Shown here piece by piece: positions 1 through 64,000 of a DNA stretch of 64,000 bases; the first letter of the stretch is position 1; every line of letters begins with the position of its first letter. Position numbers and translations under genes: made by a program. Under the pieces are notes generated by a model, which worked only from the letters and a program-made list of their open reading frames with translations, had not been told where the DNA came from and did no database searches. This DNA comes from Falsiroseomonas bella (GTDB taxonomy: Bacteria > Pseudomonadota > Alphaproteobacteria > Acetobacterales > Acetobacteraceae), in contig NZ_QGNA01000001.1 of the NCBI RefSeq assembly GCF_003173615.1, positions 930,001 through 994,000 on the forward strand. Direction: 5' to 3'.

Positions 1-498
1 GCCGCGCACATCGGCCGGCGTGCGCACTGGGCGGACGGTGTAGAGGCTGCGCGCGCCCGCGTCGTACCAGGCCAGCGCGATGATGCCGATCTGCTCGAGG
101 TCCTTCGCGATCTCCTCGCCGGCCACTCCGTCGATGGCGCGCTGCATGTGCTCCACGTTGCGGAACAGGAAGGGCAGCGTCACCACCTGGGTGGAGGGGG
201 CGAGGTTGTTGAAGGGAGAGAGGTTGAAGTTGGCGAAGTCGATGGAGCCCAGCCGCATCTGCTGGATCGCCTCGTCCTGCTGGCCGAGCTGCGCGGAGTG
301 ATAGGTGCGCATGCGGATGCGGTTGTTGGTCCGCTGCATCACCAGCTCGCCGAAGCGGTCCATGCCGCGGCCGTTGGGGTAGTCGGCGGCGTGGATGTTC
401 CAGCCGCGCCATTCCTGCGCCTGGCCGGGCGTCGGCGCCCATGGAAGCAGGGCGGCGGCGGCGATGGCCGCGGCCTTCAGCACGCGCGTGAGCTTCAT
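1..498 (-). CDS. TRAP transporter substrate-binding protein, DctP family (partial, 3' end outside window)
   Basis: The reverse-strand frame is open from an ATG at 498 down to the window edge, giving the first 166 residues. It begins with a cleavable signal peptide (MKLTRVLKAAAIAAAALLPW, cut after GQAQ), as expected for a periplasmic receptor. The mature part has DctP-like features: a HAADYPNGRGMDRFGELV opening, the HSAQLGQQDEAIQQMRLGSI segment, and FNLSPFNNLAP followed by TLPFLFRNVEHM. A GGGGAGAG ribosome-binding site lies about 8 nt before the start. Such proteins bind carboxylates or similar anions and deliver them to the DctQM membrane pair; those genes would lie beyond position 1. The ligand cannot be told from this fragment. 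Confidence 0.88.
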   Translation of the reverse strand, partial: MKLTRVLKAAAIAAAALLPWAPTPGQAQEWRGWNIHAADYPNGRGMDRFGELVMQRTNNRIRMRTYHSAQLGQQDEAIQQMRLGSIDFANFNLSPFNNLAPSTQVVTLPFLFRNVEHMQRAIDGVAGEEIAKDLEQIGIIALAWYDAGARSLYTVRPVRTPADVRG

Positions 499-638
499 GG
501 ACGCTCTCCCCTTTCGGCGGCGAACCGCCTGGTTACCCGCGCATCATAGGTGCAGCGCGCCCGCGTCTGTCAAATCGTCGCAAGCCGCGAACGCAAGGCA
601 CTTGCGGGCGCTAAGGTGGCACCTGCGCGAGGGATGCC

Positions 639-797
639 ATGGACGGCGAGAGCGGAACGAGGCCGGACGACGTGACCGAGGTGCCGCTGGTGCCGGCCTC
701 GGCGGTAGGCTTCCTGCTGTATCCGCATGCGGTGCAGCTGATCCTGGACAACCCGCCCGCCAACGACCTCGGCCCGCCGCCCTCGGCCGCTCGCTGA
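639..797 (+). CDS. possible 52-residue micro-protein of unknown function
   Basis: A short frame starts at ATG 639, preceded by GAGGG at a good spacing, and ends at TGA 797. The product begins MDGESGTRPDDVTEVPLVPA and has a central hydrophobic/aromatic patch (VGFLLYPHAVQLILDNPP) and a Pro-rich end. It lies between two divergent genes, in an otherwise empty gap of about 360 bases. I do not recognise the family. Support is the ribosome-binding site and the protein-like composition; against it is the small size in a genome where chance frames are common. If false, the gap is just the promoter region of the two flanking genes. Confidence 0.35.
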   Translation: MDGESGTRPDDVTEVPLVPASAVGFLLYPHAVQLILDNPPANDLGPPPSAAR

Positions 798-860
798 CCG
801 CCGTCTTGCGAAGGCCGTGACGGCCGCGCAGCATCCGGCCGACCAAGCCAGGTGCCGCGC

Positions 861-2210
861 ATGACCTTCCCCACGATCGCCACCGCCGCCGCGGAACTCG
901 CCGCCGGCCGCACCACCGCCCGCGCGCTGGTGGAGGAGGCGCTCGCGCGCATCGCCGATCCTGCGGGCGAGGGCGCACGCGCCTTCGTCGCCGTGCAGGC
1001 GGACGCCGCGCGGGCCGCGGCGGATGCCGCGGATGCGCTGCGCGCCGCCGGCCGCGCGCCGAGCCCCTGGGCCGGCATCCCGATCAGCATCAAGGACCTC
1101 TACGACCAGGCCGGCGTCGTCACGCGCGGCGGGTCCGTCGCGCTGGCCGATGCGGCGCCGGCCGCCGCCACGGCCACCTCGGTCGCGCGGCTGGAACGCG
1201 CAGGCTTCGTGGTGCTCGGGCGCACCAACATGACGGAGTTCGCCTTCTCCGGCCTCGGCGTGAACCCGCATTACGGCACGCCGCGCAGCCCGTGGGACCG
1301 TGCGACCGGGCGGCTGCCCGGCGGTTCCTCCTCGGGCGCGGCGGTGGCGACGGCGGATGGGATGGGCTTCGCCGGGCTCGGCTCCGACACCGGCGGATCC
1401 TGCCGCATCCCGGCGGCGCTCTGCGGGATCGTCGGATGGAAGCCCACCGCGCGCCGGGTGCCGCTGACCGGCACGCTGCCGCTCTCCTTCACGCTGGACA
1501 GCCTGGGGCCTCTGGCACGGTCGGTCGGCTGCTGCGCGCTGCTCGACAGCCTGATGGCGGGCGAGGAGCCGTGGTCACCCGGCCTGCCCATGCCGGTGGC
1601 CGGGCTGCGCTTCGGCGTGCTGCAGGGCTACGTCACCGGCGACTGGGACGCCGGCGTGACCGCCGCCTTCGAGCGGGCGCTGTCGCGCCTTTCGGCCGCC
1701 GGGGCGCGGGTGGAGAAGCTGGTGGTGCCGGAGCTCGCGGAGATTCCCGCCGCGATGGCGAAGGCGAATTTCGCCGCCGCGGAGGCCTGGGCCTGGCATC
1801 GCCACCTGGTTGCCCGCAAGCGCGACGCCTACGACCCGCGCATCCTGGCGCGCATCCTGCGGGGCGAGGCGATGTCCGCCGCCGACTACATCGCGCTCGG
1901 CCAGGAGCGCGCGCGGATCATCGCGGCGATCGCAGCGCGGACCGCGCCCTTCGATGCGGTGGTGATGCCGACCTGCCCGCTGGTGCCGCCGCCGCTCGCC
2001 GCGGTGGAGGAGGAGGCGGAGTATGGACGCATCAACCTGCTGCTGCTGCGCAACACCACCGTCGGCAATTTCCTCGACCGCTGCGCCATCAGCCTGCCCT
2101 GCCATCGCGCCGGCGAGGCGCCGGTCGGCTTCATGCTGATGGGCGAGACGATGGGCGATGCGCGGCTGTTCGCCGTGGCGCAGGCCGTGGAGGCCGCGCT
2201 CGGCGGCTGA
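861..2210 (+). CDS. amidase-signature family hydrolase
   Basis: This 449-residue protein belongs to the amidase signature family, which hydrolyses or transfers amide nitrogen with a Ser-cisSer-Lys triad. The triad is visible: Lys78 in ISIKDLYD, the cis-Ser in PGGSSSGAAVA (about residues 156-158), and the nucleophile Ser180 in GSDTGGSCRIP. Length is normal for a stand-alone amidase, and no gatB or gatC lies beside it, so a catabolic amidase is more likely than tRNA amidotransferase subunit GatA. The ATG at 861 has an AGG 8 nt upstream; a GTG at 852 is the alternative start. Its stop codon abuts the end of the convergent membrane-protein gene. Confidence 0.88.
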   Translation: MTFPTIATAAAELAAGRTTARALVEEALARIADPAGEGARAFVAVQADAARAAADAADALRAAGRAPSPWAGIPISIKDLYDQAGVVTRGGSVALADAAPAAATATSVARLERAGFVVLGRTNMTEFAFSGLGVNPHYGTPRSPWDRATGRLPGGSSSGAAVATADGMGFAGLGSDTGGSCRIPAALCGIVGWKPTARRVPLTGTLPLSFTLDSLGPLARSVGCCALLDSLMAGEEPWSPGLPMPVAGLRFGVLQGYVTGDWDAGVTAAFERALSRLSAAGARVEKLVVPELAEIPAAMAKANFAAAEAWAWHRHLVARKRDAYDPRILARILRGEAMSAADYIALGQERARIIAAIAARTAPFDAVVMPTCPLVPPPLAAVEEEAEYGRINLLLLRNTTVGNFLDRCAISLPCHRAGEAPVGFMLMGETMGDARLFAVAQAVEAALGG

Positions 2211-3920
2211 TCAGGCGCCGGCGCGACGCACCGCATCGGGCGCGACGAACCAGCCTGGCGCCAGCACCGTGAGGCCATTGAAGGAGCCGATCAGGTCGCG
2301 CGCCGGATCGGCCGAGGCGCGCGCCAGGATGATCGCGCCCTCATCGGCCAGGACGTAGAGCGTGCCGGGCTCGAAGTCGCCTTCGGACAGCCGGCGCGCC
2401 ATCTCGGCGTTCAGCGCGGCCACGCGGCGGTCGTCGAGCCGCGCGAGATAGACCGCGTCCGTGGCGAGACCCATGGTGGCGGCGAAGACCGCCACCTCCT
2501 CCCACCAATGCGCCTGGTTGCCGTTGGGGACGATGCGGATCGCCTCGTAGCGGCCCGCCGCCTCGGCCCAGAAGGGATCGGAGAGGCGCAGCGGCACCGT
2601 CTCCTCGGTCGGCGGGAAATAGGGCCGCAGCCACTGCACGCCGCCGCGCAGGTCGGCCGCCTGGACCAGGGCGAGCAGCAGCAGCACGAAGCCGGCGCGC
2701 CGCCCGCCCATGCCGCGCACCAGGGCGAAGACCGCGGCGATCAGCAGCGCGTAGATCACCGGCCAGATGAAGCGCTCGGAGGCGCGCAACGCATCCGCGT
2801 AGCGCAGCACCTCCGGCGGGATGGCGAAGAGCTCGAAGACCCGGCCGCCGATCGAGACGCGATGCGTCACGGCGAAGGCGGCCAGCCCGAGCATCGCACC
2901 TAGCAACGCCCAGTGGCGGCGCAGCACGGGCGACGGCCGCCGCAGCCAGGCGATCGCGCCGATCGCCAGCAGCAGCAACGCGCCAAGGCCGAGATAGGAA
3001 CGCCCGGCTTCCAGATGCCTCGCGCCCGGCAGGTCGGGCAGGAACACGCCCCAGCTGCCCGGGTCGAACAACGCGAGGAGATCGAGCTGCATCAGCCCGT
3101 ATCCGCCCCAGCTTCCGCCGAAGCCGTCGGAGAGCATGAAGAACCCGGCGAGCCAGAGACCGGCGATGCCGGTGCCGGGCGCCAGCGGGATCTCGGCCAG
3201 CAGCCAGCGCGGCGCGCGCCGCGCCGGATCGGCCGCGCGGCCGAGCAGGTCGGCGAGCCACAGGGCGCCGATCATCGGCAGGAAGTAGGAATGGATCAGC
3301 GCCGTCGCGCCGAACAGCGCCGCCCATTGCGCGAGCCGCCGCGCCGGCGACGCCTGCGTCAGGCAGAGCCACAGCCCGATCAGCAGCAGGAAATGCGCCG
3401 AGAGCGCGAAATGCCCGCCCATGCGCGCCAGCATCGCCGGCTGCAGCACGAAGAGCGCGGCGCCCGCCAGCCGCGCCAGCGGGTCCGTTGTGGCTAGGCC
3501 GAGGATGCGCCACGCCATGAAGCCCTGCAGGGCGGCACAGGCGTAGATCCACATCCCCCAGTATTGCGGCACCTCGATCATGTCGCGCAGCGCCTTGAAG
3601 GCGAAGGCGAGCAGCGGGATCGAATCGGCGAAGAAGATCGAGGAGGAGAGCTCCATCCCCCAGCCGGGATTGAGGCCGGGCGGCCAGTGCCAGGGCGTGT
3701 CCCGGAAGAAGGTCCAGCCGAGCCAGTACTGCACCGGGTCCGGCCCGATATTGCCGCTCAGCATCCAGCCGGTGTGCGAGGGGGGCAGGATGCCGGTACC
3801 GAAGAAGACCGCGACGGTCAGCAGCCCCACCAGCACCGCGCCAAGCGCGCTCGCCACGACGGTCCAGCCCGTGGGAGCGACGGCGAGGGCGGCGCCGCGC
3901 CAGGTGGTCGCGCGGGCCAT
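2211..3920 (-). CDS. DUF6311-type multi-pass membrane protein, probable GT-C-like glycosyltransferase
   Basis: A 569-residue integral membrane protein with about ten hydrophobic segments and a C-terminal soluble part. The first large loop carries the pattern typical of the DUF6311 family: an Asp-rich DPVQYWLGW, then GLNPGWGMELSSSIFFADS. That layout (acidic residues after the first membrane helix, a large loop, a C-terminal extracytoplasmic domain) resembles lipid-linked-sugar-using GT-C enzymes such as GtrII proteins. Only 1 bp separates it from the upstream glycosyltransferase gene, so the two are co-transcribed. A role in transferring a polyprenyl-linked sugar to a surface polysaccharide is inferred from this pairing; the acceptor is unknown. 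Confidence 0.72.
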   Translation of the reverse strand: MARATTWRGAALAVAPTGWTVVASALGAVLVGLLTVAVFFGTGILPPSHTGWMLSGNIGPDPVQYWLGWTFFRDTPWHWPPGLNPGWGMELSSSIFFADSIPLLAFAFKALRDMIEVPQYWGMWIYACAALQGFMAWRILGLATTDPLARLAGAALFVLQPAMLARMGGHFALSAHFLLLIGLWLCLTQASPARRLAQWAALFGATALIHSYFLPMIGALWLADLLGRAADPARRAPRWLLAEIPLAPGTGIAGLWLAGFFMLSDGFGGSWGGYGLMQLDLLALFDPGSWGVFLPDLPGARHLEAGRSYLGLGALLLLAIGAIAWLRRPSPVLRRHWALLGAMLGLAAFAVTHRVSIGGRVFELFAIPPEVLRYADALRASERFIWPVIYALLIAAVFALVRGMGGRRAGFVLLLLALVQAADLRGGVQWLRPYFPPTEETVPLRLSDPFWAEAAGRYEAIRIVPNGNQAHWWEEVAVFAATMGLATDAVYLARLDDRRVAALNAEMARRLSEGDFEPGTLYVLADEGAIILARASADPARDLIGSFNGLTVLAPGWFVAPDAVRRAGA

Positions 3921-3921
3921 G

Positions 3922-4875
3922 TCAGTTCAGTCGGCTCGGCAGGTGGCGCTCCGTCAGGTAGAGCGGGCGGCCCTTCGTCTCGTTGAAGATGCGGCCGAGA
4001 TACTCGCCGATCACGCCGAGCATCATCATCTGTACGCCGCCGAGGAACAGCACCACCGCCAGCAGGCTGGGATAGCCGGCGACCGGGTTGCCGTAGGCCA
4101 GCGTGCGGAAGATCAGCTGCGCCAGGTAGAGCACGGCGCCGATCGCGGTGAGCAGCCCGACATAGGTGGCGATCTTCAGCGGCGCGACGGTGAAGGAGGT
4201 GATCCCCTCCAGCGAGAAGTTCCAGAGCTTCCAGTAGTTCCACTTGGTGGTGCCCGCCGCACGCGGCGCGCGGTCGTAGCGCACGGGCGTGGAGGGGAAG
4301 CCGATCCAGGCAAACAGGCCCTTCATGAAGCGGTGCTGCTCGCGCAGGCGCAACAGCGCGTCCACGGCGCGGCGGCTCATCAGCCGGAAGTCGCCGGTGT
4401 CCGGCGGGATCGTCACCTTGCCGCCGACCTTCTGCATCAGGCGGTAGAACATCGCCGCCGTCGCGCGCTTCAGCATGGTCTCTCCGGCGCGGGTGTTGCG
4501 CTGGGCGTAGACCACGTCGAAGCCCTGCCGCCAGGCTTCCACCAGGCGCGGGATGACCTCGGGCGGGTCCTGCAGGTCGGCGTCGATGATCACCACCGCC
4601 TCGCTGGACTGGGCGTGGTCCAGCCCGGCGGTCATCGCGATCTCCTTGCCGAAGTTGCGGCTGAGGTTCAGCACCGCGACATGCGGGTCGCCGGCCTGGA
4701 GTGCGAGCATCACCTCCAGCGTGCGGTCGCGCGAGCCGTCATTGACGTAGAGGACGTCCCAGGCGAGGCCGATGCCCCCCATCACCGCCGCCAGGCGGCG
4801 GTGGAATTCGGGCAGCACCTCCTCCTCGTTGAAGGCGGGGACGATGACCGTCAGGGCGGGGCTGCGGGATGTCAC
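3922..4875 (-). CDS. GtrB/DPM1-like polyprenyl-phosphate glycosyltransferase (GT2)
   Basis: This 317-residue protein has an N-terminal GT-A domain of family 2 (VIVPAFNEEEVLPEF near residue 10, VNDGSRDRT, and the metal/nucleotide motif DADLQDPPE near residue 100), followed by TGDFRLM and two C-terminal membrane helices with a GEYLGRIFNETKGRP tail. This is the layout of bactoprenol glucosyltransferase GtrB and of ArnC-like enzymes, which move a sugar from a nucleotide donor to polyprenyl phosphate on the cytoplasmic face. The DUF6311 gene follows directly and probably encodes the enzyme that uses this lipid-linked sugar. A GtrA-type flippase is not visible nearby. Confidence 0.88.
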   Translation of the reverse strand: MTSRSPALTVIVPAFNEEEVLPEFHRRLAAVMGGIGLAWDVLYVNDGSRDRTLEVMLALQAGDPHVAVLNLSRNFGKEIAMTAGLDHAQSSEAVVIIDADLQDPPEVIPRLVEAWRQGFDVVYAQRNTRAGETMLKRATAAMFYRLMQKVGGKVTIPPDTGDFRLMSRRAVDALLRLREQHRFMKGLFAWIGFPSTPVRYDRAPRAAGTTKWNYWKLWNFSLEGITSFTVAPLKIATYVGLLTAIGAVLYLAQLIFRTLAYGNPVAGYPSLLAVVLFLGGVQMMMLGVIGEYLGRIFNETKGRPLYLTERHLPSRLN

Positions 4876-5010
4876 GGGATCTTCCGGCGGCGCAGGTAAG
4901 GCGGCGCAAGACCGGCAACAAGCAGCCAGTCCAAGGTAAAATTGTGGCAGGTCAGCCGGCGGCGCGGAGAGCGACCGAAGCGTCGCCGCTTGAACGGCGA
5001 CTTGTTCCTG

Positions 5011-5679
5011 TCATTGCGCAGGCCCTTTCAGCGGGCCCGGACCGGCGGCGAGGGGATCGTGCGGCTGTGATCTCGGGGCTGGCGGAGCCGGCCGTTGCGG
5101 CGCGGTGGTGTCGAATGGCTGGCTGTCGGTGCGGGGATAGAGTCGAAGCATGCAATTGATGAACGCATCGGTGACCCGCCGCGTGCCGCCTAACGGGACC
5201 GTCCAGAAGCCTTCCGACCCTTCGTGGAAGACCACTCGCATGTGCAAGCCATCCGCGAAGCGGCGGACAAAGGCCAATCCCTCGGAGAGCGCATCGAATT
5301 CGTGGATCAGCACGTCCTGGAAGCGCGACGCCCGCCGCATCTGCGCGCTGAGGACCGTGCGCCCGTCGATGATGAAGGACACGCGCGCATGGACGCCCTC
5401 CGGGATCCGCCAGTTGCGGTTCAGCAATTCCAGCAGGATCGATTCATCGTTTCGCGCATGTTTTATAAGAATGCCGAGATTGTTGTTGAATTGGGATATC
5501 CCGCACATCGGATCGCCCTGGTTCGACACCGTGCGATAAGCCTCCCACGGGCCTGCAACAGCGAGTCTCGACGACTGCGCCGACGCATCGGTCGCCAGAG
5601 GCATCGCGGTGATGAACGCTGCTGTGGCGACAACCACCGTGGCGGCCGAGCGACCCAGGTGCTGCAGCGACCTCAACAC
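5011..5679 (-). CDS. secreted protein of unknown function
   Basis: A 222-residue protein with a clear signal peptide (about residues 1-34, ending TDASAQ), so it is exported. The mature part has no motif I recognise; it reads as one beta-rich domain with PWEAYRTVSNQGDPMCGISQ near the start and GLHMRVVFHEGSEGFWTVPL later, two cysteines (MCGIS and NCMLR) that may pair, and a Pro-rich disordered tail. The GTG at 5679 is preferred because GGGAGG lies 5 nt before it; a TTG at 5676 is equally well placed. Third-position GC looks lower than in the neighbours. It stands alone, with short empty gaps on both sides. Confidence 0.7.
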   Translation of the reverse strand: MLRSLQHLGRSAATVVVATAAFITAMPLATDASAQSSRLAVAGPWEAYRTVSNQGDPMCGISQFNNNLGILIKHARNDESILLELLNRNWRIPEGVHARVSFIIDGRTVLSAQMRRASRFQDVLIHEFDALSEGLAFVRRFADGLHMRVVFHEGSEGFWTVPLGGTRRVTDAFINCMLRLYPRTDSQPFDTTAPQRPAPPAPRSQPHDPLAAGPGPLKGPAQ

Positions 5680-5801
5680 GCGATCCTCCCGAGGCGGAAG
5701 CAAAAGACAGCCCAGGAGATTAATGCCGAGTCTTGCGAGCCGCGAGTATGAAGCGGTTAAGTAATGTTCGGAACCGTTTTAGGAAGCCCGCCAGGGAGAC
5801 T

Positions 5802-6512
5802 CTAGGTTCGTGCGAAAACAAAATATATCGGCGTGCGCCCTTCGCGAAGGGCCTTTGCCTCGTAGCGCGTGCCGGGCCAGTCGGTCGGACGCGCGGTCGC
5901 GCGGTCGGCCAGGGTGAAGTCGGCGGCGTCGGTCATCACCTCCTCCACCCAGGCCTGGTAGGTCGGGTCGTCGCTGGCGATGCGCCATGTGCCGCCCGGT
6001 TTCAGCGCGCGCGCGACCAGCGGCAGCAGGGAGGGATGCACGAAGCGCCGCTTGGCGTGGCGCGACTTCGGCCAGGGATCGGGGAACAGCAGGAACAGCC
6101 GGTCAAGCGAGGCCTCCGGCAGCGCGGCCAGCAGGTGCCGCGCGTCCTGGGGCCAGAGGCGCAGATTCTTGGGCAGCGCGCCCGTCGCTTCCTCGCCCTC
6201 CGCGACCAGGCGCGTGAGCAGGGAGCAGAGGCCGTTCTCGAAGACCTCGGAGGCGATGTACGCCGCTTCGGGATGCGCGGCGACCTGCTCCAGCGCGTGC
6301 TCGCCGCCGCCGAAGCCGACCTCGAGCCAGAGCGGCGCGTCGCCGATGCCGAAGGCGGCGCGCGGATCGCGCGCCTGGTCGGGCGTCAGGCGCAGGCGGG
6401 GCAGCGTGACATCCAGCAGGCGCTGCTGGCGCGGGCGCAGCGGATGGCCGCGGCGGCGGCCATAGAGGCGATCGGGGACGCCCTCGGCGAGTGGCGGACG
6501 GTCGGCGGTCAT
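5802..6512 (-). CDS. trmB: tRNA (guanine-N7-)-methyltransferase
   Basis: TrmB methylates N7 of G46 in the tRNA variable loop using S-adenosylmethionine. The 236-residue protein shows the SAM-binding glycine motif WLEVGFGGGEHAL, the acidic ASEVFENG strand, the RLFLLFPDPWPKSRHAKRR signature and the closing GTRYEAKALREGR motif. The ATG at 6512 gives the usual family length; the frame stays open further upstream but that part is not protein-like. It lies 59 bp downstream of metK, which makes its cosubstrate, and a palindromic repeat fills that gap, so co-transcription is possible but may be attenuated. Confidence 0.95.
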   Translation of the reverse strand: MTADRPPLAEGVPDRLYGRRRGHPLRPRQQRLLDVTLPRLRLTPDQARDPRAAFGIGDAPLWLEVGFGGGEHALEQVAAHPEAAYIASEVFENGLCSLLTRLVAEGEEATGALPKNLRLWPQDARHLLAALPEASLDRLFLLFPDPWPKSRHAKRRFVHPSLLPLVARALKPGGTWRIASDDPTYQAWVEEVMTDAADFTLADRATARPTDWPGTRYEAKALREGRTPIYFVFART

Positions 6513-6526
6513 CGGAAGTCGCGCGG

Positions 6527-6570
6527 CCCCCACCCCGACCCTCCCCCGCAATGCGGGGGAGGGAGGGTTC
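6527..6570. repeat. GC-rich palindromic intergenic repeat, copy 1
   Basis: The gap between metK and trmB holds a near-perfect hairpin: CCCTCCCCCGCA (6539-6550) pairs with TGCGGGGGAGGG (6552-6563), preceded by CCCCACCCCGA. The same core occurs twice more at 48988-49072, so this is a dispersed REP-like element and not just a local hairpin. It may act as an mRNA stabiliser or weak terminator between the two genes. Confidence 0.75.
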
Positions 6571-6571
6571 T

Positions 6572-7759
6572 TCAGCGCCCGAATGCGCGCTTCAGCTCGT
6601 CCACCAGGTCGGTCTTCTCCCAGGTGAACGTGCCCTTCTCCGCATCCGGCGTGCGGCCGAAATGGCCATAGGCGCTGGTGGGCACGTAGATCGGGCGGTT
6701 CAGGTGCAGATGCTCGCGGATACCGCGGGGCGAGAGGTTCACCAGCCCGTCGATCACCTTGGCCAGCTTCACCTCGTCCACGTCGCGCCCGGTGCCGTGC
6801 AGGTCGAAATAGACCGAGAGCGGCTTGGAAACGCCGATCGCGTAGCTGACCTGGATGGTGCACTTGTCGGCCAGGCCCGCGGCGACGACGTTCTTCGCCA
6901 CGTAGCGCGCGGCATAGGCGGCGCTGCGGTCGACCTTGGTCGGGTCCTTGCCGCTGAACGCGCCGCCGCCATGCGGGGCCGCGCCGCCATAGGTGTCCAC
7001 GATGATCTTGCGCCCCGTCAGGCCGCAGTCGCCGTCCGGGCCGCCGATCACGAACTTGCCGGTGGGGTTCACGTAGAACTCGTCGGCGGGGCACATCCAG
7101 CCCTTGGGCAGGGTGCTTTCCACCAGCGGCCAGAGCATGCGCTTGATCTCGGCCTGCTCCAGCCCCTCGACATGCTGGGTGGAGACGACGACGGAGGTGG
7201 CGCCGACCGGCTTGCCGTCCACGTAGCGCAGCGTGACCTGGGACTTCGCGTCGGGCAGCAGGCCCTGGACCATCTTGTCGTTGTTGCGGCGCAGCTCGCT
7301 GATGCGGCGCAGGATGGTGTGGGCGTAGTAGAGCGGCGCCGGCATCAGGTCCGGCGTCTCGCGGCAGGCATAGCCGAACATGATGCCCTGGTCGCCGGCG
7401 CCCTCGTCCTTGTTGCCGGCGGCGTCCACGCCCTGCGCGATATGCGCGGACTGCGCGTGCAGGTGGCACTCGACCTTGGCGTTCTGCCAGTGGAAGCCGT
7501 CCTGCTCGTAGCCGATGTCGTGGATCGCCATGCGGGCGAGGTGCTGCAGCAGGTCGGGAGTGACGCTGCCGGGGCCGCGGACCTCGCCGGCCAGCACCAC
7601 GCGGTTGGTGGTCACCAGCGTCTCGCAGGCCACGCGCGAATAGGGGTCGGCAGTGAGGAAGGCGTCGAGGACGGTGTCGGAGATGCGGTCCGCCACCTTG
7701 TCGGGATGGCCCTCGGAGACGCTCTCCGAGGTGAACAGATACTCGCCGGTATCGCGCAT
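6572..7759 (-). CDS. metK: S-adenosylmethionine synthase
   Basis: MetK condenses methionine with ATP to make S-adenosylmethionine. The 395-residue protein is full length, with the N-terminal [18 protein letters not shown] (His18), the signature [13 protein letters not shown] and the glycine-rich [19 protein letters not shown]. The start at 7759 gives the standard [13 protein letters not shown] opening of alphaproteobacterial MetK. It is the first of several SAM-related genes here: trmB lies downstream and a TylF-type methyltransferase upstream. A sigma-70-like promoter is visible at 7838-7866. I looked for a SAM-II or SAM/SAH riboswitch in the roughly 70-nt leader and could not make one fit. 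Confidence 0.98.
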
Positions 7760-7837
7760 GGCTTGGTTCGGCCTCTTGTCGCGTGGAATGGCCGGCTGAC
7801 CCCGGCCGCGGAAGACCCGGCGGATCCGGGACGGGGG

Positions 7838-7866
7838 CGTATCGCAGCGCAGTGAGGCAGGGTCAA
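7838..7866 (-). promoter_or_regulatory. candidate sigma-70 promoter of metK
   Basis: On the minus strand TTGACC (7866-7861) and GATACG (7843-7838) are separated by 17 bp, a good spacing for a housekeeping promoter. Transcription would begin near 7830, leaving a leader of about 70 nt before metK. The -35 match is strong and the -10 moderate. Confidence 0.5.
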
Positions 7867-7899
7867 GGCAGGCCGGGCGGCTTGCCGCCCGGCCGCGGA

Positions 7900-8682
7900 T
7901 CAGCCCTGCGGATAGGGCTGCAGCTTGTCGGCGAAGGCGAAGGTCGGGTTGGATTCGACCACGACGGCCACCTGCTGATGCTGCGCCTGGCAGCCGATGT
8001 AGCGATAGGTCGCGCCGGATGCGCGCACCCATTCGAGCCATGCCTTGTGCTCGTGGTTCCGCCAGCCGGGGTAGTTGAAATACTCGTTGAAGGCCACGAG
8101 CGTGCCCGGCCCGATATGCGGCCCGAGATGGCGCAGGATGTCCATCGTCGAGGAATAGAGGTCGCAATCCACGTGCAGGTAGGACACCGGCTCGGGGTGC
8201 GCGGCGACGAAGCCGGGCAGGGTCTCGCTGAACCAGCCGATGACGAGCTCGGCGTTGGCCGGCACGGGCGGCGGGGTGCTGCGGGCGAAGGCGCCTTCGC
8301 CGCGGCCGAACTTCCAGGCCTCGGGCAGGCCCTTGAAGCTGTCGAAGCCGTAGACCGTCTGGTCCGGGCTGGCCTGCGCGATGGTGGTGAGCGTGCGGCC
8401 CGAGGCGACGCCGAATTCCAGCGCCAGGCCGCGGATGCGCCGCTGCTGCAGCGACCACTTGTAGAACTGGCGCGTGTTGTTCAGCAGCGTCGCGCCGTCC
8501 ATGTGCTCCATGTAGTAGCGCGCGCTTTCGTAGCCGGAGACCAGCCGCGCCATCTTGCGGATGTCGCAGGAATCGCCGAAGCCGCCGAAGACGTGCTGGA
8601 AGATCGCCTCCGCGAGGGCGGTCTTCTCCGGGTCGGGCGGCTCGGCCCCGCGGGCCGGGCGAGGCATCGCATCCTCGGGCAT
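7900..8682 (-). CDS. TylF/MycF-like class I SAM-dependent methyltransferase
   Basis: A 260-residue protein resembling the TylF/macrocin O-methyltransferase family. It shows the SAM-binding stretch [16 protein letters not shown] (about residues 89-104), [12 protein letters not shown], and the metal-binding type [14 protein letters not shown]. TylF relatives methylate sugar hydroxyls, often in glycosides or surface polysaccharides; here the substrate is unknown. The start at 8682 is the first plausible ATG; a second Met lies at residue 6. It is followed by metK about 140 bp downstream, which has its own promoter, so the link to SAM synthesis may be only positional. Confidence 0.8.
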
Positions 8683-8745
8683 CAGCGCTCCGTCTCGGTC
8701 GGTTGTTTCGGGATGACCGGGGTCTAGAGACGGGTCATGGGGCCG

Positions 8746-9744
8746 TCAAGCAGAGGGCGGCCGGGCGTCGGGCTTCGGCAAGGACGCCGCCGCGGCCGGG
8801 ACGGTCGGATGCGGCACGGTGCCGGTCTTGGCGCAGACCGCGAGATAGAGGCGCGCGACCTTCGGGATCGCCGGCCGGCGGATGGCGACGAAGGCCAGGT
8901 GCGGCAGGGCTTCCTCGTAGCGGCGCTCCCCGGCCAGGAAGGCGCCGAGCGCGTAGTTCAGCCAGAGATGCTTGCGGTTGATGGCCAGCCCGGCGCGCAG
9001 ATGCGCCTCCCGCTCCTCGGGCGGGCCGGCAGCGGCGCGGTTCATGTGCCATTCCGGGCTGCGTTCCAGCTTGGGCGCGATCTCCGCCAGCAGGTCCTCC
9101 GCCGTCGGCGTGCCGGCGAGCACGCGCAGCACGATGCGCGACAGCGCCCCGGCCTCCACGAGCACGCGGGAGACGGTGTGGCCGCCGGCCGGCACCTCCA
9201 CCGGCACCACATCGGCGCCCTGCGCCATGATCAGGCGCGCATGCTCCGCGTCGCGGGTGCCGGGCTCGTAGATGATGTAGTGGCGGCAGCCCTTCGCCAC
9301 GCTGCCGTCCCAGGGCTGGAAGGCGATGCGCGCGGCCTCCGGCGCCCAGCGAGTCTCGAAGGGGACGAGGTCGCGCCGGATGCTGAATTGCGGCGCGAAG
9401 GCGACGCTGCGCGTGGCCCGGAAGCGGTCGGACAGCGTCACCGAGCCATAGGCGCCCATGCTGGCGCCCATCGCCGCGACATCCGGCCCGGTGACCCGCG
9501 CCACCGCGGCCAGGCAGTCCTCCATGTCCGGATACTGGTACCAGCTGTTGTCCACCGGGACGATGTGCAGCGCGTTCAGGCGGTATTTCGCCGCGAAGCG
9601 GTCGCCGAAGGGGCGGTTCTGCCGGTTGCGCCACAGCGGCTCGAAGGTGACGAGCTCGTAGCCCTCGGCCTCGAGGCGCGCGGGATCGGCGACATTGGCC
9701 AGCACGCGCAGCGTCGGCGAGGCATAGAGCTCGGGGAGCGACAT
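8746..9744 (-). CDS. alpha/beta-hydrolase-like protein with C-terminal helical repeat region
   Basis: A 332-residue protein. Residues about 55-210 look like an alpha/beta-hydrolase domain: VPVDNSWYQYPD, then the nucleophile-elbow motif VAAMGASMGAYGS (Ser in GxSxG), and a possible catalytic His in VEVPAGGHTVS. The last third (EEREAHLRAGLAINRKHLW and YALGAFLAGERRYEEALPHL) reads as TPR-like helical pairs. There is no signal peptide, so it is probably cytoplasmic. The combination recalls proteins in polysaccharide and glycan loci, but I do not recognise a named family. It lies 12 bp downstream of dapB on the same strand, so the two are probably co-transcribed. Confidence 0.68.
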   Translation of the reverse strand: MSLPELYASPTLRVLANVADPARLEAEGYELVTFEPLWRNRQNRPFGDRFAAKYRLNALHIVPVDNSWYQYPDMEDCLAAVARVTGPDVAAMGASMGAYGSVTLSDRFRATRSVAFAPQFSIRRDLVPFETRWAPEAARIAFQPWDGSVAKGCRHYIIYEPGTRDAEHARLIMAQGADVVPVEVPAGGHTVSRVLVEAGALSRIVLRVLAGTPTAEDLLAEIAPKLERSPEWHMNRAAAGPPEEREAHLRAGLAINRKHLWLNYALGAFLAGERRYEEALPHLAFVAIRRPAIPKVARLYLAVCAKTGTVPHPTVPAAAASLPKPDARPPSA

Positions 9745-9756
9745 CGCGGCCCGGCC

Positions 9757-10530
9757 TCAGCCGATCCCGAGCACGTCCTTCATGTCGTAGAGGCCGGGCG
9801 GCCGGCCCTGCAGCCAGAGCGCGGCGCGCACCGCGCCGGTGGCATAGGCGCGACGGTCGAAGCTGCGATGGGTCAGCGCGATATGCTCGGTCGCGGCGGC
9901 GAAGAGCAGCGTGTGCTCGCCCACCACCTGGCCGCCGCGCAGCGCGGCGAAGCCGATGGCGCCGGTGGCGCGGGCGCCGGTGTGCCCGTCGCGCCCGCTT
10001 TCCTTGCCCGCTTCTTCCAGCGTGGTGCCGCGCCCCTTGGCGACGGCGCGGCCCATGGCGATGGCGGTGCCGGAGGGTGCGTCCACCTTCTGGCGGTGGT
10101 GCATCTCCACGATCTCCGCGTCGTATTGCGCGGCGGGCAGGGCTGCGGCCATGCGCTCGGCCAGGGCGAGGACCAGGTTCACGCCGGGCGCGAAATTCGC
10201 GGCATAGACGATCGGCACGCGCTGCGCGGCCTCGGCCACGGCGCGTTCCTGCGCGGCGTTGAGGCCGGAGGAGCCGAGAACGAAGCCCCTGCCCGCCGCG
10301 GCGGCGAGCGTGGCGTGCGGAACGGCTTCCTCGGCATGGGTGAAGTCGATCACGACGTCGGCGGCGGCGAAGAGCGCGGCGGCGTCCGGCAGCAGCGCGG
10401 CGCCGGAAGGCGGCGCCTTGCCCGAGCCGGGCCGCACGGTGCCGCCGGCCAGCGTCGCGCCCGCCGCCGTCACTTCCTCCGCCAGCAGGCGTCCCATGCG
10501 GCCGGCAATGCCGGCGATGCCGATGCGCAT
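9757..10530 (-). CDS. dapB: 4-hydroxy-tetrahydrodipicolinate reductase
   Basis: DapB reduces hydroxy-tetrahydrodipicolinate with NAD(P)H in the lysine and meso-diaminopimelate pathway. The 257-residue protein has the Rossmann opening IGIAGIAGRMGR, the acidic VVIDFTH strand, the AANFAPGVNLV loop and the catalytic signature EMHHRQKVDAPSGTA (His144-His145, Lys148). Length is normal. An alpha/beta-hydrolase-like gene follows 12 bp later on the same strand. The start at 10530 is the canonical MRIGIAG opening; its ribosome-binding site, GGGAGAG, is about 6 nt upstream. Confidence 0.97.
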   Translation of the reverse strand: MRIGIAGIAGRMGRLLAEEVTAAGATLAGGTVRPGSGKAPPSGAALLPDAAALFAAADVVIDFTHAEEAVPHATLAAAAGRGFVLGSSGLNAAQERAVAEAAQRVPIVYAANFAPGVNLVLALAERMAAALPAAQYDAEIVEMHHRQKVDAPSGTAIAMGRAVAKGRGTTLEEAGKESGRDGHTGARATGAIGFAALRGGQVVGEHTLLFAAATEHIALTHRSFDRRAYATGAVRAALWLQGRPPGLYDMKDVLGIG

Positions 10531-10871
10531 GCGCGCTCTCCCGTGTGAGCGGGCAGGCTTTCGCGCGCGGGGCGATGGGGGTCAAGGTGGCGAAGACGCC
10601 GCCTCGCTAATACGGCCCGCGGCGCGGACCGAGTCGGTGGCTGCTGTCCGTCGCCCCTGCGGCCTGACTGAACCGGATGTCTCGCGAGCGATGCGGGCCG
10701 CCGAGTTGCACTGGCATTGGAAAGACGCGCCGGCATGGTCAGGTCAAGGGCAAACGGCAGCTCCCTCGAGTCTTGGGACAGGAGCCAAGCGCGCGGGTCG
10801 CAGTCTAATCAGTTTGCTCCCTTGCTCGAACTGGCCACTGATCATGGCCGCACCCCTGCGGCACGGAGCAC
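10531..10871. other. intergenic region between dapB and the PEP-CTERM protease
   Basis: I see no convincing gene in these 341 bases. A small hairpin, GCCGCA/TGCGGC with a 4-nt loop (10847-10862), lies about 10 nt behind the protease stop codon and could be a terminator, though no T-run follows. The remainder should contain the dapB promoter, but no clear -35/-10 pair stands out. Confidence 0.4.
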
Positions 10872-11882
10872 TTAGCCTCGGCGATGATCGAGACTGCGCC
10901 GAGTCAAGAACGACGCAACGCCGAGCGCTCCCAATCCGGTGCCGAACAGGGCGAGGGCTGCTGGTTCGAAGACAAGGAAGACGCCATGGCTCTCAAGGAA
11001 GGCGCGGTTCCAGTCAGGCCGTGGATAAAAGGTCACGGTGCCGAAGTTGCAGACCGATTGCACCACCGACCCTCCCAGAACACCGATGATGAGGTCGCCA
11101 GTGACCAGTGGACTACCACTGTCGCCAGGGCATCCAGTACCCTCAAGTCGCGAGTATATATCGACGCCATCGCGGTATCCGCTACCAAGATCGGGGACGC
11201 CGGGCTGGTCAAAATCTACCAGAAGAAAACTCTTGCCGAGAGACAGATCGAAATAGGGGCGATTAACAGCTGCCCGCTTCACGCCTCCCGTGTCGTTCTG
11301 GAGCCCGGTGGTGCCATCGCCGCCAAGTCCGAAACCGACAAGCGTTGCGGTGTTGCCGCCCGGCGAGGCAGTAACTCTCATCGGCGTGATATTTGTGACC
11401 GATCGCGCAAGCTCAAGGAGCGCGATATCGAATGCATTGCGACCATCCCATGTGGGGAGATGAATGGCGCTGCCACCAATCTTCTGCGTCGTCCCGCTGA
11501 ATACATCGCTGCCAAGACGGAATTCGACGCTACTCGCCTGAAAGTCCGCGAGGTTGTCGCCGGCTGCATCGAAGCAGTGAGCAGCAGTCAGGACAAGCTT
11601 TGGTGTAACTAGCGTGCCAGTACAGAGGTTAAAATCGCCGGCATTACCCGTGGGGGTGAGGATGCCTCCTACTGCTGGAAAGCGGCTTGCGAATGCCACG
11701 GAGCTAGACAGCAACTGATTGTCAGCAATTATCACAGAACGCGCAGGACTGACGGCTAAAAATGCTGCCGCAAGGCCGACGACACACCGTGAAAGGCGGC
11801 GCAACCATCGGCTGCTGGTCACCCTGACGTAAGCTCGCGTGTGGTCGTCACGCGCTTGTTGCAGATCCGCACTGGTGCTCAT
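10872..11882 (-). CDS. trypsin-like serine protease with PEP-CTERM-type sorting tail
   Basis: A 336-residue secreted S1-family protease. The complete triad is visible: His102 in LTAAHC, Asp152 in AFDIALLEL and Ser255 in CPGDSGSPL. The N-terminus has a basic stretch and hydrophobic signal segment (about residues 28-48). The C-terminus is a PEP-CTERM-like tripartite signal: an Glu-Pro pair (VFEPAALALFGTGLGALG, residues 304-321), a hydrophobic helix, then basic TRRS. Such tails are recognised by exosortase and occur in exopolysaccharide-producing bacteria; no exosortase gene is in this window. A GTG at 11822 is an alternative start that puts the signal peptide closer to the N-terminus. Base composition is less GC-rich than in the neighbours. 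Confidence 0.82.
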   Translation of the reverse strand: MSTSADLQQARDDHTRAYVRVTSSRWLRRLSRCVVGLAAAFLAVSPARSVIIADNQLLSSSVAFASRFPAVGGILTPTGNAGDFNLCTGTLVTPKLVLTAAHCFDAAGDNLADFQASSVEFRLGSDVFSGTTQKIGGSAIHLPTWDGRNAFDIALLELARSVTNITPMRVTASPGGNTATLVGFGLGGDGTTGLQNDTGGVKRAAVNRPYFDLSLGKSFLLVDFDQPGVPDLGSGYRDGVDIYSRLEGTGCPGDSGSPLVTGDLIIGVLGGSVVQSVCNFGTVTFYPRPDWNRAFLESHGVFLVFEPAALALFGTGLGALGVASFLTRRSLDHRRG

Positions 11883-12235
11883 TGGCCGGCCCTACCATGC
11901 CGAAACAGTTCATGGCATTCATCCGACATATAAAAATGCTAAGCAAGAAAAAGCGAATTCATGTGGCGATGAGGGCGTGCCCGACGCCGCCTCGCCCACT
12001 CGTCCGCCTCGCGGCTCAGAAACTTGCCCCACGGCCACTGCCCGGCGGTCCTGCCCTGAGCGGCGTTTGGGGGGCCGGCGGCGGCGCGGGTGGGACCGTC
12101 TCCGCGCCGCCGCCTGCCGAAGCCGCCGCTGGGGGGGTGCGGCGGTCTCCGGGTCAACGTCGGGCGCTGACGCAGGTTTCCAACGCCGGCAAGCGAGCGG
12201 GGGAGCCGATCCGGGTCACATCGCCGTTGGCCTGA
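11883..12235. other. intergenic region between the protease gene and dnaJ
   Basis: These 353 bases hold no gene I can support. The part next to the protease (to about 11970) is AT-richer, with a run of A-rich sequence, and probably carries its promoter; the rest is GC-rich, with G and C tracts. It also contains the region downstream of dnaJ, but no clear terminator hairpin with a T-run was seen. Confidence 0.4.
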
Positions 12236-13387
12236 TCAGCGGCCGAGGCCGTCCCAGAACTCCTTCACCTTGGCGAAGAAGCCCTCGCTCTCGGGGCTCG
12301 AGCGGCCGGATTTCTCGGCCTCGCGCTCGAACTCGGCCAGCAGCTCCTGCTGGCGCTTCGTCAGGTTCTGCGGCGTCTCGACCGCGACCTGGACATACAT
12401 GTCGCCGCGCGCCGCGCTGCGCAGGACGGAGAAGCCCTTGCCGCGCAGGCGGAACTGGTCGCCCGCCTGGGTGCCGGCCGGGATCGTCACCTTGGCCCGG
12501 CCGCCATCCACGGTCGGCACTTCCACCGCGCCGCCCAATGCCGCCTGCGTCATGCGCAGCGGCACGCGGACAAAGATGTTGGCGCCGTCGCGCTGGAAGA
12601 TCGGGTGGGAGCGCACCGCGACATCCACATAGAGGTCGCCCGGCGGCGCGCCGCGCAGCCCGGCCTCGCCCTCGCCGGTCAGGCGGATGCGCGTGCCGTC
12701 CTCGACGCCGGCCGGGATGGTGACAGAGAGGGTGCGGTCGCGCTGCACCCGGCCCTGGCCGGCGCAGACCTTGCAGGGGTTCTTGATGGTGCGGCCGGAG
12801 CCGCCGCAGGTCGGGCAGGTCCGTTCGATCAGGAAGAAGCCCTGCTGCGCCCGCACCTTTCCCGAGCCGCCGCAGGTGCCGCAGGTCGCCGCGGCCTGGG
12901 CGGCGGCACCCTCGGCGCCGGTGCCCTTGCAGGCTTCGCAGGCGACGGTGGTGGAAATGCGGATGGTCTTCTTCGCGCCGGCGAAGGCCTCTTCCAGGGT
13001 CACCTCGACCGCGGTGCGCAGGTCGCTGCCGCGCCCCACGGGACCGCCGCGGCCACGGCCGCCGCGCAGGCCGCCGAACATCTCCTCGAAGATGTCCTCG
13101 AAGGCGCCGCCGAAGGGATTGCCGCCGGCGAAGCCGCCGGCCCCCGGACCGCCGCCGCCCTGCTCGAAGGCGGCATGGCCGAAGCGGTCATAGGCGGCGC
13201 GCTTCTCGGCGTCCTTCAGGACATCATAGGCCTCGTTCAGCTCCTTGAACTTGGCCTCGGCCGCCTTGTCCCCCTGGTTGCGGTCGGGGTGGTACTGCAT
13301 GGCGAGCTTGCGGTAGGCCTTCTTCAGGTCCTCCTCGCTCGCCTCCCGGGCGACGCCCAGGACCTGATAGTAATCACGCTTGGCCAT
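12236..13387 (-). CDS. dnaJ: molecular chaperone DnaJ (type I Hsp40)
   Basis: DnaJ delivers unfolded proteins to DnaK and stimulates its ATPase. All type I parts are present in 383 residues: a J-domain with HPD at 33-35, a Gly/Phe-rich linker ([18 protein letters not shown]), four zinc-binding repeats ([32 protein letters not shown]) and two C-terminal substrate-binding domains. It follows dnaK after about 100 bp on the same strand, the standard alphaproteobacterial order, and a hairpin lies in the gap. Confidence 0.98.
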
Positions 13388-13424
13388 GGGGCCGTCGGTC
13401 CTCGCTCAGCCGGAAGTGCCGCAT

Positions 13425-13461
13425 GGCAACGCCCGACCTCCTCGCGGAAGCCGGGCGTGCC
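13425..13461 (-). promoter_or_regulatory. hairpin in the dnaK-dnaJ intergenic gap
   Basis: GGCAACGCCCG (13425-13435) pairs with CGGGCGTGCC (13452-13461) apart from one bulged base. It sits between the dnaK stop and the dnaJ start. It could reduce read-through or mark an mRNA processing point, giving less DnaJ than DnaK. There is no T-run, so a full terminator is unlikely. Confidence 0.4.
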
Positions 13462-13486
13462 GTTCCTACCCGATCGGAAGAGCCCG

Positions 13487-15424
<1,938 letters not shown>

Positions 15425-15514
15425 CCGTATGCTCCTGTTCGGCGGCGTGGGGGCGGCCCCGAAGGCACCGCGCCCGGCCCCTGCCGGATGGTGGGGTTAG
15501 AAGGGATGCGGGTG

Positions 15515-15543
15515 AGATAATTGCCGTGTCCCCGCGGGGCAAG
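15515..15543 (-). promoter_or_regulatory. candidate heat-shock (sigma-32-like) promoter of dnaK
   Basis: On the minus strand CTTGCCCC (from 15543) is followed after about 16 bp by CAATTATCT (ending 15515). The CTTG box and spacing fit the alphaproteobacterial sigma-32 pattern, and TTGCCC with TTATCT would also pass as a sigma-70 site. Transcription would start roughly 85 nt before dnaK. Confidence 0.45.
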
Positions 15544-15574
15544 GGGTCGCGGCGTCGGCGCGCTGTGTACGAGC

Positions 15575-15605
15575 CATGGGCCGCCCCTTGGGGGGGCGGC
15601 CCATG
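15575..15605 (-). terminator. perfect 13-bp hairpin downstream of the SdrD-like gene
   Basis: CATGGGCCGCCCC (15575-15587) and GGGGCGGCCCATG (15593-15605) form a perfect 13-bp stem with a 5-nt loop. It lies about 40 bp behind the stop of the upstream repeat-protein gene and just before the dnaK promoter, the right place to insulate the two. No T-run follows, so it may depend on Rho. Confidence 0.6.
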
Positions 15606-15647
15606 CCTCTTGCGGCGGCTGTGGCGGCCCCGCGGCCGCCCGGCCTG

Positions 15648-18389
15648 TCAGGCGATGATGGCGCTGGAGTCCAGATGCTGCATGTTGTTCATGGCATCCA
15701 GCGCGCTGGCGACAGCGGTGAAGTCCGCGGTCGTCCTGGTGTAGTCGCCACCGGGGCTATAGATGTCGCTGACCAGGGCCCTGATGTCGGCGACGGTGAT
15801 GTAGTCGCCGCCGTCGAGGTCGTTGCTGTAGTCGGCGATGTTGTACAGGATCGTCAGCCAGCCATCGAGCTTGGCCTGGTCCTGCCCGGCGAACATATAG
15901 AGCTGGTATTCGTCGATCTGGTAGTTGATTTCGTTCGTCGCGGCATTGGCGAAGCCCGCGGCGCTGGCCCGCAGGAACGCGCTCTCGCCGCCGCCCGTCG
16001 CGGTCAGTGCCTGTGCGAAGGACGTGGACTGCGTGGCGCCACGAGCGTTGACGCCGAAGTAGAGCTCGTAGCCGTTGGTGGTTGTCTGCGTCATCGTCGG
16101 GAAGCCGGCGGCGGCGAACTCGTCGTGCGTCTCCTGGTTGAACTTGGCCGGCCAGTTCCGCCAGAAGCCCGGCGTCTGGGCGGTGCCGTTCTCCAGCTCG
16201 AAGTTGGTGAAGTCGATGTCCTCGATGGCCTGGCCGGAGGTGGTCAGGTCGGCCCCGACCTCCATCGCGGTCTGGTTCATGTAGCCATCCTGCTGCACTT
16301 CCTGGACGACGTAGTTGCCCAGCGTGAGCCCGAAGAAGCTGTAGTTGCCGTCATCGTCCGTGGTCGTGAAGGCGACGAGCGTCTCGCCCTCGTCGACCGC
16401 GCCGTTGTCGTTGGCGTCCGCGTAGAGGTTGATGGTCCAGCCCACGCCCGCCGTCAGCTCGCCGCCTGATCCGAAGCCGTTGGAGTCGATGAACTTCGTG
16501 CCGGAGATGGAGCCGAACTGGGTGTTCAGGAAGTCGAAGCTGTCCGCTTCGCCCGAGGTGCCGATGCTGCCTTCCTCGTCGAAGTCGTCCCCGGCGCTGC
16601 CGTTGGTGCGATACCAGACGTCCGGCAGGGCAAGTTCCTCGATGATATAGGCGGTGCCGACCTTCAGCATGTCGGCGAACACCACCGTGCCATTGGTCGC
16701 ACCGTCGGCATCGCCGGCCCCGCCGTCCGTGGCGTAGCTGACGTAGTCCATCCCGTCCTGCGTGTAGCTCAGGCGGAAGGTCCAGCCGGTGAGCGGCCCT
16801 TCATCCCCATCCACCTCGCCGTTGCCGTTCGCATCCAGATACTTCGTCGCGGACACCGAGCCATACTGCGCGTTCAGGAAGTCGAAGCTGTCGTCCTCGC
16901 CCGAGGTGCCGATGCTGCCGTCCTCGTCGAGGTCGCTGCCGTTGGTGCGATACCAGGTGCCGTCCAACAGCTGTTCCGCGATGACGTAGCTGGTGCCGAC
17001 CTTCAGCATGTCGGCGAACACCACCGTGCCATTGGCCGCGCCGTCGGCATCGCCGGCCCCGCCGTCCGTGGCGTAGCTGACGTAGTCCATGCCGTCCTGC
17101 GTGTAGCTCAGGCGGAAGGTCCAGCCGGTGAGCGGCCCTTCATCCCCATCCACCTCGCCGTTGCCGTTCGCGTCCAGATACTTCGTCGCCGACACCGAGC
17201 CATACTGCGCGTTCAGGAAGTCGAAGCTGTCGTCCTCGCCCGAGGTGCCGATGCTGCCGTCCTCGTCGAGGTCGCTGCCGTTGGTGCGATACCAGGTGCC
17301 GTCCAACAGCTGTTCCGCGATGACGTAGCTGGTGCCGACCTTCAGCATGTCGGCGAACACCACCGTGCCATTGGCCGCACCGTCGGCATCGCCGGCCCCG
17401 CCGTCCGTGGCGTAGCTGACGTAGTCCATCCCGTCCTGCGTGTAGCTCAGGCGGAAGGTCCAGCCGGTGATCGGCTCCTCGCCCTCATCCACCATGCCGT
17501 TGCCGTCGGCATCCAGATACTTCGTCGCCGACACCGAGCCATACTGGGTGTTGGCGAAATCGAGGCCGGCGTTCTCCTGCGGGTCCACCGCGTAGCCCGC
17601 CATGCCGAGGGTCTGGTAGTAGCCGTCAGGGCCGACCTCCAGCACGAACTTGCCGGTGAGGTCGTCAAGGTCGGCGCCCGGAATGATGATCAGCCAGGTG
17701 CCGTCGTCGGCCGTCACGGTGGACAGCTCGTCCGCATCGAACATCCCGTTGTCGTTGGCATCGATGAAGATCGTGACGCCCGCGAGACCGATGTCCCCGT
17801 CTTCGATCACACCATTGCCGTTCAGGTCGTGGTATTTCGTGCCGGAGATGAGCAGGTCGGTCACGGGCGGCTCGCAGAACTCGCCGACCAGCTTGAGGCT
17901 GTTGGTGCCTTCCACGCCCGTGACGCTCATGACCCGCAGGCCGACGATGCTCTCGATCAGATCGTCCAGGGTGAGGTTGGTATCCGCCAGCGAAATGACG
18001 ATGGAGGTGGTCTCGAAGTAGTCGGGGCTGGCGCCGGAGGTGCCGATCTCTACACCGAGGTCGAAGGCGACGACGGCATTCGGATCACAGAGATCATCCG
18101 TGCCGTTCGCGGCGTCGCCCTCCATGTTCGCGCCGCCGCCGAGATTCACAACGCCGTCTTCCTCGCGCTGAATCTCCGTGATGTCTGCACCGGTGATCGA
18201 CAGGGAGTAGAGCCACGTGAAGAGCGGGCTGTCCGGGTCGAAATCGAAGAAGATGCCGCGGATGTCCCCGCCATAGGGATCGTTGATCGTGACCGTGACC
18301 TTCAGGTCGGAATACATGTCGGAGGTGAAATCATCCTCCTCGATGGTGACCGTCGCGTAGCCGTTGAAGAGACTGAGAGTGGTGGACAT
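15648..18389 (-). CDS. large acidic SdrD/Cna-B-type repeat protein, probably secreted
   Basis: A 913-residue, very Asp/Gly-rich protein. Residues 1-180 form a unique N-terminal domain (MSTTLSLFNGYATVTIEEDD). From about 181 there are SdrD-B-like domains with EF-hand-like calcium loops (DLNGNGVIEDGD, DADGNGMVDEGE, DANGNGEVDGDE). Three units of 113-116 residues (283-624) are almost identical, and a fourth diverged unit follows. The last 180 residues start with TPGFWRNWP, a motif often seen in such adhesin-like proteins. There is no N-terminal signal peptide and no LPxTG or PEP-CTERM tail, so a type I (C-terminal) secretion route is possible but unproven. CAGGAGG lies 8 nt before the start. A hairpin terminates it. 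Confidence 0.8.
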   Translation of the reverse strand: MSTTLSLFNGYATVTIEEDDFTSDMYSDLKVTVTINDPYGGDIRGIFFDFDPDSPLFTWLYSLSITGADITEIQREEDGVVNLGGGANMEGDAANGTDDLCDPNAVVAFDLGVEIGTSGASPDYFETTSIVISLADTNLTLDDLIESIVGLRVMSVTGVEGTNSLKLVGEFCEPPVTDLLISGTKYHDLNGNGVIEDGDIGLAGVTIFIDANDNGMFDADELSTVTADDGTWLIIIPGADLDDLTGKFVLEVGPDGYYQTLGMAGYAVDPQENAGLDFANTQYGSVSATKYLDADGNGMVDEGEEPITGWTFRLSYTQDGMDYVSYATDGGAGDADGAANGTVVFADMLKVGTSYVIAEQLLDGTWYRTNGSDLDEDGSIGTSGEDDSFDFLNAQYGSVSATKYLDANGNGEVDGDEGPLTGWTFRLSYTQDGMDYVSYATDGGAGDADGAANGTVVFADMLKVGTSYVIAEQLLDGTWYRTNGSDLDEDGSIGTSGEDDSFDFLNAQYGSVSATKYLDANGNGEVDGDEGPLTGWTFRLSYTQDGMDYVSYATDGGAGDADGATNGTVVFADMLKVGTAYIIEELALPDVWYRTNGSAGDDFDEEGSIGTSGEADSFDFLNTQFGSISGTKFIDSNGFGSGGELTAGVGWTINLYADANDNGAVDEGETLVAFTTTDDDGNYSFFGLTLGNYVVQEVQQDGYMNQTAMEVGADLTTSGQAIEDIDFTNFELENGTAQTPGFWRNWPAKFNQETHDEFAAAGFPTMTQTTTNGYELYFGVNARGATQSTSFAQALTATGGGESAFLRASAAGFANAATNEINYQIDEYQLYMFAGQDQAKLDGWLTILYNIADYSNDLDGGDYITVADIRALVSDIYSPGGDYTRTTADFTAVASALDAMNNMQHLDSSAIIA
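16518..17543 (-). repeat. three tandem near-identical 339-348-bp coding repeats
   Basis: Unit boundaries are about 17543-17205, 17204-16866 and 16865-16518, each starting at the codons for YGSVSATKYLDA. The first two units differ at only a few positions over long stretches, also at silent sites; the third diverges near its end and is 3 codons longer. This points to recent duplication or ongoing homogenisation by recombination. Confidence 0.9.
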
Positions 18390-18864
18390 GGCCGTTCCGC
18401 CTCCTGCTGGCCGATTGCCGTCCGTGCCTCGCTCACAGTCCCGGTGCGCCTGGCGGCGCAATGCCCGAAAGGTCCGCAGCGGCCGGTCGCGCAGCCGGCA
18501 TCTTCGCCACCCCGGATGCGCGCGCCACCAATTGCCAGCGGAACATCTTATATATTGTGATCATAATGGTTGTGCGGGGTGCGGGCCCCGCTTCGTTGCC
18601 GCTCTTGGAGCACCCGGTCCGGCGCCCGCAGCGACGACTTCCGGCTACACCATCCCTGTCCGGCACAACCGCCAAGATATAGTATATGTCTTATATTAAC
18701 GCTGAATTAACGCCGCACTTGGCCAGATTACGGAAAAATCATGTGCGCGAGTGCGTCACGCGGCAGCTTCTCGTCGGGGCTTTCGCGGTCGGCGCCCGGT
18801 GGCACGGCACGCACGACCAAAGGTGTTTGTCGCCGCACGCCGCCGCTATAAGTGCTCGCCCGAC
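18390..18864. promoter_or_regulatory. AT-rich divergent promoter region
   Basis: The 475-bp gap between two divergent genes holds no gene I can support. Two AT-rich islands stand out sharply from the surroundings: about 18541-18575 (CTTATATATTGTGATCATAAT) and about 18674-18745, with the octamer TCTTATAT repeated at 18546 and 18689. An imperfect dyad, AAGATATAGTATATGTCTT, lies at 18674-18692. These look like promoters plus a regulator-binding or curved-DNA region controlling the SdrD-like gene, the DUF3422 gene, or both. Confidence 0.55.
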
Positions 18865-20151
18865 ATGATCCAGAACCTCCCCCTGCACCCCGACCGCGAC
18901 CTGCTGGCCGGGGAGCTGCACGCACGCCCGCCGCTGCCGCTGGCCACGCCGGTGACGATCAGCCGCCTCGCCTGCCTGGCCGAGCCGGGCGCCACGAAAG
19001 GCACCGCGATCGAGCACCTGGCGATGCTCTGCCGCCGCTACGGCGTGACGCCGCCGGCGCCGGGCGCGGATTTCTGGATCGGCGATTTCGGGCGATTCTC
19101 GCTGCGCTACGAACGGCACACCGAGTTCGACGGCTGGACCTTCTTCCGGCCCGGCCCCGATTCCGGCGCCCCCGACCCCTTCGACGAGACGGCGATCGAA
19201 GCGGTGCCGACGGACTGGCTCGCCGCCCTGCCCGGCCGGACACTGGTGGCCAGCCATATCGCCGTGCTCCGCACCCAGGGCGAGGACGAGCCGCCACCCC
19301 CCGGCTGCTTCGTGCCGGACAACCTGGCGGGCGCGAACCTCTCCGCCGGCGCGGCGACCTGCTGGACCGATTTCCGCCTCGGCGCCGATGGCTTCACCCG
19401 GCTGCTGCTGCAGGACCACGGGATGACGCCGGCCACCGCCGGCCGCCTGGCCCAGGCGCTGTGGGAGATCGAGACCTACCGGATGCTGGCGCTGCTGGCC
19501 CTGCCCGCCGCGCGGACGGCGACGGCGGAGCTCACGCGCGCCTCCGAACGGCTGGCCGCGATCGCCGGGCGGCTGCCCGGCCTCAGCGAGCTGGAAGAGG
19601 AGCGCGCCGCGCTCGAGGAGCTGACCGACCTCGCCACCGGGATCGAGCAGCAGGCTGCCGTCACGGCCGATCGATTCTCGGCTGGGCGGGCCTATCACGC
19701 GCTGGTCGGGCGGCGGCTGCAGGTGCTGCGCGAACAGCGGCTGCATGGCGTGCCGACGCTGACGGAATATCTGGAGCGACGGCTGGACCCGGCGATGGCC
19801 ACGGTGGATGCGGCGCGCAACCGCATCCAGACCCTCTCCACCCGCTGCGCCCGCGCGGTGGAGCTGCTGCGCGCCCGCGTGGCGGTGGCGCAGGAGGAGC
19901 AGACGCAGCGCCTGCTCGCCGCCATGGCCGACACCGGCCGCGCCCAGCTCCGCCTGCAGGAGACGGTGGAGGGCCTCTCGGTCGCGGCGATCAGCTACTA
20001 CGTGCTGTCGCTGCTGGGCTACGCGATCAAGCCCTTCGAGTTCGGCGGCTGGCTGCGGGGGGAGATGATCGTGGCCGTCCTGGTGCCGGTGATCGCGGCC
20101 ATCGTCTGGACGCGGATGCGTCGGCGCCGGATCAAGCCGAGCCTCTTATAG
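18865..20151 (+). CDS. DUF3422 family membrane-anchored protein
   Basis: A 428-residue protein matching the DUF3422 family by its opening (LHPDRDLLAGELHARPPLPL), the central HIAVLRTQGEDE region and the end. Residues about 200-360 are helical and probably coiled-coil (repeated ERLAAIAGRL/ELEEERAALEEL type heptads, then ERRLDPAMATVDAARNRIQT). Two C-terminal membrane helices (ISYYVLSLLGYAIKPF and MIVAVLVPVIAAIVW) end in a basic tail. The function of the family is not established. The ATG at 18865 matches the usual family start. It runs towards grpE, and a hairpin terminator separates the two. Confidence 0.85.
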   Translation: MIQNLPLHPDRDLLAGELHARPPLPLATPVTISRLACLAEPGATKGTAIEHLAMLCRRYGVTPPAPGADFWIGDFGRFSLRYERHTEFDGWTFFRPGPDSGAPDPFDETAIEAVPTDWLAALPGRTLVASHIAVLRTQGEDEPPPPGCFVPDNLAGANLSAGAATCWTDFRLGADGFTRLLLQDHGMTPATAGRLAQALWEIETYRMLALLALPAARTATAELTRASERLAAIAGRLPGLSELEEERAALEELTDLATGIEQQAAVTADRFSAGRAYHALVGRRLQVLREQRLHGVPTLTEYLERRLDPAMATVDAARNRIQTLSTRCARAVELLRARVAVAQEEQTQRLLAAMADTGRAQLRLQETVEGLSVAAISYYVLSLLGYAIKPFEFGGWLRGEMIVAVLVPVIAAIVWTRMRRRRIKPSLL

Positions 20152-20168
20152 GGCCATTCATACGGCGT

Positions 20169-20192
20169 GCGTTTTCGGAAGCCCGAAAACGC
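20169..20192. terminator. bidirectional hairpin between the DUF3422 gene and grpE
   Basis: GCGTTTTCGG (20169-20178) and CCGAAAACGC (20183-20192) form a perfect 10-bp stem with a 4-nt loop, 17 bp behind the DUF3422 stop codon. It lies between convergent genes; the T and A runs inside the stem could serve either direction. Confidence 0.55.
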
Positions 20193-20300
20193 CTTCAAGC
20201 GCCAGCGCCGCACATCCGTGCGGCTCGGCTCGCCGCACCGGCGGCGGCGCCCATTCGGGCGCTCGGCCGGCGTGAAGAACGCCGGCCGCCATCGGGCTCC

Positions 20301-20873
20301 CTACCCCTTCCCCGCCACCACCACCATCGCGGGCTTCAGCAGCCGGCCGTTGAGCGTCCAGGAAGGGGTCCAGGCCTGGATGACCGTGCCGGGCTCGACG
20401 CCCTCCGGCGCCGGCTGCTCGGCCATGGCCTGGTGCAGCTCGGGGTCGAAGGGCTGGCCCCGCGGGTCCTTCTTCTGGATGCCGTGGCGCTCCAGCATGG
20501 AGACGAAGCCGCGCTCCACGCCCTCGAAGCCGTTGCGCAGCTTGGCCAGCAGCTCGGCCTCGCCCTCCTCGGCCTTGGGCAGGCTGTCCAGGCCGCGGCG
20601 GAGGTTCTCGGCCGTCTCCACCACGTCGCGGGCGAATTTCTGCACGGCGTAGAGCCGCGCCTCGTCCGCCTCGCGCTTGGCGCGGGCGCGCAGGTTCTGC
20701 ATCTCGGCCTCGGCGCGCAGCCACTTGTCGCGCAGCTCCTGCACCTCGGATTCGAGGGCGGCGAGGCGCTCGGCCTGCGTCATCAGGGGCGCCTCGGTCG
20801 TGCTGGCCTCGGGGCCCGCCGGCGAGGTCTCGGCCGCGGGGTCGTTCGGCGTGTCGTGCTTTTCGTTCATCAT
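20301..20873 (-). CDS. grpE: nucleotide exchange factor GrpE
   Basis: GrpE releases ADP from DnaK. The 190-residue protein has a disordered acidic N-terminus, the long coiled coil (ERLAALESEVQELRDKWLRA then NLRARAKREADEARLYA), and the beta-domain with GFVSMLERHGIQKKDP, FDPELHQAM and WTLNGRLLKPAMVVV. The frame stays open upstream of the ATG at 20873, but that part is not protein-like. It is on the same strand as dnaK-dnaJ but 5 kb away and has its own candidate promoter. The start is MM; either Met may be used. Confidence 0.96.
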   Translation of the reverse strand: MMNEKHDTPNDPAAETSPAGPEASTTEAPLMTQAERLAALESEVQELRDKWLRAEAEMQNLRARAKREADEARLYAVQKFARDVVETAENLRRGLDSLPKAEEGEAELLAKLRNGFEGVERGFVSMLERHGIQKKDPRGQPFDPELHQAMAEQPAPEGVEPGTVIQAWTPSWTLNGRLLKPAMVVVAGKG

Positions 20874-20923
20874 CGTCGTCGGGAAAGGTGAGGGGTGCCG
20901 CCCGCGGGCGGCGCGTTGCCATT

Positions 20924-20952
20924 CACCTAGGCGCATGCAGCCCCCGGGACAA
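20924..20952 (-). promoter_or_regulatory. candidate promoter of grpE
   Basis: On the minus strand TTGTCC (20952-20947) and TAGGTG (20929-20924) are 17 bp apart, about 50 bp before grpE. The -10 context CCTAGGTG resembles that of the rho promoter (CCTAGGTT). Confidence 0.4.
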
Positions 20953-20999
20953 CCCGAGCGGGCCTTCCGGCCCTTCTTCCGGGCTGCTAACCCGCGCCG

Positions 21000-22538
21000 A
21001 TGCTTCGCAGCGTGGCGACCGTCGGCGGCTGGACCATGGCGAGCCGCATCCTCGGCTTCGCGCGCGACATGCTGATCGCGGCGAAGCTCGGCGCCGGGCC
21101 CGTGGCGGATGCCTTCTTCGTGGCGCTGAAGCTGCCCAACCTGTTCCGCCGCCTGTTCGGCGAGGGGGCCTTCAACGCCGCCTTCGTGCCCGCCTTCGCC
21201 GGCAGCTACGCGGTGGAGGGGGCGCGCCAGGCGCGGGAGCTCGCGAACAGCCTGGCCGGGCTGATGACGATCTGGCTCTCCGCGCTGGTGATCCTCGGCA
21301 TCGTGTTCATGCCGCAGCTGCTGTTCGTGCTGGCGCCCGGCTTCGTGGGGGAGGCGGTGCGCTTCCCGCTGGCCGTCGAGCTCACGCGGATCACCTTCCC
21401 CTATCTGCTGTTCATCTGCCTGGCCGCGCTGGTCTCCGGCGTGCTGAACGGGATGGACCGCTTCGCGGCGGCGGCGGCCGCGCCGGTGCTGTTCAACCTG
21501 ATCGCGATGGCGGCGCTGCTGGGGCTGACGCCTTTCGTCGCCACGCCCGGCCATGCGCTCGCCTGGGGCGTGCTGGCCTCGGGCGTCGCGCAGCTGGCGC
21601 TGGTGCTGGTGGCGGCGCGCAGCGCGGGCATGGCGATCAACCCGCTGTCGCGCCCGCGGCTGACGCCGGCGGTGCGCGGCGTGCTGCGGCGGATGGTGCC
21701 GGGGCTGGTGGGCGCGGGGGTGACGCAGCTCAACCTGGCGATCGACATCGTCATCGCCAGCCTGCTGCCTGCGGGCGCGGTGAGTTACCTCTACTACGCC
21801 GACCGCATCGCGCAGCTGCCGCTCGGCGTGATCGGCGCGGCGGTGGGCACGGCGCTGCTGCCGCTGCTGGCGCGGCAGCTGCGCAGCGGGCAGCCCCTGT
21901 CCGCGCATCGCAGCCAGAACCGCGCCATCGAGCTGTCGCTCGCCTTCGCGCTGCCGGCGGCCTTCGCCATGGCGGTGGCGGCGGGGCCGATCATCTCCGC
22001 CCTGTTCGAGCGCGGCGCCTTCGGCGCGGCGGCCGCGAGCGCGACCGCGGCCGCGCTGGTCGCCTATGCGGTGGGGCTGCCGGCCTTCGTGCTGGTGAAG
22101 GCGCTGACGCCCGGCTTCTTCGCGCGCGGCGACACGGCGACGCCGGTGAAGGTCGGCTTCGGGATCGTGGCGCTCAACCTGCTGCTGAACCTGGCGCTGA
22201 CGCCCTTCCTGGCGCATGTCGGCATCGCGCTCGCGACCTCGATCGCCGCCTGGGTGAATGTGGCGGTGCTGGGCTGGCTGCTGCTGCGACGGCGCAAGCT
22301 GGTGCTGGACCGGCGGTTGCGGCGCGCCGTGCCGCGGCTGCTGCTGGCGGCCGCGGCGATGGCCGTGGTGCTGGCGGCGCTGGAGGCGGCGCTGTTCCCG
22401 CTGGCGTCCGGCTGGGCGCGGCTGCTGGCGCTCGGTTTCCTGGTCGGCGCGGGCATGGCGGCCTATTTCGGCGCGGCGCATCTGCTCGGCGGCCTCGACC
22501 TGCGCGAGGCCGCCCGGATGCTGCGGCGGAAGCGCTAG
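21000..22538 (+). CDS. murJ: lipid II flippase MurJ
   Basis: MurJ flips the peptidoglycan precursor lipid II across the inner membrane. The 512-residue protein has the characteristic start (MLRSVATVGGWTMASRILGF, then ARDMLIAAKLGAGPVADAFF), the LPNLFRRLFGEGAFNAAFVP motif near residue 42, and 13-14 predicted helices. It matches the MviN/MurJ family in length and in the central arginine-containing motif NLAIDIVIASLLPAG. It is divergent from grpE, with about 125 bp between them, and convergent with the peroxiredoxin gene. Confidence 0.96.
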   Translation: MLRSVATVGGWTMASRILGFARDMLIAAKLGAGPVADAFFVALKLPNLFRRLFGEGAFNAAFVPAFAGSYAVEGARQARELANSLAGLMTIWLSALVILGIVFMPQLLFVLAPGFVGEAVRFPLAVELTRITFPYLLFICLAALVSGVLNGMDRFAAAAAAPVLFNLIAMAALLGLTPFVATPGHALAWGVLASGVAQLALVLVAARSAGMAINPLSRPRLTPAVRGVLRRMVPGLVGAGVTQLNLAIDIVIASLLPAGAVSYLYYADRIAQLPLGVIGAAVGTALLPLLARQLRSGQPLSAHRSQNRAIELSLAFALPAAFAMAVAAGPIISALFERGAFGAAAASATAAALVAYAVGLPAFVLVKALTPGFFARGDTATPVKVGFGIVALNLLLNLALTPFLAHVGIALATSIAAWVNVAVLGWLLLRRRKLVLDRRLRRAVPRLLLAAAAMAVVLAALEAALFPLASGWARLLALGFLVGAGMAAYFGAAHLLGGLDLREAARMLRRKR

Positions 22539-22553
22539 CTTCGTGCCGCGTGG

Positions 22554-23213
22554 TCAGCCCGTCGGCTGCTTGACGATGCGCAGATAGGGCTTCGGCGCGC
22601 GCCAGCCATCGGGGAAGCGCTGCCGCGCCTCTTCCTCGCCGACCGAGCCGGCGATGATCACATCCTCGCCGGGCTGCCAGTTGGCCGGCGTCGCGACCTT
22701 GTGCTTCGCCGTCAGCTGCAGGGAGTCCAGCACGCGCAGGATCTCGGCGAAGTTGCGCCCCGTCGTCATCGGATAGGCCAGCACCAGCTTGATGAGCTTG
22801 TCGGGGCCGATCATGAACACCGTGCGCACCGTGGCGTTGTCCGCCGCGGTGCGACCTTCCGAGGTTTCGCCCGCGCCGGCCGGCAGCATGCCGTAGAGCT
22901 TCGAGACCTTCAGGTCGGGGTCGCCGATCATCGGGTAGTCCGGCCTGAAGCCCGTGACCTCCTTGATGTCGTCCGACCACTTCGCGTGGGAATCCACGGG
23001 GTCCACGCTCAGGCCGATGATCTTGCAGTTCCGCTTCGCGAACTCCTCGGCCATGCCGGCCATGGTGCCGAGCTCGGTCGTGCAGACCGGCGTGAAGTCC
23101 TTGGGGTGCGAGAACAGCACGCACCAGGCATCGCCCATCCACTCGTGGAAGCGGATGCGCCCGATCGTCGTCTCGGCCTCGAAATCGGGCGCCTTCTGGT
23201 TGATGGGCAGCAT
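22554..23213 (-). CDS. 1-Cys-type peroxiredoxin (AhpC/TSA, Prx6-like)
   Basis: A 219-residue thiol peroxidase that reduces hydrogen peroxide and organic peroxides. The peroxidatic Cys44 lies in FSHPKDFTPVCTTELG, and the arginine and the long C-terminal domain (LRVLDSLQLTAKHKVATPAN, EDVIIAGSV) are those of Prx6-type enzymes. I see no resolving cysteine in the C-terminal region, so a 1-Cys mechanism with an external reductant is expected. The start at 23213 is fixed by AAGGAGA 8 nt upstream; the frame is open further upstream but lacks a ribosome-binding site. Confidence 0.95.
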   Translation of the reverse strand: MLPINQKAPDFEAETTIGRIRFHEWMGDAWCVLFSHPKDFTPVCTTELGTMAGMAEEFAKRNCKIIGLSVDPVDSHAKWSDDIKEVTGFRPDYPMIGDPDLKVSKLYGMLPAGAGETSEGRTAADNATVRTVFMIGPDKLIKLVLAYPMTTGRNFAEILRVLDSLQLTAKHKVATPANWQPGEDVIIAGSVGEEEARQRFPDGWRAPKPYLRIVKQPTG

Positions 23214-23432
23214 GTAGGTCGTCTCCTTGCGGCCCGCGGGCAGGCCTGCAGCCGCGGCGCTGGCGGCGGATGTGTCCACTTCCGCGCGGGCCCGTCAACG
23301 AGGAGGCGCCGGACGCTGCGGCGGCCGGCGGCGGGAGCAGAAGCTTCTCCGCCGGCGGCCGCGGCGGGCGGCAACCCGCTCCGGCGCCGGAGGGCGTTGC
23401 GCCGGGCCGGCGGCGGAACCATCTGCGCGCCC

Positions 23433-23726
23433 ATGATGGAGTTTCGGCCTTCGGTCCGGCGCAAGGCGGCCGGGATCAGCCTGCTCGGCCTCGGGGTGCT
23501 CGGGCTGGTGCTGCCCTTCCTGCAGGGCTTCCTGTTCCTGGCGCTCGGCCTGTTCGTGCTGCGGCACCAGTATCTCTGGGCGCATCGGGGCATGGGCTGG
23601 ATCGCCGGGCGCTGGCCCGACGCGGTCGGGCAGGTGGAGACGATGGAGGCGCGGCTGATCGCGCGCTGGCAGCTCGGCATGGTGCGGCTGCGCCAGCGGG
23701 CCAGGCGGCTGTTCGGCCGGGCCTGA
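23433..23726 (+). CDS. small PGPGW-like membrane protein
   Basis: A 97-residue protein with one long hydrophobic hairpin (KAAGISLLGLGVLGLVLPFL then GFLFLALGLFVL) followed by a basic, amphipathic C-terminal half (RQRARRLFGRA). The GxxLLxLGxLGLxLPFLxG pattern resembles the PGPGW family of small transmembrane proteins, whose role is unknown. The ATG at 23433 follows the family start; an in-frame extension upstream is just open GC-rich sequence. It stands alone between a divergent peroxiredoxin gene and a co-directional DUF4142 gene 76 bp downstream. Confidence 0.65.
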   Translation: MMEFRPSVRRKAAGISLLGLGVLGLVLPFLQGFLFLALGLFVLRHQYLWAHRGMGWIAGRWPDAVGQVETMEARLIARWQLGMVRLRQRARRLFGRA

Positions 23727-23802
23727 TTCGGAGCGGGGCGGAGGAAACCACACACGGGCCTGGATTGTTTCCGGTCGCACGCAAGAGACCGGAGAACAGA
23801 CC

Positions 23803-24357
23803 ATGCGCCGACGCGCCCTGATGACCCTCGCCTTCACCGCCGCCGTCGCGGCTCCGGCACACGCCCAGCCGGCCCGCCCCCAGAACGTGATCGAGCAGCT
23901 GATCGACCGCCTGGCCGCAACGGGCCGCGGCGCCGACATCTTCGTGCAGATCGCCACGAGCGGGAACAACTTCGAGATCGAGTCCAGCCGCCTGCTGCTG
24001 GCCCGCAGCGCGCATCCGCAGATCCGCGACTATGCGCAGCGGATGATCGAGCAGCACGGCACGATGGCCGAGATCCTGGGCGCCCTGCCGGAGGCCAGCA
24101 CCCGCACGCCCGGCGCGATGAACGACAGCCATACCGACCGGCTGCTGACGCTGCGCCGCCAGGAAAGCGTGGACATGCTGAACCGCTACTACGTGGAGCA
24201 GCAGGTCGAGGCGCATGAATGGGCCGTCCGCGCCTATGAGACCTTTGCCGAGAACGGCGAGGTGCCGGCGCTGAAGGCCTATGCGCAGCGCTTCCTGCCG
24301 ATGATGCGTGAGCACCTGCAGGCGGCCCGCGCGCTGCAGCTGCCGCGCACCGAGTAG
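23803..24357 (+). CDS. DUF4142 family exported protein
   Basis: A 184-residue protein with a signal peptide (MRRRALMTLAFTAAVAAPAH, cut after AHAQ). The mature part is a four-helix bundle of the DUF4142 (ferritin-like fold) type: FVQIATSGNNFEIESSRLLL, AHPQIRDYAQRMIEQHGTMA, a helix with VDMLNRYYVEQQVEAHEWAV, and a last helix ending MMREHLQAARAL. These proteins lie in the periplasm; their biochemical role is unknown, though links to stress responses are common. The start is supported by GGAGA about 10 nt upstream. Confidence 0.83.
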   Translation: MRRRALMTLAFTAAVAAPAHAQPARPQNVIEQLIDRLAATGRGADIFVQIATSGNNFEIESSRLLLARSAHPQIRDYAQRMIEQHGTMAEILGALPEASTRTPGAMNDSHTDRLLTLRRQESVDMLNRYYVEQQVEAHEWAVRAYETFAENGEVPALKAYAQRFLPMMREHLQAARALQLPRTE

Positions 24358-24486
24358 GCGGGCGGCAGCGCCACGGCTTGACCACCGGGCGCGCGGGGCG
24401 CACATCGCGCGCCTCGCGCCAGCGCGCGCGAGCCCCGCAACCCGGACCCGTCCCGCCCGGACAGGTTTCCGCCCCGGAGCACGCCG

Positions 24487-25254
24487 GTGCTGGCCCTGCG
24501 CGTCATTCCCTGCCTGGACGTCAAGGACGGCCGCGTCGTCAAGGGCGTCAATTTCGTTTCGTTGCGCGACGCCGGCGATCCCGTGGAGCAGGCGCGGACC
24601 TACGACCGCGAGGGCGCGGACGAGGTCACCTTCCTAGACATCGGCGCGACCCATGAGAACCGCGACACGATGTACGACGTGGTCAGCCGCACCGCCGCGG
24701 AGGTGTTCATCCCGCTGACCGTCGGCGGCGGCATCCGCAGCGTGGACGACATGCGCCGCCTGCTGCTGGCCGGCGCCGACAAGGTCTCCGTCAACTCCGC
24801 CGCCGTCGCCGATCCGGCGCTGGTGACGCGCGGCGCGGAGGCGTTCGGCAGCCAGGCGATCGTCGTCGCCATCGACGCGCGGCGCGCAGGGGAGGGCTGG
24901 GAGGTCTTCACCCATGGCGGCCGCCGCGGCACCGGCATCGACGCCGTCGCCTGGGCGCGCGAGGTGGAGCGCCGCGGCGCGGGCGAGATCCTGCTGACCT
25001 CCATGGATCGCGACGGCACCAAGCAGGGGTTCGACCTCGGCCTGTTGCGGGCGGTGCGCGCCGCCGTGCGGCTGCCGCTGGTTGCATCCGGCGGCGTGGG
25101 CAAGGCCGAGCACTTCGTGGAGGGTGCCAAGGCCGGCGCCACCGGGCTGCTGGCAGCGAGCGTGTTCCACTATGGCGAGATGCGGATCGCCGAGGCCAAG
25201 GCGGCGCTGGCCGCGGCCGGGCTGCCGATCCGCCCGGTTTCGGAGGCGCCCTGA
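24487..25254 (+). CDS. hisF: imidazole glycerol phosphate synthase, cyclase subunit
   Basis: HisF uses ammonia from HisH to convert PRFAR to imidazole glycerol phosphate and AICAR in histidine biosynthesis. The 255-residue (beta-alpha)8 barrel has the catalytic Asp11 ([19 protein letters not shown]) and Asp130 (VVAIDARR), two phosphate-binding glycine motifs (LTVGGGIRS and [12 protein letters not shown]). GTG is the start. The last base of its stop codon is the first base of the hisE start codon (TGATG), so the two are translationally coupled. hisH and hisA are not in view. Confidence 0.97.
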
Positions 25255-25823
25255 TGGCCAAGCCCGCCAAGAAGCCGGCGAAGAAGCCCGCGAAGAATCC
25301 GGCCAAAGGGCCCGCGAAGAAGGTCGCCACCAAGGGCAAGAAGAAGCTGCTCAAGCGCGGCACCGCGATGCCGCTGCCGCCCGGCATCCCGGCGCCCGCC
25401 GCCGCGCCGCCGCCCCCGGTGGACCCCGCCGCCTCCGCCCTGCAGCCCTTCAGTGTGGCCGGCGCCGAGGCGACGATCCTCGATGCGCTGTGGCGCACGG
25501 TGGAGACCCGCAGGCAGGCCGGCGACGTGGCGAATTCCCACTCCGCGCGGCTGCTCGCGCGCGGCACCGCGAAGGTCGCGCAGAAGCTGGGCGAGGAAGC
25601 GGTGGAATGCGTGATCGAGGCGACGCAGGGCCATCGCACGGCGACGATCCTGGAAAGCGCCGACCTGCTCTATCACCTCGTCGTCGTCTGGGTGGATGCC
25701 GGCATCAAGCCGGAGGAGGTCTGGACGGAGCTCGCGCGGCGGCAGGGCATCTCCGGCATCGCGGAGAAGGCGGCGCGGCCCAAGGCGCTGGTGCGCGCGG
25801 CGCAGACCACGAAGCTGCCCTGA
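25254..25823 (+). CDS. hisE: phosphoribosyl-ATP pyrophosphatase with Lys/Ala/Pro-rich N-terminal extension
   Basis: HisE removes pyrophosphate from phosphoribosyl-ATP, the second step of histidine biosynthesis. Residues about 70-189 are a standard MazG-fold HisE domain ([32 protein letters not shown] with [10 protein letters not shown], then [15 protein letters not shown]). The first roughly 60 residues are unusual: [20 protein letters not shown] repeats, a basic patch (GKKKLLKR) and a Pro/Ala linker ([16 protein letters not shown]), reminiscent of histone H1-like tails. The only start coupled to hisF (TGATG overlap) includes this extension. An internal ATG about 38 codons in would remove most of it. 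Role of the extension: unknown. Confidence 0.93.
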
Positions 25824-25896
25824 TCGCGGGGGCGCTTGCGCCTTCCGCGCCGCGCCGCCAGAAACCGGGCCGAGCCGATCCTTCGGGAGCCCGACG

Positions 25897-26283
25897 ATGC
25901 GCGTGACAGGCCTGCCGCCCTACGATCCGAACAACGTCTTCGCCAAGATCCTCCGGGCCGAAATCCCCTGCCGGAAGGCGGGCGAGAACGACCACGCGCT
26001 CGCCTTCCACGACATCAACCCGCAGACGCCTGTGCATGTGCTGGTGATCCCGAAGGGCGCCTATGTCTCCGTGGCGGATTTCAGCGCGACCGCCACCGAG
26101 GCGGAGATCGCCGGCTTCTGGCGCCTGGTCGGGCAGGTGGCGCGGGAGTTGGGCCTGGAGGGTGGCGGCTACCGCATCCTGTCGAACATGGGCGAGGATG
26201 GCGGGCAGGAAGTGCCGCATTTCCATGTGCACATCTTCGGTGGGCGGCGCGTCGGCCGGATGGTGCCGCGGCCCGAGGCTTGA
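25897..26283 (+). CDS. HIT family nucleotide-binding protein (HinT-like)
   Basis: A 128-residue histidine-triad protein. The catalytic motif HFHVHIFGG has His108, His110 and His112, and IPCRKAGENDHALAFHDINP is the typical N-terminal beta-hairpin. HinT-like proteins hydrolyse AMP-lysine or adenosine phosphoramidates. HIT genes are often found near hisE in alphaproteobacteria, as here. The ATG at 25897 has GGGAG about 8 nt upstream. Confidence 0.93.
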   Translation: MRVTGLPPYDPNNVFAKILRAEIPCRKAGENDHALAFHDINPQTPVHVLVIPKGAYVSVADFSATATEAEIAGFWRLVGQVARELGLEGGGYRILSNMGEDGGQEVPHFHVHIFGGRRVGRMVPRPEA

Positions 26284-26314
26284 CCCGCGCCCCGCGCCGC
26301 GCGACCTGCGCCGC

Positions 26315-27160
26315 ATGACGAACCCGCTGATCGAGGCCCGCGCCGCGCTGGAGGCCGCCGGCCGCCTGCCGGATGCCGAGCTCGACATCGCCTCCGTCGC
26401 GCTGCAGCTCGCGCGGGTGGATGCGCCGTCGGAGGACTGGCACGCCGCCGAGGCGCATCTCAGCGAGATCGCGCGCGCGGCGGTGGAGGCCGCGGCCGCC
26501 GACCCGCAGGCGGATGCCGGCGACCTCGGCCGCCGTCGCGCGGCGCTGGCGGATCTGCTGCACGAGACCTTCGGCTATGCGGGCGACGCCGACACCTATG
26601 AGGACATGTCGAACGCCAACCTGCTGAAGGTGATCGGGCGCCGCCGCGGCCTGCCCGTCGCGCTCGGCATCCTCTGGCTGCACGCCGCCGATGCCGCGGG
26701 GTGGGAAGCGCATGGCGTGGATTTCCCGGGGCATTTCCTCGTCGCGCTGTCGGGGCGGGGGCAGGTGGTGGTGGATGTGTTCGGCGGCGGCACGCCGCTG
26801 GATGCGCGCGACCTGCGCGCGCTGCTGAAGCGCTTCGCCGGGGACACGGCGGAGCTCGGCCGCGACACGCTGGCGCCCATGACCAAGCGCAGCGTGCTGC
26901 TGCGGCTGCAGAACAACATCAAGGTGCGGCGGCTGCGCGAGGGCGACCTGGCGGGCGCCGTGGCCTGCACCGAGGACATGCTGCGCATCGCGCCCGACGC
27001 CGCGCCGCTGTGGCGCGAGGCCGGGCTGATGCACCAGCGCCTGGGCCACATCACCGGCGCGATCGTGAGCCTGGAGCGTTTCCTGGAACTGGCGCCGGAC
27101 GGCCCCCAGGCCAGCCGCGTGCGGGGCCTGCTGGAGGAGCTGCGGCACCGGCTGAATTAG
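26315..27160 (+). CDS. SirB1 family protein (transglutaminase-like plus TPR)
   Basis: A 281-residue protein. Residues about 30-180 match the SirB1 N-terminal (transglutaminase-like) domain, with the FGYAGDADTYEDMSNANLLK stretch, RRGLPVALGILWLHAADAAGW and GVDFPGHFLVAL. The C-terminal part (LRLQNNIKVRRLREGDLAGA, ALVCTEDMLRIAPDAAPLWR-type helices, FLELAPDGPQ) is a TPR-like module. No signal peptide; probably cytoplasmic. The role of the family is unclear. The start at 26315 is the most 3' plausible ATG in the frame and gives the usual length. The last 4 bases overlap the end of the convergent VOC gene. Confidence 0.82.
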   Translation: MTNPLIEARAALEAAGRLPDAELDIASVALQLARVDAPSEDWHAAEAHLSEIARAAVEAAAADPQADAGDLGRRRAALADLLHETFGYAGDADTYEDMSNANLLKVIGRRRGLPVALGILWLHAADAAGWEAHGVDFPGHFLVALSGRGQVVVDVFGGGTPLDARDLRALLKRFAGDTAELGRDTLAPMTKRSVLLRLQNNIKVRRLREGDLAGAVACTEDMLRIAPDAAPLWREAGLMHQRLGHITGAIVSLERFLELAPDGPQASRVRGLLEELRHRLN

Positions 27161-27630
27161 CCGCGGCGGGCCTTCTCGATCGCGGCGACGTCGATCCTGC
27201 GCATGGTCATCATGGCCTCGAAGGCGCGCTTCGCCTCGGCGCCGCCGGCGGCCATCGCCTCCAGCAGCACGCGGGGCGTGATCTGCCAGGAGATGCCCCA
27301 GCGATCCTTGCACCAGCCGCATTCGCTCTCCTGCCCGCCATTGCCGACGATGGCGTCCCAGTAGCGGTCCGTCTCCGCCTGGTCCTCGGTGGTGATCATG
27401 AAGGAGAAGGCTTCCGTGTGCCTGAACGCCGGCCCGCCATTGAGGCCGACGCAGCGGACGCCCGCGACGGTGAAGTCCACCAGGATCACGTCGCCTGCCT
27501 TGCCGGCGGGATAGTCGCTCGGCGCGCGATGCACGCCGTCCACGCTGCTGTCGGGGAAGACGCTGGCGTAGAAGCGCGCGGCGTCCTCGGCGTCCTTGTC
27601 GTACCAGACGCAGATCGTGTTCTTCGGCAT
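27157..27630 (-). CDS. VOC family protein, PhnB-like
   Basis: A 157-residue glyoxalase/bleomycin-resistance superfamily protein of the PhnB/3-demethylubiquinone-methyltransferase-like type. Features are the opening CVWYDKDAEDAARFYASVF, GDVILVDFTVAGVRCVGLNG, and the Trp/Cys-rich ECGWCKDRWGISWQITP near residue 115. It has one domain, with beta-alpha-beta-beta-beta repeats. Substrate unknown. Its 3' end overlaps the convergent SirB1-type gene by 4 bp. Confidence 0.85.
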   Translation of the reverse strand: MPKNTICVWYDKDAEDAARFYASVFPDSSVDGVHRAPSDYPAGKAGDVILVDFTVAGVRCVGLNGGPAFRHTEAFSFMITTEDQAETDRYWDAIVGNGGQESECGWCKDRWGISWQITPRVLLEAMAAGGAEAKRAFEAMMTMRRIDVAAIEKARRG

Positions 27631-27735
27631 GGCGCCTTGCTTTCGCTTGTCCGTGAGAGGCCGAGCTTACGCGTACAGCCTTCGATCGCCAGGACGGACG
27701 CGGAGCGCTCGCGCAATTGCGACGTGCCGTTCCGC

Positions 27736-28752
27736 TCAGGCCGGCGCGCCGAACCAGGGCAGCCGCGCCTCGCCCGCGCGTACGGGCCACGCAGCTTCGA
27801 TCGCGGCATCGGCCATCTCGCGCACCGTCGCATGCCGCGCGCAGACGATCCGCTCCTCGAGGTTGCGCACAAGCCGCGCCACGCGCCGCGTGACGGGCGC
27901 GCCGGAGAGCAGGTAGGCAAGCGGACGGCCCGCCGTCGCGACCTGCGCGGCCAGGCTTCTCGCGAGCAGGGGATCCGCGCCGACCGGCGGCGGCTCGTCG
28001 GCGTGCCGGCGCCGGAACACCAGGGACGTGCCGGCACGATCTTCCTCCGCCACCGGCACGAAGCCCGCCTGCCATGCCAGCAGGCGCAGCGTCTCCGGCG
28101 TGAAGTTCCAGATATGCGCGGCGTGGAAGGTGTTGGCGGCCTGCTTGCGCACGCCCGCCAGGTTCGGGACCTCGATGAACAGCAATCCGTCCGGCGCGAG
28201 CCATCGCCTGATCCGATGCAGCGCATCCCAGGGATCGGCCAGGTGCTCCAGCACGTGGTTGAGCGTGACGAGGCCAAGGCTGCCCGGCGCGATCTCCGCC
28301 TCCTCCAGCCCGCCGCTCTCGACCGCGACGCCGTAGGTGCGGCGCGCGAAGTCGGCATAGCCGAGATTCGGCTCGATGCCGCGCGCGGCGAACCCGCCGC
28401 GCTGCATCACATAGGTGAACTCGCCGGAGGAGGCGCCGATGTCGAGAACCCGCGCGCCGGGCCGCAGCAGCGGCGCCAGGCGGCCGGCGCGCCCGAGGGC
28501 GCCGCGGAGCGCGCGCAGCGCGTGCTTGCGCTTGGGCTCCCACCCGCCCTTGTAGGCGACGCGGTAGCGCGTGGCGTAGAAGGCCGCGACCTCGGCCGGG
28601 TCCGGCAACGGGTGATGGCTGACCAGGCCGCAGCCGCGGCAGACCACGGTGGTCAGCGGGGCGAAGCCACGCCCGCGCGTGGCCAGAACCTGCCGCTCGA
28701 TGCCCCGGCAAAGCCGGCATGGACTTGTCTCGATGCGCGCGCCGATCTTCAT
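27736..28752 (-). CDS. class I SAM-dependent methyltransferase with N-terminal zinc ribbon
   Basis: A 338-residue protein. The N-terminus has two CxxC knuckles (CRLC near residue 16 and CRGC near residue 39) that should bind zinc, as in sugar C-methyltransferases and related enzymes. Residues about 95-220 are a Methyltransf_23-like domain: ARVLDIGASSGEFTYVMQRG (SAM site), ARGIEPNLGYADFA and VTLNHVLEHLADPWDALHRI, followed by LFIEVPNLAGVRK. The C-terminal 100 residues (RTRRRVARLVRNLEERIV-type) are helical and of unknown use. The substrate is probably a sugar or small metabolite. It stands alone and is divergent from the two-component genes. Confidence 0.78.
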   Translation of the reverse strand: MKIGARIETSPCRLCRGIERQVLATRGRGFAPLTTVVCRGCGLVSHHPLPDPAEVAAFYATRYRVAYKGGWEPKRKHALRALRGALGRAGRLAPLLRPGARVLDIGASSGEFTYVMQRGGFAARGIEPNLGYADFARRTYGVAVESGGLEEAEIAPGSLGLVTLNHVLEHLADPWDALHRIRRWLAPDGLLFIEVPNLAGVRKQAANTFHAAHIWNFTPETLRLLAWQAGFVPVAEEDRAGTSLVFRRRHADEPPPVGADPLLARSLAAQVATAGRPLAYLLSGAPVTRRVARLVRNLEERIVCARHATVREMADAAIEAAWPVRAGEARLPWFGAPA

Positions 28753-28813
28753 GCAACCCTCCGCGATGCGCGGCGGGGTAGCGGCGCGGCGCCCCGGTCC
28801 GCTGACGCGCGCT

Positions 28814-28832
28814 GTCAGCGTGGCGTCAGCGT
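28814..28832 (+). promoter_or_regulatory. candidate response-regulator operator (11-bp direct repeat)
   Basis: GTCAGCGT occurs at 28814-28821 and 28825-28832, one 11-bp step apart, the phasing used by OmpR-family dimers. It lies about 40 bp before the response-regulator start, so autoregulation is likely. Confidence 0.45.
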
Positions 28833-28871
28833 CGGCGGGATAGGCGTGACGGATCGGCGCGGGACGGACGG

Positions 28872-29534
28872 ATGCGGGTGCTTGTCGTGGAGGACGAGGC
28901 GGGGATCGCGCAGGACCTGCTTCGAGCCCTTGGTTCCGCGGGCTTCGCCGTGGAGCATGCGGCCGATGGCGATGCCGCCTGGCAGCGCGGCGGGGTCGAG
29001 CCCTTCGACGCGGCGATCCTGGACCTCGGCCTGCCGCGGATGGACGGGCTTTCGCTGATCCGCCGCTGGCGGGCGGAGGGCGTGGCCTTCCCCATCCTGG
29101 TCCTGTCGGCGCGCGGGGCCTGGACCACGCGCGTCGAGGCGATCGATGCGGGCGCCGACGACTTCCTCGTCAAGCCCTTCGCCATGGAGGAGCTGCTCGC
29201 GCGGCTTCGCGCGGTGCTGCGGCGCTCCGGCGGCCGTGCGTCCAACACGCTCCGCATCGGCGACCTCGTGCTCGACCTGCGGGCGCGGCGGCTGGCGCGA
29301 GACGGACAGCCGGTGGAGCTGACGCCGCTGGAATTCCGGCTGCTGGCCTATCTGATGCACCATGCCGGACGGGCGGTGCACCAGACCGAGCTGACGGAGC
29401 ATCTCTACGCCGAGGAGGCCGATCGCGGCGACAACGCGGTCGAGGCGCTGGTGGCGCGGCTGCGCCGCAAGGTGGGCGCTGACGCCATTCGCACCCGGCG
29501 CGGCCATGGCTACGTGATCGGGGAGGCGCCATGA
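28872..29534 (+). CDS. OmpR-family DNA-binding response regulator
   Basis: A 220-residue two-component regulator. The receiver domain has the acidic pair Glu8-Asp9 (VVEDE), phosphoacceptor Asp51 (ILDLGLPRMDGL) and Lys101 (DDFLVKPF). The C-terminal winged helix (LELTPLEFRLLAYLMHHAGR and ALVARLRRKVGADAIRTRRG) is OmpR/QseB-like. The stop overlaps the start of the kinase gene by 4 bp (ATGA), so they form an operon. The direct repeat at 28814-28832 suggests autoregulation. Confidence 0.95.
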   Translation: MRVLVVEDEAGIAQDLLRALGSAGFAVEHAADGDAAWQRGGVEPFDAAILDLGLPRMDGLSLIRRWRAEGVAFPILVLSARGAWTTRVEAIDAGADDFLVKPFAMEELLARLRAVLRRSGGRASNTLRIGDLVLDLRARRLARDGQPVELTPLEFRLLAYLMHHAGRAVHQTELTEHLYAEEADRGDNAVEALVARLRRKVGADAIRTRRGHGYVIGEAP

Positions 29535-30967
29535 CGCGTTCCCTGCGGGCGCGCTTCGCGCTGGTCGCGCTGGCGACGGCGCTGGCCGCGGCGGTGGCCG
29601 TCGGCCTGGCGGTGCAGGGCCTGTTCGAGCGGCATGTCGAGCGCGAGATGCTGGCCGAGCTCGACGCCGATCTGCGCTTCCTCGGCCGCAACCTCGCCAT
29701 GCAGGACGGCGCGGCGACCATCCGCGTCCAGCCGCTGCCCGATCCGCGCTTCCAGGAACCGCTCTCCGGCCTCTACTGGCAGGTGCGAGACGACGCGACG
29801 GGCGCGCTGCTGCGCTCGCCCTCCCTCGGCGGGTGGGAGTTTCCGCTGCAGGCCGACGCGCTGCGCCCCGGCGAGCGGCACCGGCACATCGTCCTGGGTC
29901 CGGAGGGCACGAAGCTGATCGTGCTCGAACGGCGGATCGACGATGCGGCGGGCGCGTCGGCGCGCTACCGCGTGGCGGTGGCGATGGACCGCAAGCTGCT
30001 GGAGGCGGCGAACCGCGCCTTCCTGCTGGACCTCCTGCCCGCACTCGCCGCCATCGCGGCCGGGCTGGGCGCCGCCTTCGCGCTGCAAGGCGCCATCGCG
30101 CTCTGGCCGATCCGGCGGGCGCGGCAGGCGCTGCGGGAATTGCGCGCGGGCCGGCGCGCGCGCCTCGGGCAGGCGCTGCCTTCGGAACTGGGCGGCCTCG
30201 CCGACGATTTCGACGCGCTGCTCGATGCGCAGCGGCAGAGCATCCGCCTCGCCCGCGAACGTGCGGCGGAGCTGGCGCATGGGCTGCGCACGCCGCTGGC
30301 GCTGCTGAACGCGCAGGCGCGGGCGCTGCGCGAGCGCGGCGAGGCGCAGGCCGCCTGCGCGCTCGAATCGGCGACCGCGGGCATGGAGGCGCGCATCACG
30401 CGCGAGCTCGCCCGCGCCCAGATCCGCGGCCCTGCCCCGCTCAGCGGCCCGGTCCTGCTGGCGCCCGTCGTTGCGCGGATCGTGGGTGCGCTTGCGCGGA
30501 TGGCCGGCGACGACACCGTCGCATGGCGCCAGGAAATTCCCGCGGGACTGACGGCGCCGCTCGATGAGGGCGACCTCGTGGAGCTGATCGGCACCCTGCT
30601 TGAGAACGCCGCCAGGTTCGCGCGCTCCGACATCCGCGTCGCGGCCCGGTCCCGGGACGGATCGCTGCTGTTGCTGATCGAGGATGACGGTCCCGGCATC
30701 CCGCCGCAGGATCGTCCCGCAGCCCTGGCGCGGGGCGTCCGGCTCGACGCGGAGCGCGGCGGCACCGGGCTCGGCCTGGCCATCGCCGACGACATCGTCC
30801 GGGCCTATGGCGGCGATCTGCAGCTGGAAGACGGCGCGGCGGGCGGGCTTTGCGTGCGTATCGTCCTTCCGGCGCAGAGCGGCACGCCGCCGGTCAGCGA
30901 CAGGCCCGCAGAACCGCGCCCAGCCGCCGCGCAGCGCGTCGCAGCGACTGCGGTTCGTGGCCCGTGA
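29531..30967 (+). CDS. sensor histidine kinase
   Basis: A 478-residue membrane kinase, partner of the preceding regulator. Membrane helix 1 is about residues 8-32 (ALVALATALAAAVAVGLAVQ), followed by a periplasmic sensor region of about 135 residues, helix 2 (LLDLLPALAAIAAGLGAAFA, about 165-185), and a HAMP-like linker. The phosphoacceptor is His250 in ELAHGLRTPLALL. The N box is ELIGTLLENAARFA and the ATP-binding boxes are EDDGPGIPP and GGTGLGLAIADDIV. The periplasmic sensor has no motif I recognise. The last 74 bases overlap the 3' end of the convergent MocR gene, so the final 25 or so residues are under double coding constraint. Confidence 0.93.
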   Translation: MTRSLRARFALVALATALAAAVAVGLAVQGLFERHVEREMLAELDADLRFLGRNLAMQDGAATIRVQPLPDPRFQEPLSGLYWQVRDDATGALLRSPSLGGWEFPLQADALRPGERHRHIVLGPEGTKLIVLERRIDDAAGASARYRVAVAMDRKLLEAANRAFLLDLLPALAAIAAGLGAAFALQGAIALWPIRRARQALRELRAGRRARLGQALPSELGGLADDFDALLDAQRQSIRLARERAAELAHGLRTPLALLNAQARALRERGEAQAACALESATAGMEARITRELARAQIRGPAPLSGPVLLAPVVARIVGALARMAGDDTVAWRQEIPAGLTAPLDEGDLVELIGTLLENAARFARSDIRVAARSRDGSLLLLIEDDGPGIPPQDRPAALARGVRLDAERGGTGLGLAIADDIVRAYGGDLQLEDGAAGGLCVRIVLPAQSGTPPVSDRPAEPRPAAAQRVAATAVRGP

Positions 30968-32324
30968 AGCCCAGCATGAGCGCCTGCACCGGCGGTGCGG
31001 CGAGATACATGGGGCTGACCGCGCGGGCGACGATGCCGGCCTCCGCGGCCGCGCGCGACACCGCCACGTCCGACAGGCCGCCGCCGAGCCGCGCGAGCAG
31101 CTTCATGCCCTGATCGGGCGGCTCCGGGATCAGCAGGTCGGGCGCGGCTTCCGACAATGCCTCGGCCAACGCGTCGCGCGCTGTGCGGTAGCGCAGGCGC
31201 ATGCGGCGCAGATGCTGCGTGAAGTGGCCCTCGGCCAGGAAGTCGGTCACGACGGCTTCCTGCAGCACCGCGGGGTGCCAGTCCGACAGGCGGCGCGCTG
31301 CCAGCACCGGGTCCAGCAGCGCCGGCGGCAGCACGGCGTAGCCGAGCCGCAATCCCGGAAACAGCACCTTCGAGAAGGTGCCGACATAGATCACGCGCCC
31401 CGCCTCATCCACGCCCTGCAGGGACGCCAGCGGGCGGCCGGCGTAGCGGAATTCGCTGTCGTAGTCGTCCTCCAGCACATAGGCGCCGCTGCGGCGCGCC
31501 CAGGCCAGCAACTCCAACCGCCGCGGCATGGAAAGCTGCATGCCGAGCGGGTAGTGGGAGGAGGGCGTGACGTAGGCCAGCCGTGCCTCCGGCGCCGCGG
31601 CGATGCCGGCCGCGACATCGAGGCCCTGCGCATCCACCGGCACGGGCACGATGCGCGCGCGCGCCGCCGCCAGCGCGGCCTGCACGGCGGGATAGCAGGG
31701 ATCCTCCAGCCACACCGCGTCGCCCGGCGCGATCAGCACGCGCAGCACCAGGTCCAGCGCCTGCTGCGCGCCGGCGGTCACCACCACCTGCTCCGGCTCG
31801 CAGCGCACGGCGCGGGCGGCGCGGAGATAGGCGGCGATGGCCTGGCGCAGCGCCGCGGATCCGCGCGGGTCGGAGTAACCGAGCAGGCGTGGATCGGGCC
31901 GGCGCAGGTGGCGCAGCGTCAGGCGGCGCCAGACCTCCAGCGTGCGCTGGTCCAGCGCGACGCGGCCGGTGGTGAAGGGGGCGGTGCCGTAGAGGTCCAG
32001 CGCCTCCTCCGAAGGCGCTTCGCGCGGCGGCGATGGCGCGGGGGCGGGTTCCGGCACGTCGGGCAGGTCGGCCGCGACGAAGGTGCCGGCGCCGACCCGG
32101 CCGCGCACGAAACCCTCGGCGAGCAACTGTTCGTAGGCCGCGACGACGGAGTTGCGCGCCACGCCGAGATCGACGGCGAGCGCGCGGCTCGGCGGCAGGC
32201 GCGCGCCGGGCGGCAGCACGCCGGACAGGATCGCGCCGCGCAGCGCCAGGTAGATCTGGCGCAGCAGCGGCACGGGGCCGGCGCGGTCTATGCCGGGCAG
32301 CAGCAGGTCGGCGTGGCTCTGCAT
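30894..32324 (-). CDS. MocR/PdxR-type GntR regulator with aminotransferase domain
   Basis: A 476-residue MocR protein: a GntR winged helix-turn-helix (LRGAILSGVLPPGARLPPSR, then LGVARNSVVAAYEQLLAEGF, residues about 25-85), a linker, and a fold-type I aminotransferase-like domain with the PLP lysine (Lys319) in VGTFSKVLFPGLRLGY. In the family, PLP or an amino-acid-PLP adduct switches DNA binding. It is divergently transcribed from a flavin split-barrel protein gene, with inverted and direct ATTGG repeats between them, so that gene is the probable target. The exact effector is not known. Confidence 0.92.
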   Translation of the reverse strand: MQSHADLLLPGIDRAGPVPLLRQIYLALRGAILSGVLPPGARLPPSRALAVDLGVARNSVVAAYEQLLAEGFVRGRVGAGTFVAADLPDVPEPAPAPSPPREAPSEEALDLYGTAPFTTGRVALDQRTLEVWRRLTLRHLRRPDPRLLGYSDPRGSAALRQAIAAYLRAARAVRCEPEQVVVTAGAQQALDLVLRVLIAPGDAVWLEDPCYPAVQAALAAARARIVPVPVDAQGLDVAAGIAAAPEARLAYVTPSSHYPLGMQLSMPRRLELLAWARRSGAYVLEDDYDSEFRYAGRPLASLQGVDEAGRVIYVGTFSKVLFPGLRLGYAVLPPALLDPVLAARRLSDWHPAVLQEAVVTDFLAEGHFTQHLRRMRLRYRTARDALAEALSEAAPDLLIPEPPDQGMKLLARLGGGLSDVAVSRAAAEAGIVARAVSPMYLAAPPVQALMLGFTGHEPQSLRRAARRLGAVLRACR

Positions 32325-32369
32325 TGGTCCGGCATGATGGCACGGAATTGGCCCTCGCGCAGGACCAAT
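32323..32369. promoter_or_regulatory. candidate MocR operator in the divergent gap
   Basis: ATTGGTCC (32323-32330) and its perfect inverse GGACCAAT (32362-32369) flank a third half-site, ATTGGCCC (32347-32354). The first site overlaps the MocR start codon. MocR regulators bind repeated half-sites, and the arrangement would control both divergent promoters. Confidence 0.5.
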
Positions 32370-32407
32370 CTTCGGCGCCTTCTGGCGTCCTGCAAGGAGT
32401 GCCCGCG

Positions 32408-33100
32408 ATGGACGGTTCCTACCCCGTGACCGAGCGCAACAAGGTCCGGCGCCTGCACGAGCGCGGGCGCTACGACCGCGAATCGGTGCATGCGATCCTC
32501 GACGCGGCGATGCTGTGCCACATCGCCTATGTCATCGAGGGCCAGCCCTATTGCACGCCGACGGTCTTCTGGCGCGAGGGCGACCATCTCTACTGGCACG
32601 GCTCCGCCGCCAGCCGGATGCTGCGCGCGCAGAAGGGCGGCGTGCCGGTGTGCCTGACGGTCACGCATCTCGACAGCCTCGTGCTGGCGCGCTGCGGCTT
32701 CAACCACTCGGTGGATTATCGCTCGGCGATGTGCTTCGGCACGGCGCATATCGTGGACGACCCGGCGCACAAGGCGCGCGCGCTGGATGCGATGGTGAAC
32801 CGCCTCTATCCGCAGCGCGCCGCGACGCTGCGCGAGAGCACCGCGCAGGAGCTGAAGGCGACGACGGTGATCGGCATGGCGATCGAGCAGGCCAGCGGCA
32901 AGATCCGCACCAAGGGCGTCGCCGACGAGGAGGAGGACTACGCGCTGCCGATCTACGCGGCGCGCATCCCGGTGGTGCAGGTGCTCGGCACGCCGGAGCC
33001 CTGCCCGCGCCTGCCCGCCGGCGTGCCCTTGCCGGAGGGGCTGCGTGGCTTCGTCGCGGGGCGGCGGCTGGATGAGGTGATGACAGAGAACGCGGGGTGA
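32408..33100 (+). CDS. pyridoxamine-5'-phosphate-oxidase-like flavin split-barrel protein
   Basis: A 230-residue FMN-binding split-barrel protein of the Pyridox_ox_2 group (NimA-like). Visible motifs are HAILDAAMLCHIAYVIEGQP near the N-terminus, the metabolite-facing GDHLYWHGSAASRMLR, and VNRLYPQR near the middle. It lacks the classical PdxH C-terminal signature, so it is not a standard PNP oxidase. AAGGAG lies 9 nt before the ATG at 32408. Divergent MocR regulator upstream: an aminotransferase-like regulator beside a PNPOx-like enzyme suggests vitamin B6 or flavin metabolism. Confidence 0.83.
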   Translation: MDGSYPVTERNKVRRLHERGRYDRESVHAILDAAMLCHIAYVIEGQPYCTPTVFWREGDHLYWHGSAASRMLRAQKGGVPVCLTVTHLDSLVLARCGFNHSVDYRSAMCFGTAHIVDDPAHKARALDAMVNRLYPQRAATLRESTAQELKATTVIGMAIEQASGKIRTKGVADEEEDYALPIYAARIPVVQVLGTPEPCPRLPAGVPLPEGLRGFVAGRRLDEVMTENAG

Positions 33101-33107
33101 GAGCGGG

Positions 33108-33329
33108 CTACAGGTGCCGGCCGCGCTCCAGGATCTCGAGCGTGTACTCGCGATAGCTCATCCCGAGCTCCTCGGCGCGCGCGAGGCGTCGCAGCGCGAT
33201 CTCGCGCGGCGCCGACCACGCCTTCTTCTTCGCGCGCTTCCAGCACCAGAGGCGCCAGCCGGCGGGATCGTCATCGTCTTCGAGCGGCGGCCCGCCATTG
33301 TGGCCGAGGCGGGCGGGCGCTTCGGGCAT
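33108..33329 (-). CDS. small conserved GHNGGPPL protein
   Basis: A 73-residue protein that starts with the LGHNGGPPL motif and continues WRLWCWKRAKKKAW, PREIALRRLARAEELGMSY and REYTLEILERGRHL. I recognise this pattern as a conserved alphaproteobacterial family of unknown function. It is helical and basic, with no signal peptide or membrane helix. It starts 1 bp after the end of the MFS gene on the same strand, so it is probably translated from the same mRNA. Confidence 0.8.
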   Translation of the reverse strand: MPEAPARLGHNGGPPLEDDDDPAGWRLWCWKRAKKKAWSAPREIALRRLARAEELGMSYREYTLEILERGRHL

Positions 33330-33330
33330 G

Positions 33331-34578
33331 CTATTCGGCGGCCGCCGGCACGGCGCGGGGCGGCAGGGACTTCGCCCACAGCTCGGGCTCCAGCTCCTCC
33401 CGCCGGTTCGGGAAGAACAGCGCGCAGACGATGGTGATGCCGGCGAAGACGCTCATCACCGCCAGCACCGCACCCTGCCCGCCGGTGGACTGGTGCAGCC
33501 AGGCGACGACGGGGCTCGCCGCCGCGGCGCCCAGAAAGCCCACGAAGAAGCGGATCGAGTAGAGCTTGGTGCGCAGCGCCGGCGCCACGTAGCGCGCCGT
33601 CATCGTCTCGTTGACGGTGACCTGGCCGAAGATCGCGGCGGCGAGCAGCCCGCCGACGAGCAGCACCGGCCAGCCCTCCAGCACGGAGAGCAGCGCGAGG
33701 CCCGGCATCTGCACGAAGGCCAGCGGCATGAAGACGCGCTTCAGCGTGGAGCGGTCGATGATGCGCCCCACGGTGAACTGCGTGGCGCCGCCGCAGAGCG
33801 TGACGAGGAAGGCGAGCATGCCCACCACCGGCAGCAGGTCCGGGCTGCCGGCCAGCCGTTCCTCGATCAGCTTCGGCAGCAGCAGGGTGAAGGCGTTGAA
33901 GATGAAGCCGCCGACGGCGGCGAGGCTCAGCAGCACGATCACCGCGCGGCGGACGACCTCGCGCGGGATCTCCGGGAAGGGGCGGCTTGCCGCCTTGGCC
34001 TTCGCCGCATCCACGGCGCCCTCGCGCAGATAGACCAGGCCGGCGAGGAAGCAGAGCAGGCCCGGGATGATGAAGGCCCAGCGCCAGCCGAGCCCGGCCG
34101 CGACCGCGGCGGTGACGACAGGTGCCGTGGCAACGCCGAGATTGCCGAAGACGCCGTTGAGCCCCATCGCCCGGCCGACGCGCGCGCCGGCCGCATCCAC
34201 CAGCATCGCCGTGCCGATCGGGTGGTAGATGGCGCTGAAGGCGCCCATCAGCGCGAGGGCGAGGGCGAGGCTCACCGGCCCCGGCGCGAGGCCCGCCAGC
34301 GCCATCGCGCCGCCGGTGCCGAGAAAGAAGGCCGCCATCAGCCGCGGGCGGCCGAAGCGCTCCGCAAGCCAGCCCATCGGCAGGGAGCCGAGGCCGTAGA
34401 ACACGAACATGCCGGTGCCGAGCGCGAGGATCGGCCCGTAGAGGCCGCCGAAGCCCTGCGCGTCCTGCACCACCATGGCCAGCACGGCGGTGGCCAGGAT
34501 CAGCAGCCCGTAATGGGTGAAGACATGCGCCAGGTTGACGAAGACGATCTGGCGGCCTGCGGCGTCCATGGCGGGCAT
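33331..34578 (-). CDS. MFS transporter
   Basis: A 415-residue major facilitator protein with twelve predicted helices. The loop motif after helix 2 (GSLPMGWLAERFGRPRLMAA) carries the family's conserved G-x3-D/E-R-x-G-R-R pattern in a variant form, and QFTVGRIIDRSTLKRVFMPL marks the corresponding loop in the second half. The N-terminal MPAMDAAGRQIVFVNLAHVF lies on the cytoplasmic side. Substrate cannot be predicted. The GHNGGPPL small protein follows 1 bp after the stop, in the same operon. Confidence 0.9.
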   Translation of the reverse strand: MPAMDAAGRQIVFVNLAHVFTHYGLLILATAVLAMVVQDAQGFGGLYGPILALGTGMFVFYGLGSLPMGWLAERFGRPRLMAAFFLGTGGAMALAGLAPGPVSLALALALMGAFSAIYHPIGTAMLVDAAGARVGRAMGLNGVFGNLGVATAPVVTAAVAAGLGWRWAFIIPGLLCFLAGLVYLREGAVDAAKAKAASRPFPEIPREVVRRAVIVLLSLAAVGGFIFNAFTLLLPKLIEERLAGSPDLLPVVGMLAFLVTLCGGATQFTVGRIIDRSTLKRVFMPLAFVQMPGLALLSVLEGWPVLLVGGLLAAAIFGQVTVNETMTARYVAPALRTKLYSIRFFVGFLGAAAASPVVAWLHQSTGGQGAVLAVMSVFAGITIVCALFFPNRREELEPELWAKSLPPRAVPAAAE

Positions 34579-34764
34579 CCTGCGCCGGCAAGCGGGTTCC
34601 GCAAATCCCTTTTTCCCGTATCCCGTCGGCGCGGCATCCGCCGCAACTTCGCGCGACGGGCTCCCCCCTCCGTACTCTTCCGTACTGGCCGCCGAATGTC
34701 ACCGCGCCACTTGCCGGACATGAAGGCCCGGATCGCGGGCCCAGGCCTGCAGGGAGGCAGCACC

Positions 34765-35955
34765 ATGACACCATCCGGAATCGCGCGGCGGCGCTTCTTC
34801 GTGGGCGCGGCCGGCGCGGGCGCGGCCTTGGGGCTCGGCGGCGGCGGGGCGGCGGCGCAGCCAGCGCGCGGCGCGGGCGGGCTGCCGGACTACGTGGCGT
34901 GGAAGGATGCGGAGGACCTCATCGTCCACACGCCGCGCACCATCGAGATGAAGCGCAGCGCCTTCGGCAGCAGCGGCATCACGCCCGACACCGACCTCTT
35001 CGTCCGGAACAACCTGCCGCCGCCGGATGCGCGCATCCTGGAGGATCGCGACGGCTGGGAGGTCTCGGTGGAGGGCGTGCGCAATCCGCGCCGCGTCGCG
35101 CTGCGCGAGCTGAAGGCGATGGGCGTGGAGAGCGTGGCGGCGGTGCTGCAATGCAGCGGCAACGGCCGTGCCTTCTTCGACCACAAGGCCAGCGGTACGC
35201 AATGGCGCGTCGGCGCCGCTGGCAACGTGATGTGGAGCGGCGTGCCGCTGCGCGCCGTGGCGGAGGCGATGGGCGGCGTCGCAGACGGCATGCGCTTCAT
35301 CACCGCGCGCGGCGGCGAGGACATCCCGCAGGGCATCGACCCGCGCACCGTGATGGTGGAGCGCTCGGTGCCGATCGCGGCGATGGACCGGGCGCTGCTT
35401 GCGTGGGAGCTGAACGACGACCCTGTGCCGCTGGCGCATGGCGGGCCGCTGCGCCTGGTGCTGCCGGGCTTCTTCGGCGTGAACAACGTCAAATACGTGA
35501 AGCGCCTGGCCTTCACCGCGGAGGAGAGCGACGCGGCGATCCAGCGCACCGGCTACCGCGTGCGGCCGGTCGGGCAGCGCGGCGCGCCGAGCCAGCCCTC
35601 CATGTGGGAAATGACGGTGAAGTCCTGGGTGACGCAGCCGCTGCGCGAGACGGCTGACGGGCCTGTGCAGATCCTGGGCGTCGCCTTCGGCGGCGCGCGG
35701 CCGCTGCGGCGCGTGGAGGTCTCGACCGATGGCGGCAGCAACTGGCAGGAGGCGCGGCTGCTCGGCCCCGATCTCGGCCGCTACGCCTGGCGGCCCTTTG
35801 CGCTGGCGGCGGAGCTTTCGCCCGGCACGCATCTCGTCGCCAGCCGCGCGACGGATGAGGAGGGGAACAGCCAGCCGGAGAAGATGGAGCCGAACGAGCG
35901 CGGCTATGGGCACAACGGCTGGCGGGACCATGCGGTCGAGATCACGGTGCGCTGA
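34765..35955 (+). CDS. sulfite dehydrogenase-like molybdopterin oxidoreductase (SorA/SoxC family)
   Basis: A 396-residue periplasmic Mo enzyme exported by Tat (ARRRFFVGAAGAGAALGLGG). Cys130 in LQCSGNGRAFF is the expected Mo ligand, and the central domain ends with GFFGVNNVKYVKRLAF. The last 110 residues are a beta-rich dimerisation domain (RPLRRVEVSTDGGSNWQEAR). Sulfite oxidase and SoxC have this layout. The ATG at 34765 has GGGAGG 7 nt upstream. A c-type cytochrome gene overlaps its 3' end, so electrons probably go to the cytochrome as in SorAB. Confidence 0.88.
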   Translation: MTPSGIARRRFFVGAAGAGAALGLGGGGAAAQPARGAGGLPDYVAWKDAEDLIVHTPRTIEMKRSAFGSSGITPDTDLFVRNNLPPPDARILEDRDGWEVSVEGVRNPRRVALRELKAMGVESVAAVLQCSGNGRAFFDHKASGTQWRVGAAGNVMWSGVPLRAVAEAMGGVADGMRFITARGGEDIPQGIDPRTVMVERSVPIAAMDRALLAWELNDDPVPLAHGGPLRLVLPGFFGVNNVKYVKRLAFTAEESDAAIQRTGYRVRPVGQRGAPSQPSMWEMTVKSWVTQPLRETADGPVQILGVAFGGARPLRRVEVSTDGGSNWQEARLLGPDLGRYAWRPFALAAELSPGTHLVASRATDEEGNSQPEKMEPNERGYGHNGWRDHAVEITVR

Positions 35956-36268
35956 CCTCGCCGCCGCGGCGTCGCTCGCCGCGGCGGTCCTGCTGCTGCT
36001 GGCCCCGGCTTCGGCGAAGGATGCGGCCTCGGGCCGGGAGGTCTTCACCGAGGCCGCGGCGCCGGCCTGCTCGATCTGCCACGCCCTGGCGGCGGCCGGG
36101 GCGAGCGGGGAGATCGGGCCGAGCCTGGATGCGCTGAAACCCTCCGCGGACCAGGTGCGGCGGGCGGTGACCGAGGGGCCGGGCAACATGCCGTCCTACG
36201 CCGACAGCCTCTCCGACGCGCAGATCGAGGCGGTGGCGAAGTTCGTGGCGGAAAGCGCGGGGGGCTGA
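35930..36268 (+). CDS. monoheme c-type cytochrome (SorB-like)
   Basis: A 112-residue cytochrome with a signal peptide (SLAAAVLLLLAPASA), the heme motif CSICH (Cys47, Cys50, His51) and Met87 (GPGNMPSY) as sixth ligand. The ATG at 35930 overlaps the end of the sulfite dehydrogenase gene by 26 bp; without it the signal peptide would lack a start. It is the probable electron acceptor of the upstream Mo enzyme. Confidence 0.87.
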   Translation: MRSRSRCADLAAAASLAAAVLLLLAPASAKDAASGREVFTEAAAPACSICHALAAAGASGEIGPSLDALKPSADQVRRAVTEGPGNMPSYADSLSDAQIEAVAKFVAESAGG

Positions 36269-36276
36269 TTCGGCTC

Positions 36277-36304
36277 TTGCGGAAAGCGTGCAGGAACATA
36301 TCAT
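36277..36304 (+). promoter_or_regulatory. candidate promoter of the DNA-repair operon
   Basis: TTGCGG (36277-36282) and TATCAT (36299-36304) are 16 bp apart. Transcription would start at about the ATG at 36311, implying a leaderless or very short-leader mRNA. The -10 lies inside the LexA-like box. Confidence 0.5.
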
Positions 36305-36308
36305 GAAC
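36294..36308 (+). promoter_or_regulatory. LexA (SOS) box GAAC-N7-GAAC
   Basis: GAACATATCATGAAC is an exact match to the reverse complement of GTTC-N7-GTTC, the established LexA box of alphaproteobacteria. It lies 2 bp before the start codon of the radical-SAM repair gene and covers the -10. Repression by LexA and SOS induction of the operon are predicted. Confidence 0.75.
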
Positions 36309-36310
36309 AC

Positions 36311-37561
36311 ATGGACCTGCGCCAGAAGCTCGAGATCCTTGCCGACGCCGCGAAATACGACGCTTCCTGCGCGTCCTCCGGCACGGCGAAGCGCGACTCG
36401 ACGCGGGGCGGGCTGGGCAGCACGGAGGGCATGGGGATCTGCCACGCCTACGCGCCGGACGGGCGCTGCATCTCGCTGCTGAAGATCCTGCTGACCAATG
36501 CCTGCGCCTTCGACTGCGCCTACTGCGTGAACCGCGCGAGTTCGAACGTGCGGCGCGCGCGCTTCACGGTGGCCGAGGTCGTGAAGCTGACGCTCGACTT
36601 CTACCGGCGCAACGCGATCGAGGGGCTTTTTCTTTCGTCGGGCATCACGCGATCCGCCGACTGGACGATGGAGCAACTGGTGCTGGTCGCGCGCACGCTG
36701 CGCGAGGAGCACGGCTTCCAGGGCTACATCCATCTGAAGACCATTCCCGACGCGTCGCCGGAACTGGTGGAGGAAGCGGGGCGCTGGGCGGATCGCCTCT
36801 CGATCAACATCGAACTGCCGGAAGCTGGCAGCCTGAAGGCGCTCGCGCCCGAGAAGGATCTGTCCGAGATCAAGAAGGCGATGGGCGGGCTGCGCGCGCG
36901 CATCGAGGGCGCGCGGGAGGACCTGCGTACGGCACGGCGCGCGAAGGCGCCGCGCTTCGCGCCGGCGGGGCAGAGCACGCAGATGATCGTGGGCGCCGAT
37001 GCCTCGGACGATGCGACCATCCTCGGCACGGCGACGGATCTCTATGCGGGCTACCGGCTGAAGCGGGTGTACTACTCCGCCTATTCGCCGATCCCGGATG
37101 CGTCGCGCGCCCTGCCGCCAATCGCGCCGCCGCTGGTGCGGGAGCACCGGCTCTACCAAGCGGACTGGCTGCTGCGCTTCTACGGCTTCTCGCGCGAGGA
37201 GGTGATAGCGGGCGGCGAGGGCGGGATGCTGGACCTGTCCCTCGACCCCAAGACCGCCTGGGCGCTGAAGCACCGCGCCGACTTTCCCGTGGACCTGAAC
37301 CGCGCCCCGCGGGAGCGGCTGCTGCGGGTGCCGGGGCTGGGCGCGAAGACGGTTGACAAGATCCTCGCCACGCGCCGGCACAGCGCGATCCGTGCGGAGG
37401 ATCTCGCGCGGTTGCACGTGAGCCTGCCGAAGGTGCTGCCCTTCGTGATCACGGCGGACCACCGGCCGCGCCTGCTGGACAGCGGCGGCCTGCGGGAGCG
37501 GCTGATCCCGGGCACCGCCTTCGTGGCTGCGGCGCGGCCGGTGCAGATGAGCCTGTTCTGA
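36311..37561 (+). CDS. putative DNA modification/repair radical SAM protein
   Basis: A 416-residue protein of the family that is genetically linked to UdgX-type uracil-DNA glycosylases. The iron-sulfur motif is CAFDCAYC (Cys65, Cys69, Cys72), after the hallmark start ILADAAKYDASCASSGTAKR. A helix-hairpin-helix DNA-binding motif near the end (LLRVPGLGAKTVDKILATRR, residues about 337-356) supports action on DNA. The start at 36311 gives the family's usual N-terminus. A LexA box overlaps the promoter. Stop and the next start share one base (TGATG), so the UdgX-fusion protein is made from the same mRNA. Its reaction is unknown. Confidence 0.9.
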   Translation: MDLRQKLEILADAAKYDASCASSGTAKRDSTRGGLGSTEGMGICHAYAPDGRCISLLKILLTNACAFDCAYCVNRASSNVRRARFTVAEVVKLTLDFYRRNAIEGLFLSSGITRSADWTMEQLVLVARTLREEHGFQGYIHLKTIPDASPELVEEAGRWADRLSINIELPEAGSLKALAPEKDLSEIKKAMGGLRARIEGAREDLRTARRAKAPRFAPAGQSTQMIVGADASDDATILGTATDLYAGYRLKRVYYSAYSPIPDASRALPPIAPPLVREHRLYQADWLLRFYGFSREEVIAGGEGGMLDLSLDPKTAWALKHRADFPVDLNRAPRERLLRVPGLGAKTVDKILATRRHSAIRAEDLARLHVSLPKVLPFVITADHRPRLLDSGGLRERLIPGTAFVAAARPVQMSLF

Positions 37562-39021
37562 TGGGCATGGCCGCCGTCCTGCCCGGCCCGGCCGACTTCG
37601 CCGCCTGGCGCGGCGCGGCGCGCGGCATGCTCGCCGCCGGCGTGCCGCCTGAAGACACGGAATGGCGGGTCGCCGGCGATGCGCCGAGCCTCTTCGCCGA
37701 GGCGGCGCCGCCGCCCGCCTCCAGTGGCGCGCACGTGCCGCGTGCCTTCGTGGACCTGGCCGAGATCGCGATCCGCCATGCCGATCCGGAGCGCTTCGCG
37801 CTGCTGTATCGCGTGCTGTGGCGCCTGACGCATGGCGAGCCGGCGCTGATGCAGGTGGCGACCGATGCGGACGTCGTGCGGCTGCACGCCATGGCCAAGG
37901 CGGTGAAGCGCGATGCGCACAAGATGCACGCCTTCCTCCGCTTCCGGCAGGTCGAGACCGAGGCCGGCACGCGCCACGTCGCCTGGTTCGAGCCGGACCA
38001 TCACATCGAGGACGCCGAGGCCGGCTTCTTCGTGCGGCGCTTCGCCGGGCTGCGCTGGTCGATCGTGACGCCGCGGCGGAGCGTGCACTGGAACGGCACC
38101 GATCTCTCCTTCGGCCCGGGAGGACGCCGGCAGGACGTGCCGCCCGACGACGCGGTGGAGCCTCTGTGGCGTGCCTACTACGCCGCGATCTTCAACCCCG
38201 CGCGGCTCAAGCCCGGCGCGATGCGTGCGGAGATGCCGCGCAAATACTGGCGCAACATGCCGGAGACGGCGGAAATCCCGCGCCTGATGGCGGAAGCGCC
38301 GCGCCGCGCGGCGGAGATGCTTTCCCGCGATGCGACCGCGCCACGGCCCAATCCGCAACGCCTGCATCCGCCCGGCCGGGCCGACGTTGAGGAGGCGATG
38401 GACCTGCTCGATGCCGGAACCGATCCGAAGGCGGCGCTTGCCGCGCTCGCACGCGAGCTGGCGGGCCGGAACGACCTGCCGGACTTCGCACGGCGCGCGA
38501 CGCAGATGGTGTTCGGCGAAGGGCCGGTCGGCGCGCCGTTGTTCTTCGTGGGCGAGCAGCCGGGCGACGAGGAGGACATCCAGGGCAGGCCCTTCGTCGG
38601 GCCCGCGGGACGGCTCTTCGATCGTGCGCTGGATGCCGCGCAGGTGCCGCGCGACGAGGCCTATGTCACCAATGCGGTGAAGCACTTCAAGTTCACGCCG
38701 ACCGGCAAGCGGCGGCTGCATCAGAGCCCGGATGCCGGCGACATCGCCTATTACCGCCCCTTCCTGCTGCGCGAGATCGGCATCGTCGCGCCGCGCCTGC
38801 TGGTCGGGCTCGGCGCGACGGCGCTGCGCGCGCTGACCGGCAAGGCGGTGCCGGTGATGAAGGCGCGCGGCACGATCCTCCCCGGGCCCGAGGGTTTGCC
38901 GGTCTTCGCCACCGTCCATCCCAGCTACCTGCTGCGCCTGCCGGACGAGGAGGTGCAGCGGCGCGAATATGCCCGCTTCGTGGAGGACCTGCGCGCCGCG
39001 CATGCGCAGGCGGCGGCCTAG
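37561..39021 (+). CDS. DUF4130-UdgX fusion, uracil-DNA cross-linking repair protein
   Basis: A 486-residue two-domain protein. Residues 1 to about 260 match the SAM-linked DUF4130 family (VWRLTHGEPAL, VKRDAHKMHAFLRFRQVE, HIEDAEAGFFVRRF). The rest is a family 4-like uracil-DNA glycosylase domain with FFVGEQPGDEEDIQGRPFVG and the UdgX-specific KRRLH (383-387) in TPTGKRRLHQSP. In known UdgX proteins the His of this motif becomes covalently linked to the abasic sugar after uracil removal; here it is His387. The late motif VHPSYLLRLPDEEVQRRE is also present. Co-transcribed with the radical-SAM gene and probably LexA-controlled. Confidence 0.93.
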   Translation: MGMAAVLPGPADFAAWRGAARGMLAAGVPPEDTEWRVAGDAPSLFAEAAPPPASSGAHVPRAFVDLAEIAIRHADPERFALLYRVLWRLTHGEPALMQVATDADVVRLHAMAKAVKRDAHKMHAFLRFRQVETEAGTRHVAWFEPDHHIEDAEAGFFVRRFAGLRWSIVTPRRSVHWNGTDLSFGPGGRRQDVPPDDAVEPLWRAYYAAIFNPARLKPGAMRAEMPRKYWRNMPETAEIPRLMAEAPRRAAEMLSRDATAPRPNPQRLHPPGRADVEEAMDLLDAGTDPKAALAALARELAGRNDLPDFARRATQMVFGEGPVGAPLFFVGEQPGDEEDIQGRPFVGPAGRLFDRALDAAQVPRDEAYVTNAVKHFKFTPTGKRRLHQSPDAGDIAYYRPFLLREIGIVAPRLLVGLGATALRALTGKAVPVMKARGTILPGPEGLPVFATVHPSYLLRLPDEEVQRREYARFVEDLRAAHAQAAA

Positions 39022-39068
39022 ACCTGCCGGGGCTGCCGTGGCTACCTGCCGCGCAGGAGGACCCACCG

Positions 39069-40028
39069 ATGAGCGACCTGCCGAAGAGCGTCGAGATCCG
39101 TGAGGAAGGCCCCCGCGAAGGCTTCCAGATCGAGCCCGGCCCGATCCCGACCGAGCGGAAGGCCGCGCTGGTCAACGCCCTGGCCGCGACGGGCCTGCAG
39201 CAGATCCAGGTCTGCTCCTTCGTCTCGCCGAAGCTGGTGCCGGGCTGGGCCGATGCGGATGCGATGATGGCGATGGTGACGCCGCCGCCGGGCGTGTCGT
39301 TCACGGCGCTCTGGTTCAACGCGCAGGGGCTGAACCGTGCGCTGGCCTTCCGCGACAGGCTGAAGATCTACGGCTCGATCTCCTTCGCCGCCTCGGAGGC
39401 GTTCCAGAAGAAGAACCTCAACCGGGACCGCGCCGGCCAGATCGAGGCGCAGCGCGCCCTGGCCAAGGCACACCAGGATGCGGGCGTCGCGGTGACGCGC
39501 ATCGGCATCCAGGCCGCCTTCGGCTGCAACTACATGGGCGACGTGCCGCCCGAGCTTGTCGTGCGCGCGGTGCAGGATGCCTATGACGTCGCAGAGGAGG
39601 CCGGCGCGACGATCACCGAGCTGATGCTCGCCGACACCATGGGCTGGGCGACGCCGCTGCGCATCGAGCGCACGCTCGGCGCGGTGCGCGCGCGCTGGCC
39701 GGATGTGGCGATCGGGCTGCATCTGCACGACACGCGGGGGCTCGGCATCGCCAATGCGATGGCGGGGCTGCGCATGGGTGTCGCGAAGTTCGACACGACC
39801 GTCGGCGGCCTCGGCGGCTGCCCCTTCGCCGGGCAGCCGGGCGCGCCGGGCAACATCTGCACGGAGGAGCTGGCGCTGCTCTGCGGCGAGATGGGCATCG
39901 AGACCGGCATCGACCTCGATGCGCTGATCGAGGCCGGGCACCTGGCCGAGGACATCGTCGGCCACAAGCTGCCGAGCGAGTTGCTGCGCTCCGGCTCGCT
40001 CGACGCCTTCCGCCGCAAGGCGGCCTGA
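39069..40028 (+). CDS. hydroxymethylglutaryl-CoA lyase family protein
   Basis: A 319-residue (beta-alpha)8-barrel aldolase-like lyase. Motifs are the opening EIREEGPREGFQIEPGPIP, the metal-binding HLHDTRGLGIANA, and the HMGL signature region DTTVGGLGGCPFAGQPGA-PGNICTEEL with the active-site Cys. HMG-CoA lyase splits HMG-CoA into acetyl-CoA and acetoacetate, ending leucine breakdown. The first loop differs from the usual DGLQNE form, so a related acyl-CoA lyase (for example citramalyl-CoA type) is possible. A strong GCAGGAGG site precedes the start. No other leucine-catabolism gene is nearby. Confidence 0.85.
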   Translation: MSDLPKSVEIREEGPREGFQIEPGPIPTERKAALVNALAATGLQQIQVCSFVSPKLVPGWADADAMMAMVTPPPGVSFTALWFNAQGLNRALAFRDRLKIYGSISFAASEAFQKKNLNRDRAGQIEAQRALAKAHQDAGVAVTRIGIQAAFGCNYMGDVPPELVVRAVQDAYDVAEEAGATITELMLADTMGWATPLRIERTLGAVRARWPDVAIGLHLHDTRGLGIANAMAGLRMGVAKFDTTVGGLGGCPFAGQPGAPGNICTEELALLCGEMGIETGIDLDALIEAGHLAEDIVGHKLPSELLRSGSLDAFRRKAA

Positions 40029-40086
40029 TGGCCGCTGCGCGGCACATGCCGCGGCGCCAGTTCGGGCGCTCGACCGCTGCTGACGC

Positions 40087-40671
40087 TCAGCCCCGCAGCA
40101 GCCGCGCCCACTCGGCCAGCGCGGCCACGCATTTCGCCACGGCGGCGAGGCTGCGCTCGTCGGTCAGCTCGCCCTCAGTGAAGCGGGTGCCGGCGCTGCC
40201 GACATAGACTTCCGGTCCGGGCATCACGCGCATGCCCGTGTTGAGCAGCACGGTGCGCAGTTGCTGCTGCGACCGCGCGGTGCCGAGCGAGCCCGGCGTC
40301 GCGCCCATGATCGCCACCGGCAGGTCCTGCAGCGGCGTCTTGCGCGTCTCGCCTTCGGGCGCTGTGCGGCCGCCGATGCCCTCCGCGCGGGAGGCCCAGT
40401 CGATCGCGTTCTTCAGTGGGGCGGGCATGCCGGCGTTGTATTCGGGCGTCGCGACCAGCATCGCCTCGGCCGGCCACAGCGCGCGCCGGAACTCCTGCAC
40501 GGCCGCGGGCCATGCCGGCTTCTCGAGGTCCTCGTTGATCAGCGGCAGCGCGCCGATCTCCACCACCTCGAGCGTGACGCCGGCCGGCAGATGCGCCGCG
40601 GCGGCGCGCAGCAGCGCACGGTTGTAGGACGCGGCGCGCAGGCTGCCGCAGATGCCGACGATCTTCACCAT
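40087..40671 (-). CDS. NADPH-dependent FMN reductase
   Basis: A 194-residue flavodoxin-fold enzyme with the FMN-binding GICGSLRAASYNRALLRAAA opening, the ATPEYNAGMPAPLKNAIDWAS stretch and IMGATPGSLGTARSQQQLR. SsuE/ChrR-like reductases reduce FMN or quinones with NADPH. The ATG at 40671 follows the stop of the cupin gene by 2 bp, so it is translated from the same mRNA and closes a five-gene cluster. Reduced flavin or electrons for the iron oxygenases is one possible role, not shown by the sequence. Confidence 0.9.
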   Translation of the reverse strand: MVKIVGICGSLRAASYNRALLRAAAAHLPAGVTLEVVEIGALPLINEDLEKPAWPAAVQEFRRALWPAEAMLVATPEYNAGMPAPLKNAIDWASRAEGIGGRTAPEGETRKTPLQDLPVAIMGATPGSLGTARSQQQLRTVLLNTGMRVMPGPEVYVGSAGTRFTEGELTDERSLAAVAKCVAALAEWARLLRG

Positions 40672-40673
40672 GT

Positions 40674-41852
40674 TCAGCTCTCCCGGACGACCAGGCCTCG
40701 TCGCATGAGTCGCCGGCAGAAATCCACCGCGCCGTCCCCGAGTTCCCCGGGCGTCGCGCCGTCGGCGAGGCGCTCCATCCAGCCGGCCTGCCGCGCATCC
40801 AGCCGAAGCTGCGCGCCCACCCAGCGCAGGGAGGCGCCGCCATCGGCCTCCGGCACCAGCACATGCAGCACGCCGGGCGCCAGGCGGAGCCGCGTGCCCT
40901 CCTCCGGCATCGGCACGAACAGGCCACGCCCGAGCAGCGCGGGACGATCCGCCGCCAGCCGGTCCAGCAGTTCCAGCGCCGTGCGTTCCAGCGCCGCCGG
41001 CTCCGCGAGGCGCGCCGCGAGCGGCCGCGCCATCTCCGCCAGCCGCCCCGGCCCCTCCGCCAGGCGCCACGTGGGAAACGTCTCGCGCAGCGCCGGCTCA
41101 GTCTCCTCCAGCAGGTCCACCGCCAGGCGCAGCACGGCGGCGAAGGAGGGGTCCATCAGCCCGATGGTGATGTGCAGCGACGGCGCATCGCCCGCCTGCG
41201 CCGCGGCATCATGCATCACGCCGCGGGGAACGTAGAGCGTGTCGCCCGCGCGCAGCGTCAGCGCCGCCGGTTCGCCACTCGCAGAAAGATTGCCGGGCCA
41301 GGGCGTGCGGCGCGTCGGGCGCGGCACGGGCTGGTCGGGGAACAGCCGCCAGCGCTTCTCGCCGGTCACCTGCAGCACCAGCACGTCATGCGTGTCGTAA
41401 TGCACCCGGAACCCCTGCGCGCCCGGGGGCGTCAGGTAGATGTTGGCCTGCACCGCGTGCAGGAAAATCTGCTCCAGGCCGCGGCAGAAGCGCATCAGCG
41501 GCGGATGCATCTCGTGGAACTGGGAGACCACCAGCGTCGCGCCAGCGTCGAAGGCGCCGAACAGGCCGGGCAGGTCCACGCGGTCGTCGTCGCGCAGGTA
41601 TTCGTGCCGTGGCACCGCGGCGCTGCCCTCCCGCCGGCTGTCGGCCATGGAGACGCGCGGCGCGCGCGCCGCATCGGTGGCCAGGAAGGCATCGAGATCC
41701 GCGACCGAGAGCAGCGAAGCGTGATGGCCGGGCGCGGGGCCGGGCACATGGCGCCAGGCGGTGCCCTCGCGCAGCGCCAGCCCGTCCTCGACGGGCAGGT
41801 CGCCGAAGGCCTGGCGCCAGGCCGTTTCCGCCAATGTCGCGTCGCTCGTCAT
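40674..41852 (-). CDS. cupin_4/JmjC-domain iron oxygenase, copy 1 (RoxA/YcfD-like)
   Basis: A 392-residue protein of the cupin_4 family, whose studied members (YcfD/RoxA, MINA53, NO66) are 2-oxoglutarate/Fe(II) hydroxylases of arginine or histidine in ribosomal proteins. The facial triad is visible: His151 and Asp153 in FRVHYDTHDVLVLQ, and His214 in VPRGVMHDA. A winged-helix-like C-terminal region follows. It shares the layout of the second copy 1.1 kb away. It starts 30 bp after the stop of the repeat-protein gene, and its stop is 2 bp from the FMN reductase start, so all are probably one transcript. The target is probably not the ribosome if the neighbourhood is meaningful. Confidence 0.88.
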   Translation of the reverse strand: MTSDATLAETAWRQAFGDLPVEDGLALREGTAWRHVPGPAPGHHASLLSVADLDAFLATDAARAPRVSMADSRREGSAAVPRHEYLRDDDRVDLPGLFGAFDAGATLVVSQFHEMHPPLMRFCRGLEQIFLHAVQANIYLTPPGAQGFRVHYDTHDVLVLQVTGEKRWRLFPDQPVPRPTRRTPWPGNLSASGEPAALTLRAGDTLYVPRGVMHDAAAQAGDAPSLHITIGLMDPSFAAVLRLAVDLLEETEPALRETFPTWRLAEGPGRLAEMARPLAARLAEPAALERTALELLDRLAADRPALLGRGLFVPMPEEGTRLRLAPGVLHVLVPEADGGASLRWVGAQLRLDARQAGWMERLADGATPGELGDGAVDFCRRLMRRGLVVRES

Positions 41853-41882
41853 CGGCGCCAGCCTATCGGCCCGGCCGCGCGG

Positions 41883-42467
41883 TCACCAGCGGCGTCGGCC
41901 GCGGCCGGGCGGATCGGAGGGATCGCTGTCGCTCGGTCCGGCGAGATAGCGCGGCACGCCGGAATAGCCGCGGCCACGGCCGGGCGGGTCGGACGGGTCG
42001 CTGTCGCTGGCGCCGCTGCGATAGGGCGCGCGGTACCCGCCGCGTCCGCCGCCGGGCGGATCGGACGGGTCGCTGTCATTGGCGCCGGTGCGATAGGAGG
42101 CGCGATAGCCGCCGCGTCCGCCGCCGGGCGGATCGGAGGGATCGTTGTCGCTGACGCCGGTGCGATAGGGGGTGCGATAGCCGCCGCGTCCGCCGCCCGG
42201 CGGGTCGGCCGGGTCGTTGTCGCTGGGCCCGGCGCGATAGGGCGCGCCGTAGCCGCCGCGCCCACCGCCAGGCGGGTCGGAGGGGTCGTTGTCGCTGGCA
42301 CCGGAATAGCTGGCGCCGGCCGGCGGATAGGGCGGCACATGCGCGGTCGGCGGCAGCGGGGCCACGCAGGCCGAGGTGGCGCCGCCCGCCCCGCCCACGG
42401 CCAGCAGCTGCAGCACGAACAATCGCCGCCGCAGCGGCTTCGCCGGTTCCCCTTCGCCATCGGCCAT
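41883..42467 (-). CDS. Tat-signal protein with six Asp/Pro/Gly/Arg repeats
   Basis: A 194-residue protein I cannot place in a named family. The N-terminus has a Tat-like motif (PLRRRLFVLQLLAVGGAGG) ending in a possible lipobox at Cys34 (TSAC). Residues 57-194 are six tandem copies of a 24-residue unit, SDNDPSDPPGGGRGGYRxPYRxG, the last shortened. Units are acidic-proline-rich in the first half and Gly/Arg/Tyr-rich in the second. The ATG at 42467 follows GGGAGGA by 7 nt. It lies between two cupin_4 oxygenase genes in one cluster. Because Tat exports folded or modified proteins, hydroxylation in the cytoplasm before export is a plausible scheme, but the substrate role is inference. Confidence 0.75.
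   Translation of the reverse strand: MADGEGEPAKPLRRRLFVLQLLAVGGAGGATSACVAPLPPTAHVPPYPPAGASYSGASDNDPSDPPGGGRGGYGAPYRAGPSDNDPADPPGGGRGGYRTPYRTGVSDNDPSDPPGGGRGGYRASYRTGANDSDPSDPPGGGRGGYRAPYRSGASDSDPSDPPGRGRGYSGVPRYLAGPSDSDPSDPPGRGRRRW
41886..42299 (-). repeat. 72-bp tandem coding repeat
   Basis: Five full units of 72-75 bp and one of 51 bp encode the 24-residue repeats (residue blocks 57-80, 81-104, 105-128, 129-152, 153-177, 178-194). The acidic half SD(N/S)DPSDPPG is nearly invariant; the GGYRxPYR half varies. Confidence 0.9.
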
Positions 42468-42550
42468 GGCGCAATCCTCCCGGACCGGAACGGCCCGCGC
42501 CGCAGGCTGCGCGGAAATCATGGCGATGGCGTGAAGGAACCGCGCCGGAA

Positions 42551-42970
42551 TCAGCGCGGGGCGGGCATCACCACGATCGTCACGGCGCGCGCGCCCGGCT
42601 CCTGCAGGCGGCCGCTATAGGCCGTGACGCGCGCCTCGGCCCGCACGCGGTCGCGCTCCACCCCGCGCTGCGCCAGCGCCTGCGCCACCGCCCGCGCGCG
42701 ACGCGCCGCGAGCTGGGTGGAGCTTTCGGCGCCCAGGCTGCGATCGGCATGGCCGAGGACGCAGATGTTCCGCTCCGGCTCCGCCTTCGCCAGCGCGGCG
42801 GCGGTGTCGATGCCGGTGCGCGCAACCTCCCGCAGCCGGTCGGAGCCGCGTTCGAAGGGCACGGCGAAGACATCGTCCTCCAGCGCCTCGGCCCCGACGC
42901 AGGAGAAGTCGCGCGGCTGGCCGAGTGCCAGGCCCGGCCAGAGCAGCGCGAGCGCCAGAAGCCGCCTCAA
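42551..42970 (-). CDS. OmpA-like peptidoglycan-binding domain protein
   Basis: A 139-residue exported protein: signal peptide (RRLLALALLWPGLALGQP), then one OmpA C-terminal-like domain with DVFAVPFERGSDRLREVART, ICVLGHADRSLGAESSTQLA and ARRARAVAQALAQRGV. Such domains bind diaminopimelate in the cell wall. The start is a TTG whose last two bases overlap the stop of the upstream cupin gene (TTGA), so translation is coupled. A cysteine in RDFSCVGAEAL is not in a lipobox. Confidence 0.83.
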   Translation of the reverse strand: MRRLLALALLWPGLALGQPRDFSCVGAEALEDDVFAVPFERGSDRLREVARTGIDTAAALAKAEPERNICVLGHADRSLGAESSTQLAARRARAVAQALAQRGVERDRVRAEARVTAYSGRLQEPGARAVTIVVMPAPR

Positions 42971-44190
42971 GCCGCGGGCACCAGCAGCCCGGCGCCGGCC
43001 AGCCTGCCGAGCAGCGCCTCGGCCTCCACGGCCGGATGCGCGCGGGCGAGCTCCGGCGCGGTGACGTCGTTGCGGGCCAGCAGCCAGCCGGCGGCCTCGG
43101 CCTCCGGCGGGCTCAGCGGCAGGACGCCGCTCGCGGTCTTCACCACCCACTCCGCGCCGCGCCGCACCGGCTTGGCGCCGTTCGCCACCACGCGAAAGGA
43201 CGCGGCGCCCTCGCCCGCTTCCTCGGCCGCGCCGCCGCCGATGCCGCGGGCGGAGAGAATGTCGTAGCCGCCGCGGCTGTAGCGATAGCCCGCCACGAAC
43301 TGCGCCAGCGCCTCCATCACCTTCGGCTCCTTCGCGAATTCGGCGATGCGCTGGCCGAGCAGGCCGGCGCGCTGCGTCAGCGCGAATTTCGCCGGTGCGG
43401 TTCCATCCTGGCGCGGCAGCGGCTTGCGGAACTCCGCATCGTGCAGCGCGCGTTCCATCAGGATGTTGAGCAGGTCCATCCCGAGCGGCGCGTGGACGCC
43501 ATAGGCGATGTGCACGCTCGCCGGCGCCTCGGCCAGCGCGTCGTGGTACCAGCCGCGCGGCAGGTAGAGGAGGTCGCCGGGCTTCATCTTCACCACGCCG
43601 CGCAGCTTGCCGCGGGCCTGGTCGTGATGCGCCTGGGGCTGGCCCTTGAAGACCGGATGCGGGATCGGCCACTCGGCGCGACCTTCCCAGATGTTCCAGT
43701 CCTTCTCGCCTTCCACCTGCACGGCCCAGACGTCGTGCGTGTCGTAGTGGGTCTTGAACGCCTTGTGGCTCTGCCAGGAGATGTAGACATTGGCCTGCGC
43801 CTTCCCGAGCCCCGCCGCCTCCAGCGCATTGGAGACGGAGGCGAGGCCGGGCGTGAGGCTGTCCACGTCGTTCATCACCACGCTCGCGCCCTTGGCGATC
43901 CAGGCCTGCACGAGCTTCGCATCGGGCTGCAGCACCTGGCCGCCGTCGCGGCCAAGGGTGCGCGTGCAGAACTGCTCGGGCGGGATGGTCTGGCTGTCCA
44001 GCACCAGCTTCAGCGAGGTGCCGGTCCAGATATGCGTCATGTCGAGCAGCCGGTTGATCTGCCGCCAGGACAGCACCTGCGCGAACTTTCCCGGCGTGCC
44101 GCGCACATGCAGCGGCGCCCTGTCGTAATGCTCGGCCAGGAACTGCTCCGGCGTTACCGGGGCGAGCAGCGCGGCGAAATCGGTGATCAT
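42967..44190 (-). CDS. cupin_4/JmjC-domain iron oxygenase, copy 2
   Basis: A 407-residue paralogue of the oxygenase at 40674-41852. The triad is His148 and Asp150 (FKTHYDTHDVWAVQ) and His216 (LPRGWYHDALA); YRYSRGGYDILSAR-type and winged-helix-like C-terminal regions follow. Family members hydroxylate amino-acid side chains of proteins. It is the first gene of the minus-strand cluster and the OmpA-like gene overlaps its stop. It diverges from the GDH gene, with about 100 bp between their starts. Confidence 0.88.
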   Translation of the reverse strand: MITDFAALLAPVTPEQFLAEHYDRAPLHVRGTPGKFAQVLSWRQINRLLDMTHIWTGTSLKLVLDSQTIPPEQFCTRTLGRDGGQVLQPDAKLVQAWIAKGASVVMNDVDSLTPGLASVSNALEAAGLGKAQANVYISWQSHKAFKTHYDTHDVWAVQVEGEKDWNIWEGRAEWPIPHPVFKGQPQAHHDQARGKLRGVVKMKPGDLLYLPRGWYHDALAEAPASVHIAYGVHAPLGMDLLNILMERALHDAEFRKPLPRQDGTAPAKFALTQRAGLLGQRIAEFAKEPKVMEALAQFVAGYRYSRGGYDILSARGIGGGAAEEAGEGAASFRVVANGAKPVRRGAEWVVKTASGVLPLSPPEAEAAGWLLARNDVTAPELARAHPAVEAEALLGRLAGAGLLVPAA

Positions 44191-44289
44191 GGCCGGTTTC
44201 TACCATCCCGCGCGGAGCCGTGACACGGGTCCGTGCTTGCGGCGGGGGGCATCCTGCCGGCACCCTTCGGATCAACCAGGAGGCGCCAG

Positions 44290-47200
44290 ATGACAGACGC
44301 AGCCACCGCCACCCCGCCCGGCCGGGGCGAGGACGGCGTCCGGCCCGGGGTGCTGGCCGCCGCCGAGGCCGCGCTGGCCCGCACGGCCCCGGCCCTGCCC
44401 GGGGCCGCGGTCGCGCTCCTGCACCGGCTGTTTGCCGCCGTGCCCACTGCGGAACTCGCCGCGACGCCGCCCGAGGCGCTGGCCGAGGCCGCGGCGAGCC
44501 TCTTCGCCTTCGCGGCCGAGCGCCGCCCGCGGGAGGCGAAGCTGCGCGTGCTGCCGCCCGGCCCCGGCCGGGGCGCGCTGCCGGTGGTCGAGGTCGTGGT
44601 GGACGACATGCCCTTCCTGGTGGACAGCGCGCTGGCCGCGCTGGCGCTGCGCGGGCGGACGGTGCGCCAGCTGCTGCACCCGATCGTCCCGGTGCGCCGC
44701 GACGCCGAGGGCAGGCTGCTCGAGATCGCCGAGGGCGCGCCGGGCCGCGAAAGCATGATGCGCATCGCGCTGGCCCCGGCCGCGGCGGTGACGCTCGGCG
44801 CCGGCGCGCCGACGCCGGCGGTGGACGAGCTCGGCGCGCTGCAGGATGCGCTGGCCCGCGCCATGGCGGATGTGCGGATCGCCGTGACGGATTTTCGCGC
44901 CCTGCGCGCCCGCCTGGAGGAGGCCGAGTCGGAGGTCGAGGGCGGCGAGAACGCGGAGTTCCTGCGCTGGCTGGGTGACGACAACTTCGTCCTGCTCGGC
45001 CATCGCCGGCTGGTGCTGCATTCCGACGGCACGGCGACGGTGGCGGAGGAGGAGAATCTCGGCCTGCTGCGCGATGGCCGCCTGCCGGTGTTCGACGCGC
45101 TGCGCGGGCTGCCCGCGCTGCCGGCGGCGGTGCGCGACAACCTGCTGCGCATGGGCGCGGTGACGGTCGCCAAGGCCAACATGCGCTCCACCGTGCATCG
45201 GCCGCAGCACGCCGATGTGGTCATCACGCGCATCTGCGACGAGGCGGGGCGCATCACCGGCGGGCGGCTGTTCCTCGGCCTCTTCGCCGCCGCGGCCTAC
45301 AACCGCAACCCGCGCTCCATCCCGCTGCTGCGGGAGAAGGTGCTGCGCATCCTTGCGCAGGCCGGCGTGGATCCGGAGACGCATGACGGCCGCGCGCTGC
45401 GCAACATCCTCGACACCTGGCCGCGCGACGAGCTGTTCCAGGCGCCCGAAGGGGCGATCCTGCAGGGGTGCCTGCGCGCGCTCGATCTCTCGATCCGGCC
45501 GCGCGCCGCGCTGGTGCTGCGCCGCGATCCCTTCGAGCGATTCGTCTCCGCCATCGCCTGGCTGCCGCGCGACACCTTCGACACCGCGATGCGCGAGCGC
45601 GCGGGCGGGCTGATCGCGCGCGCCTTCGGCGGCCGGCTCTCCGCCTTCTACACCTTGCTCGGCGATGCGCCGCTGGCGCGCGTGCACTACGTGATCGGGA
45701 CCACGCCCGGCGCGCTGCCCGCGGTGGACGATGCCGCGCTCGAAGCGGCGCTGGCGCAGGCCGCGCGCGGCTTCCGCGACCGGCTGGAGGAGGCGCTGAC
45801 CGCCCAGCGCGGCGAGGCCGAGGCCGCCGAGGTGATGGCGCGCTGGCGCGAGGCCTTCCCGCCCGCCTACCGCCAGACCGAGACCGTCGCGCAGGGCATC
45901 GCCGACATCCAGCTCGCGGAATACGCCGGCGTGACCGGCAGGCCGCGCGCCGTCCTGTCGCGCCCGCCCGGCGCCGGGCCGCGCGCGCTCTCGCTCCGCC
46001 TCGCCAGCCCGAACGACCCGCTCGCGCTGGCCGATGCGCTGCCGCTCTTCGAGAGCCTGGACCTGCGCGCCATCGAGGAGGTGCCGCACCGGCTGACACC
46101 CGCCATGGGCCGCCAGGTCGTGCTGCATCTCTACCGGCTGGAGGCGCGCGCCGACTTCCCGGAGGAGCGGCTCGGCATCCTGGCCGGCGCGCTGCACGCG
46201 CTGCTCGACGGCACCGTCGAGGCCGACGGGTTCAACCGCCTCGTGCTCCGCGCGGACATCGAATGGAAGGATTGCTGGCTGCTGCGGGCGATGTATCGCT
46301 GGCTGAAGCAGGTCGGCTTCCCCTTCGCGCAGGAAAGCGTGGAGGCCGCGCTGGCCGCCAACCCGGACGCCGCGCGCATCCTGGTGGAGCTGTTCCACAA
46401 GCGCTTCAGCCCCGACGAGACGGACCGCGACGAGACGAGGCTCGACGCCGCCTGGCGCACCCTGCTCGACGGCGTGGCGAACCCCGACGCGGACCGCATC
46501 CTGTCGCGCCTGCGCACCGTGCTGGACGCGATGCTGCGCACCAACTGGTACCAGGCGAAGGACTACCTCTCCTTCAAGCTGGACAGTGCGCGTGCCGGCG
46601 ACATGCCGGCGCCGCGGCCCTGGCGCGAGATCTTCGTCCACTCGCCGCGCATGGAGGGGGTGCATCTGCGCGCGGGCGCGGTGGCGCGCGGCGGCATCCG
46701 CTGGTCCGACCGGCGCGAGGATTTCCGGACCGAGATCCTCGGCCTGATGAAGGCCCAGCGGCTGAAGAACGTCGTCATCGTGCCGACCGGCGCGAAAGGC
46801 GGCTTCATCCTGAAGCACCCGCCGCCCGCGACGGACCGCGAGGCCTTCATGGCGGAGGGCGTCGCGGCCTATCGCACGCTGGTGCGCGGCATGCTGGACC
46901 TGACGGACAACATCACCGCGGAGGGCATCGCGACGCGCGAGAACGTCGTGCGGCGCGACGGCGACGATCCCTACATCGTCGCGGCCGCGGACAAGGGCAC
47001 GGCCACCTTCTCCGACATCGCGAACGACCTCTCCGCCGAATACGGCTTCTGGCTCGGCGATGCCTTCGCGAGCGGTGGTTCGGCAGGATACGACCACAAG
47101 GGCATGGGCATCACGGCGCGCGGCGCGTGGGTGATGGTGGACCGCCACTTCCAGGAGACCTTCGGCCGTTCCGTGCAGGACGCGCCCTTCACCTGCGCGG

Positions 47201-48987
47201 GCGTCGGCGACATGTCGGGCGACGTGTTCGGCAACGGGCTGCTGGTCTCGCGCGAGACGAAGCTCGTCGCCGCCTTCGACCACCGCCACATCTTCCTCGA
47301 TCCCGATCCGGACCTCGAGTCTTCCTACCGCGAGCGGGAGCGGCTGTTCCGGCTGCCGCGCTCCTCCTGGGCCGACTACGATGCGCGGCTGCTCTCGCCC
47401 GGCGGCGCGATCCTGCCGCGCAACGCGAAGACGCTGCCGCTGAGCGAGCAGGCGCGCGCGCTGCTCGGCATCGCAGCGGAACGCGCCGAGCCCGCGGAGA
47501 TCATGCGCGCGATCCTGACGCTGCCGGTGGACCTGCTCTATTTCGGCGGCATCGGCACCTATGTGAAGGCGAGCACCGAGACGCAGGCCGAGGCCGGCGA
47601 CCGCGCCAATGATGCGATCCGCGTGGATGGCGCGGCGCTGCGCGCGCGCGTGCTGGGGGAGGGCGCCAATCTCGGCATCACCCAGGCCGGGCGGATCGAG
47701 GCGGCGCGGCATGGCGTGCGGCTCAACACCGATGCGCTCGACAATTCGGCGGGCGTGTCCACCTCCGACCACGAGGTCAACATCAAGATCCTGCTGGCGG
47801 AAGCCGAGCGCGACGGCACCTTGACGCGGCGGCAGCGCGACGAGCTGCTCTCCGACATGACGGAGGAGGTCGCGGCGCTGGTGCTGGCCGACAACACGGC
47901 ACAGTCGCTGGCAGTCAGCCTGGAGGCGATGCGCGCGCCGGAGGAGCTCGCCACGCATGGCACGCTGATGCAGCGGCTGGAAGCGCAGGGCGTGCTGGAC
48001 CGCGCCGTCGCCGGCCTGCCGGACGCCGCCGCGCTGCGCATGCGCGCCGCGGCGAATGAGGGCCTGACGCGGCCCGAGATCGCGGCGCTGCTGCCTTTCG
48101 CGAAGCTCTGGCTGACCGAGGCGATCGAGGACAGCGCGCTGCCGGACGACCCGGCGCTGGCGCCGCTGCTCGTCGCCTATTTCCCGAGCGCGCTGCGCGA
48201 GCGCTTCGCCGCCTACATCCCGCGCCATCGGCTGCGGCGGGAACTGGTGGCGATGATGCTGGCGAACATGGTGGCGAACCGCCTCGGCGCGGCCGGGCTG
48301 TCGCGCCTGGTCGGCGCGGCGGGCGATGCCGTCGCGGTCGCGCGCGCCGCCTGGCTCGCCGATGCGCTGTTCGGTCTGGAGCAGGCGGCGGCGGAAGCCG
48401 ATGCCGCGCCGGCGCCGGCCGGGACGCGGCTCGATGTGCTGCTCGGGCTGCGGCGGCTGCAGGAAGCGGCGGCGCGTGAACTGATGGGCGGCGAGGGGCC
48501 GCTCGATGCCGCGCGCGACGCGCTCGCCCCCGGCATCGCCGCGCTGGTCGCGGCGGCGGAGGCCGAGCCCGGGCCGGAGGCCGGCGTGCTGGCCGAGGCC
48601 GGAATCCCGCCGCGCGCCGCGGCGCTTGCGGTGGCGCCGCGGCTTGCCGCCGCGCCGGCGATCGTGCGGCTGGCGCAGCAGGCCGGCGTCGCGCCGGATC
48701 TCGCGGCACAGGCCTGGGCCACGGTGGGGGAGACTTTCGCGCTCGACGCGCTGCGCCTCGCGGCTGAGGGCGCGCGCGCCACGGGCCCCTTCGCCGCCCG
48801 CGCCAAGGCCGAGGCGCTCGAGGATCTCGTCGGCCTGCAGGCGCGGCTGGCGCAGGCGAGCCTCAGCGGCATGGCGCCGGACGGGCCGGAAGCGCGGGAG
48901 GCGGCGAGCCTGGCACGCGATGCGGCGGCGGCCGGCGACCTCGTCGCCATCGGCGTCGCGGCGCGGGCGCTGGGCGGGCTAGGATAG
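44290..48987 (+). CDS. NAD-specific glutamate dehydrogenase, 180-kDa class
   Basis: A 1565-residue enzyme of the L_180/GdhB class that deaminates glutamate to 2-oxoglutarate using NAD. The large N-terminal ACT-like/regulatory half is followed by the catalytic dehydrogenase domain with PTGAKGGFILKHPP (catalytic Lys), AADKGTATFSDIANDLS, GSAGYDHKGMGITARGAW, and CAGVGDMSGDVFGNGLL. The ATG at 44290 has CCAGGAGG about 7 nt upstream and is preferred over a start 19 codons earlier. Single-gene transcription unit; a palindromic repeat cluster follows its stop. Confidence 0.96.
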   Translation: MTDAATATPPGRGEDGVRPGVLAAAEAALARTAPALPGAAVALLHRLFAAVPTAELAATPPEALAEAAASLFAFAAERRPREAKLRVLPPGPGRGALPVVEVVVDDMPFLVDSALAALALRGRTVRQLLHPIVPVRRDAEGRLLEIAEGAPGRESMMRIALAPAAAVTLGAGAPTPAVDELGALQDALARAMADVRIAVTDFRALRARLEEAESEVEGGENAEFLRWLGDDNFVLLGHRRLVLHSDGTATVAEEENLGLLRDGRLPVFDALRGLPALPAAVRDNLLRMGAVTVAKANMRSTVHRPQHADVVITRICDEAGRITGGRLFLGLFAAAAYNRNPRSIPLLREKVLRILAQAGVDPETHDGRALRNILDTWPRDELFQAPEGAILQGCLRALDLSIRPRAALVLRRDPFERFVSAIAWLPRDTFDTAMRERAGGLIARAFGGRLSAFYTLLGDAPLARVHYVIGTTPGALPAVDDAALEAALAQAARGFRDRLEEALTAQRGEAEAAEVMARWREAFPPAYRQTETVAQGIADIQLAEYAGVTGRPRAVLSRPPGAGPRALSLRLASPNDPLALADALPLFESLDLRAIEEVPHRLTPAMGRQVVLHLYRLEARADFPEERLGILAGALHALLDGTVEADGFNRLVLRADIEWKDCWLLRAMYRWLKQVGFPFAQESVEAALAANPDAARILVELFHKRFSPDETDRDETRLDAAWRTLLDGVANPDADRILSRLRTVLDAMLRTNWYQAKDYLSFKLDSARAGDMPAPRPWREIFVHSPRMEGVHLRAGAVARGGIRWSDRREDFRTEILGLMKAQRLKNVVIVPTGAKGGFILKHPPPATDREAFMAEGVAAYRTLVRGMLDLTDNITAEGIATRENVVRRDGDDPYIVAAADKGTATFSDIANDLSAEYGFWLGDAFASGGSAGYDHKGMGITARGAWVMVDRHFQETFGRSVQDAPFTCAGVGDMSGDVFGNGLLVSRETKLVAAFDHRHIFLDPDPDLESSYRERERLFRLPRSSWADYDARLLSPGGAILPRNAKTLPLSEQARALLGIAAERAEPAEIMRAILTLPVDLLYFGGIGTYVKASTETQAEAGDRANDAIRVDGAALRARVLGEGANLGITQAGRIEAARHGVRLNTDALDNSAGVSTSDHEVNIKILLAEAERDGTLTRRQRDELLSDMTEEVAALVLADNTAQSLAVSLEAMRAPEELATHGTLMQRLEAQGVLDRAVAGLPDAAALRMRAAANEGLTRPEIAALLPFAKLWLTEAIEDSALPDDPALAPLLVAYFPSALRERFAAYIPRHRLRRELVAMMLANMVANRLGAAGLSRLVGAAGDAVAVARAAWLADALFGLEQAAAEADAAPAPAGTRLDVLLGLRRLQEAAARELMGGEGPLDAARDALAPGIAALVAAAEAEPGPEAGVLAEAGIPPRAAALAVAPRLAAAPAIVRLAQQAGVAPDLAAQAWATVGETFALDALRLAAEGARATGPFAARAKAEALEDLVGLQARLAQASLSGMAPDGPEAREAASLARDAAAAGDLVAIGVAARALGGLG

Positions 48988-49072
48988 CGCCCACCCCGAC
49001 CCTCCCCCGCACCGCGGGGGGAGGAGACGCCCGAACCCTCCCCCGCATTGCGGGGGAGGGTCGGGCGGGGGC
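48988..49072. repeat. two tandem copies of the GC-rich palindromic intergenic repeat
   Basis: Copy 2 (48990-49030) holds CCACCCCGACCCTCCCCCGC and an imperfect inverse; copy 3 (49030-49072) holds CCCTCCCCCGCA with TTGCGGGGGAGGG, then TCGGGCGGGGGCC. Both share the core seen at 6527-6570. Located directly behind the GDH stop codon, they could form strong hairpins and act as a terminator. Confidence 0.75.
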
Positions 49073-49102
49073 CGCGCAACAGCCGGGAAGCAGCGGCACG
49101 AC

Positions 49103-50344
49103 ATGAATCGCAAGGCCATTGCGTGGGCGTTCTACGACTGGGCCAACAGCGCCTTCCCGACGGTGGTCTCCACCTTCGTGATCGCCGCCTACTTTGCACA
49201 GGGGATCGCGACCGATCCGGCGACGGGGCAGGCGCAATGGGGCTGGATGCAGGCGGCGGCCGGGCTCTGCATCGCGCTGCTCTCGCCCGTGCTGGGCGCC
49301 ATCGCGGATGCCGGCGGGCGGCGGCGCGCCATGCTGGCCGCTTTCACCGCGATCACCGCCATCGCCACCGCGGCGATCTGGTTCGCGAAACCCGATCCGT
49401 CCTACGCGCTCTATGCGCTGCTCTGCGTTGGCATCGCGACGATCGGCTTCGAGGTCGGGACGGTCTTCTACAATTCCATGCTGCCGCAGGTCGCGCCGCG
49501 CGATCGCATCGGGCGCGTCTCCGGCCTCGCCTGGGGGCTCGGCTATGCGGGCGGGCTGGCCTGCCTGGGGCTTTGCCTGGTGCTGCTCGTGCGCCCCGAT
49601 CCCGCGCTGTTCGGGCTGGATCGCGGGCAGGCGGAACATGTGCGCGCGACGGCGCTGCTCGTCGCCGCCTGGCTGGCACTGTTCTCCTGGCCGGCGCTGG
49701 TCGCGCTGGCCGATCCGCCGGGGCGGAAGCCGGGCTGGGGAGAGGCGGCGGCGCAGGGGCTGGCCGAGATTCGCGCCGTGCTGCGCAGCCTGCCGCAGCA
49801 GCGCGACCTGCTGCGCTTCCTGGCGGCGCGGCTGTTCTACACGGATGGGCTCAACACGCTCTTCGCCTTCGGCGCGATCTACGCGGCCGGCGTCTTCGGC
49901 ATGGGCTTCGAGGAGATCCTGCTCTTCGGCATCGCGATGAACGTGGCGGCCGGCGCGGGCGCGGCCGGCTTCGCGCTGGTCGAGGACCGCGTCGGATCGC
50001 GCCGGATGGTGCTGCTCTCGCTCTGCGCGATCATCGTGCTGGGCGCCGGGCTGCTGCTGGCGACGAGCACCACGATGTTCTGGGCGCTGGCGCTGACGGT
50101 CGGGCTGTTCTTCGGCCCGGCCCAGGCGGCCAGCCGCGCCTTCATGGCGCGCATCGCGCCGGAGGGCGAGACATCGGCCTGGTTCGGCCTCTTTGCCCTG
50201 TCGGGCCGGGTCACCGGCTTCCTCGGGCCGGCGGCGCTGGCCGTGGTGACGGCGATCAGCGACAGCCAGCGGCTCGGCATGGCGACGGTGCTGGTCTTCC
50301 TCGGCCTGGGGGCCGCGATCCTCGCAACCGTGAAGGGACGCTGA
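49103..50344 (+). CDS. UMF1/Atg22-like MFS transporter
   Basis: A 413-residue membrane protein with about twelve helices that opens with the family hallmark AWAFYDWANSAFPTVVSTFV and has GTVFYNSMLPQVAPRDRIGR and GLAWGLGYAGGL. UMF1 proteins are MFS relatives of yeast vacuolar Atg22, thought to be amino-acid effluxers; the bacterial substrate is unknown. It is preceded by the palindromic repeat cluster and followed at 62 bp by an alpha/beta-hydrolase gene on the same strand. Confidence 0.9.
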   Translation: MNRKAIAWAFYDWANSAFPTVVSTFVIAAYFAQGIATDPATGQAQWGWMQAAAGLCIALLSPVLGAIADAGGRRRAMLAAFTAITAIATAAIWFAKPDPSYALYALLCVGIATIGFEVGTVFYNSMLPQVAPRDRIGRVSGLAWGLGYAGGLACLGLCLVLLVRPDPALFGLDRGQAEHVRATALLVAAWLALFSWPALVALADPPGRKPGWGEAAAQGLAEIRAVLRSLPQQRDLLRFLAARLFYTDGLNTLFAFGAIYAAGVFGMGFEEILLFGIAMNVAAGAGAAGFALVEDRVGSRRMVLLSLCAIIVLGAGLLLATSTTMFWALALTVGLFFGPAQAASRAFMARIAPEGETSAWFGLFALSGRVTGFLGPAALAVVTAISDSQRLGMATVLVFLGLGAAILATVKGR

Positions 50345-50405
50345 CGCGGCGACGGAACCGCGGCCGGCCCGGTGCCGTTGGCCCGGCATTCCCCGGAGCG
50401 CATGC

Positions 50406-51413
50406 ATGCACCACCAGGCCCGTTCGTCGCCCGATCCGTGGCTTGCCCTTGGGCTCGGCTCGGCGGCGCTGCTCGGCGCGCTCGCGCTGAAAGCGAATGC
50501 CGATGCGGGGCGCGCGGAGCGCGCGAACCCGCCGCGCGGGCGCTTCGTCACGGCCGCCGGCGCGCGGCTGCACTGCCTGGACCGCGGCGCGGGCGGCGCG
50601 CCGCCGGTCGTGCTGCTGCACGGCAATGCCGTGGATGCAGAGGATTGGGTCGCGAGCGGGGTGTTCCGGCTGCTGGCGCGGCGCCACCGCGTGGTCGCCT
50701 TCGACCGTCCGGGCTTCGGCCACAGCGACAGGCCGCGCGACCGCGTGTGGAACGCGGCGGCACAGGCCGGGGCGGTGGCGGAGGCGCTGGACCGGCTCGG
50801 CCTGGCGCGCCCGATCCTGGTCGCGCAATCCTGGGGCACGCTCGTCGCCGCGGCGCTGGCGCTGGATCGGCCGGACCTGGTCGGCGGGCTCGTGCTCGTG
50901 TCGGGCTACCACTATCCGACGGCGCGCGCGGATGTCGCGCTCTTCTCGCCACCCGCGCTGCCGGTGCTCGGTGACGTGCTGCGCTACACGGTCGGACCCC
51001 TGGTCGGCCGCGCCATCGCGCCGGGGATGGTGCGGCGGATGTTCGCGCCGCTGCCGGTCCCGGCGCGCTTCGACGCCGCGGTGCCGCGATCCATGATGCT
51101 GCGCCCCTCCCAGCTCCGCGCCGCGGCGGAGGATGCGGCGACGATGATCCCCGATGCGCGGGCGGCGAGCGCGCGCTACGCGGAACTCTCGCGCATCCCG
51201 GTGGCCATCCTCGCGGGGCAGGAGGACGGGATCGTGGAGCCGGAGCGCCACGCCCGGCGCCTGCACGAGGACATCCCCGGCAGCACGCTGCGCATCATCT
51301 CCGGCATCGGCCACATGATGCATCACGCGGCCCCGGAGCTGGTGGCGGAGGCGGTGGAGGAAGTGGGCGGCACCGCCGCCGCTCCCGTGGGTGCGGCGGC
51401 GGTGCCGGCCTGA
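50406..51413 (+). CDS. alpha/beta-hydrolase with N-terminal membrane segment
   Basis: A 335-residue protein. A short hydrophobic N-terminal segment (LALGLGSAALLGALALKANA) probably anchors it. The hydrolase domain has HGNAVDAEDW (oxyanion hole), AQSWGTLVAAALAL (nucleophile Ser) and SGIGHMMHHAAPEL (His); an Asp/Glu in ILAGQEDGIVEPE completes the triad. It resembles haloalkane-dehalogenase/epoxide-hydrolase-like enzymes, with unknown substrate. The last residues are an Ala/Gly/Pro-rich tail. Confidence 0.88.
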   Translation: MHHQARSSPDPWLALGLGSAALLGALALKANADAGRAERANPPRGRFVTAAGARLHCLDRGAGGAPPVVLLHGNAVDAEDWVASGVFRLLARRHRVVAFDRPGFGHSDRPRDRVWNAAAQAGAVAEALDRLGLARPILVAQSWGTLVAAALALDRPDLVGGLVLVSGYHYPTARADVALFSPPALPVLGDVLRYTVGPLVGRAIAPGMVRRMFAPLPVPARFDAAVPRSMMLRPSQLRAAAEDAATMIPDARAASARYAELSRIPVAILAGQEDGIVEPERHARRLHEDIPGSTLRIISGIGHMMHHAAPELVAEAVEEVGGTAAAPVGAAAVPA

Positions 51414-51424
51414 TCAGAGCCTGA

Positions 51425-53515
51425 TCAGAGCAGGAAGGCGGATTCCGCCGGCAGGCTCAGCCCGGTCAGCAGCACCACAAGGTCGGCCTCCGCATCGGCA
51501 TCGCCGCTGTCCACCTCGACCCGCAGCACGCGCAGCACCAGGTCCCGTTCCAGGCGCAGCTCGGCAATGCCCTCGCCCCCGGTGAAATCCGTGGTGCCGA
51601 TGAAGTCGAGGCCGCCGAAGGCCGTCAGGTCGATCCGGTCCTCGCCGCGCACGAAGCCGAGGATCGTGTCGGGCGTCAGCGGCGCGCTGTCGCCGGGGCC
51701 GAAGACGAACACGTCGTTGCCCGCGCCGCCGCGCATCAGGTCCACGCCCGCGCCGCCGTCCAGCGTGTCGTCGCCGTCGTCACCGAGCAGCACGTCGATG
51801 CCGGCGCCGCCGCGCAGCAGGTCGCCCTCGGTGCCGCCGCGCAGCACGTCGGCGCCGTCGCCGCCCTCGATCGTGTCGGCGCCGGCGTCGCCCAGCAGGA
51901 TGTCGATGCCCTGTTCGCCCTGCAGCAGGTCGCCCCCCTCGTCGCCGCGCAGCAGGTCGGTGTCGGCCCCGCCCTGCAGGCTGTCCGCGCCCGCGCCGCC
52001 GAGCAGCGTGTCGAAGCCGGCGCCGCCCTGCAGCAGGTCGTCGCCACCGCCCGCAAAGAGCAGGTCGCTGCCGGCGCCGCCGTCGAGCGTGTCGGCGCCG
52101 TCCTCCTCGATCAGCTTGTCGTCGCCATCCTCGCCGAGCAGGCGGTCATTGCCGGCGTGGCCCTTCAGCAGGTCGTCGCCGGCGCCGCCTTCCAGCAGGT
52201 CGTCGCCGCCGCGGCCGAGCATGGTGTCGTCGCCCGCGCCGCCTTCCAGCGCGTTGGCGCGCGCGGTGCCGAAGAGCTGCAGCGCCGGCGGGTCCACCAC
52301 CTGGAAGCGCGCGGCAAGGATGCGGTAGTCGGAGCCGTTGAAGGTGTCCTCGAAGGCGACGACCAGCGTGTCGTCGCCGGTGACCGCCATCTCGGGGCGC
52401 GTCTGCTGGCCCTGGGTGGTGGCATCGAGGCGGATCACGCCGCCGTCGAGCGTGCCGTCCGCGTTCAGGCGCTGTGCGAGGATGTTCGGGTCGAAGCCGC
52501 CCGTCGCGAAGCCGGAGATCGCGACCAGCACGTCGCCATCCGGCAGCACCGTGAGCTCCGTGGTGCCGAAGCTGTTGGCGGCGAAGGTGACGTCGCGCGC
52601 ATCGCCCTGCTGCGCGCCGGTCGCGTCGAGGAAGTAGACCCGCACGACCGAGACGCCGGGATTGATCGACAGGGTGTGCGCCACGACGAGCCCGCCATCG
52701 GGGCGCGCGGCGAGCACCGGCAGGTAGCCGTCCGGGTTCACCGGCGAGAAGGCCGGCAGCGCCGCGACCGAGCCGTCGAGGTTGCGGAACACGATCTCGG
52801 AGACGGTGGCGAAGCCGGTGAAGCGCTGCGCGGCGACCGCCAGCACGTCCGCGTTCGGCCCCTGCAGCGCCGCCGTGCCGTCATGCACGCCGATGCCGAC
52901 GAAGGCGCCGTTGGAATTCAGGATGGTGCTGCTGTCGCCGAGCGTGCCGTCGGCCTCGATCACCTGCAGCACCAGCCGGTCGGGGCTGCCCGCGCCGTCG
53001 GTGTAGAGCAGGCCGGCGCGCCCGGCGCTCAGCGCCACGATCTGGTTGAAGTTCACGCCTTCCGAGAAGGCGCCGCCGGTGGCGACCGCGAGCTCGCCGC
53101 CCACCAGGCTGCCGGTCGCGGGGTCCATCAGGAAGGCGCCGATCCGGCTGGTGCCCGCCGTGACATCGGCGACGCCGAAGCCGCCGGCGACGAGGCCGTT
53201 GGACAGGGTGACGAGGCCATGGCCGTCGAAATTGCCGGCGAGGTTGGCGCTGACCGGCGCGGCGGGGCCGAGTGCCGCGCCATCCGCCCCGAAGCGTCGG
53301 ACCATCATGGTGACGCCGCCATCGGCATCCACCGCGTAGGGGTAGCCGGAGGGGGCGGTGCCGGCCGTCTGGGGCAGGAAGTCGTGCCACATGGCGACGA
53401 AGCCGCCGCCCGCCGTGCCGGTGATTCGCGGGGCGTATTCGGCGCCGAAGCGCGAGGTGCCGTCTTCCGGGGAGAGCAGGAGGCTCGTCTGGGCGGGGAT
53501 GGCGGTGGTCGTCAT
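51425..53515 (-). CDS. RTX (hemolysin-type calcium-binding) repeat protein, type I secreted
   Basis: A 696-residue protein. Residues 1 to about 420 lack a signal peptide and have repeated patterns (FNSNG, GGFDPNILAQRLNADGTLDG, PEMAVTGDDTLVVAFEDTF) reminiscent of beta-propeller blades in secreted Calx-beta/RTX-associated domains. Residues about 430-610 are some nineteen GGxGxDxLx-type nonapeptides forming a calcium-binding parallel beta-roll. The end (DVFVFGPGDSA, ILGFVRGEDRIDLTAF, then a hydrophobic C-terminus) is a serralysin-type secretion signal. Expected to leave the cell by a type I secretion system, none of which is in view. Start chosen as the first ATG with protein-like composition. 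Confidence 0.87.
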   Translation of the reverse strand: MTTTAIPAQTSLLLSPEDGTSRFGAEYAPRITGTAGGGFVAMWHDFLPQTAGTAPSGYPYAVDADGGVTMMVRRFGADGAALGPAAPVSANLAGNFDGHGLVTLSNGLVAGGFGVADVTAGTSRIGAFLMDPATGSLVGGELAVATGGAFSEGVNFNQIVALSAGRAGLLYTDGAGSPDRLVLQVIEADGTLGDSSTILNSNGAFVGIGVHDGTAALQGPNADVLAVAAQRFTGFATVSEIVFRNLDGSVAALPAFSPVNPDGYLPVLAARPDGGLVVAHTLSINPGVSVVRVYFLDATGAQQGDARDVTFAANSFGTTELTVLPDGDVLVAISGFATGGFDPNILAQRLNADGTLDGGVIRLDATTQGQQTRPEMAVTGDDTLVVAFEDTFNGSDYRILAARFQVVDPPALQLFGTARANALEGGAGDDTMLGRGGDDLLEGGAGDDLLKGHAGNDRLLGEDGDDKLIEEDGADTLDGGAGSDLLFAGGGDDLLQGGAGFDTLLGGAGADSLQGGADTDLLRGDEGGDLLQGEQGIDILLGDAGADTIEGGDGADVLRGGTEGDLLRGGAGIDVLLGDDGDDTLDGGAGVDLMRGGAGNDVFVFGPGDSAPLTPDTILGFVRGEDRIDLTAFGGLDFIGTTDFTGGEGIAELRLERDLVLRVLRVEVDSGDADAEADLVVLLTGLSLPAESAFLL
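51698..52245 (-). repeat. RTX nonapeptide repeat block
   Basis: About 19 imperfect 27-bp coding units of the form GGxGxDxLx (GGAGDDTML, RGGDDLLEG, GGAGADSLQ and similar). Each pair of units binds calcium in known RTX proteins. One unit, EEDGADTLD, is diverged. Confidence 0.85.
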
Positions 53516-53770
53516 GGCGAATCCCGACGGAAGCGTGATGATCCGTCTCATCTTCCAGATGAAGAAGGCACCGGCAAGCAACCGAAAGTTGTCTTCGGGT
53601 CAGGAATCGTCAGATTGCGGGCACCGGGGGGAACGGCGCACGATTTCCCCTTGCGCATTTCGTAGACAATAGGCGATCAGGCTTCGCCCTGCCTCACGCG
53701 TGCGTGATGGTGGGCCGGGAAGCCTTCCTTCCCGCGAGCGTTACCGCCACGGCGCCTCAGGGAGTTCCGC

Positions 53771-54919
53771 GTGACCGCGCATGATCCGCTCTTCCGGTCC
53801 TTCTTCATGGCCGGCTTCGAATGCTCGACCCATCGCAACATGTCGCGCCGCCGGCTCGACATGATCGCCGCCACCCACCACGACATGCTGGCCTATGAGG
53901 ACTACGCCCAGTGCGCCGAGCTCGGCATCCGCACCGCGCGCGACGGCGTGCGCTGGCACCTGGTGGAGACCGCGCCCGGGCAATACGACTGGTCCTCGGT
54001 GCTGCCGATGCTGCGCGCGGCGGAGCGGGCGGGCACACAGGTGGTCTGGGACCTCTGCCACTATGGCTGGCCCGACGACCTCGATGTCTTCGCGCCCGCC
54101 TTCGTGGACCGCTTCGCGCGCTACGCGACGGCCTTCGCCCGGCTGCACCGCGAGGAGACCGGCCGCGTCCCCATCGTCTGCCCGGTGAACGAGATCTCCT
54201 TCCTCGCCTTCGCCGGCGGCGACATGGCGCGCTGCAGCCCGCATGAGCGCGGCCGGGGCATGGACCTGAAGAGGAACCTGGTCCGGGCGGCCGTGGCGGG
54301 AACCCGCGCGGTGCGCGATGCGGTGCCCGGCACGCGCTGCGCCGCCATCGACCCCGTCATCAACATCGTCCCCGGCAATCCGGAGGAGGCCGAGGAGGTG
54401 CGGCTGCACAACGCCGCCCAGTGGCAGGCCTGGGACATGCTGGCGGGGCGGGAGGAGCCGGCGCTCGGCGGCGCCGAGGACATTCTGGATATCGTCGGCA
54501 TCAACTACTACTGGAACAACCAGTGGCTGCACCATGCCGAGCCGCTGAGCACCTTCGACGCCGCGCGCTTCCGCCCCTTCCGCGAGCTGATCCAGGACGC
54601 CGCCGCGCGCTATGACGGCCGCGACCTCTTCATCGCCGAGACCAGCATCGAGGGCTGGCCGCGCCCCACCTGGCTCCGCTACGTGGCGGAGGAGGCGATG
54701 GCGGCGATCGAGGACGGCGTGCGCCTGCACGGCATCTGCCTCTATCCGGTGATCTCCCACATCGGCTGGGACGAGGACCGCTACTGCGCCAACGGCCTGT
54801 TCGAGTTGCAGCCGAAGCATGGCAGGCGGGAGGTGCACCGGCCCCTCGCGGAGGAGCTGGCGCGGCTGCAGGCCCGTCTGGCGGGCATGAAACCGGAACC
54901 GCGCAGCGCCGCCAGCTGA
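53771..54919 (+). CDS. GH1-like/beta-glycosidase family protein
   Basis: A 382-residue (beta-alpha)8-type protein resembling COG2723 beta-glucosidases but shorter than classical GH1. Expected acid/base Glu141 lies in PIVCPVNEISF and nucleophile Glu290 in FIAETSIEGWP; other hallmarks are FECSTHRNMSRRRLDMIAAT and IVGINYYWNNQW. The GTG start at 53771 has AGGGAG 7 nt upstream. No signal peptide, so it is cytoplasmic. Sugar substrate unknown. Confidence 0.78.
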   Translation: MTAHDPLFRSFFMAGFECSTHRNMSRRRLDMIAATHHDMLAYEDYAQCAELGIRTARDGVRWHLVETAPGQYDWSSVLPMLRAAERAGTQVVWDLCHYGWPDDLDVFAPAFVDRFARYATAFARLHREETGRVPIVCPVNEISFLAFAGGDMARCSPHERGRGMDLKRNLVRAAVAGTRAVRDAVPGTRCAAIDPVINIVPGNPEEAEEVRLHNAAQWQAWDMLAGREEPALGGAEDILDIVGINYYWNNQWLHHAEPLSTFDAARFRPFRELIQDAAARYDGRDLFIAETSIEGWPRPTWLRYVAEEAMAAIEDGVRLHGICLYPVISHIGWDEDRYCANGLFELQPKHGRREVHRPLAEELARLQARLAGMKPEPRSAAS

Positions 54920-54983
54920 CGGCGATCGCACAGAATCACGCGCCGCGACGCAGACGGCCCTTGACCCTGGCGGCGGGCGTGTC

Positions 54984-56129
54984 ATGTCCCGCCCCGTCAT
55001 GGACCTCCCCGCCGAGCCGTCGCCCCCCGTGGCCACGTCCCCCAGGCGGCCGCGTGTGGCGGTCGTGCTGTTCAACCTGGGTGGACCGGATGCTCCCGAG
55101 AGCGTCCGGCCGTTCCTCGTCAACCTCTTCACCGATCCCGCGATCCTGCGGGTGCCGGGCTGGGTACGGCCCTGGCTCGGGCGGATCATCGCCTGGCGCC
55201 GCACCAGGCCGGCCAGCGAGAACTACGCCATCCTCGGCGGCCGCTCGCCCCTGCTGGAACTGACGCAGGAACAGGCCGAGGCGCTCGAATCGGTGCTGAA
55301 CGCCGAGGGCGAGGTGGAGGCCAAGGCCTTCATCGCCATGCGCTACTGGCACCCGATGAGCGATGCCTGCGCCGCCGCGGTGAAGGCCTGGGGGCCGGAC
55401 GAGATCCTGCTGCTGCCGCTCTATCCGCAATTCTCCACCACCACGACGGGCAGCAGCATGGTCGCCTGGGACAAGGCGGCGGCGCGGATCGGGCTCAGCG
55501 TGCCGACCACCACGCTCTGCTGCTTCCACTCCGACCCGGCCTTCGCCGACGCGACGGCGCGGATGGTGCGCGACTCCTACGAGAAGGCGCGGGCGGAGCT
55601 CGACCCGGCGGTGAAGCTGCGCGTGCTGTTCAGCGCGCATGGCCTGCCGGAGAGCATCGTCACCGCCGGCGATCCCTATCAATGGCAGGTGGAGCAATCC
55701 GTCGAACGCGTGGTGGAGCGGCTGGACATCGCCGATCTTGATCACGTCGTCTGCTACCAGTCGCGCGTGACGCCGCAGAAATGGATCGGCCCCTCCACCG
55801 AGGACGAACTGGAGCGCGCCGGGCACGACAAGGTCGCGGTGCTGGTCGTGCCCATCGCCTTCACCTCCGAGCATTCGGAGACGCTGGTCGAGCTCGACGT
55901 GGAGTACCGGGAGGAAGCCGAGAAGCTCGGCGTGCCCGGGTACTTCCGCACCCCGGCGCAGAACGCCGATCCGGGCTTCATCGCGGCGCTGGCCGGGCTG
56001 GTGCGGCACGCCCGCTGCTCGGGCCGCAGCCTCTGCTCCTTCGGCGGCGCGCGGCAATGCCCGAAGCAGCACCGCGACTGCCCGCATGAGAAGGTCTCGG
56101 CCGCGCGGCGTGCGCAGGTCACGGCGTGA
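54984..56129 (+). CDS. hemH: ferrochelatase
   Basis: Ferrochelatase inserts Fe(II) into protoporphyrin IX, the last step of heme b synthesis. The 381-residue protein shows VAVVLFNLGGPDAPESVRPF, the catalytic-His region LFSAHGLPESIVTAGDPY, and CYQSRVTPQKWIGPSTE. The N-terminus has a Pro-rich leader of about 20 residues not found in all homologues; an ATG 5 codons downstream is an alternative start. Its stop overlaps the HAD gene by 4 bp (GTGA). hemJ lies two genes downstream and supplies the substrate. Confidence 0.97.
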   Translation: MSRPVMDLPAEPSPPVATSPRRPRVAVVLFNLGGPDAPESVRPFLVNLFTDPAILRVPGWVRPWLGRIIAWRRTRPASENYAILGGRSPLLELTQEQAEALESVLNAEGEVEAKAFIAMRYWHPMSDACAAAVKAWGPDEILLLPLYPQFSTTTTGSSMVAWDKAAARIGLSVPTTTLCCFHSDPAFADATARMVRDSYEKARAELDPAVKLRVLFSAHGLPESIVTAGDPYQWQVEQSVERVVERLDIADLDHVVCYQSRVTPQKWIGPSTEDELERAGHDKVAVLVVPIAFTSEHSETLVELDVEYREEAEKLGVPGYFRTPAQNADPGFIAALAGLVRHARCSGRSLCSFGGARQCPKQHRDCPHEKVSAARRAQVTA

Positions 56130-56815
56130 GCGGCACGCGCCGGCCCGCGGTGCCGAAGGCCGTCCTCTTCGACTGCGACGGCGTCCTCGCCGACACCGAG
56201 GCGCTGCATGACCGGATCATGGCGGAGGAGATCAGCCGCCTGGGGTGGGAGATCACGCCGGAGGAAGGTGCCCGCCTGTTCCGCGGCCTGGCCTGGGAGG
56301 CGATCGGCCCGCAGGTGGAGCAGCGCCTCGGCCCCGGCTCCGTCCCCGCCGATTTCCTGCCGCAGCTGATCGCCCGCGTGGTGCGCGCGCTGGAGGACGA
56401 GGCGCAGCCCGTCCATGGCGTGCTGGCCGCGCTGGAGACGATCGTCGCCGCCGGCATTCCGGTCGCGGTCGCGAGCAATTCGTCGCGGCCGGAGCTGGCG
56501 ACGAAGCTGCGCCGGCTCGGCCTGGTGGAGACGTTTCGCGGGCGCACCTTCAGCGTGAACGACGTGGAGCGGCCGAAACCGGCGCCCGACATGTATCGCG
56601 CCGCGGCGGCCGCCTGCGGCGCCGATCCGCAGGACTGCGTGGTGGTGGAGGACAGCATCGCCGGCGCGCGCGCCGGGATCGCGGCCGGCTGCCGCGTGCT
56701 CGGCTTCGCCCATGAGGGCTCCGCCGCCGCGCTGCGTGCCGCGGGCGCGGAGCCCTTCTTCGCGATGGCGGAGCTTCCCGGGCTGCTCGGGCTGACGCCG
56801 GTCCCCGCGGGCTGA
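56126..56815 (+). CDS. HAD-superfamily phosphatase/phosphomutase
   Basis: A 229-residue HAD hydrolase of the beta-phosphoglucomutase-like type. Motif I is AVLFDCDGVLADTE (Asp16, Asp18), motif II is VAVASNSSRPEL, motif III is RPKPAPDMYRAAA and motif IV is VVVEDSIAGARAGIAAG. A helical cap domain lies between I and II. GTG start overlaps the hemH stop (GTGA), so it is translationally coupled. Substrate uncertain; phosphoglycolate or sugar phosphates are typical for the family. Confidence 0.9.
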   Translation: MSGTRRPAVPKAVLFDCDGVLADTEALHDRIMAEEISRLGWEITPEEGARLFRGLAWEAIGPQVEQRLGPGSVPADFLPQLIARVVRALEDEAQPVHGVLAALETIVAAGIPVAVASNSSRPELATKLRRLGLVETFRGRTFSVNDVERPKPAPDMYRAAAAACGADPQDCVVVEDSIAGARAGIAAGCRVLGFAHEGSAAALRAAGAEPFFAMAELPGLLGLTPVPAG

Positions 56816-56842
56816 TACGCTGCCCTTCAGGAGGGCACGGCC

Positions 56843-57784
56843 ATGCGGATCATCGGGCTGATCGTCGCGGCGCTGCTTGCGCTGGGCGGCGCGGCGGCGG
56901 CGCAGGATTACCCCTCGCGCACCATCACCATCGTCGTCGGCTATCCGCCCGGCGGGAACACGGACCTGATGGCGCGCGCGCTGCAGCCGGAGCTCAGCCG
57001 GGCGCTCGGCCAGACCGTGGTGATCGTCAATCGCGGCGGCGCCGCCGGCACCATCGGCGCGGCGGAGGTCGCCCGCGCGCGGCCGGATGGCTACACGCTG
57101 CTGTTCTCGCCGAACAACCCGATCACGGCGCAGCCGCATCTGCAGTCGCTCAGCTATGGGCTCGACAGCTTCCGCTTCCTCTGCATGGTCTATGACAACC
57201 CGCAGGTGCTGGTGGGTGCGCGCAACATGCCCTTCCAGGACTTCGCCGGCATGGTCCGCCACGGCCGCAGCGGCAAGGAAGCGCTGGTCTTCGGCTCTCC
57301 CGGACAGGGCAGCACGCAGCACATCCTGATGGCGGCGCTGCTTTCCCGGCTCGGGATCGAGGGGCTGCACGTGCCGTTCACCGGCGCCGGGCCGATGGCG
57401 CAGGCCGCGCTCGGCGGGCAGATCCAGGTCTTCGTCGAGAGCGCATCCATCCCCGCTTCCACCGGGCTGCCGGTTCTGGGCGTGATGGGCACGTCGCGCC
57501 TGCCCGGGCTGCCGGACGCGCCGACGCTGGCCGAGCTCGGCCAGCCGCTGGTCGGCAGCAGCTCGGGCGGGCTGATGGCGCCGAAGGACCTGCCGGATGC
57601 CGCCGCCGCCGTGCTGGAGCGCGCCTGCGCCACCGCCGCGGCCAGCGAGAGTTTCCGGACCGCCGCGACGCGGCTGAACGCCGGGCCGCAGCAGCTGGAC
57701 GGCGCCGCCTTCCGCGAACGGTTTGCCGCCGAGAGCGAGCTGAACCGCACGGTGCTGCGCGACCTCGGCCTGGCGCGGCAATAG
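56843..57784 (+). CDS. Bug-family (TctC) tripartite tricarboxylate transporter substrate-binding protein
   Basis: A 313-residue periplasmic receptor with a signal peptide (LIVAALLALGGAAAAQ). Mature hallmarks are DYPSRTITIVVGYPPGGNTD, the AGTIGAAEVARARPDGYTLL loop, and FSPNNPITAQPHL. Bug proteins bind dicarboxylates or other small acids, and many are encoded without membrane partners, as here. AGGAGG lies 8 nt before the ATG. Confidence 0.93.
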   Translation: MRIIGLIVAALLALGGAAAAQDYPSRTITIVVGYPPGGNTDLMARALQPELSRALGQTVVIVNRGGAAGTIGAAEVARARPDGYTLLFSPNNPITAQPHLQSLSYGLDSFRFLCMVYDNPQVLVGARNMPFQDFAGMVRHGRSGKEALVFGSPGQGSTQHILMAALLSRLGIEGLHVPFTGAGPMAQAALGGQIQVFVESASIPASTGLPVLGVMGTSRLPGLPDAPTLAELGQPLVGSSSGGLMAPKDLPDAAAAVLERACATAAASESFRTAATRLNAGPQQLDGAAFRERFAAESELNRTVLRDLGLARQ

Positions 57785-57796
57785 GAGAGGTCACGC

Positions 57797-58249
57797 GTGA
57801 CGTTGGACTGGCTGGCGCCGCTCTATCCCTGGACCAAGTCGCTGCATGTGATCTCGGTCTTCGCCTGGATGGCGGGGCTGTTCTACCTGCCGCGTCTCTA
57901 TGTCTACCATTCGCAGGTGCCGGCGGGGGACCCGCGCTCCGAGACCTTCAAGGTCATGGAGCGGCGGCTGCTGAAGGCGATCATGAACCCCTCCATGATC
58001 GCCTCCTACCTGTTCGGCATCCTGGTGGTGCTGACACCCGGCGTGATCGACTGGTCGGCCGGCTGGTGGCACCTGAAGATGCTCGGGATCGCCGCGCTCA
58101 CCTGGTGCCACATGGATCTCGCCAGGGCGCTCAAGGCCTTCGCGCGGGACGAGCGCCCGCGAACGGAGCGCGGCTGGCGCATCCTGAACGAGGTGCCGAC
58201 GCTCGCGCTGATCGTCATCGTGACGATGGTGATCGCGAAGCCCTTCTGA
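57797..58249 (+). CDS. hemJ: protoporphyrinogen IX oxidase, HemJ type
   Basis: HemJ oxidises protoporphyrinogen IX to protoporphyrin IX in the membrane. The 150-residue protein has four helices and the HemJ opening (WLAPLYPWTKSLHVISVFAW, with the conserved His17, then FYLPRLYVYH) and WWHLKMLGIAALTWCHMD. GTG start. It follows the Bug gene by 12 bp, and its product is the substrate of HemH, two genes upstream. Confidence 0.95.
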   Translation: MTLDWLAPLYPWTKSLHVISVFAWMAGLFYLPRLYVYHSQVPAGDPRSETFKVMERRLLKAIMNPSMIASYLFGILVVLTPGVIDWSAGWWHLKMLGIAALTWCHMDLARALKAFARDERPRTERGWRILNEVPTLALIVIVTMVIAKPF

Positions 58250-58348
58250 CCGGGCTTCGTCCACGGTCAATCGTGGCGGGAATGTGGCGCGCGCGCCGCA
58301 CCCGGCTGTCGTTCCGCGTGAGGATGCCGGCGCAAGCACGCCATCTGA

Positions 58349-58375
58349 TTGCGCCTCGTTCGTAGGCTGTATACC
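58349..58375 (+). promoter_or_regulatory. candidate promoter before the ABC exporter gene
   Basis: TTGCGC (58349-58354) and TATACC (58370-58375) are 15 bp apart; the region GCTGTATACC also fits the alphaproteobacterial -10 extension GCTAnAwC. It lies about 35 bp before the start codon. Confidence 0.4.
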
Positions 58376-58408
58376 GATCAGGAACTCCGGTGGGAGGCCG
58401 GAGCCTGC

Positions 58409-60187
58409 ATGTCCCTGTCATCCGAACCGGCCTCTGGCGGGCGCGGCGCCATCCGCGATGCCTGGCGCCTCGCCCGCGGCTGGGCGGCGGCGGAGCCCTG
58501 GACCGTCGCCCTGCTGGTCGGCGCCGCGCTGGCGCTGATCCTGCTGCAGCTCGCGGTGGATTGGGGCATCGCGCTGTGGCACCGCGGCACCTTCGACGCG
58601 CTGGAGCAGCGCGACGCCGCGGCGCTCGGCGCGCAGGTGCTCTCCCTGGTCGCGCTGGTGGCGGCGCTGATGGTCACGAGCGTCGGGCGGCTCTGGACCC
58701 GTCAGGCGATCGGCTTCCGCTGGCGCCGCTGGCTGGTGCTGCGGCTGCAGGCGACGCTGCTGGCGGACGGGCGCCACCACCGCCTGGCGATGGACGAGGC
58801 CGGCGCCGACAATCCCGACCAGCGCATCGGCGAGAACACCCGCTGGGCCACGGCGATGGCCGTGGATCTGGCGCTCGGGCTGATCTACGCGGTGGTGCTG
58901 CTGGTCTCCTTCGCGGGGATGCTCTGGCATCTCTCGGCGGACTTCTTCCTGCCGCTGCCGGGCGGGGCGCTGCACATTCCGGGCGGGCTGCTCTGGGCCG
59001 CGCTGCTCTATGCCGGGATTTGCGCGGCGATCACCTGGCGGGTCGGACGGCGCCTGCCTGGCATCCACATGGACCGCAACGCCGCCGAGGGCGACCACCG
59101 CTTCGCCCTGGTGCGCCTGCGGGAGAACAGCGAGGCGATCGCGCTGATCGGCGGCGAGGCCGATGAGCGGCGTGGGCTCGCCGCGGCCTATGGAAGGCTG
59201 GAAGCGGCGATGCTGCGGCTGTTCCGCACCGAGCGCGACCTGATGTGGCTCGGCTGCTGCTACATGCCGGTCGCGGCCGTGGTGCCGCTGCTGCTCGGCG
59301 CGCCGCAATACCTGGCCGGCGCCATCAGCCTCGGCGTGCTGATGCAGGGCGCCCATGCCTTCCAGGAGGTGACGCGGGCGCTGACCTGGCTGACCGAGAA
59401 CTGGCCGCGCCTGGCCGACTGGCGCTGCCATGTCGGGCGCGTGGTGGAACTGGAGCAGGCGCTGTCCGCGCCGCCGCCGCCCGCACCGGCGATGCGGCGG
59501 GAGGAAGGCGCCGCGGCGCTCGAACTGCGCGACGTGGCGCTGGCTGCGCCCTGCGGCCGCGCGCTGCTGCGCGCGCCGGCGGTGACGCTGGCGCCGGGCG
59601 AGAAGCTGCTGATCCGCGGCGAGAGCGGCAGCGGCAAGTCCACGCTGTTCCGCGCCATCGCCGGCCTCTGGCCATGGGGCGAGGGGGAGCTGCGCGTGCC
59701 CTGCCGGCAGACCACGATGTTCCTGCCGCAGCGGCCCTACCTGCCGCTTGGCAGCCTCGGCGCCGCGCTGGCCTATCCGGATGCGCCCGAGGAATTCGGG
59801 GAGGCCGCGCTGCGCCGCGCCCTGCTGCGCTGCCGCCTGCCGCATCTGGCGGACCGGCTGGCGGAGGCCGGGCGCTGGGACCGGGTGCTGTCACTCGGCG
59901 AGCAGCAACGGCTGGCCTTCGCGCGGCTGATCCTGCACCGGCCGCGCTGGATCTTCATGGACGAGGCGACCTCGGCGCTGGACGAGGCGAATGAGGCGGC
60001 GATGTTCGCGGTGCTGGCGGAGGAACTGCCGGGCTCGGCCCTGCTCTCGATCGGGCACCGCTCGGGCCTCGGGCGGCATCATGACCGCGAGATGGTGCTG
60101 GGGGAGGCGCATGGCTGGGGCGCAGCGATCGCTCCGGGGTCGGCCGGCCGGATGGATCGGGTTGACTCGGTCCCCGCGGATGCCTAG
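58409..60187 (+). CDS. ABC transporter, fused permease-ATPase (SbmA/BacA- and YddA-like)
   Basis: A 592-residue exporter: four to six membrane helices in residues about 35-290 with the ABC_membrane_2 features GADNPDQRIGEN (residues about 129-140) and RNAAEGDHRFALVRLRENSE (EAA-type loop), then an ATPase with Walker A GESGSGKST (404-412), signature LSLGEQQRLAFARL, Walker B WIFMDEATSALDE and H-loop SIGHRS. Peroxisomal ALDP-like and YddA/SbmA proteins share this layout and carry long-chain acyl compounds or peptides. The ATG at 58409 has GGAG 5 nt upstream. The rho promoter lies within its last codons. Confidence 0.9.
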   Translation: MSLSSEPASGGRGAIRDAWRLARGWAAAEPWTVALLVGAALALILLQLAVDWGIALWHRGTFDALEQRDAAALGAQVLSLVALVAALMVTSVGRLWTRQAIGFRWRRWLVLRLQATLLADGRHHRLAMDEAGADNPDQRIGENTRWATAMAVDLALGLIYAVVLLVSFAGMLWHLSADFFLPLPGGALHIPGGLLWAALLYAGICAAITWRVGRRLPGIHMDRNAAEGDHRFALVRLRENSEAIALIGGEADERRGLAAAYGRLEAAMLRLFRTERDLMWLGCCYMPVAAVVPLLLGAPQYLAGAISLGVLMQGAHAFQEVTRALTWLTENWPRLADWRCHVGRVVELEQALSAPPPPAPAMRREEGAAALELRDVALAAPCGRALLRAPAVTLAPGEKLLIRGESGSGKSTLFRAIAGLWPWGEGELRVPCRQTTMFLPQRPYLPLGSLGAALAYPDAPEEFGEAALRRALLRCRLPHLADRLAEAGRWDRVLSLGEQQRLAFARLILHRPRWIFMDEATSALDEANEAAMFAVLAEELPGSALLSIGHRSGLGRHHDREMVLGEAHGWGAAIAPGSAGRMDRVDSVPADA

Positions 60188-60190
60188 GTT
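60162..60190 (+). promoter_or_regulatory. candidate sigma-70 promoter of rho
   Basis: TTGACT (60162-60167) and TAGGTT (60185-60190) are 17 bp apart and overlap the end of the ABC gene. This leaves a roughly 240-nt C-rich leader before rho, in line with known Rho autoregulation by early termination in its own leader. Confidence 0.55.
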
Positions 60191-60439
60191 GATGTTGCCT
60201 CATGGCAACCGGCCGCGATTCGGCGTTTCGGTTCGGGCTTTCGCTCGACCCGGCCCGGCGTAGCCGGTCCCTCCCTCATCCCTCCTGGAAGCCGCCCTCG
60301 AAGCCCGGGAACCGGGCGAGCGGCACGGCAAGGCACAGACGACCAGCCGCACGCGGCCCGTCCTGACCAGCCGCCCTGGGGTCCCCTCGCTACTTCCTCG
60401 CGCGCGGTCCAAGGCGCGCAGCACGGACGCAAACGGCCC

Positions 60440-61714
60440 ATGCATCTTTCAGAACTCAAGGCAAAGTCACCCAGCGAGCTTCTCGCCTTCGCCGAGGATG
60501 TCGGCGTCGAGAACGCCTCATCCCTGCGAAAGCAGGACATGATGTTCGCCATCCTCAAGACGCTGGCGGACAACGAGCAGGCCATCTACGGCGACGGCAC
60601 GCTGGAAATCCTCTCCGACGGCTTCGGCTTCCTGCGCAGCCCGCAGGCCAACTACCTTCCCGGCCCCGACGACATCTACGTCTCCCCCGCCCAGGTGCGC
60701 CGCTTCGGGCTGCGCACCGGCGACACGGTGGAAGGCCAGATCCGCGCGCCGAAGGATGGCGAGCGCTACTTTGCGCTGCTCAAGGTGGACAACGTCAACT
60801 TCGAGCCGCCGGAAGCTCTGCGTCACCGCATCAACTTCGACAACCTGACGGCGCTCTACCCGACGCGGCGCCTGAAGATGGAGAACCCGGACGTCGAATC
60901 CGTGGCGAAGGGCCCGACCAAGGACATGACGCACCGTGTCATCGACCTCGTCGCCCCGATCGGCATGGGCCAGCGCGCGCTGATCGTGGCGCCGCCGCGC
61001 ACCGGCAAGACGGTGATGCTGCAGAACATCGCCAAGTCCATCACCGCGAACCACCCCGAAGTCTTCCTGATCGTGCTGCTGATCGACGAGCGGCCGGAGG
61101 AAGTGACCGACATGGCGCGCACCGTGCGCGGCGAGGTCGTCGCCTCCACCTTCGACGAGCCGGCGACGCGCCACGTGCAGGTCACGGAGATGGTGCTGGA
61201 GAAGGCGAAGCGCCTGGTCGAGCACAAGCGCGACGTGGTGATCCTGCTGGATTCCATCACGCGTCTTGGCCGTGCCTACAATTCCGTGGTGCCGTCCTCG
61301 GGCAAGGTGCTGACCGGCGGCGTGGACGCGAATGCGCTGCAGCGCCCGAAGCGCTTCTTCGGCGCGGCGCGCAACATCGAGGAAGGCGGTTCGCTGACCA
61401 TCATCGCGACCGCGCTGATCGACACCGGCAGCCGCATGGACGAGGTGATCTTCGAGGAGTTCAAGGGCACCGGCAACAGCGAGCTGGTTCTCGACCGCAA
61501 GCTCTCCGACAAGCGCACCTTCCCGGCGATCGACATCACCAAGTCCGGCACCCGCAAGGAGGAGCTGCTGGTGGATCGCGGGTCGCTGGCGAAGATGTGG
61601 GTGCTGCGGCGCATCCTGAACCCGATGGGCACGCAGGACGCGATGGAGTTCCTGCTGGAGAAGCTGAAGTACAGCAAGACCAACCAGGACTTCTTCGATG
61701 CCATGAACACCTGA
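60440..61714 (+). CDS. rho: transcription termination factor Rho
   Basis: Rho is the RNA-dependent ATPase that ends transcription. The 424-residue protein has the N-terminal helical domain ([20 protein letters not shown]), RNA-binding CSD with [27 protein letters not shown] motif, the P-loop APPRTGKT (Lys190), [13 protein letters not shown] and [15 protein letters not shown], and the secondary RNA-binding Q/R-loop region. The stop codon lies inside a strong terminator hairpin. It is close to hemH and hemJ, a linkage common in alphaproteobacteria. Confidence 0.98.
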
Positions 61715-61732
61715 CGGGGTTCATGGCATCGA
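61695..61732 (+). terminator. intrinsic terminator spanning the rho stop codon
   Basis: TCGATGCCATGAAC (61695-61708) and GTTCATGGCATCGA (61719-61732) form a perfect 14-bp stem with a 10-nt loop, followed by GATTTTCC. The left arm is the last codons of rho (Asp-Ala-Met-Asn), and the loop holds the stop codon. Confidence 0.8.
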
Positions 61733-61897
61733 GATTTTCCTTGACCTCAAGCACCGGGCGCGCGCTCCGCGCGCTTGGCTTGCGCGCCACGCGCCGGGGC
61801 GCCCGGCCAAGCGATCGGTCTGGGCGCGGGCCGCATTCGCGGCCTTGGCCGGTTTCACCGGCCGGCAGTACTGGCGCGCAGGGATGGCGCGACCACG

Positions 61898-61922
61898 GGG
61901 GGCCGAAAGGCCCCCTTTCTGT
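61898..61922 (+). terminator. second hairpin with T-run before the HD gene
   Basis: GGGGGCC (61898-61904), GAAA loop, GGCCCCC (61909-61915), then TTTCTGTT. It resembles a strong intrinsic terminator, yet it lies only 12 nt before the start codon of the next gene, overlapping its ribosome-binding site region. Confidence 0.65.
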
Positions 61923-61933
61923 TGGGGGAGACG

Positions 61934-62503
61934 ATGGACCAACCGGATTCGACGGCGGCGTTGCTGCTCCGCGCCGCGACCTTCGCCGCGCGGGTGCATG
62001 CCACGCATCGTCGCAAGGGCGCCTCGGCCGAGCCCTATGTGAACCATGTGCTCGAAGTGGCGCAGATCCTGGCCGAGCATGGCGCGCCCGTCGAGGCGGT
62101 GGTCGCCGCCCTGCTGCACGACGCGGTCGAGGACAGCGACCAGGACCCCGATCCGATCACGCATGACCGCCTCGTCGCCGAATTCGGCGAGGCGGTGGCC
62201 GCGATCGTCGCCGAGGCGACGGACGACAAGTCCCTGCCCAAGGAGACGCGCAAGGCGCTGCAGGTGAAGCACGCGCCGAAGAAGAGCGATGCGGCGAAGA
62301 TGCTGAAGCTGGCGGACAAGATCTCCAACCTCCGCGCCATCAGCGCCTCGCCGCCGGCCAACTGGGATCATGCCAGGCGCGTCGAGTATGTCGGCTGGGC
62401 CGGGCGGGTCGCCGCCGGGCTGAAGGGGCCGAACCCCGCGCTGGAGGCGCTGTTCGAGGCGACCTATCGATCGGCCATGGCGAAGCTGGCGGAAGAGGCG
62501 TGA
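61934..62503 (+). CDS. HD-domain phosphohydrolase (RelA/SpoT-hydrolase-like)
   Basis: A 189-residue HD protein with HATHRRKGASAEPYVNHVLEVA and the HD pair His62-Asp63 (ALLHDAVEDSD), then MLKLADKISNLRAI. The pattern is that of MESH1/small SpoT-like hydrolases that cleave (p)ppGpp or nucleotides. A terminator-like hairpin precedes it, and GGGGGAG provides the ribosome-binding site. Its stop overlaps the start of the GNAT gene (TGATG). Confidence 0.85.
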   Translation: MDQPDSTAALLLRAATFAARVHATHRRKGASAEPYVNHVLEVAQILAEHGAPVEAVVAALLHDAVEDSDQDPDPITHDRLVAEFGEAVAAIVAEATDDKSLPKETRKALQVKHAPKKSDAAKMLKLADKISNLRAISASPPANWDHARRVEYVGWAGRVAAGLKGPNPALEALFEATYRSAMAKLAEEA

Positions 62504-63249
62504 TGCAGGCGGCCCCCACGATCCTCGAGATCGAACGGGCGACGCTCTCGGCCGTGCCGGCGCCGCGGATCGCCTTCGACGGCGGCTTCGTGGTGCGCAG
62601 CTTCGCGGGCGGCACCGGGCGCGCGAATGCCGCCTGCCCGCTGGACCCGTCGCCGGATCCGGCGCTGACGGACCGCATCGCGCGCATCGAGGCCTTCTAT
62701 CGGCGTGCCGGATTCACGCCGCGCTTCCGCTCGACGCCACTCGACCCGCCGGGGATGGTCGAGGCGCTGCAAGCGCGCGGCTACCGGCCGCATGACGAGA
62801 GCCAGGTGATCGTCGGGCCGCTCGGGCCGCTGTTCCAGGACGACCCGGACTGCACCGCGCTGGCCGGACCGGAGCCCGACTGGACCCGCGTGATGGCAAG
62901 CGGGGAACACCAGGTGCCGGCGCGGCAGGCCGAAAAGGCGCGGATGCCGGAGCTGCTCGGCGTGCCGGCCGCGTGGATCCTGCTGCGGGTGGAGGGCGAG
63001 CCGGCGGCCTGCGCCTTCGCCACGGCCGATGGCGAGCTCGCCGGCCTGTTCGACCTGGCGGTGCGCAAGGAGTTCCGGCGGCGGGGCCTCGGCCGGCGGG
63101 TGATGTCGGCGGCGGGCGCCTGGGCGCGGTCGCGGGGCGCGCGCTGGGCCTATGCGCAGGTCGCCTGCACCAATGCGGCCTCGCTGGCCCTCAATGCCGG
63201 TCTCGGCCTGACGGAGCGCTACCGCTACCGCTACTTCCTGCCCGGATGA
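62503..63249 (+). CDS. GNAT family N-acetyltransferase
   Basis: A 248-residue acetyltransferase. The acetyl-CoA motif is in FDLAVRKEFRRRGLGRRVMSAAG (Q/RxxGxG/A type), followed by the last motif ACTNAASLALNAGLGLTERYRY, so the C-terminal GNAT half is complete; the N-terminal half is poorly conserved. The ATG at 62503 overlaps the HD gene stop (TGATG); GTG at 62500 is an alternative. Substrate unknown. Confidence 0.85.
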   Translation: MQAAPTILEIERATLSAVPAPRIAFDGGFVVRSFAGGTGRANAACPLDPSPDPALTDRIARIEAFYRRAGFTPRFRSTPLDPPGMVEALQARGYRPHDESQVIVGPLGPLFQDDPDCTALAGPEPDWTRVMASGEHQVPARQAEKARMPELLGVPAAWILLRVEGEPAACAFATADGELAGLFDLAVRKEFRRRGLGRRVMSAAGAWARSRGARWAYAQVACTNAASLALNAGLGLTERYRYRYFLPG

Positions 63250-63298
63250 GCGGCCGGTCCGCGCCCGGCGCCGGGTTCCGGCGCCGGGCGGCAGGCGG

Positions 63299-64000
63299 TC
63301 AGGGCAGCAGGACGGTGCTGCCGGTGGTCTTGCGGGCCTCGAGCGCGCGATGGGCCTCGGCCGCATCCTTCAGCGCGAAGCGCTGGTTGACGTTGATCTT
63401 CACGGCGCCCTTCGCGACCACGTCGAACAGGGCGTTGGCGCAGGATTCCAGGTCCTCGCGCTTGGCCGTGTAGGTCGCGAGGGTCGGGCGCGTCAGGTAG
63501 AGCGAGCCCTTGGCGGCCAGCACGCCAATATCCGGTATGGAGACCGGACCCGAGGCATTGCCGTACGACACCATCATGCCGAAGGGCATCAGGCAGTCGA
63601 GCGAGGTCAGGAAGGTGTCGCGGCCGACGCTGTCGAAGACGACCGGCAGCATGGTGCCGCCCGTGATCTCCTTTACGCGCGCGGGCAGGGTGTCGGTGCC
63701 GATCACGACATGGTCGGCGCCATGGGCCCGGACCAGTTGCGCCTTCTCCTCCGTGCTGACGCTCCCGATGACGGTGGCGCCGAGATGCTTCGCCCATTGC
63801 ACCATGATGAGGCCGACGCCGCCCGCCGCGGCATGGACTAGGATGGTCTGGCCGGCCTGCACCTTATAGGTCCGGGTCAGCAGGAAGCAGGCGGTCATAC
63901 CCTGCAGCATCATCGCCGCCGCCTGCTCATCGGTGACGCCTGCGGGGATCTTCACAAGCCGGTCGGCCTTGATGGTCCGCGCCTCGGAATAGGCGCCGAT
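63299..64000 (-). CDS. quinone oxidoreductase, zinc-independent MDR family (partial, N-terminus outside window)
   Basis: The frame is open from the window edge to a stop at 63299 and gives the last 233 residues of an NADPH:quinone oxidoreductase. The NADP-binding motif HAAAGGVGLIMVQWAKHLGA follows MMLQGMTACFLLTRTYKVQAG, then VSTEEKAQLVRAHGADHVV. The family (zeta-crystallin-like) reduces quinones by one electron and needs no zinc. The 5' end lies beyond 64000. Confidence 0.93.
   Translation of the reverse strand: MGAYSEARTIKADRLVKIPAGVTDEQAAAMMLQGMTACFLLTRTYKVQAGQTILVHAAAGGVGLIMVQWAKHLGATVIGSVSTEEKAQLVRAHGADHVVIGTDTLPARVKEITGGTMLPVVFDSVGRDTFLTSLDCLMPFGMMVSYGNASGPVSIPDIGVLAAKGSLYLTRPTLATYTAKREDLESCANALFDVVAKGAVKINVNQRFALKDAAEAHRALEARKTTGSTVLLP

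What the first reader, a model, noticed from the sequence alone, without database searches (positions are those of the whole stretch)
40087..44190. Two cupin_4/JmjC oxygenases bracket an exported multi-repeat protein in one tight cluster
Seen: a minus-strand cluster of oxygenase copy 2, OmpA-like protein (overlapping TTGA start), a Tat-signal repeat protein, oxygenase copy 1 and FMN reductase, with gaps of -4, 83, 30 and 2 bp, so one mRNA is plausible. Both oxygenases keep the complete iron triad (His148-Asp150-His216; His151-Asp153-His214). Established: studied cupin_4 proteins (YcfD/RoxA, MINA53, NO66) hydroxylate arginine or histidine in ribosomal proteins. Inference: two paralogues placed around a protein rich in Asp, Pro, Arg and Tyr suggest that the repeats are the substrate, modified in the cytoplasm before Tat export. 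The OmpA-like protein may tether the product to the wall and the reductase may keep the oxygenases reduced. I know of no described system with this composition.
Basis: partly seen in the sequence, partly recalled or inferred. Interest (0 to 1): 0.75.

Follow-up and report, generated by a model that had tools for sequence, protein, structure and literature searches.

The report
Oxygenase paired with exported repeat protein
An iron-dependent oxygenase sits beside the gene for an exported, aspartate-rich repeat protein in this bacterium and many relatives, which suggests that it chemically modifies the repeats before export; the modification itself is unproven.

Summary
The genes are as described: two JmjC_2 oxygenases with complete iron triads around a twin-arginine repeat protein, REP. 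The interpretation needs splitting. REP and the downstream oxygenase, oxy2, are a conserved pair. Among 200 family genomes REP occurs in 29 and oxy2 in 27, all with REP, in the same 14 of 102 genera. REP lies directly upstream in 71 of 80 oxy2 loci. All 11 REP genomes found outside the family, from six families, carry JmjC_2 beside a REP gene. Controls: REP-like genes flank 0 of 27 oxy1 loci outside the genus and 0 of 31 other JmjC_2 loci; one REP-type enzyme lacks REP (G422). Oxy1 and the OmpA-like gene form a separate block; the reductase is a genus-level addition. Best reading: oxy2, of ribosomal-oxygenase fold, hydroxylates REP repeats in the cytoplasm before Tat export. Three aspartates per repeat never vary, so beta-hydroxyaspartate, perhaps binding metal, is my first guess, ahead of arginine. 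Nothing has been shown biochemically. New variant of RiPP-like, signal-bearing modified proteins.

The parts
40674..41852 (-). oxy2: JmjC_2 (PF08007) Fe(II)/2OG oxygenase, the REP partner; triad H151-D153-H214, K166, R149; C-terminal winged-helix-like region (about residues 322-390)
   Evidence: co-occurrence and adjacency
41883..42467 (-). REP: twin-arginine repeat protein, 194 aa, proposed substrate (alternative upstream ATG at 42521)
42366..42434 (-). REP signal helix (residues 12-34), followed by a lipobox-like TSAC
   Evidence: searches (only helix predicted; R14-R15 invariant), sequence
41886..42299 (-). six repeats of the form [S/N]DxDPxDPPGxGRG
40087..40671 (-). NADPH-dependent FMN reductase, next to oxy2 in part of the genus; accessory or incidental
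42551..42970 (-). OmpA-like protein; belongs with oxy1, not with REP
42967..44190 (-). oxy1: second, distant JmjC_2 oxygenase of the separate block gdh-oxy1-ompA
44233..48987 (+). large NAD-glutamate-dehydrogenase-like ORF (name recalled, not tested by a family search); divergent neighbour that marks the oxy1-ompA block

Best explanation
Oxy2 is a dedicated protein hydroxylase of REP. SHOWN by comparison: oxy2-type enzymes and REP are a co-inherited gene pair in Acetobacteraceae and at least six other alphaproteobacterial families, and the enzyme keeps the catalytic residues and predicted fold of ribosomal oxygenases. INFERRED: in the cytoplasm oxy2 binds the unfolded REP chain (possibly through its C-terminal winged-helix region) and uses Fe(II), O2 and 2-oxoglutarate to hydroxylate one residue type in the repeats. 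The modified protein then leaves by the Tat pathway and is either released or, where a lipobox is present as here, anchored as a lipoprotein. Most likely target (about 45%): an aspartate of the invariant DxD...D triad, giving beta-hydroxyaspartate and hence a metal-binding envelope protein; next (about 30%) the near-invariant Arg of GxGR. One enzyme may also serve unlinked REP genes of the same genome. Oxy1, OmpA and the reductase are not needed.
For: Co-occurrence in 200 family genomes: 27 both, 2 REP only, 0 oxy2 only, 171 neither; the same 14 of 102 genera (Fisher 2e-31, not corrected for kinship). Within genera: G074 has both while G158 and G208 have neither; G175 and G222 have both, G101 neither. 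Adjacency: REP directly upstream in 71 of 80 oxy2 loci (best 80 of 120 found), distance to the aligned oxy2 start -13 to 237 bp; 31 of 80 have two or more REP frames upstream. Of the 9 non-adjacent loci, the genomes of 7 were searched and all 7 have REP elsewhere. Distant test: 11 of 11 REP genomes outside the family have a JmjC_2-REP pair; in G761 the REPs beside JmjC_2 had been missed by the REP profile and were found only by looking beside the enzyme. Specificity: in 385 class genomes the enzyme profile gives 13 hits at E <= 2e-108, 12 of them beside REP; the next hit is at 5e-55, and 0 of 18 loci fetched from that tier have REP-like frames. G544 carries a separate RoxA orthologue, so its REP enzyme is not RoxA. 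Fold: pLDDT 89, full-length match to NO66. REP repeats predicted unfolded (pLDDT about 43). Asp triad 536/536 in near repeats, 80/80 and 38/38 in far ones; Arg 96, 93, 88%. R149, two before the first iron His, is Arg in 21 of 21 near rows and Arg or Lys in 8 of 11 far rows, Gly in three RoxA-type rows, Ala in NO66.
Against: No modification, expression or binding has been observed. REP genes without JmjC_2 nearby are common (class B and C loci; several unlinked REPs in G037 and G451). REP without detected oxy2: G143 (97% complete), G213 (78%), G005 (97%, 740 contigs). One REP-type enzyme has no REP: G422, 424 bits, 2.7 kb of contig seen. The window's own oxy1 falls in the next tier (2e-53) and does lie near REP, so proximity alone is not proof. 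Known JmjC_2 enzymes act on His or Arg, not Asp (recalled); oxy2 keeps the Asn and Tyr of the NO66 pocket (N137, Y139), and several genus members have a His in one linker (GRGGHRG), though not the window. Invariant aspartates could bind metal unmodified. The residue tests hold the other motif positions fixed and use only proteins with three or more motif hits. The pair statistics are not corrected for phylogeny beyond the genus counts.
Confidence: 0.75

Rival explanations
1. The target is the arginine of GxGR: oxy2 makes C3-hydroxyarginine in the repeats, the chemistry of RoxA/YcfD, tuned to a repeat protein. (A sub-variant of the best explanation; its odds overlap with it.)
For: Arg is 96, 93 and 88% conserved in near, far-long and far-short repeats. 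YcfD hydroxylates Arg81 of uL16 (PMC5862935, passages). A JmjC enzyme hydroxylates Orn, derived from Arg, in the biphenomycin RiPP (PMC12707348, passages).
Against: Arg is lost in 22 of 558 near repeats while no Asp is lost in 536. Oxy2 is closer to NO66/MINA53 than to YcfD, and Arg peptides were neither substrates nor inhibitors of those (PMC9994133, passages).
Confidence: 0.3
2. Oxy2 performs another oxidation on REP (cross-link, desaturation, macrocycle), as some alpha-ketoglutarate enzymes do in RiPPs.
For: Such chemistry exists for alpha-ketoglutarate enzymes in RiPPs (only the title of Xia et al. 2025 seen, in a reference list).
Against: The characterised ribosomal-oxygenase-fold enzymes that I know hydroxylate, or were described as demethylases (recalled); nothing in the sequences points to a cross-link.
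Confidence: 0.12
3. One reading: both oxygenases, the OmpA-like protein and the reductase form one modification-and-tethering system around REP.
For: One tight same-strand cluster in the window and in several relatives.
Against: Oxy1-ompA occurs without REP in other genera; REP-oxy2 occurs without oxy1 and reductase beside it in 22 loci of other genera, one of which has an OmpA-like gene; G008 lost oxy1 but keeps REP-oxy2.
Confidence: 0.06
4. REP is a partner or regulator and not a substrate: oxy2 acts on another protein (for example ribosomal) and the linkage reflects co-regulation or binding.
For: Relatives with known substrates act on ribosomal proteins (names; abstracts). REP genes without a nearby enzyme exist.
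Against: REP has an export signal while oxy2 has no obvious one in its sequence (inference); two or more REP frames precede one enzyme in 31 of 80 loci; a separate RoxA coexists in G544.
Confidence: 0.08

Closest known systems
Ribosomal oxygenases NO66 and MINA53 (JmjC_2)
   Same: Same full-length fold by prediction (Foldseek E 2e-23, TM 0.6-0.7), best sequence match E 1e-19, iron triad, 2OG lysine, pocket Asn and Tyr
   Different: Pocket Ser421 of NO66 aligns with Gly231 of oxy2 (Ser421 and Tyr328 from PMC9994133 passages); no conserved His in the repeat motif; linked exported protein instead of a ribosomal one
RoxA/YcfD, uL16 arginine hydroxylase
   Same: JmjC_2, bacterial, same fold with lower scores
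   Different: A true RoxA orthologue (L320, E 1e-75 to 1e-88 to YcfD-type structures) and two like it form a separate clade; L320 coexists with the REP enzyme in G544
BipG/BpmG/PbsQ, JmjC or cupin-like hydroxylases of biphenomycin-type RiPPs
   Same: Hydroxylase acting on a genetically linked precursor peptide (PMC12707348, PMC12257519; passages)
   Different: There one Orn made by an arginase in a multi-enzyme pathway; here a lone oxygenase and a multi-repeat exported protein. Whether those enzymes belong to PF08007 was not tested
Bufferins and Buf_EGKCG/oxazolin repeat precursors of MNIO enzymes
   Different: MNIO (DUF692), not JmjC_2; Cys motifs, absent from the window REP; Sec signals, whereas REP has a twin-arginine signal
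PF08007-RRE fusions noted by Bregman et al. 2025
   Same: Names JmjC (PF08007) fused to an RRE-like fold and says the closest bacterial homologues (about 30% identity) appear in RiPP-like contexts (PMC12710340, section 6 read); oxy2's predicted C-terminus has strands followed by three helices
   Different: That section names no precursor family, repeat or taxon for them; whether it includes this pair is unknown

Membership tests
JmjC_2 / ribosomal-oxygenase-fold enzymes | PF08007 above cut-off | tested here: met
   86.7 bits against 22
JmjC_2 / ribosomal-oxygenase-fold enzymes | HxD...H iron triad and 2OG lysine | tested here: met
   H151, D153, H214 and K166 invariant in 22 oxy2 rows and in 15 mixed rows
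JmjC_2 / ribosomal-oxygenase-fold enzymes | JmjC, helical and winged-helix parts in one chain | tested here: met
   AlphaFold2 pLDDT 89; about 450 alignment columns with NO66; a predicted model
Ribosomal oxygenase by function | substrate is a ribosomal protein | not testable with these tools
   needs proteomics
RoxA/YcfD orthologue | orthology to YcfD | tested here: not met
   E 9e-6 for oxy2 against 1e-75 or better for L320; separate clade
NO66/MINA53-type His hydroxylase | pocket Tyr and Ser; His in the substrate | tested here: not met
   Tyr139 kept, Ser421 replaced by Gly231; no conserved His in the repeat motif, though one linker His occurs in several genus members
RiPP system | precursor gene linked to its modifying enzyme | tested here: met
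   71 of 80 loci; 11 of 11 distant genomes; that REP is a precursor is inference
RiPP system | RiPP recognition element | tested here: inconclusive
   strands then three helices at 322-384 in the model; no RRE model was run
RiPP system | modification and leader removal shown | not testable with these tools
   needs mass spectrometry
Bufferins | MNIO (DUF692) enzyme and Cys-motif core | tested here: not met
   enzyme is PF08007; no Cys in the window REP repeats
Tat substrates | twin-arginine motif before a hydrophobic stretch | tested here: met
   R14-R15 in 21 of 21 REPs; RRx[hydrophobic] before the first motif in 117 of 131 frames, the misses including truncated frames and ones where the first motif match lies before the signal
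Tat substrates | curated Tat signal model | tested here: inconclusive
   TIGR02811 hits 3 and TIGR01409 hits 1 of 21 members, best E 0.033 and 0.011

The most novel reading that the evidence does not exclude
A new family of exported, ribosomally made metal-binding proteins: a lone JmjC_2 enzyme converts aspartates of tandem DxDxxD repeats to beta-hydroxyaspartate in the cytoplasm, and Tat exports the poly-hydroxylated chain to the envelope as a metal buffer or a Ca/Fe-dependent surface polymer. It would be the JmjC counterpart of bufferins, with one enzyme serving several scattered repeat genes.
Probability: 0.3. Interest if true: 0.85.

Novelty: new variant of a known kind. Interest (0 to 1): 0.7.

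Why it matters
Few bacterial JmjC hydroxylases have a known substrate (uL16 for YcfD; Orn in biphenomycin). This pair gives a whole enzyme clade a candidate substrate that one co-expression experiment can test. It would extend protein hydroxylation to exported repeat proteins in Alphaproteobacteria, add Tat to the export routes of modified ribosomal peptides, and give a handle on repeat proteins that match no convincing Pfam or NCBIfam family here.

Tried and rejected
Considered and dropped: (1) oxy1 as second REP enzyme: separate clade and block. (2) Tyr or His as target: Tyr is frequent in some linkers but absent from the repeats of L096, which lie next to an enzyme; a linker His is kept in several genus members but missing in the window and most others. 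(3) A folded repeat domain: AlphaFold2 gives pLDDT about 43 over the repeats, though the alignment was shallow and repetitive. (4) Oxy2 as RoxA: a real RoxA coexists in G544. (5) Confinement to the genus: refuted. (6) Spread beyond Alphaproteobacteria: in 398 phylum genomes only 5 had REP at E <= 1e-6, all of the same class.

Weak points of the counts. The enzyme tree did not resolve whether REP-type enzymes are one clade; four long 'other' rows were drawn into the oxy2 clade, and the L096 row of an Acetobacteraceae genome came out with the distant rows. In one search the motif positions not under test were held fixed. One search kept 80 of 120 confirmed loci. The 30 oxy1 loci are the best 30 of the hits. 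L330 and L178 are the same G143 gene, so it is counted once, among the oxy1 loci: 13 other loci plus 18 give 31. REP frames were counted stop to stop, and some of the 'two or more' frames overlap.

Literature: searches. One search (JmjC, twin-arginine, hydroxylat, repeat) found 0 papers. I saw no description of this pair in those searches of an open-licence library; most subscription papers are not in it.
Full report
WHAT IS THERE. The window (G000:C1:930001-994000; an Acetobacteraceae-type genome, nearest named oxy2 93% identical in Roseomonas sp. AR75) carries on the minus strand oxy1, an OmpA-like gene, REP, oxy2 and an FMN reductase, with gaps of -4, 83, 30 and 2 bp. Pfam confirms JmjC_2 for both oxygenases, OmpA and FMN_red; REP has no convincing Pfam or NCBIfam match.

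TWO UNITS, NOT ONE. Gene order in relatives splits the cluster. In 30 fetched oxy1 loci an OmpA-like gene follows oxy1 in 28 and the divergent gdh-like gene is seen in 21; none of the 27 loci outside the genus has a REP-like frame within its 1.5 kb flanks. Of 41 family genomes with a strong oxy1 hit (E <= 1e-128), 15 have no REP. REP-oxy2 on the other hand occurs in other genera without oxy1 or reductase beside it (22 loci; one of them, L115, has no REP near, and one, L111, has an OmpA-like gene before REP at a contig end). In the genus the two units lie side by side. In four members of the genus (G004, G006, G012, G013) oxy2 lies away from REP: about 70 kb in G006 and G013, about 60 kb in G004, another contig in G012; in three of these loci it is still followed by the reductase (L193, L197, L199; not L195).

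THE PAIR IS REAL. In 200 family genomes REP was found in 29 and oxy2 in 27; every oxy2 genome has REP, and both occupy the same 14 of 102 genera. The two REP-only genomes are G143 (97% complete) and G213 (78%). In the 15 genomes of the genus REP is in 15 and oxy2 in 14, one of these (G014) only as a fragment; G005 lacks it. Of 80 oxy2 loci from GTDB species (the best 80 of 120 confirmed), 71 have REP directly upstream and 72 within 5 kb. The distance from REP to the aligned oxy2 start runs from -13 to 237 bp for the adjacent ones, and 31 of 80 have two or more REP frames upstream. Nine are not adjacent: L193, L195, L197, L199, L219, L220, L229, L235, L263. Seven of these genomes were searched and all seven have REP somewhere.

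A DISTANT TEST. A REP profile found 10 genomes outside the family among 385 of the class, in five families. All 10 have a JmjC_2 domain within about 1 kb of a REP gene. Their enzymes are about 30% identical to oxy2 and their repeats are often three residues longer (for example TDSDTGAYADPVGQGRG). Several of these genomes carry further REP genes elsewhere (G037, G451). An eleventh, G761 of a sixth family, turned up in a phylum sample. The REP pair found there has no JmjC_2 in the flanks seen, but the only JmjC_2 gene, on another contig, stands divergently beside two further REP-like genes that the profile had missed. Conversely, an enzyme profile over 385 class genomes gave 13 hits at E <= 2e-108 and then nothing until 5e-55. 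Of the 13, 12 are beside REP and one (G422) is not. From the next tier 18 loci were fetched and none has a REP-like frame; the window's own oxy1 is also in that tier (2e-53) and does lie near REP, as described. Thirteen other JmjC_2 loci of REP genomes have none either. In the phylum sample of 398 genomes all 5 REP genomes are of the same class.

THE ENZYME. Oxy2 is closest in sequence to NO66 and MINA53 (E 1e-19) and less to YcfD (9e-6); its predicted structure (pLDDT 89) matches NO66 over the whole chain. Oxy1 is closest to B. subtilis YxbC structures. RoxA-type enzymes of G544, G369 and G546 form a separate clade (only L320 of the three was compared with YcfD). The tree leaves open whether all REP-associated enzymes are one clade. 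In NO66 the substrate His is held by Tyr328 and Ser421 (PMC9994133, passages). In oxy2 the Tyr is kept (139) and the Ser aligns with an invariant Gly (231), which RoxA-type and oxy1 rows also have. An invariant Arg149, two residues before the first iron ligand, stands where NO66 has Ala and RoxA-type rows have Gly; distant REP enzymes have Arg or Lys in 8 of 11. That its side chain faces the iron centre is inference from the strand register.

THE REPEAT PROTEIN. R14-R15 is invariant in 21 of 21 REPs and RRx[hydrophobic] precedes the first motif in 117 of 131 frames; several distant members read SRRSF, close to the Tat consensus (recalled). A lipobox-like Cys follows in 39 of 112 REPs of the oxy2 loci; the window REP shows TSAC. 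The repeats are predicted unfolded. Across 536 near repeats each of the three Asp is never replaced when the rest of the motif is present; the same holds for 80 long and 38 short distant repeats. Arg is lost in 22 of 558, 6 of 86 and 5 of 43 (from the percentages).

MECHANISM. Shown by comparison: co-inheritance, adjacency, catalytic residues, twin-arginine signal. Inferred: oxy2 hydroxylates REP in the cytoplasm, where Fe(II) and 2OG are, before Tat export. Target: Asp (about 45%) because of the absolute Asp triad and the basic residue near the iron; Arg (about 30%) because of YcfD and the near-invariant GxGR; others the rest. Beta-hydroxyaspartate is a known metal ligand in siderophores (recalled), so a metal-binding envelope protein is a reasonable product. 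That FIH and AspH oxidise Asp or Asn is stated in PMC9994133 (passages). REP genes without a nearby enzyme (class B beside an ABC-transporter cluster, class C in four loci) would then be modified in trans by the single oxy2.

KNOWN RELATIVES. JmjC hydroxylases act on a linked RiPP precursor in biphenomycin (PMC12707348, PMC12257519; passages). Bufferins and oxazolins are signal-peptide-bearing, sometimes repeat-containing precursors placed before an iron oxygenase (PMC12452194, passages). One paper notes PF08007-RRE fusions and RiPP-like contexts for bacterial homologues without naming a precursor in the section I read (PMC12710340, section 6). I found no paper on the REP-JmjC_2 pair in searches of an open-licence library. 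I file it as a new variant of RiPP-like modified exported proteins, with membership in RiPPs unproven.

Noticed in passing
42551-44190: Oxy1 and the OmpA-like gene are themselves a conserved neighbour pair (OmpA after oxy1 in 28 of 30 loci), with the gdh-like gene seen in 21 of 30: a second JmjC_2 with an exported-type neighbour and no known substrate.
   Followed up: partly
L048:7501-8526 and similar loci (L041, L057, L060, L061, L066): A second REP gene of the genus lies between an ABC transporter cluster with permeases and ATPases and a histidine kinase/response regulator pair (names read from the sequences, not family-searched), with no JmjC_2 nearby.
   Followed up: no
L054, L055, L056, L059: A third kind of REP locus, in four genomes, beside a permease-like gene and an acetyl-CoA-carboxylase-alpha-like gene (names read from the sequence).
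   Followed up: no
L358 (G422): A REP-type JmjC_2 (424 bits) with no REP-like frame in 2.7 kb and none found in its genome by the REP profile: possibly a different substrate.
   Followed up: partly
L096 / L119 (G076): An Acetobacteraceae genome whose REP partner enzyme comes out among the distant type in the tree, not with oxy2: possible horizontal transfer of the pair (unresolved part of the tree).
   Followed up: no
L298 (G497): REP with almost identical units (TGQTDNDSTDRSGQGRNM), suggesting recent repeat homogenisation.
   Followed up: no
36311-39021: Radical SAM protein next to a DUF4130-uracil-DNA-glycosylase fusion; the same two genes lie near the class A locus in L038.
   Followed up: no
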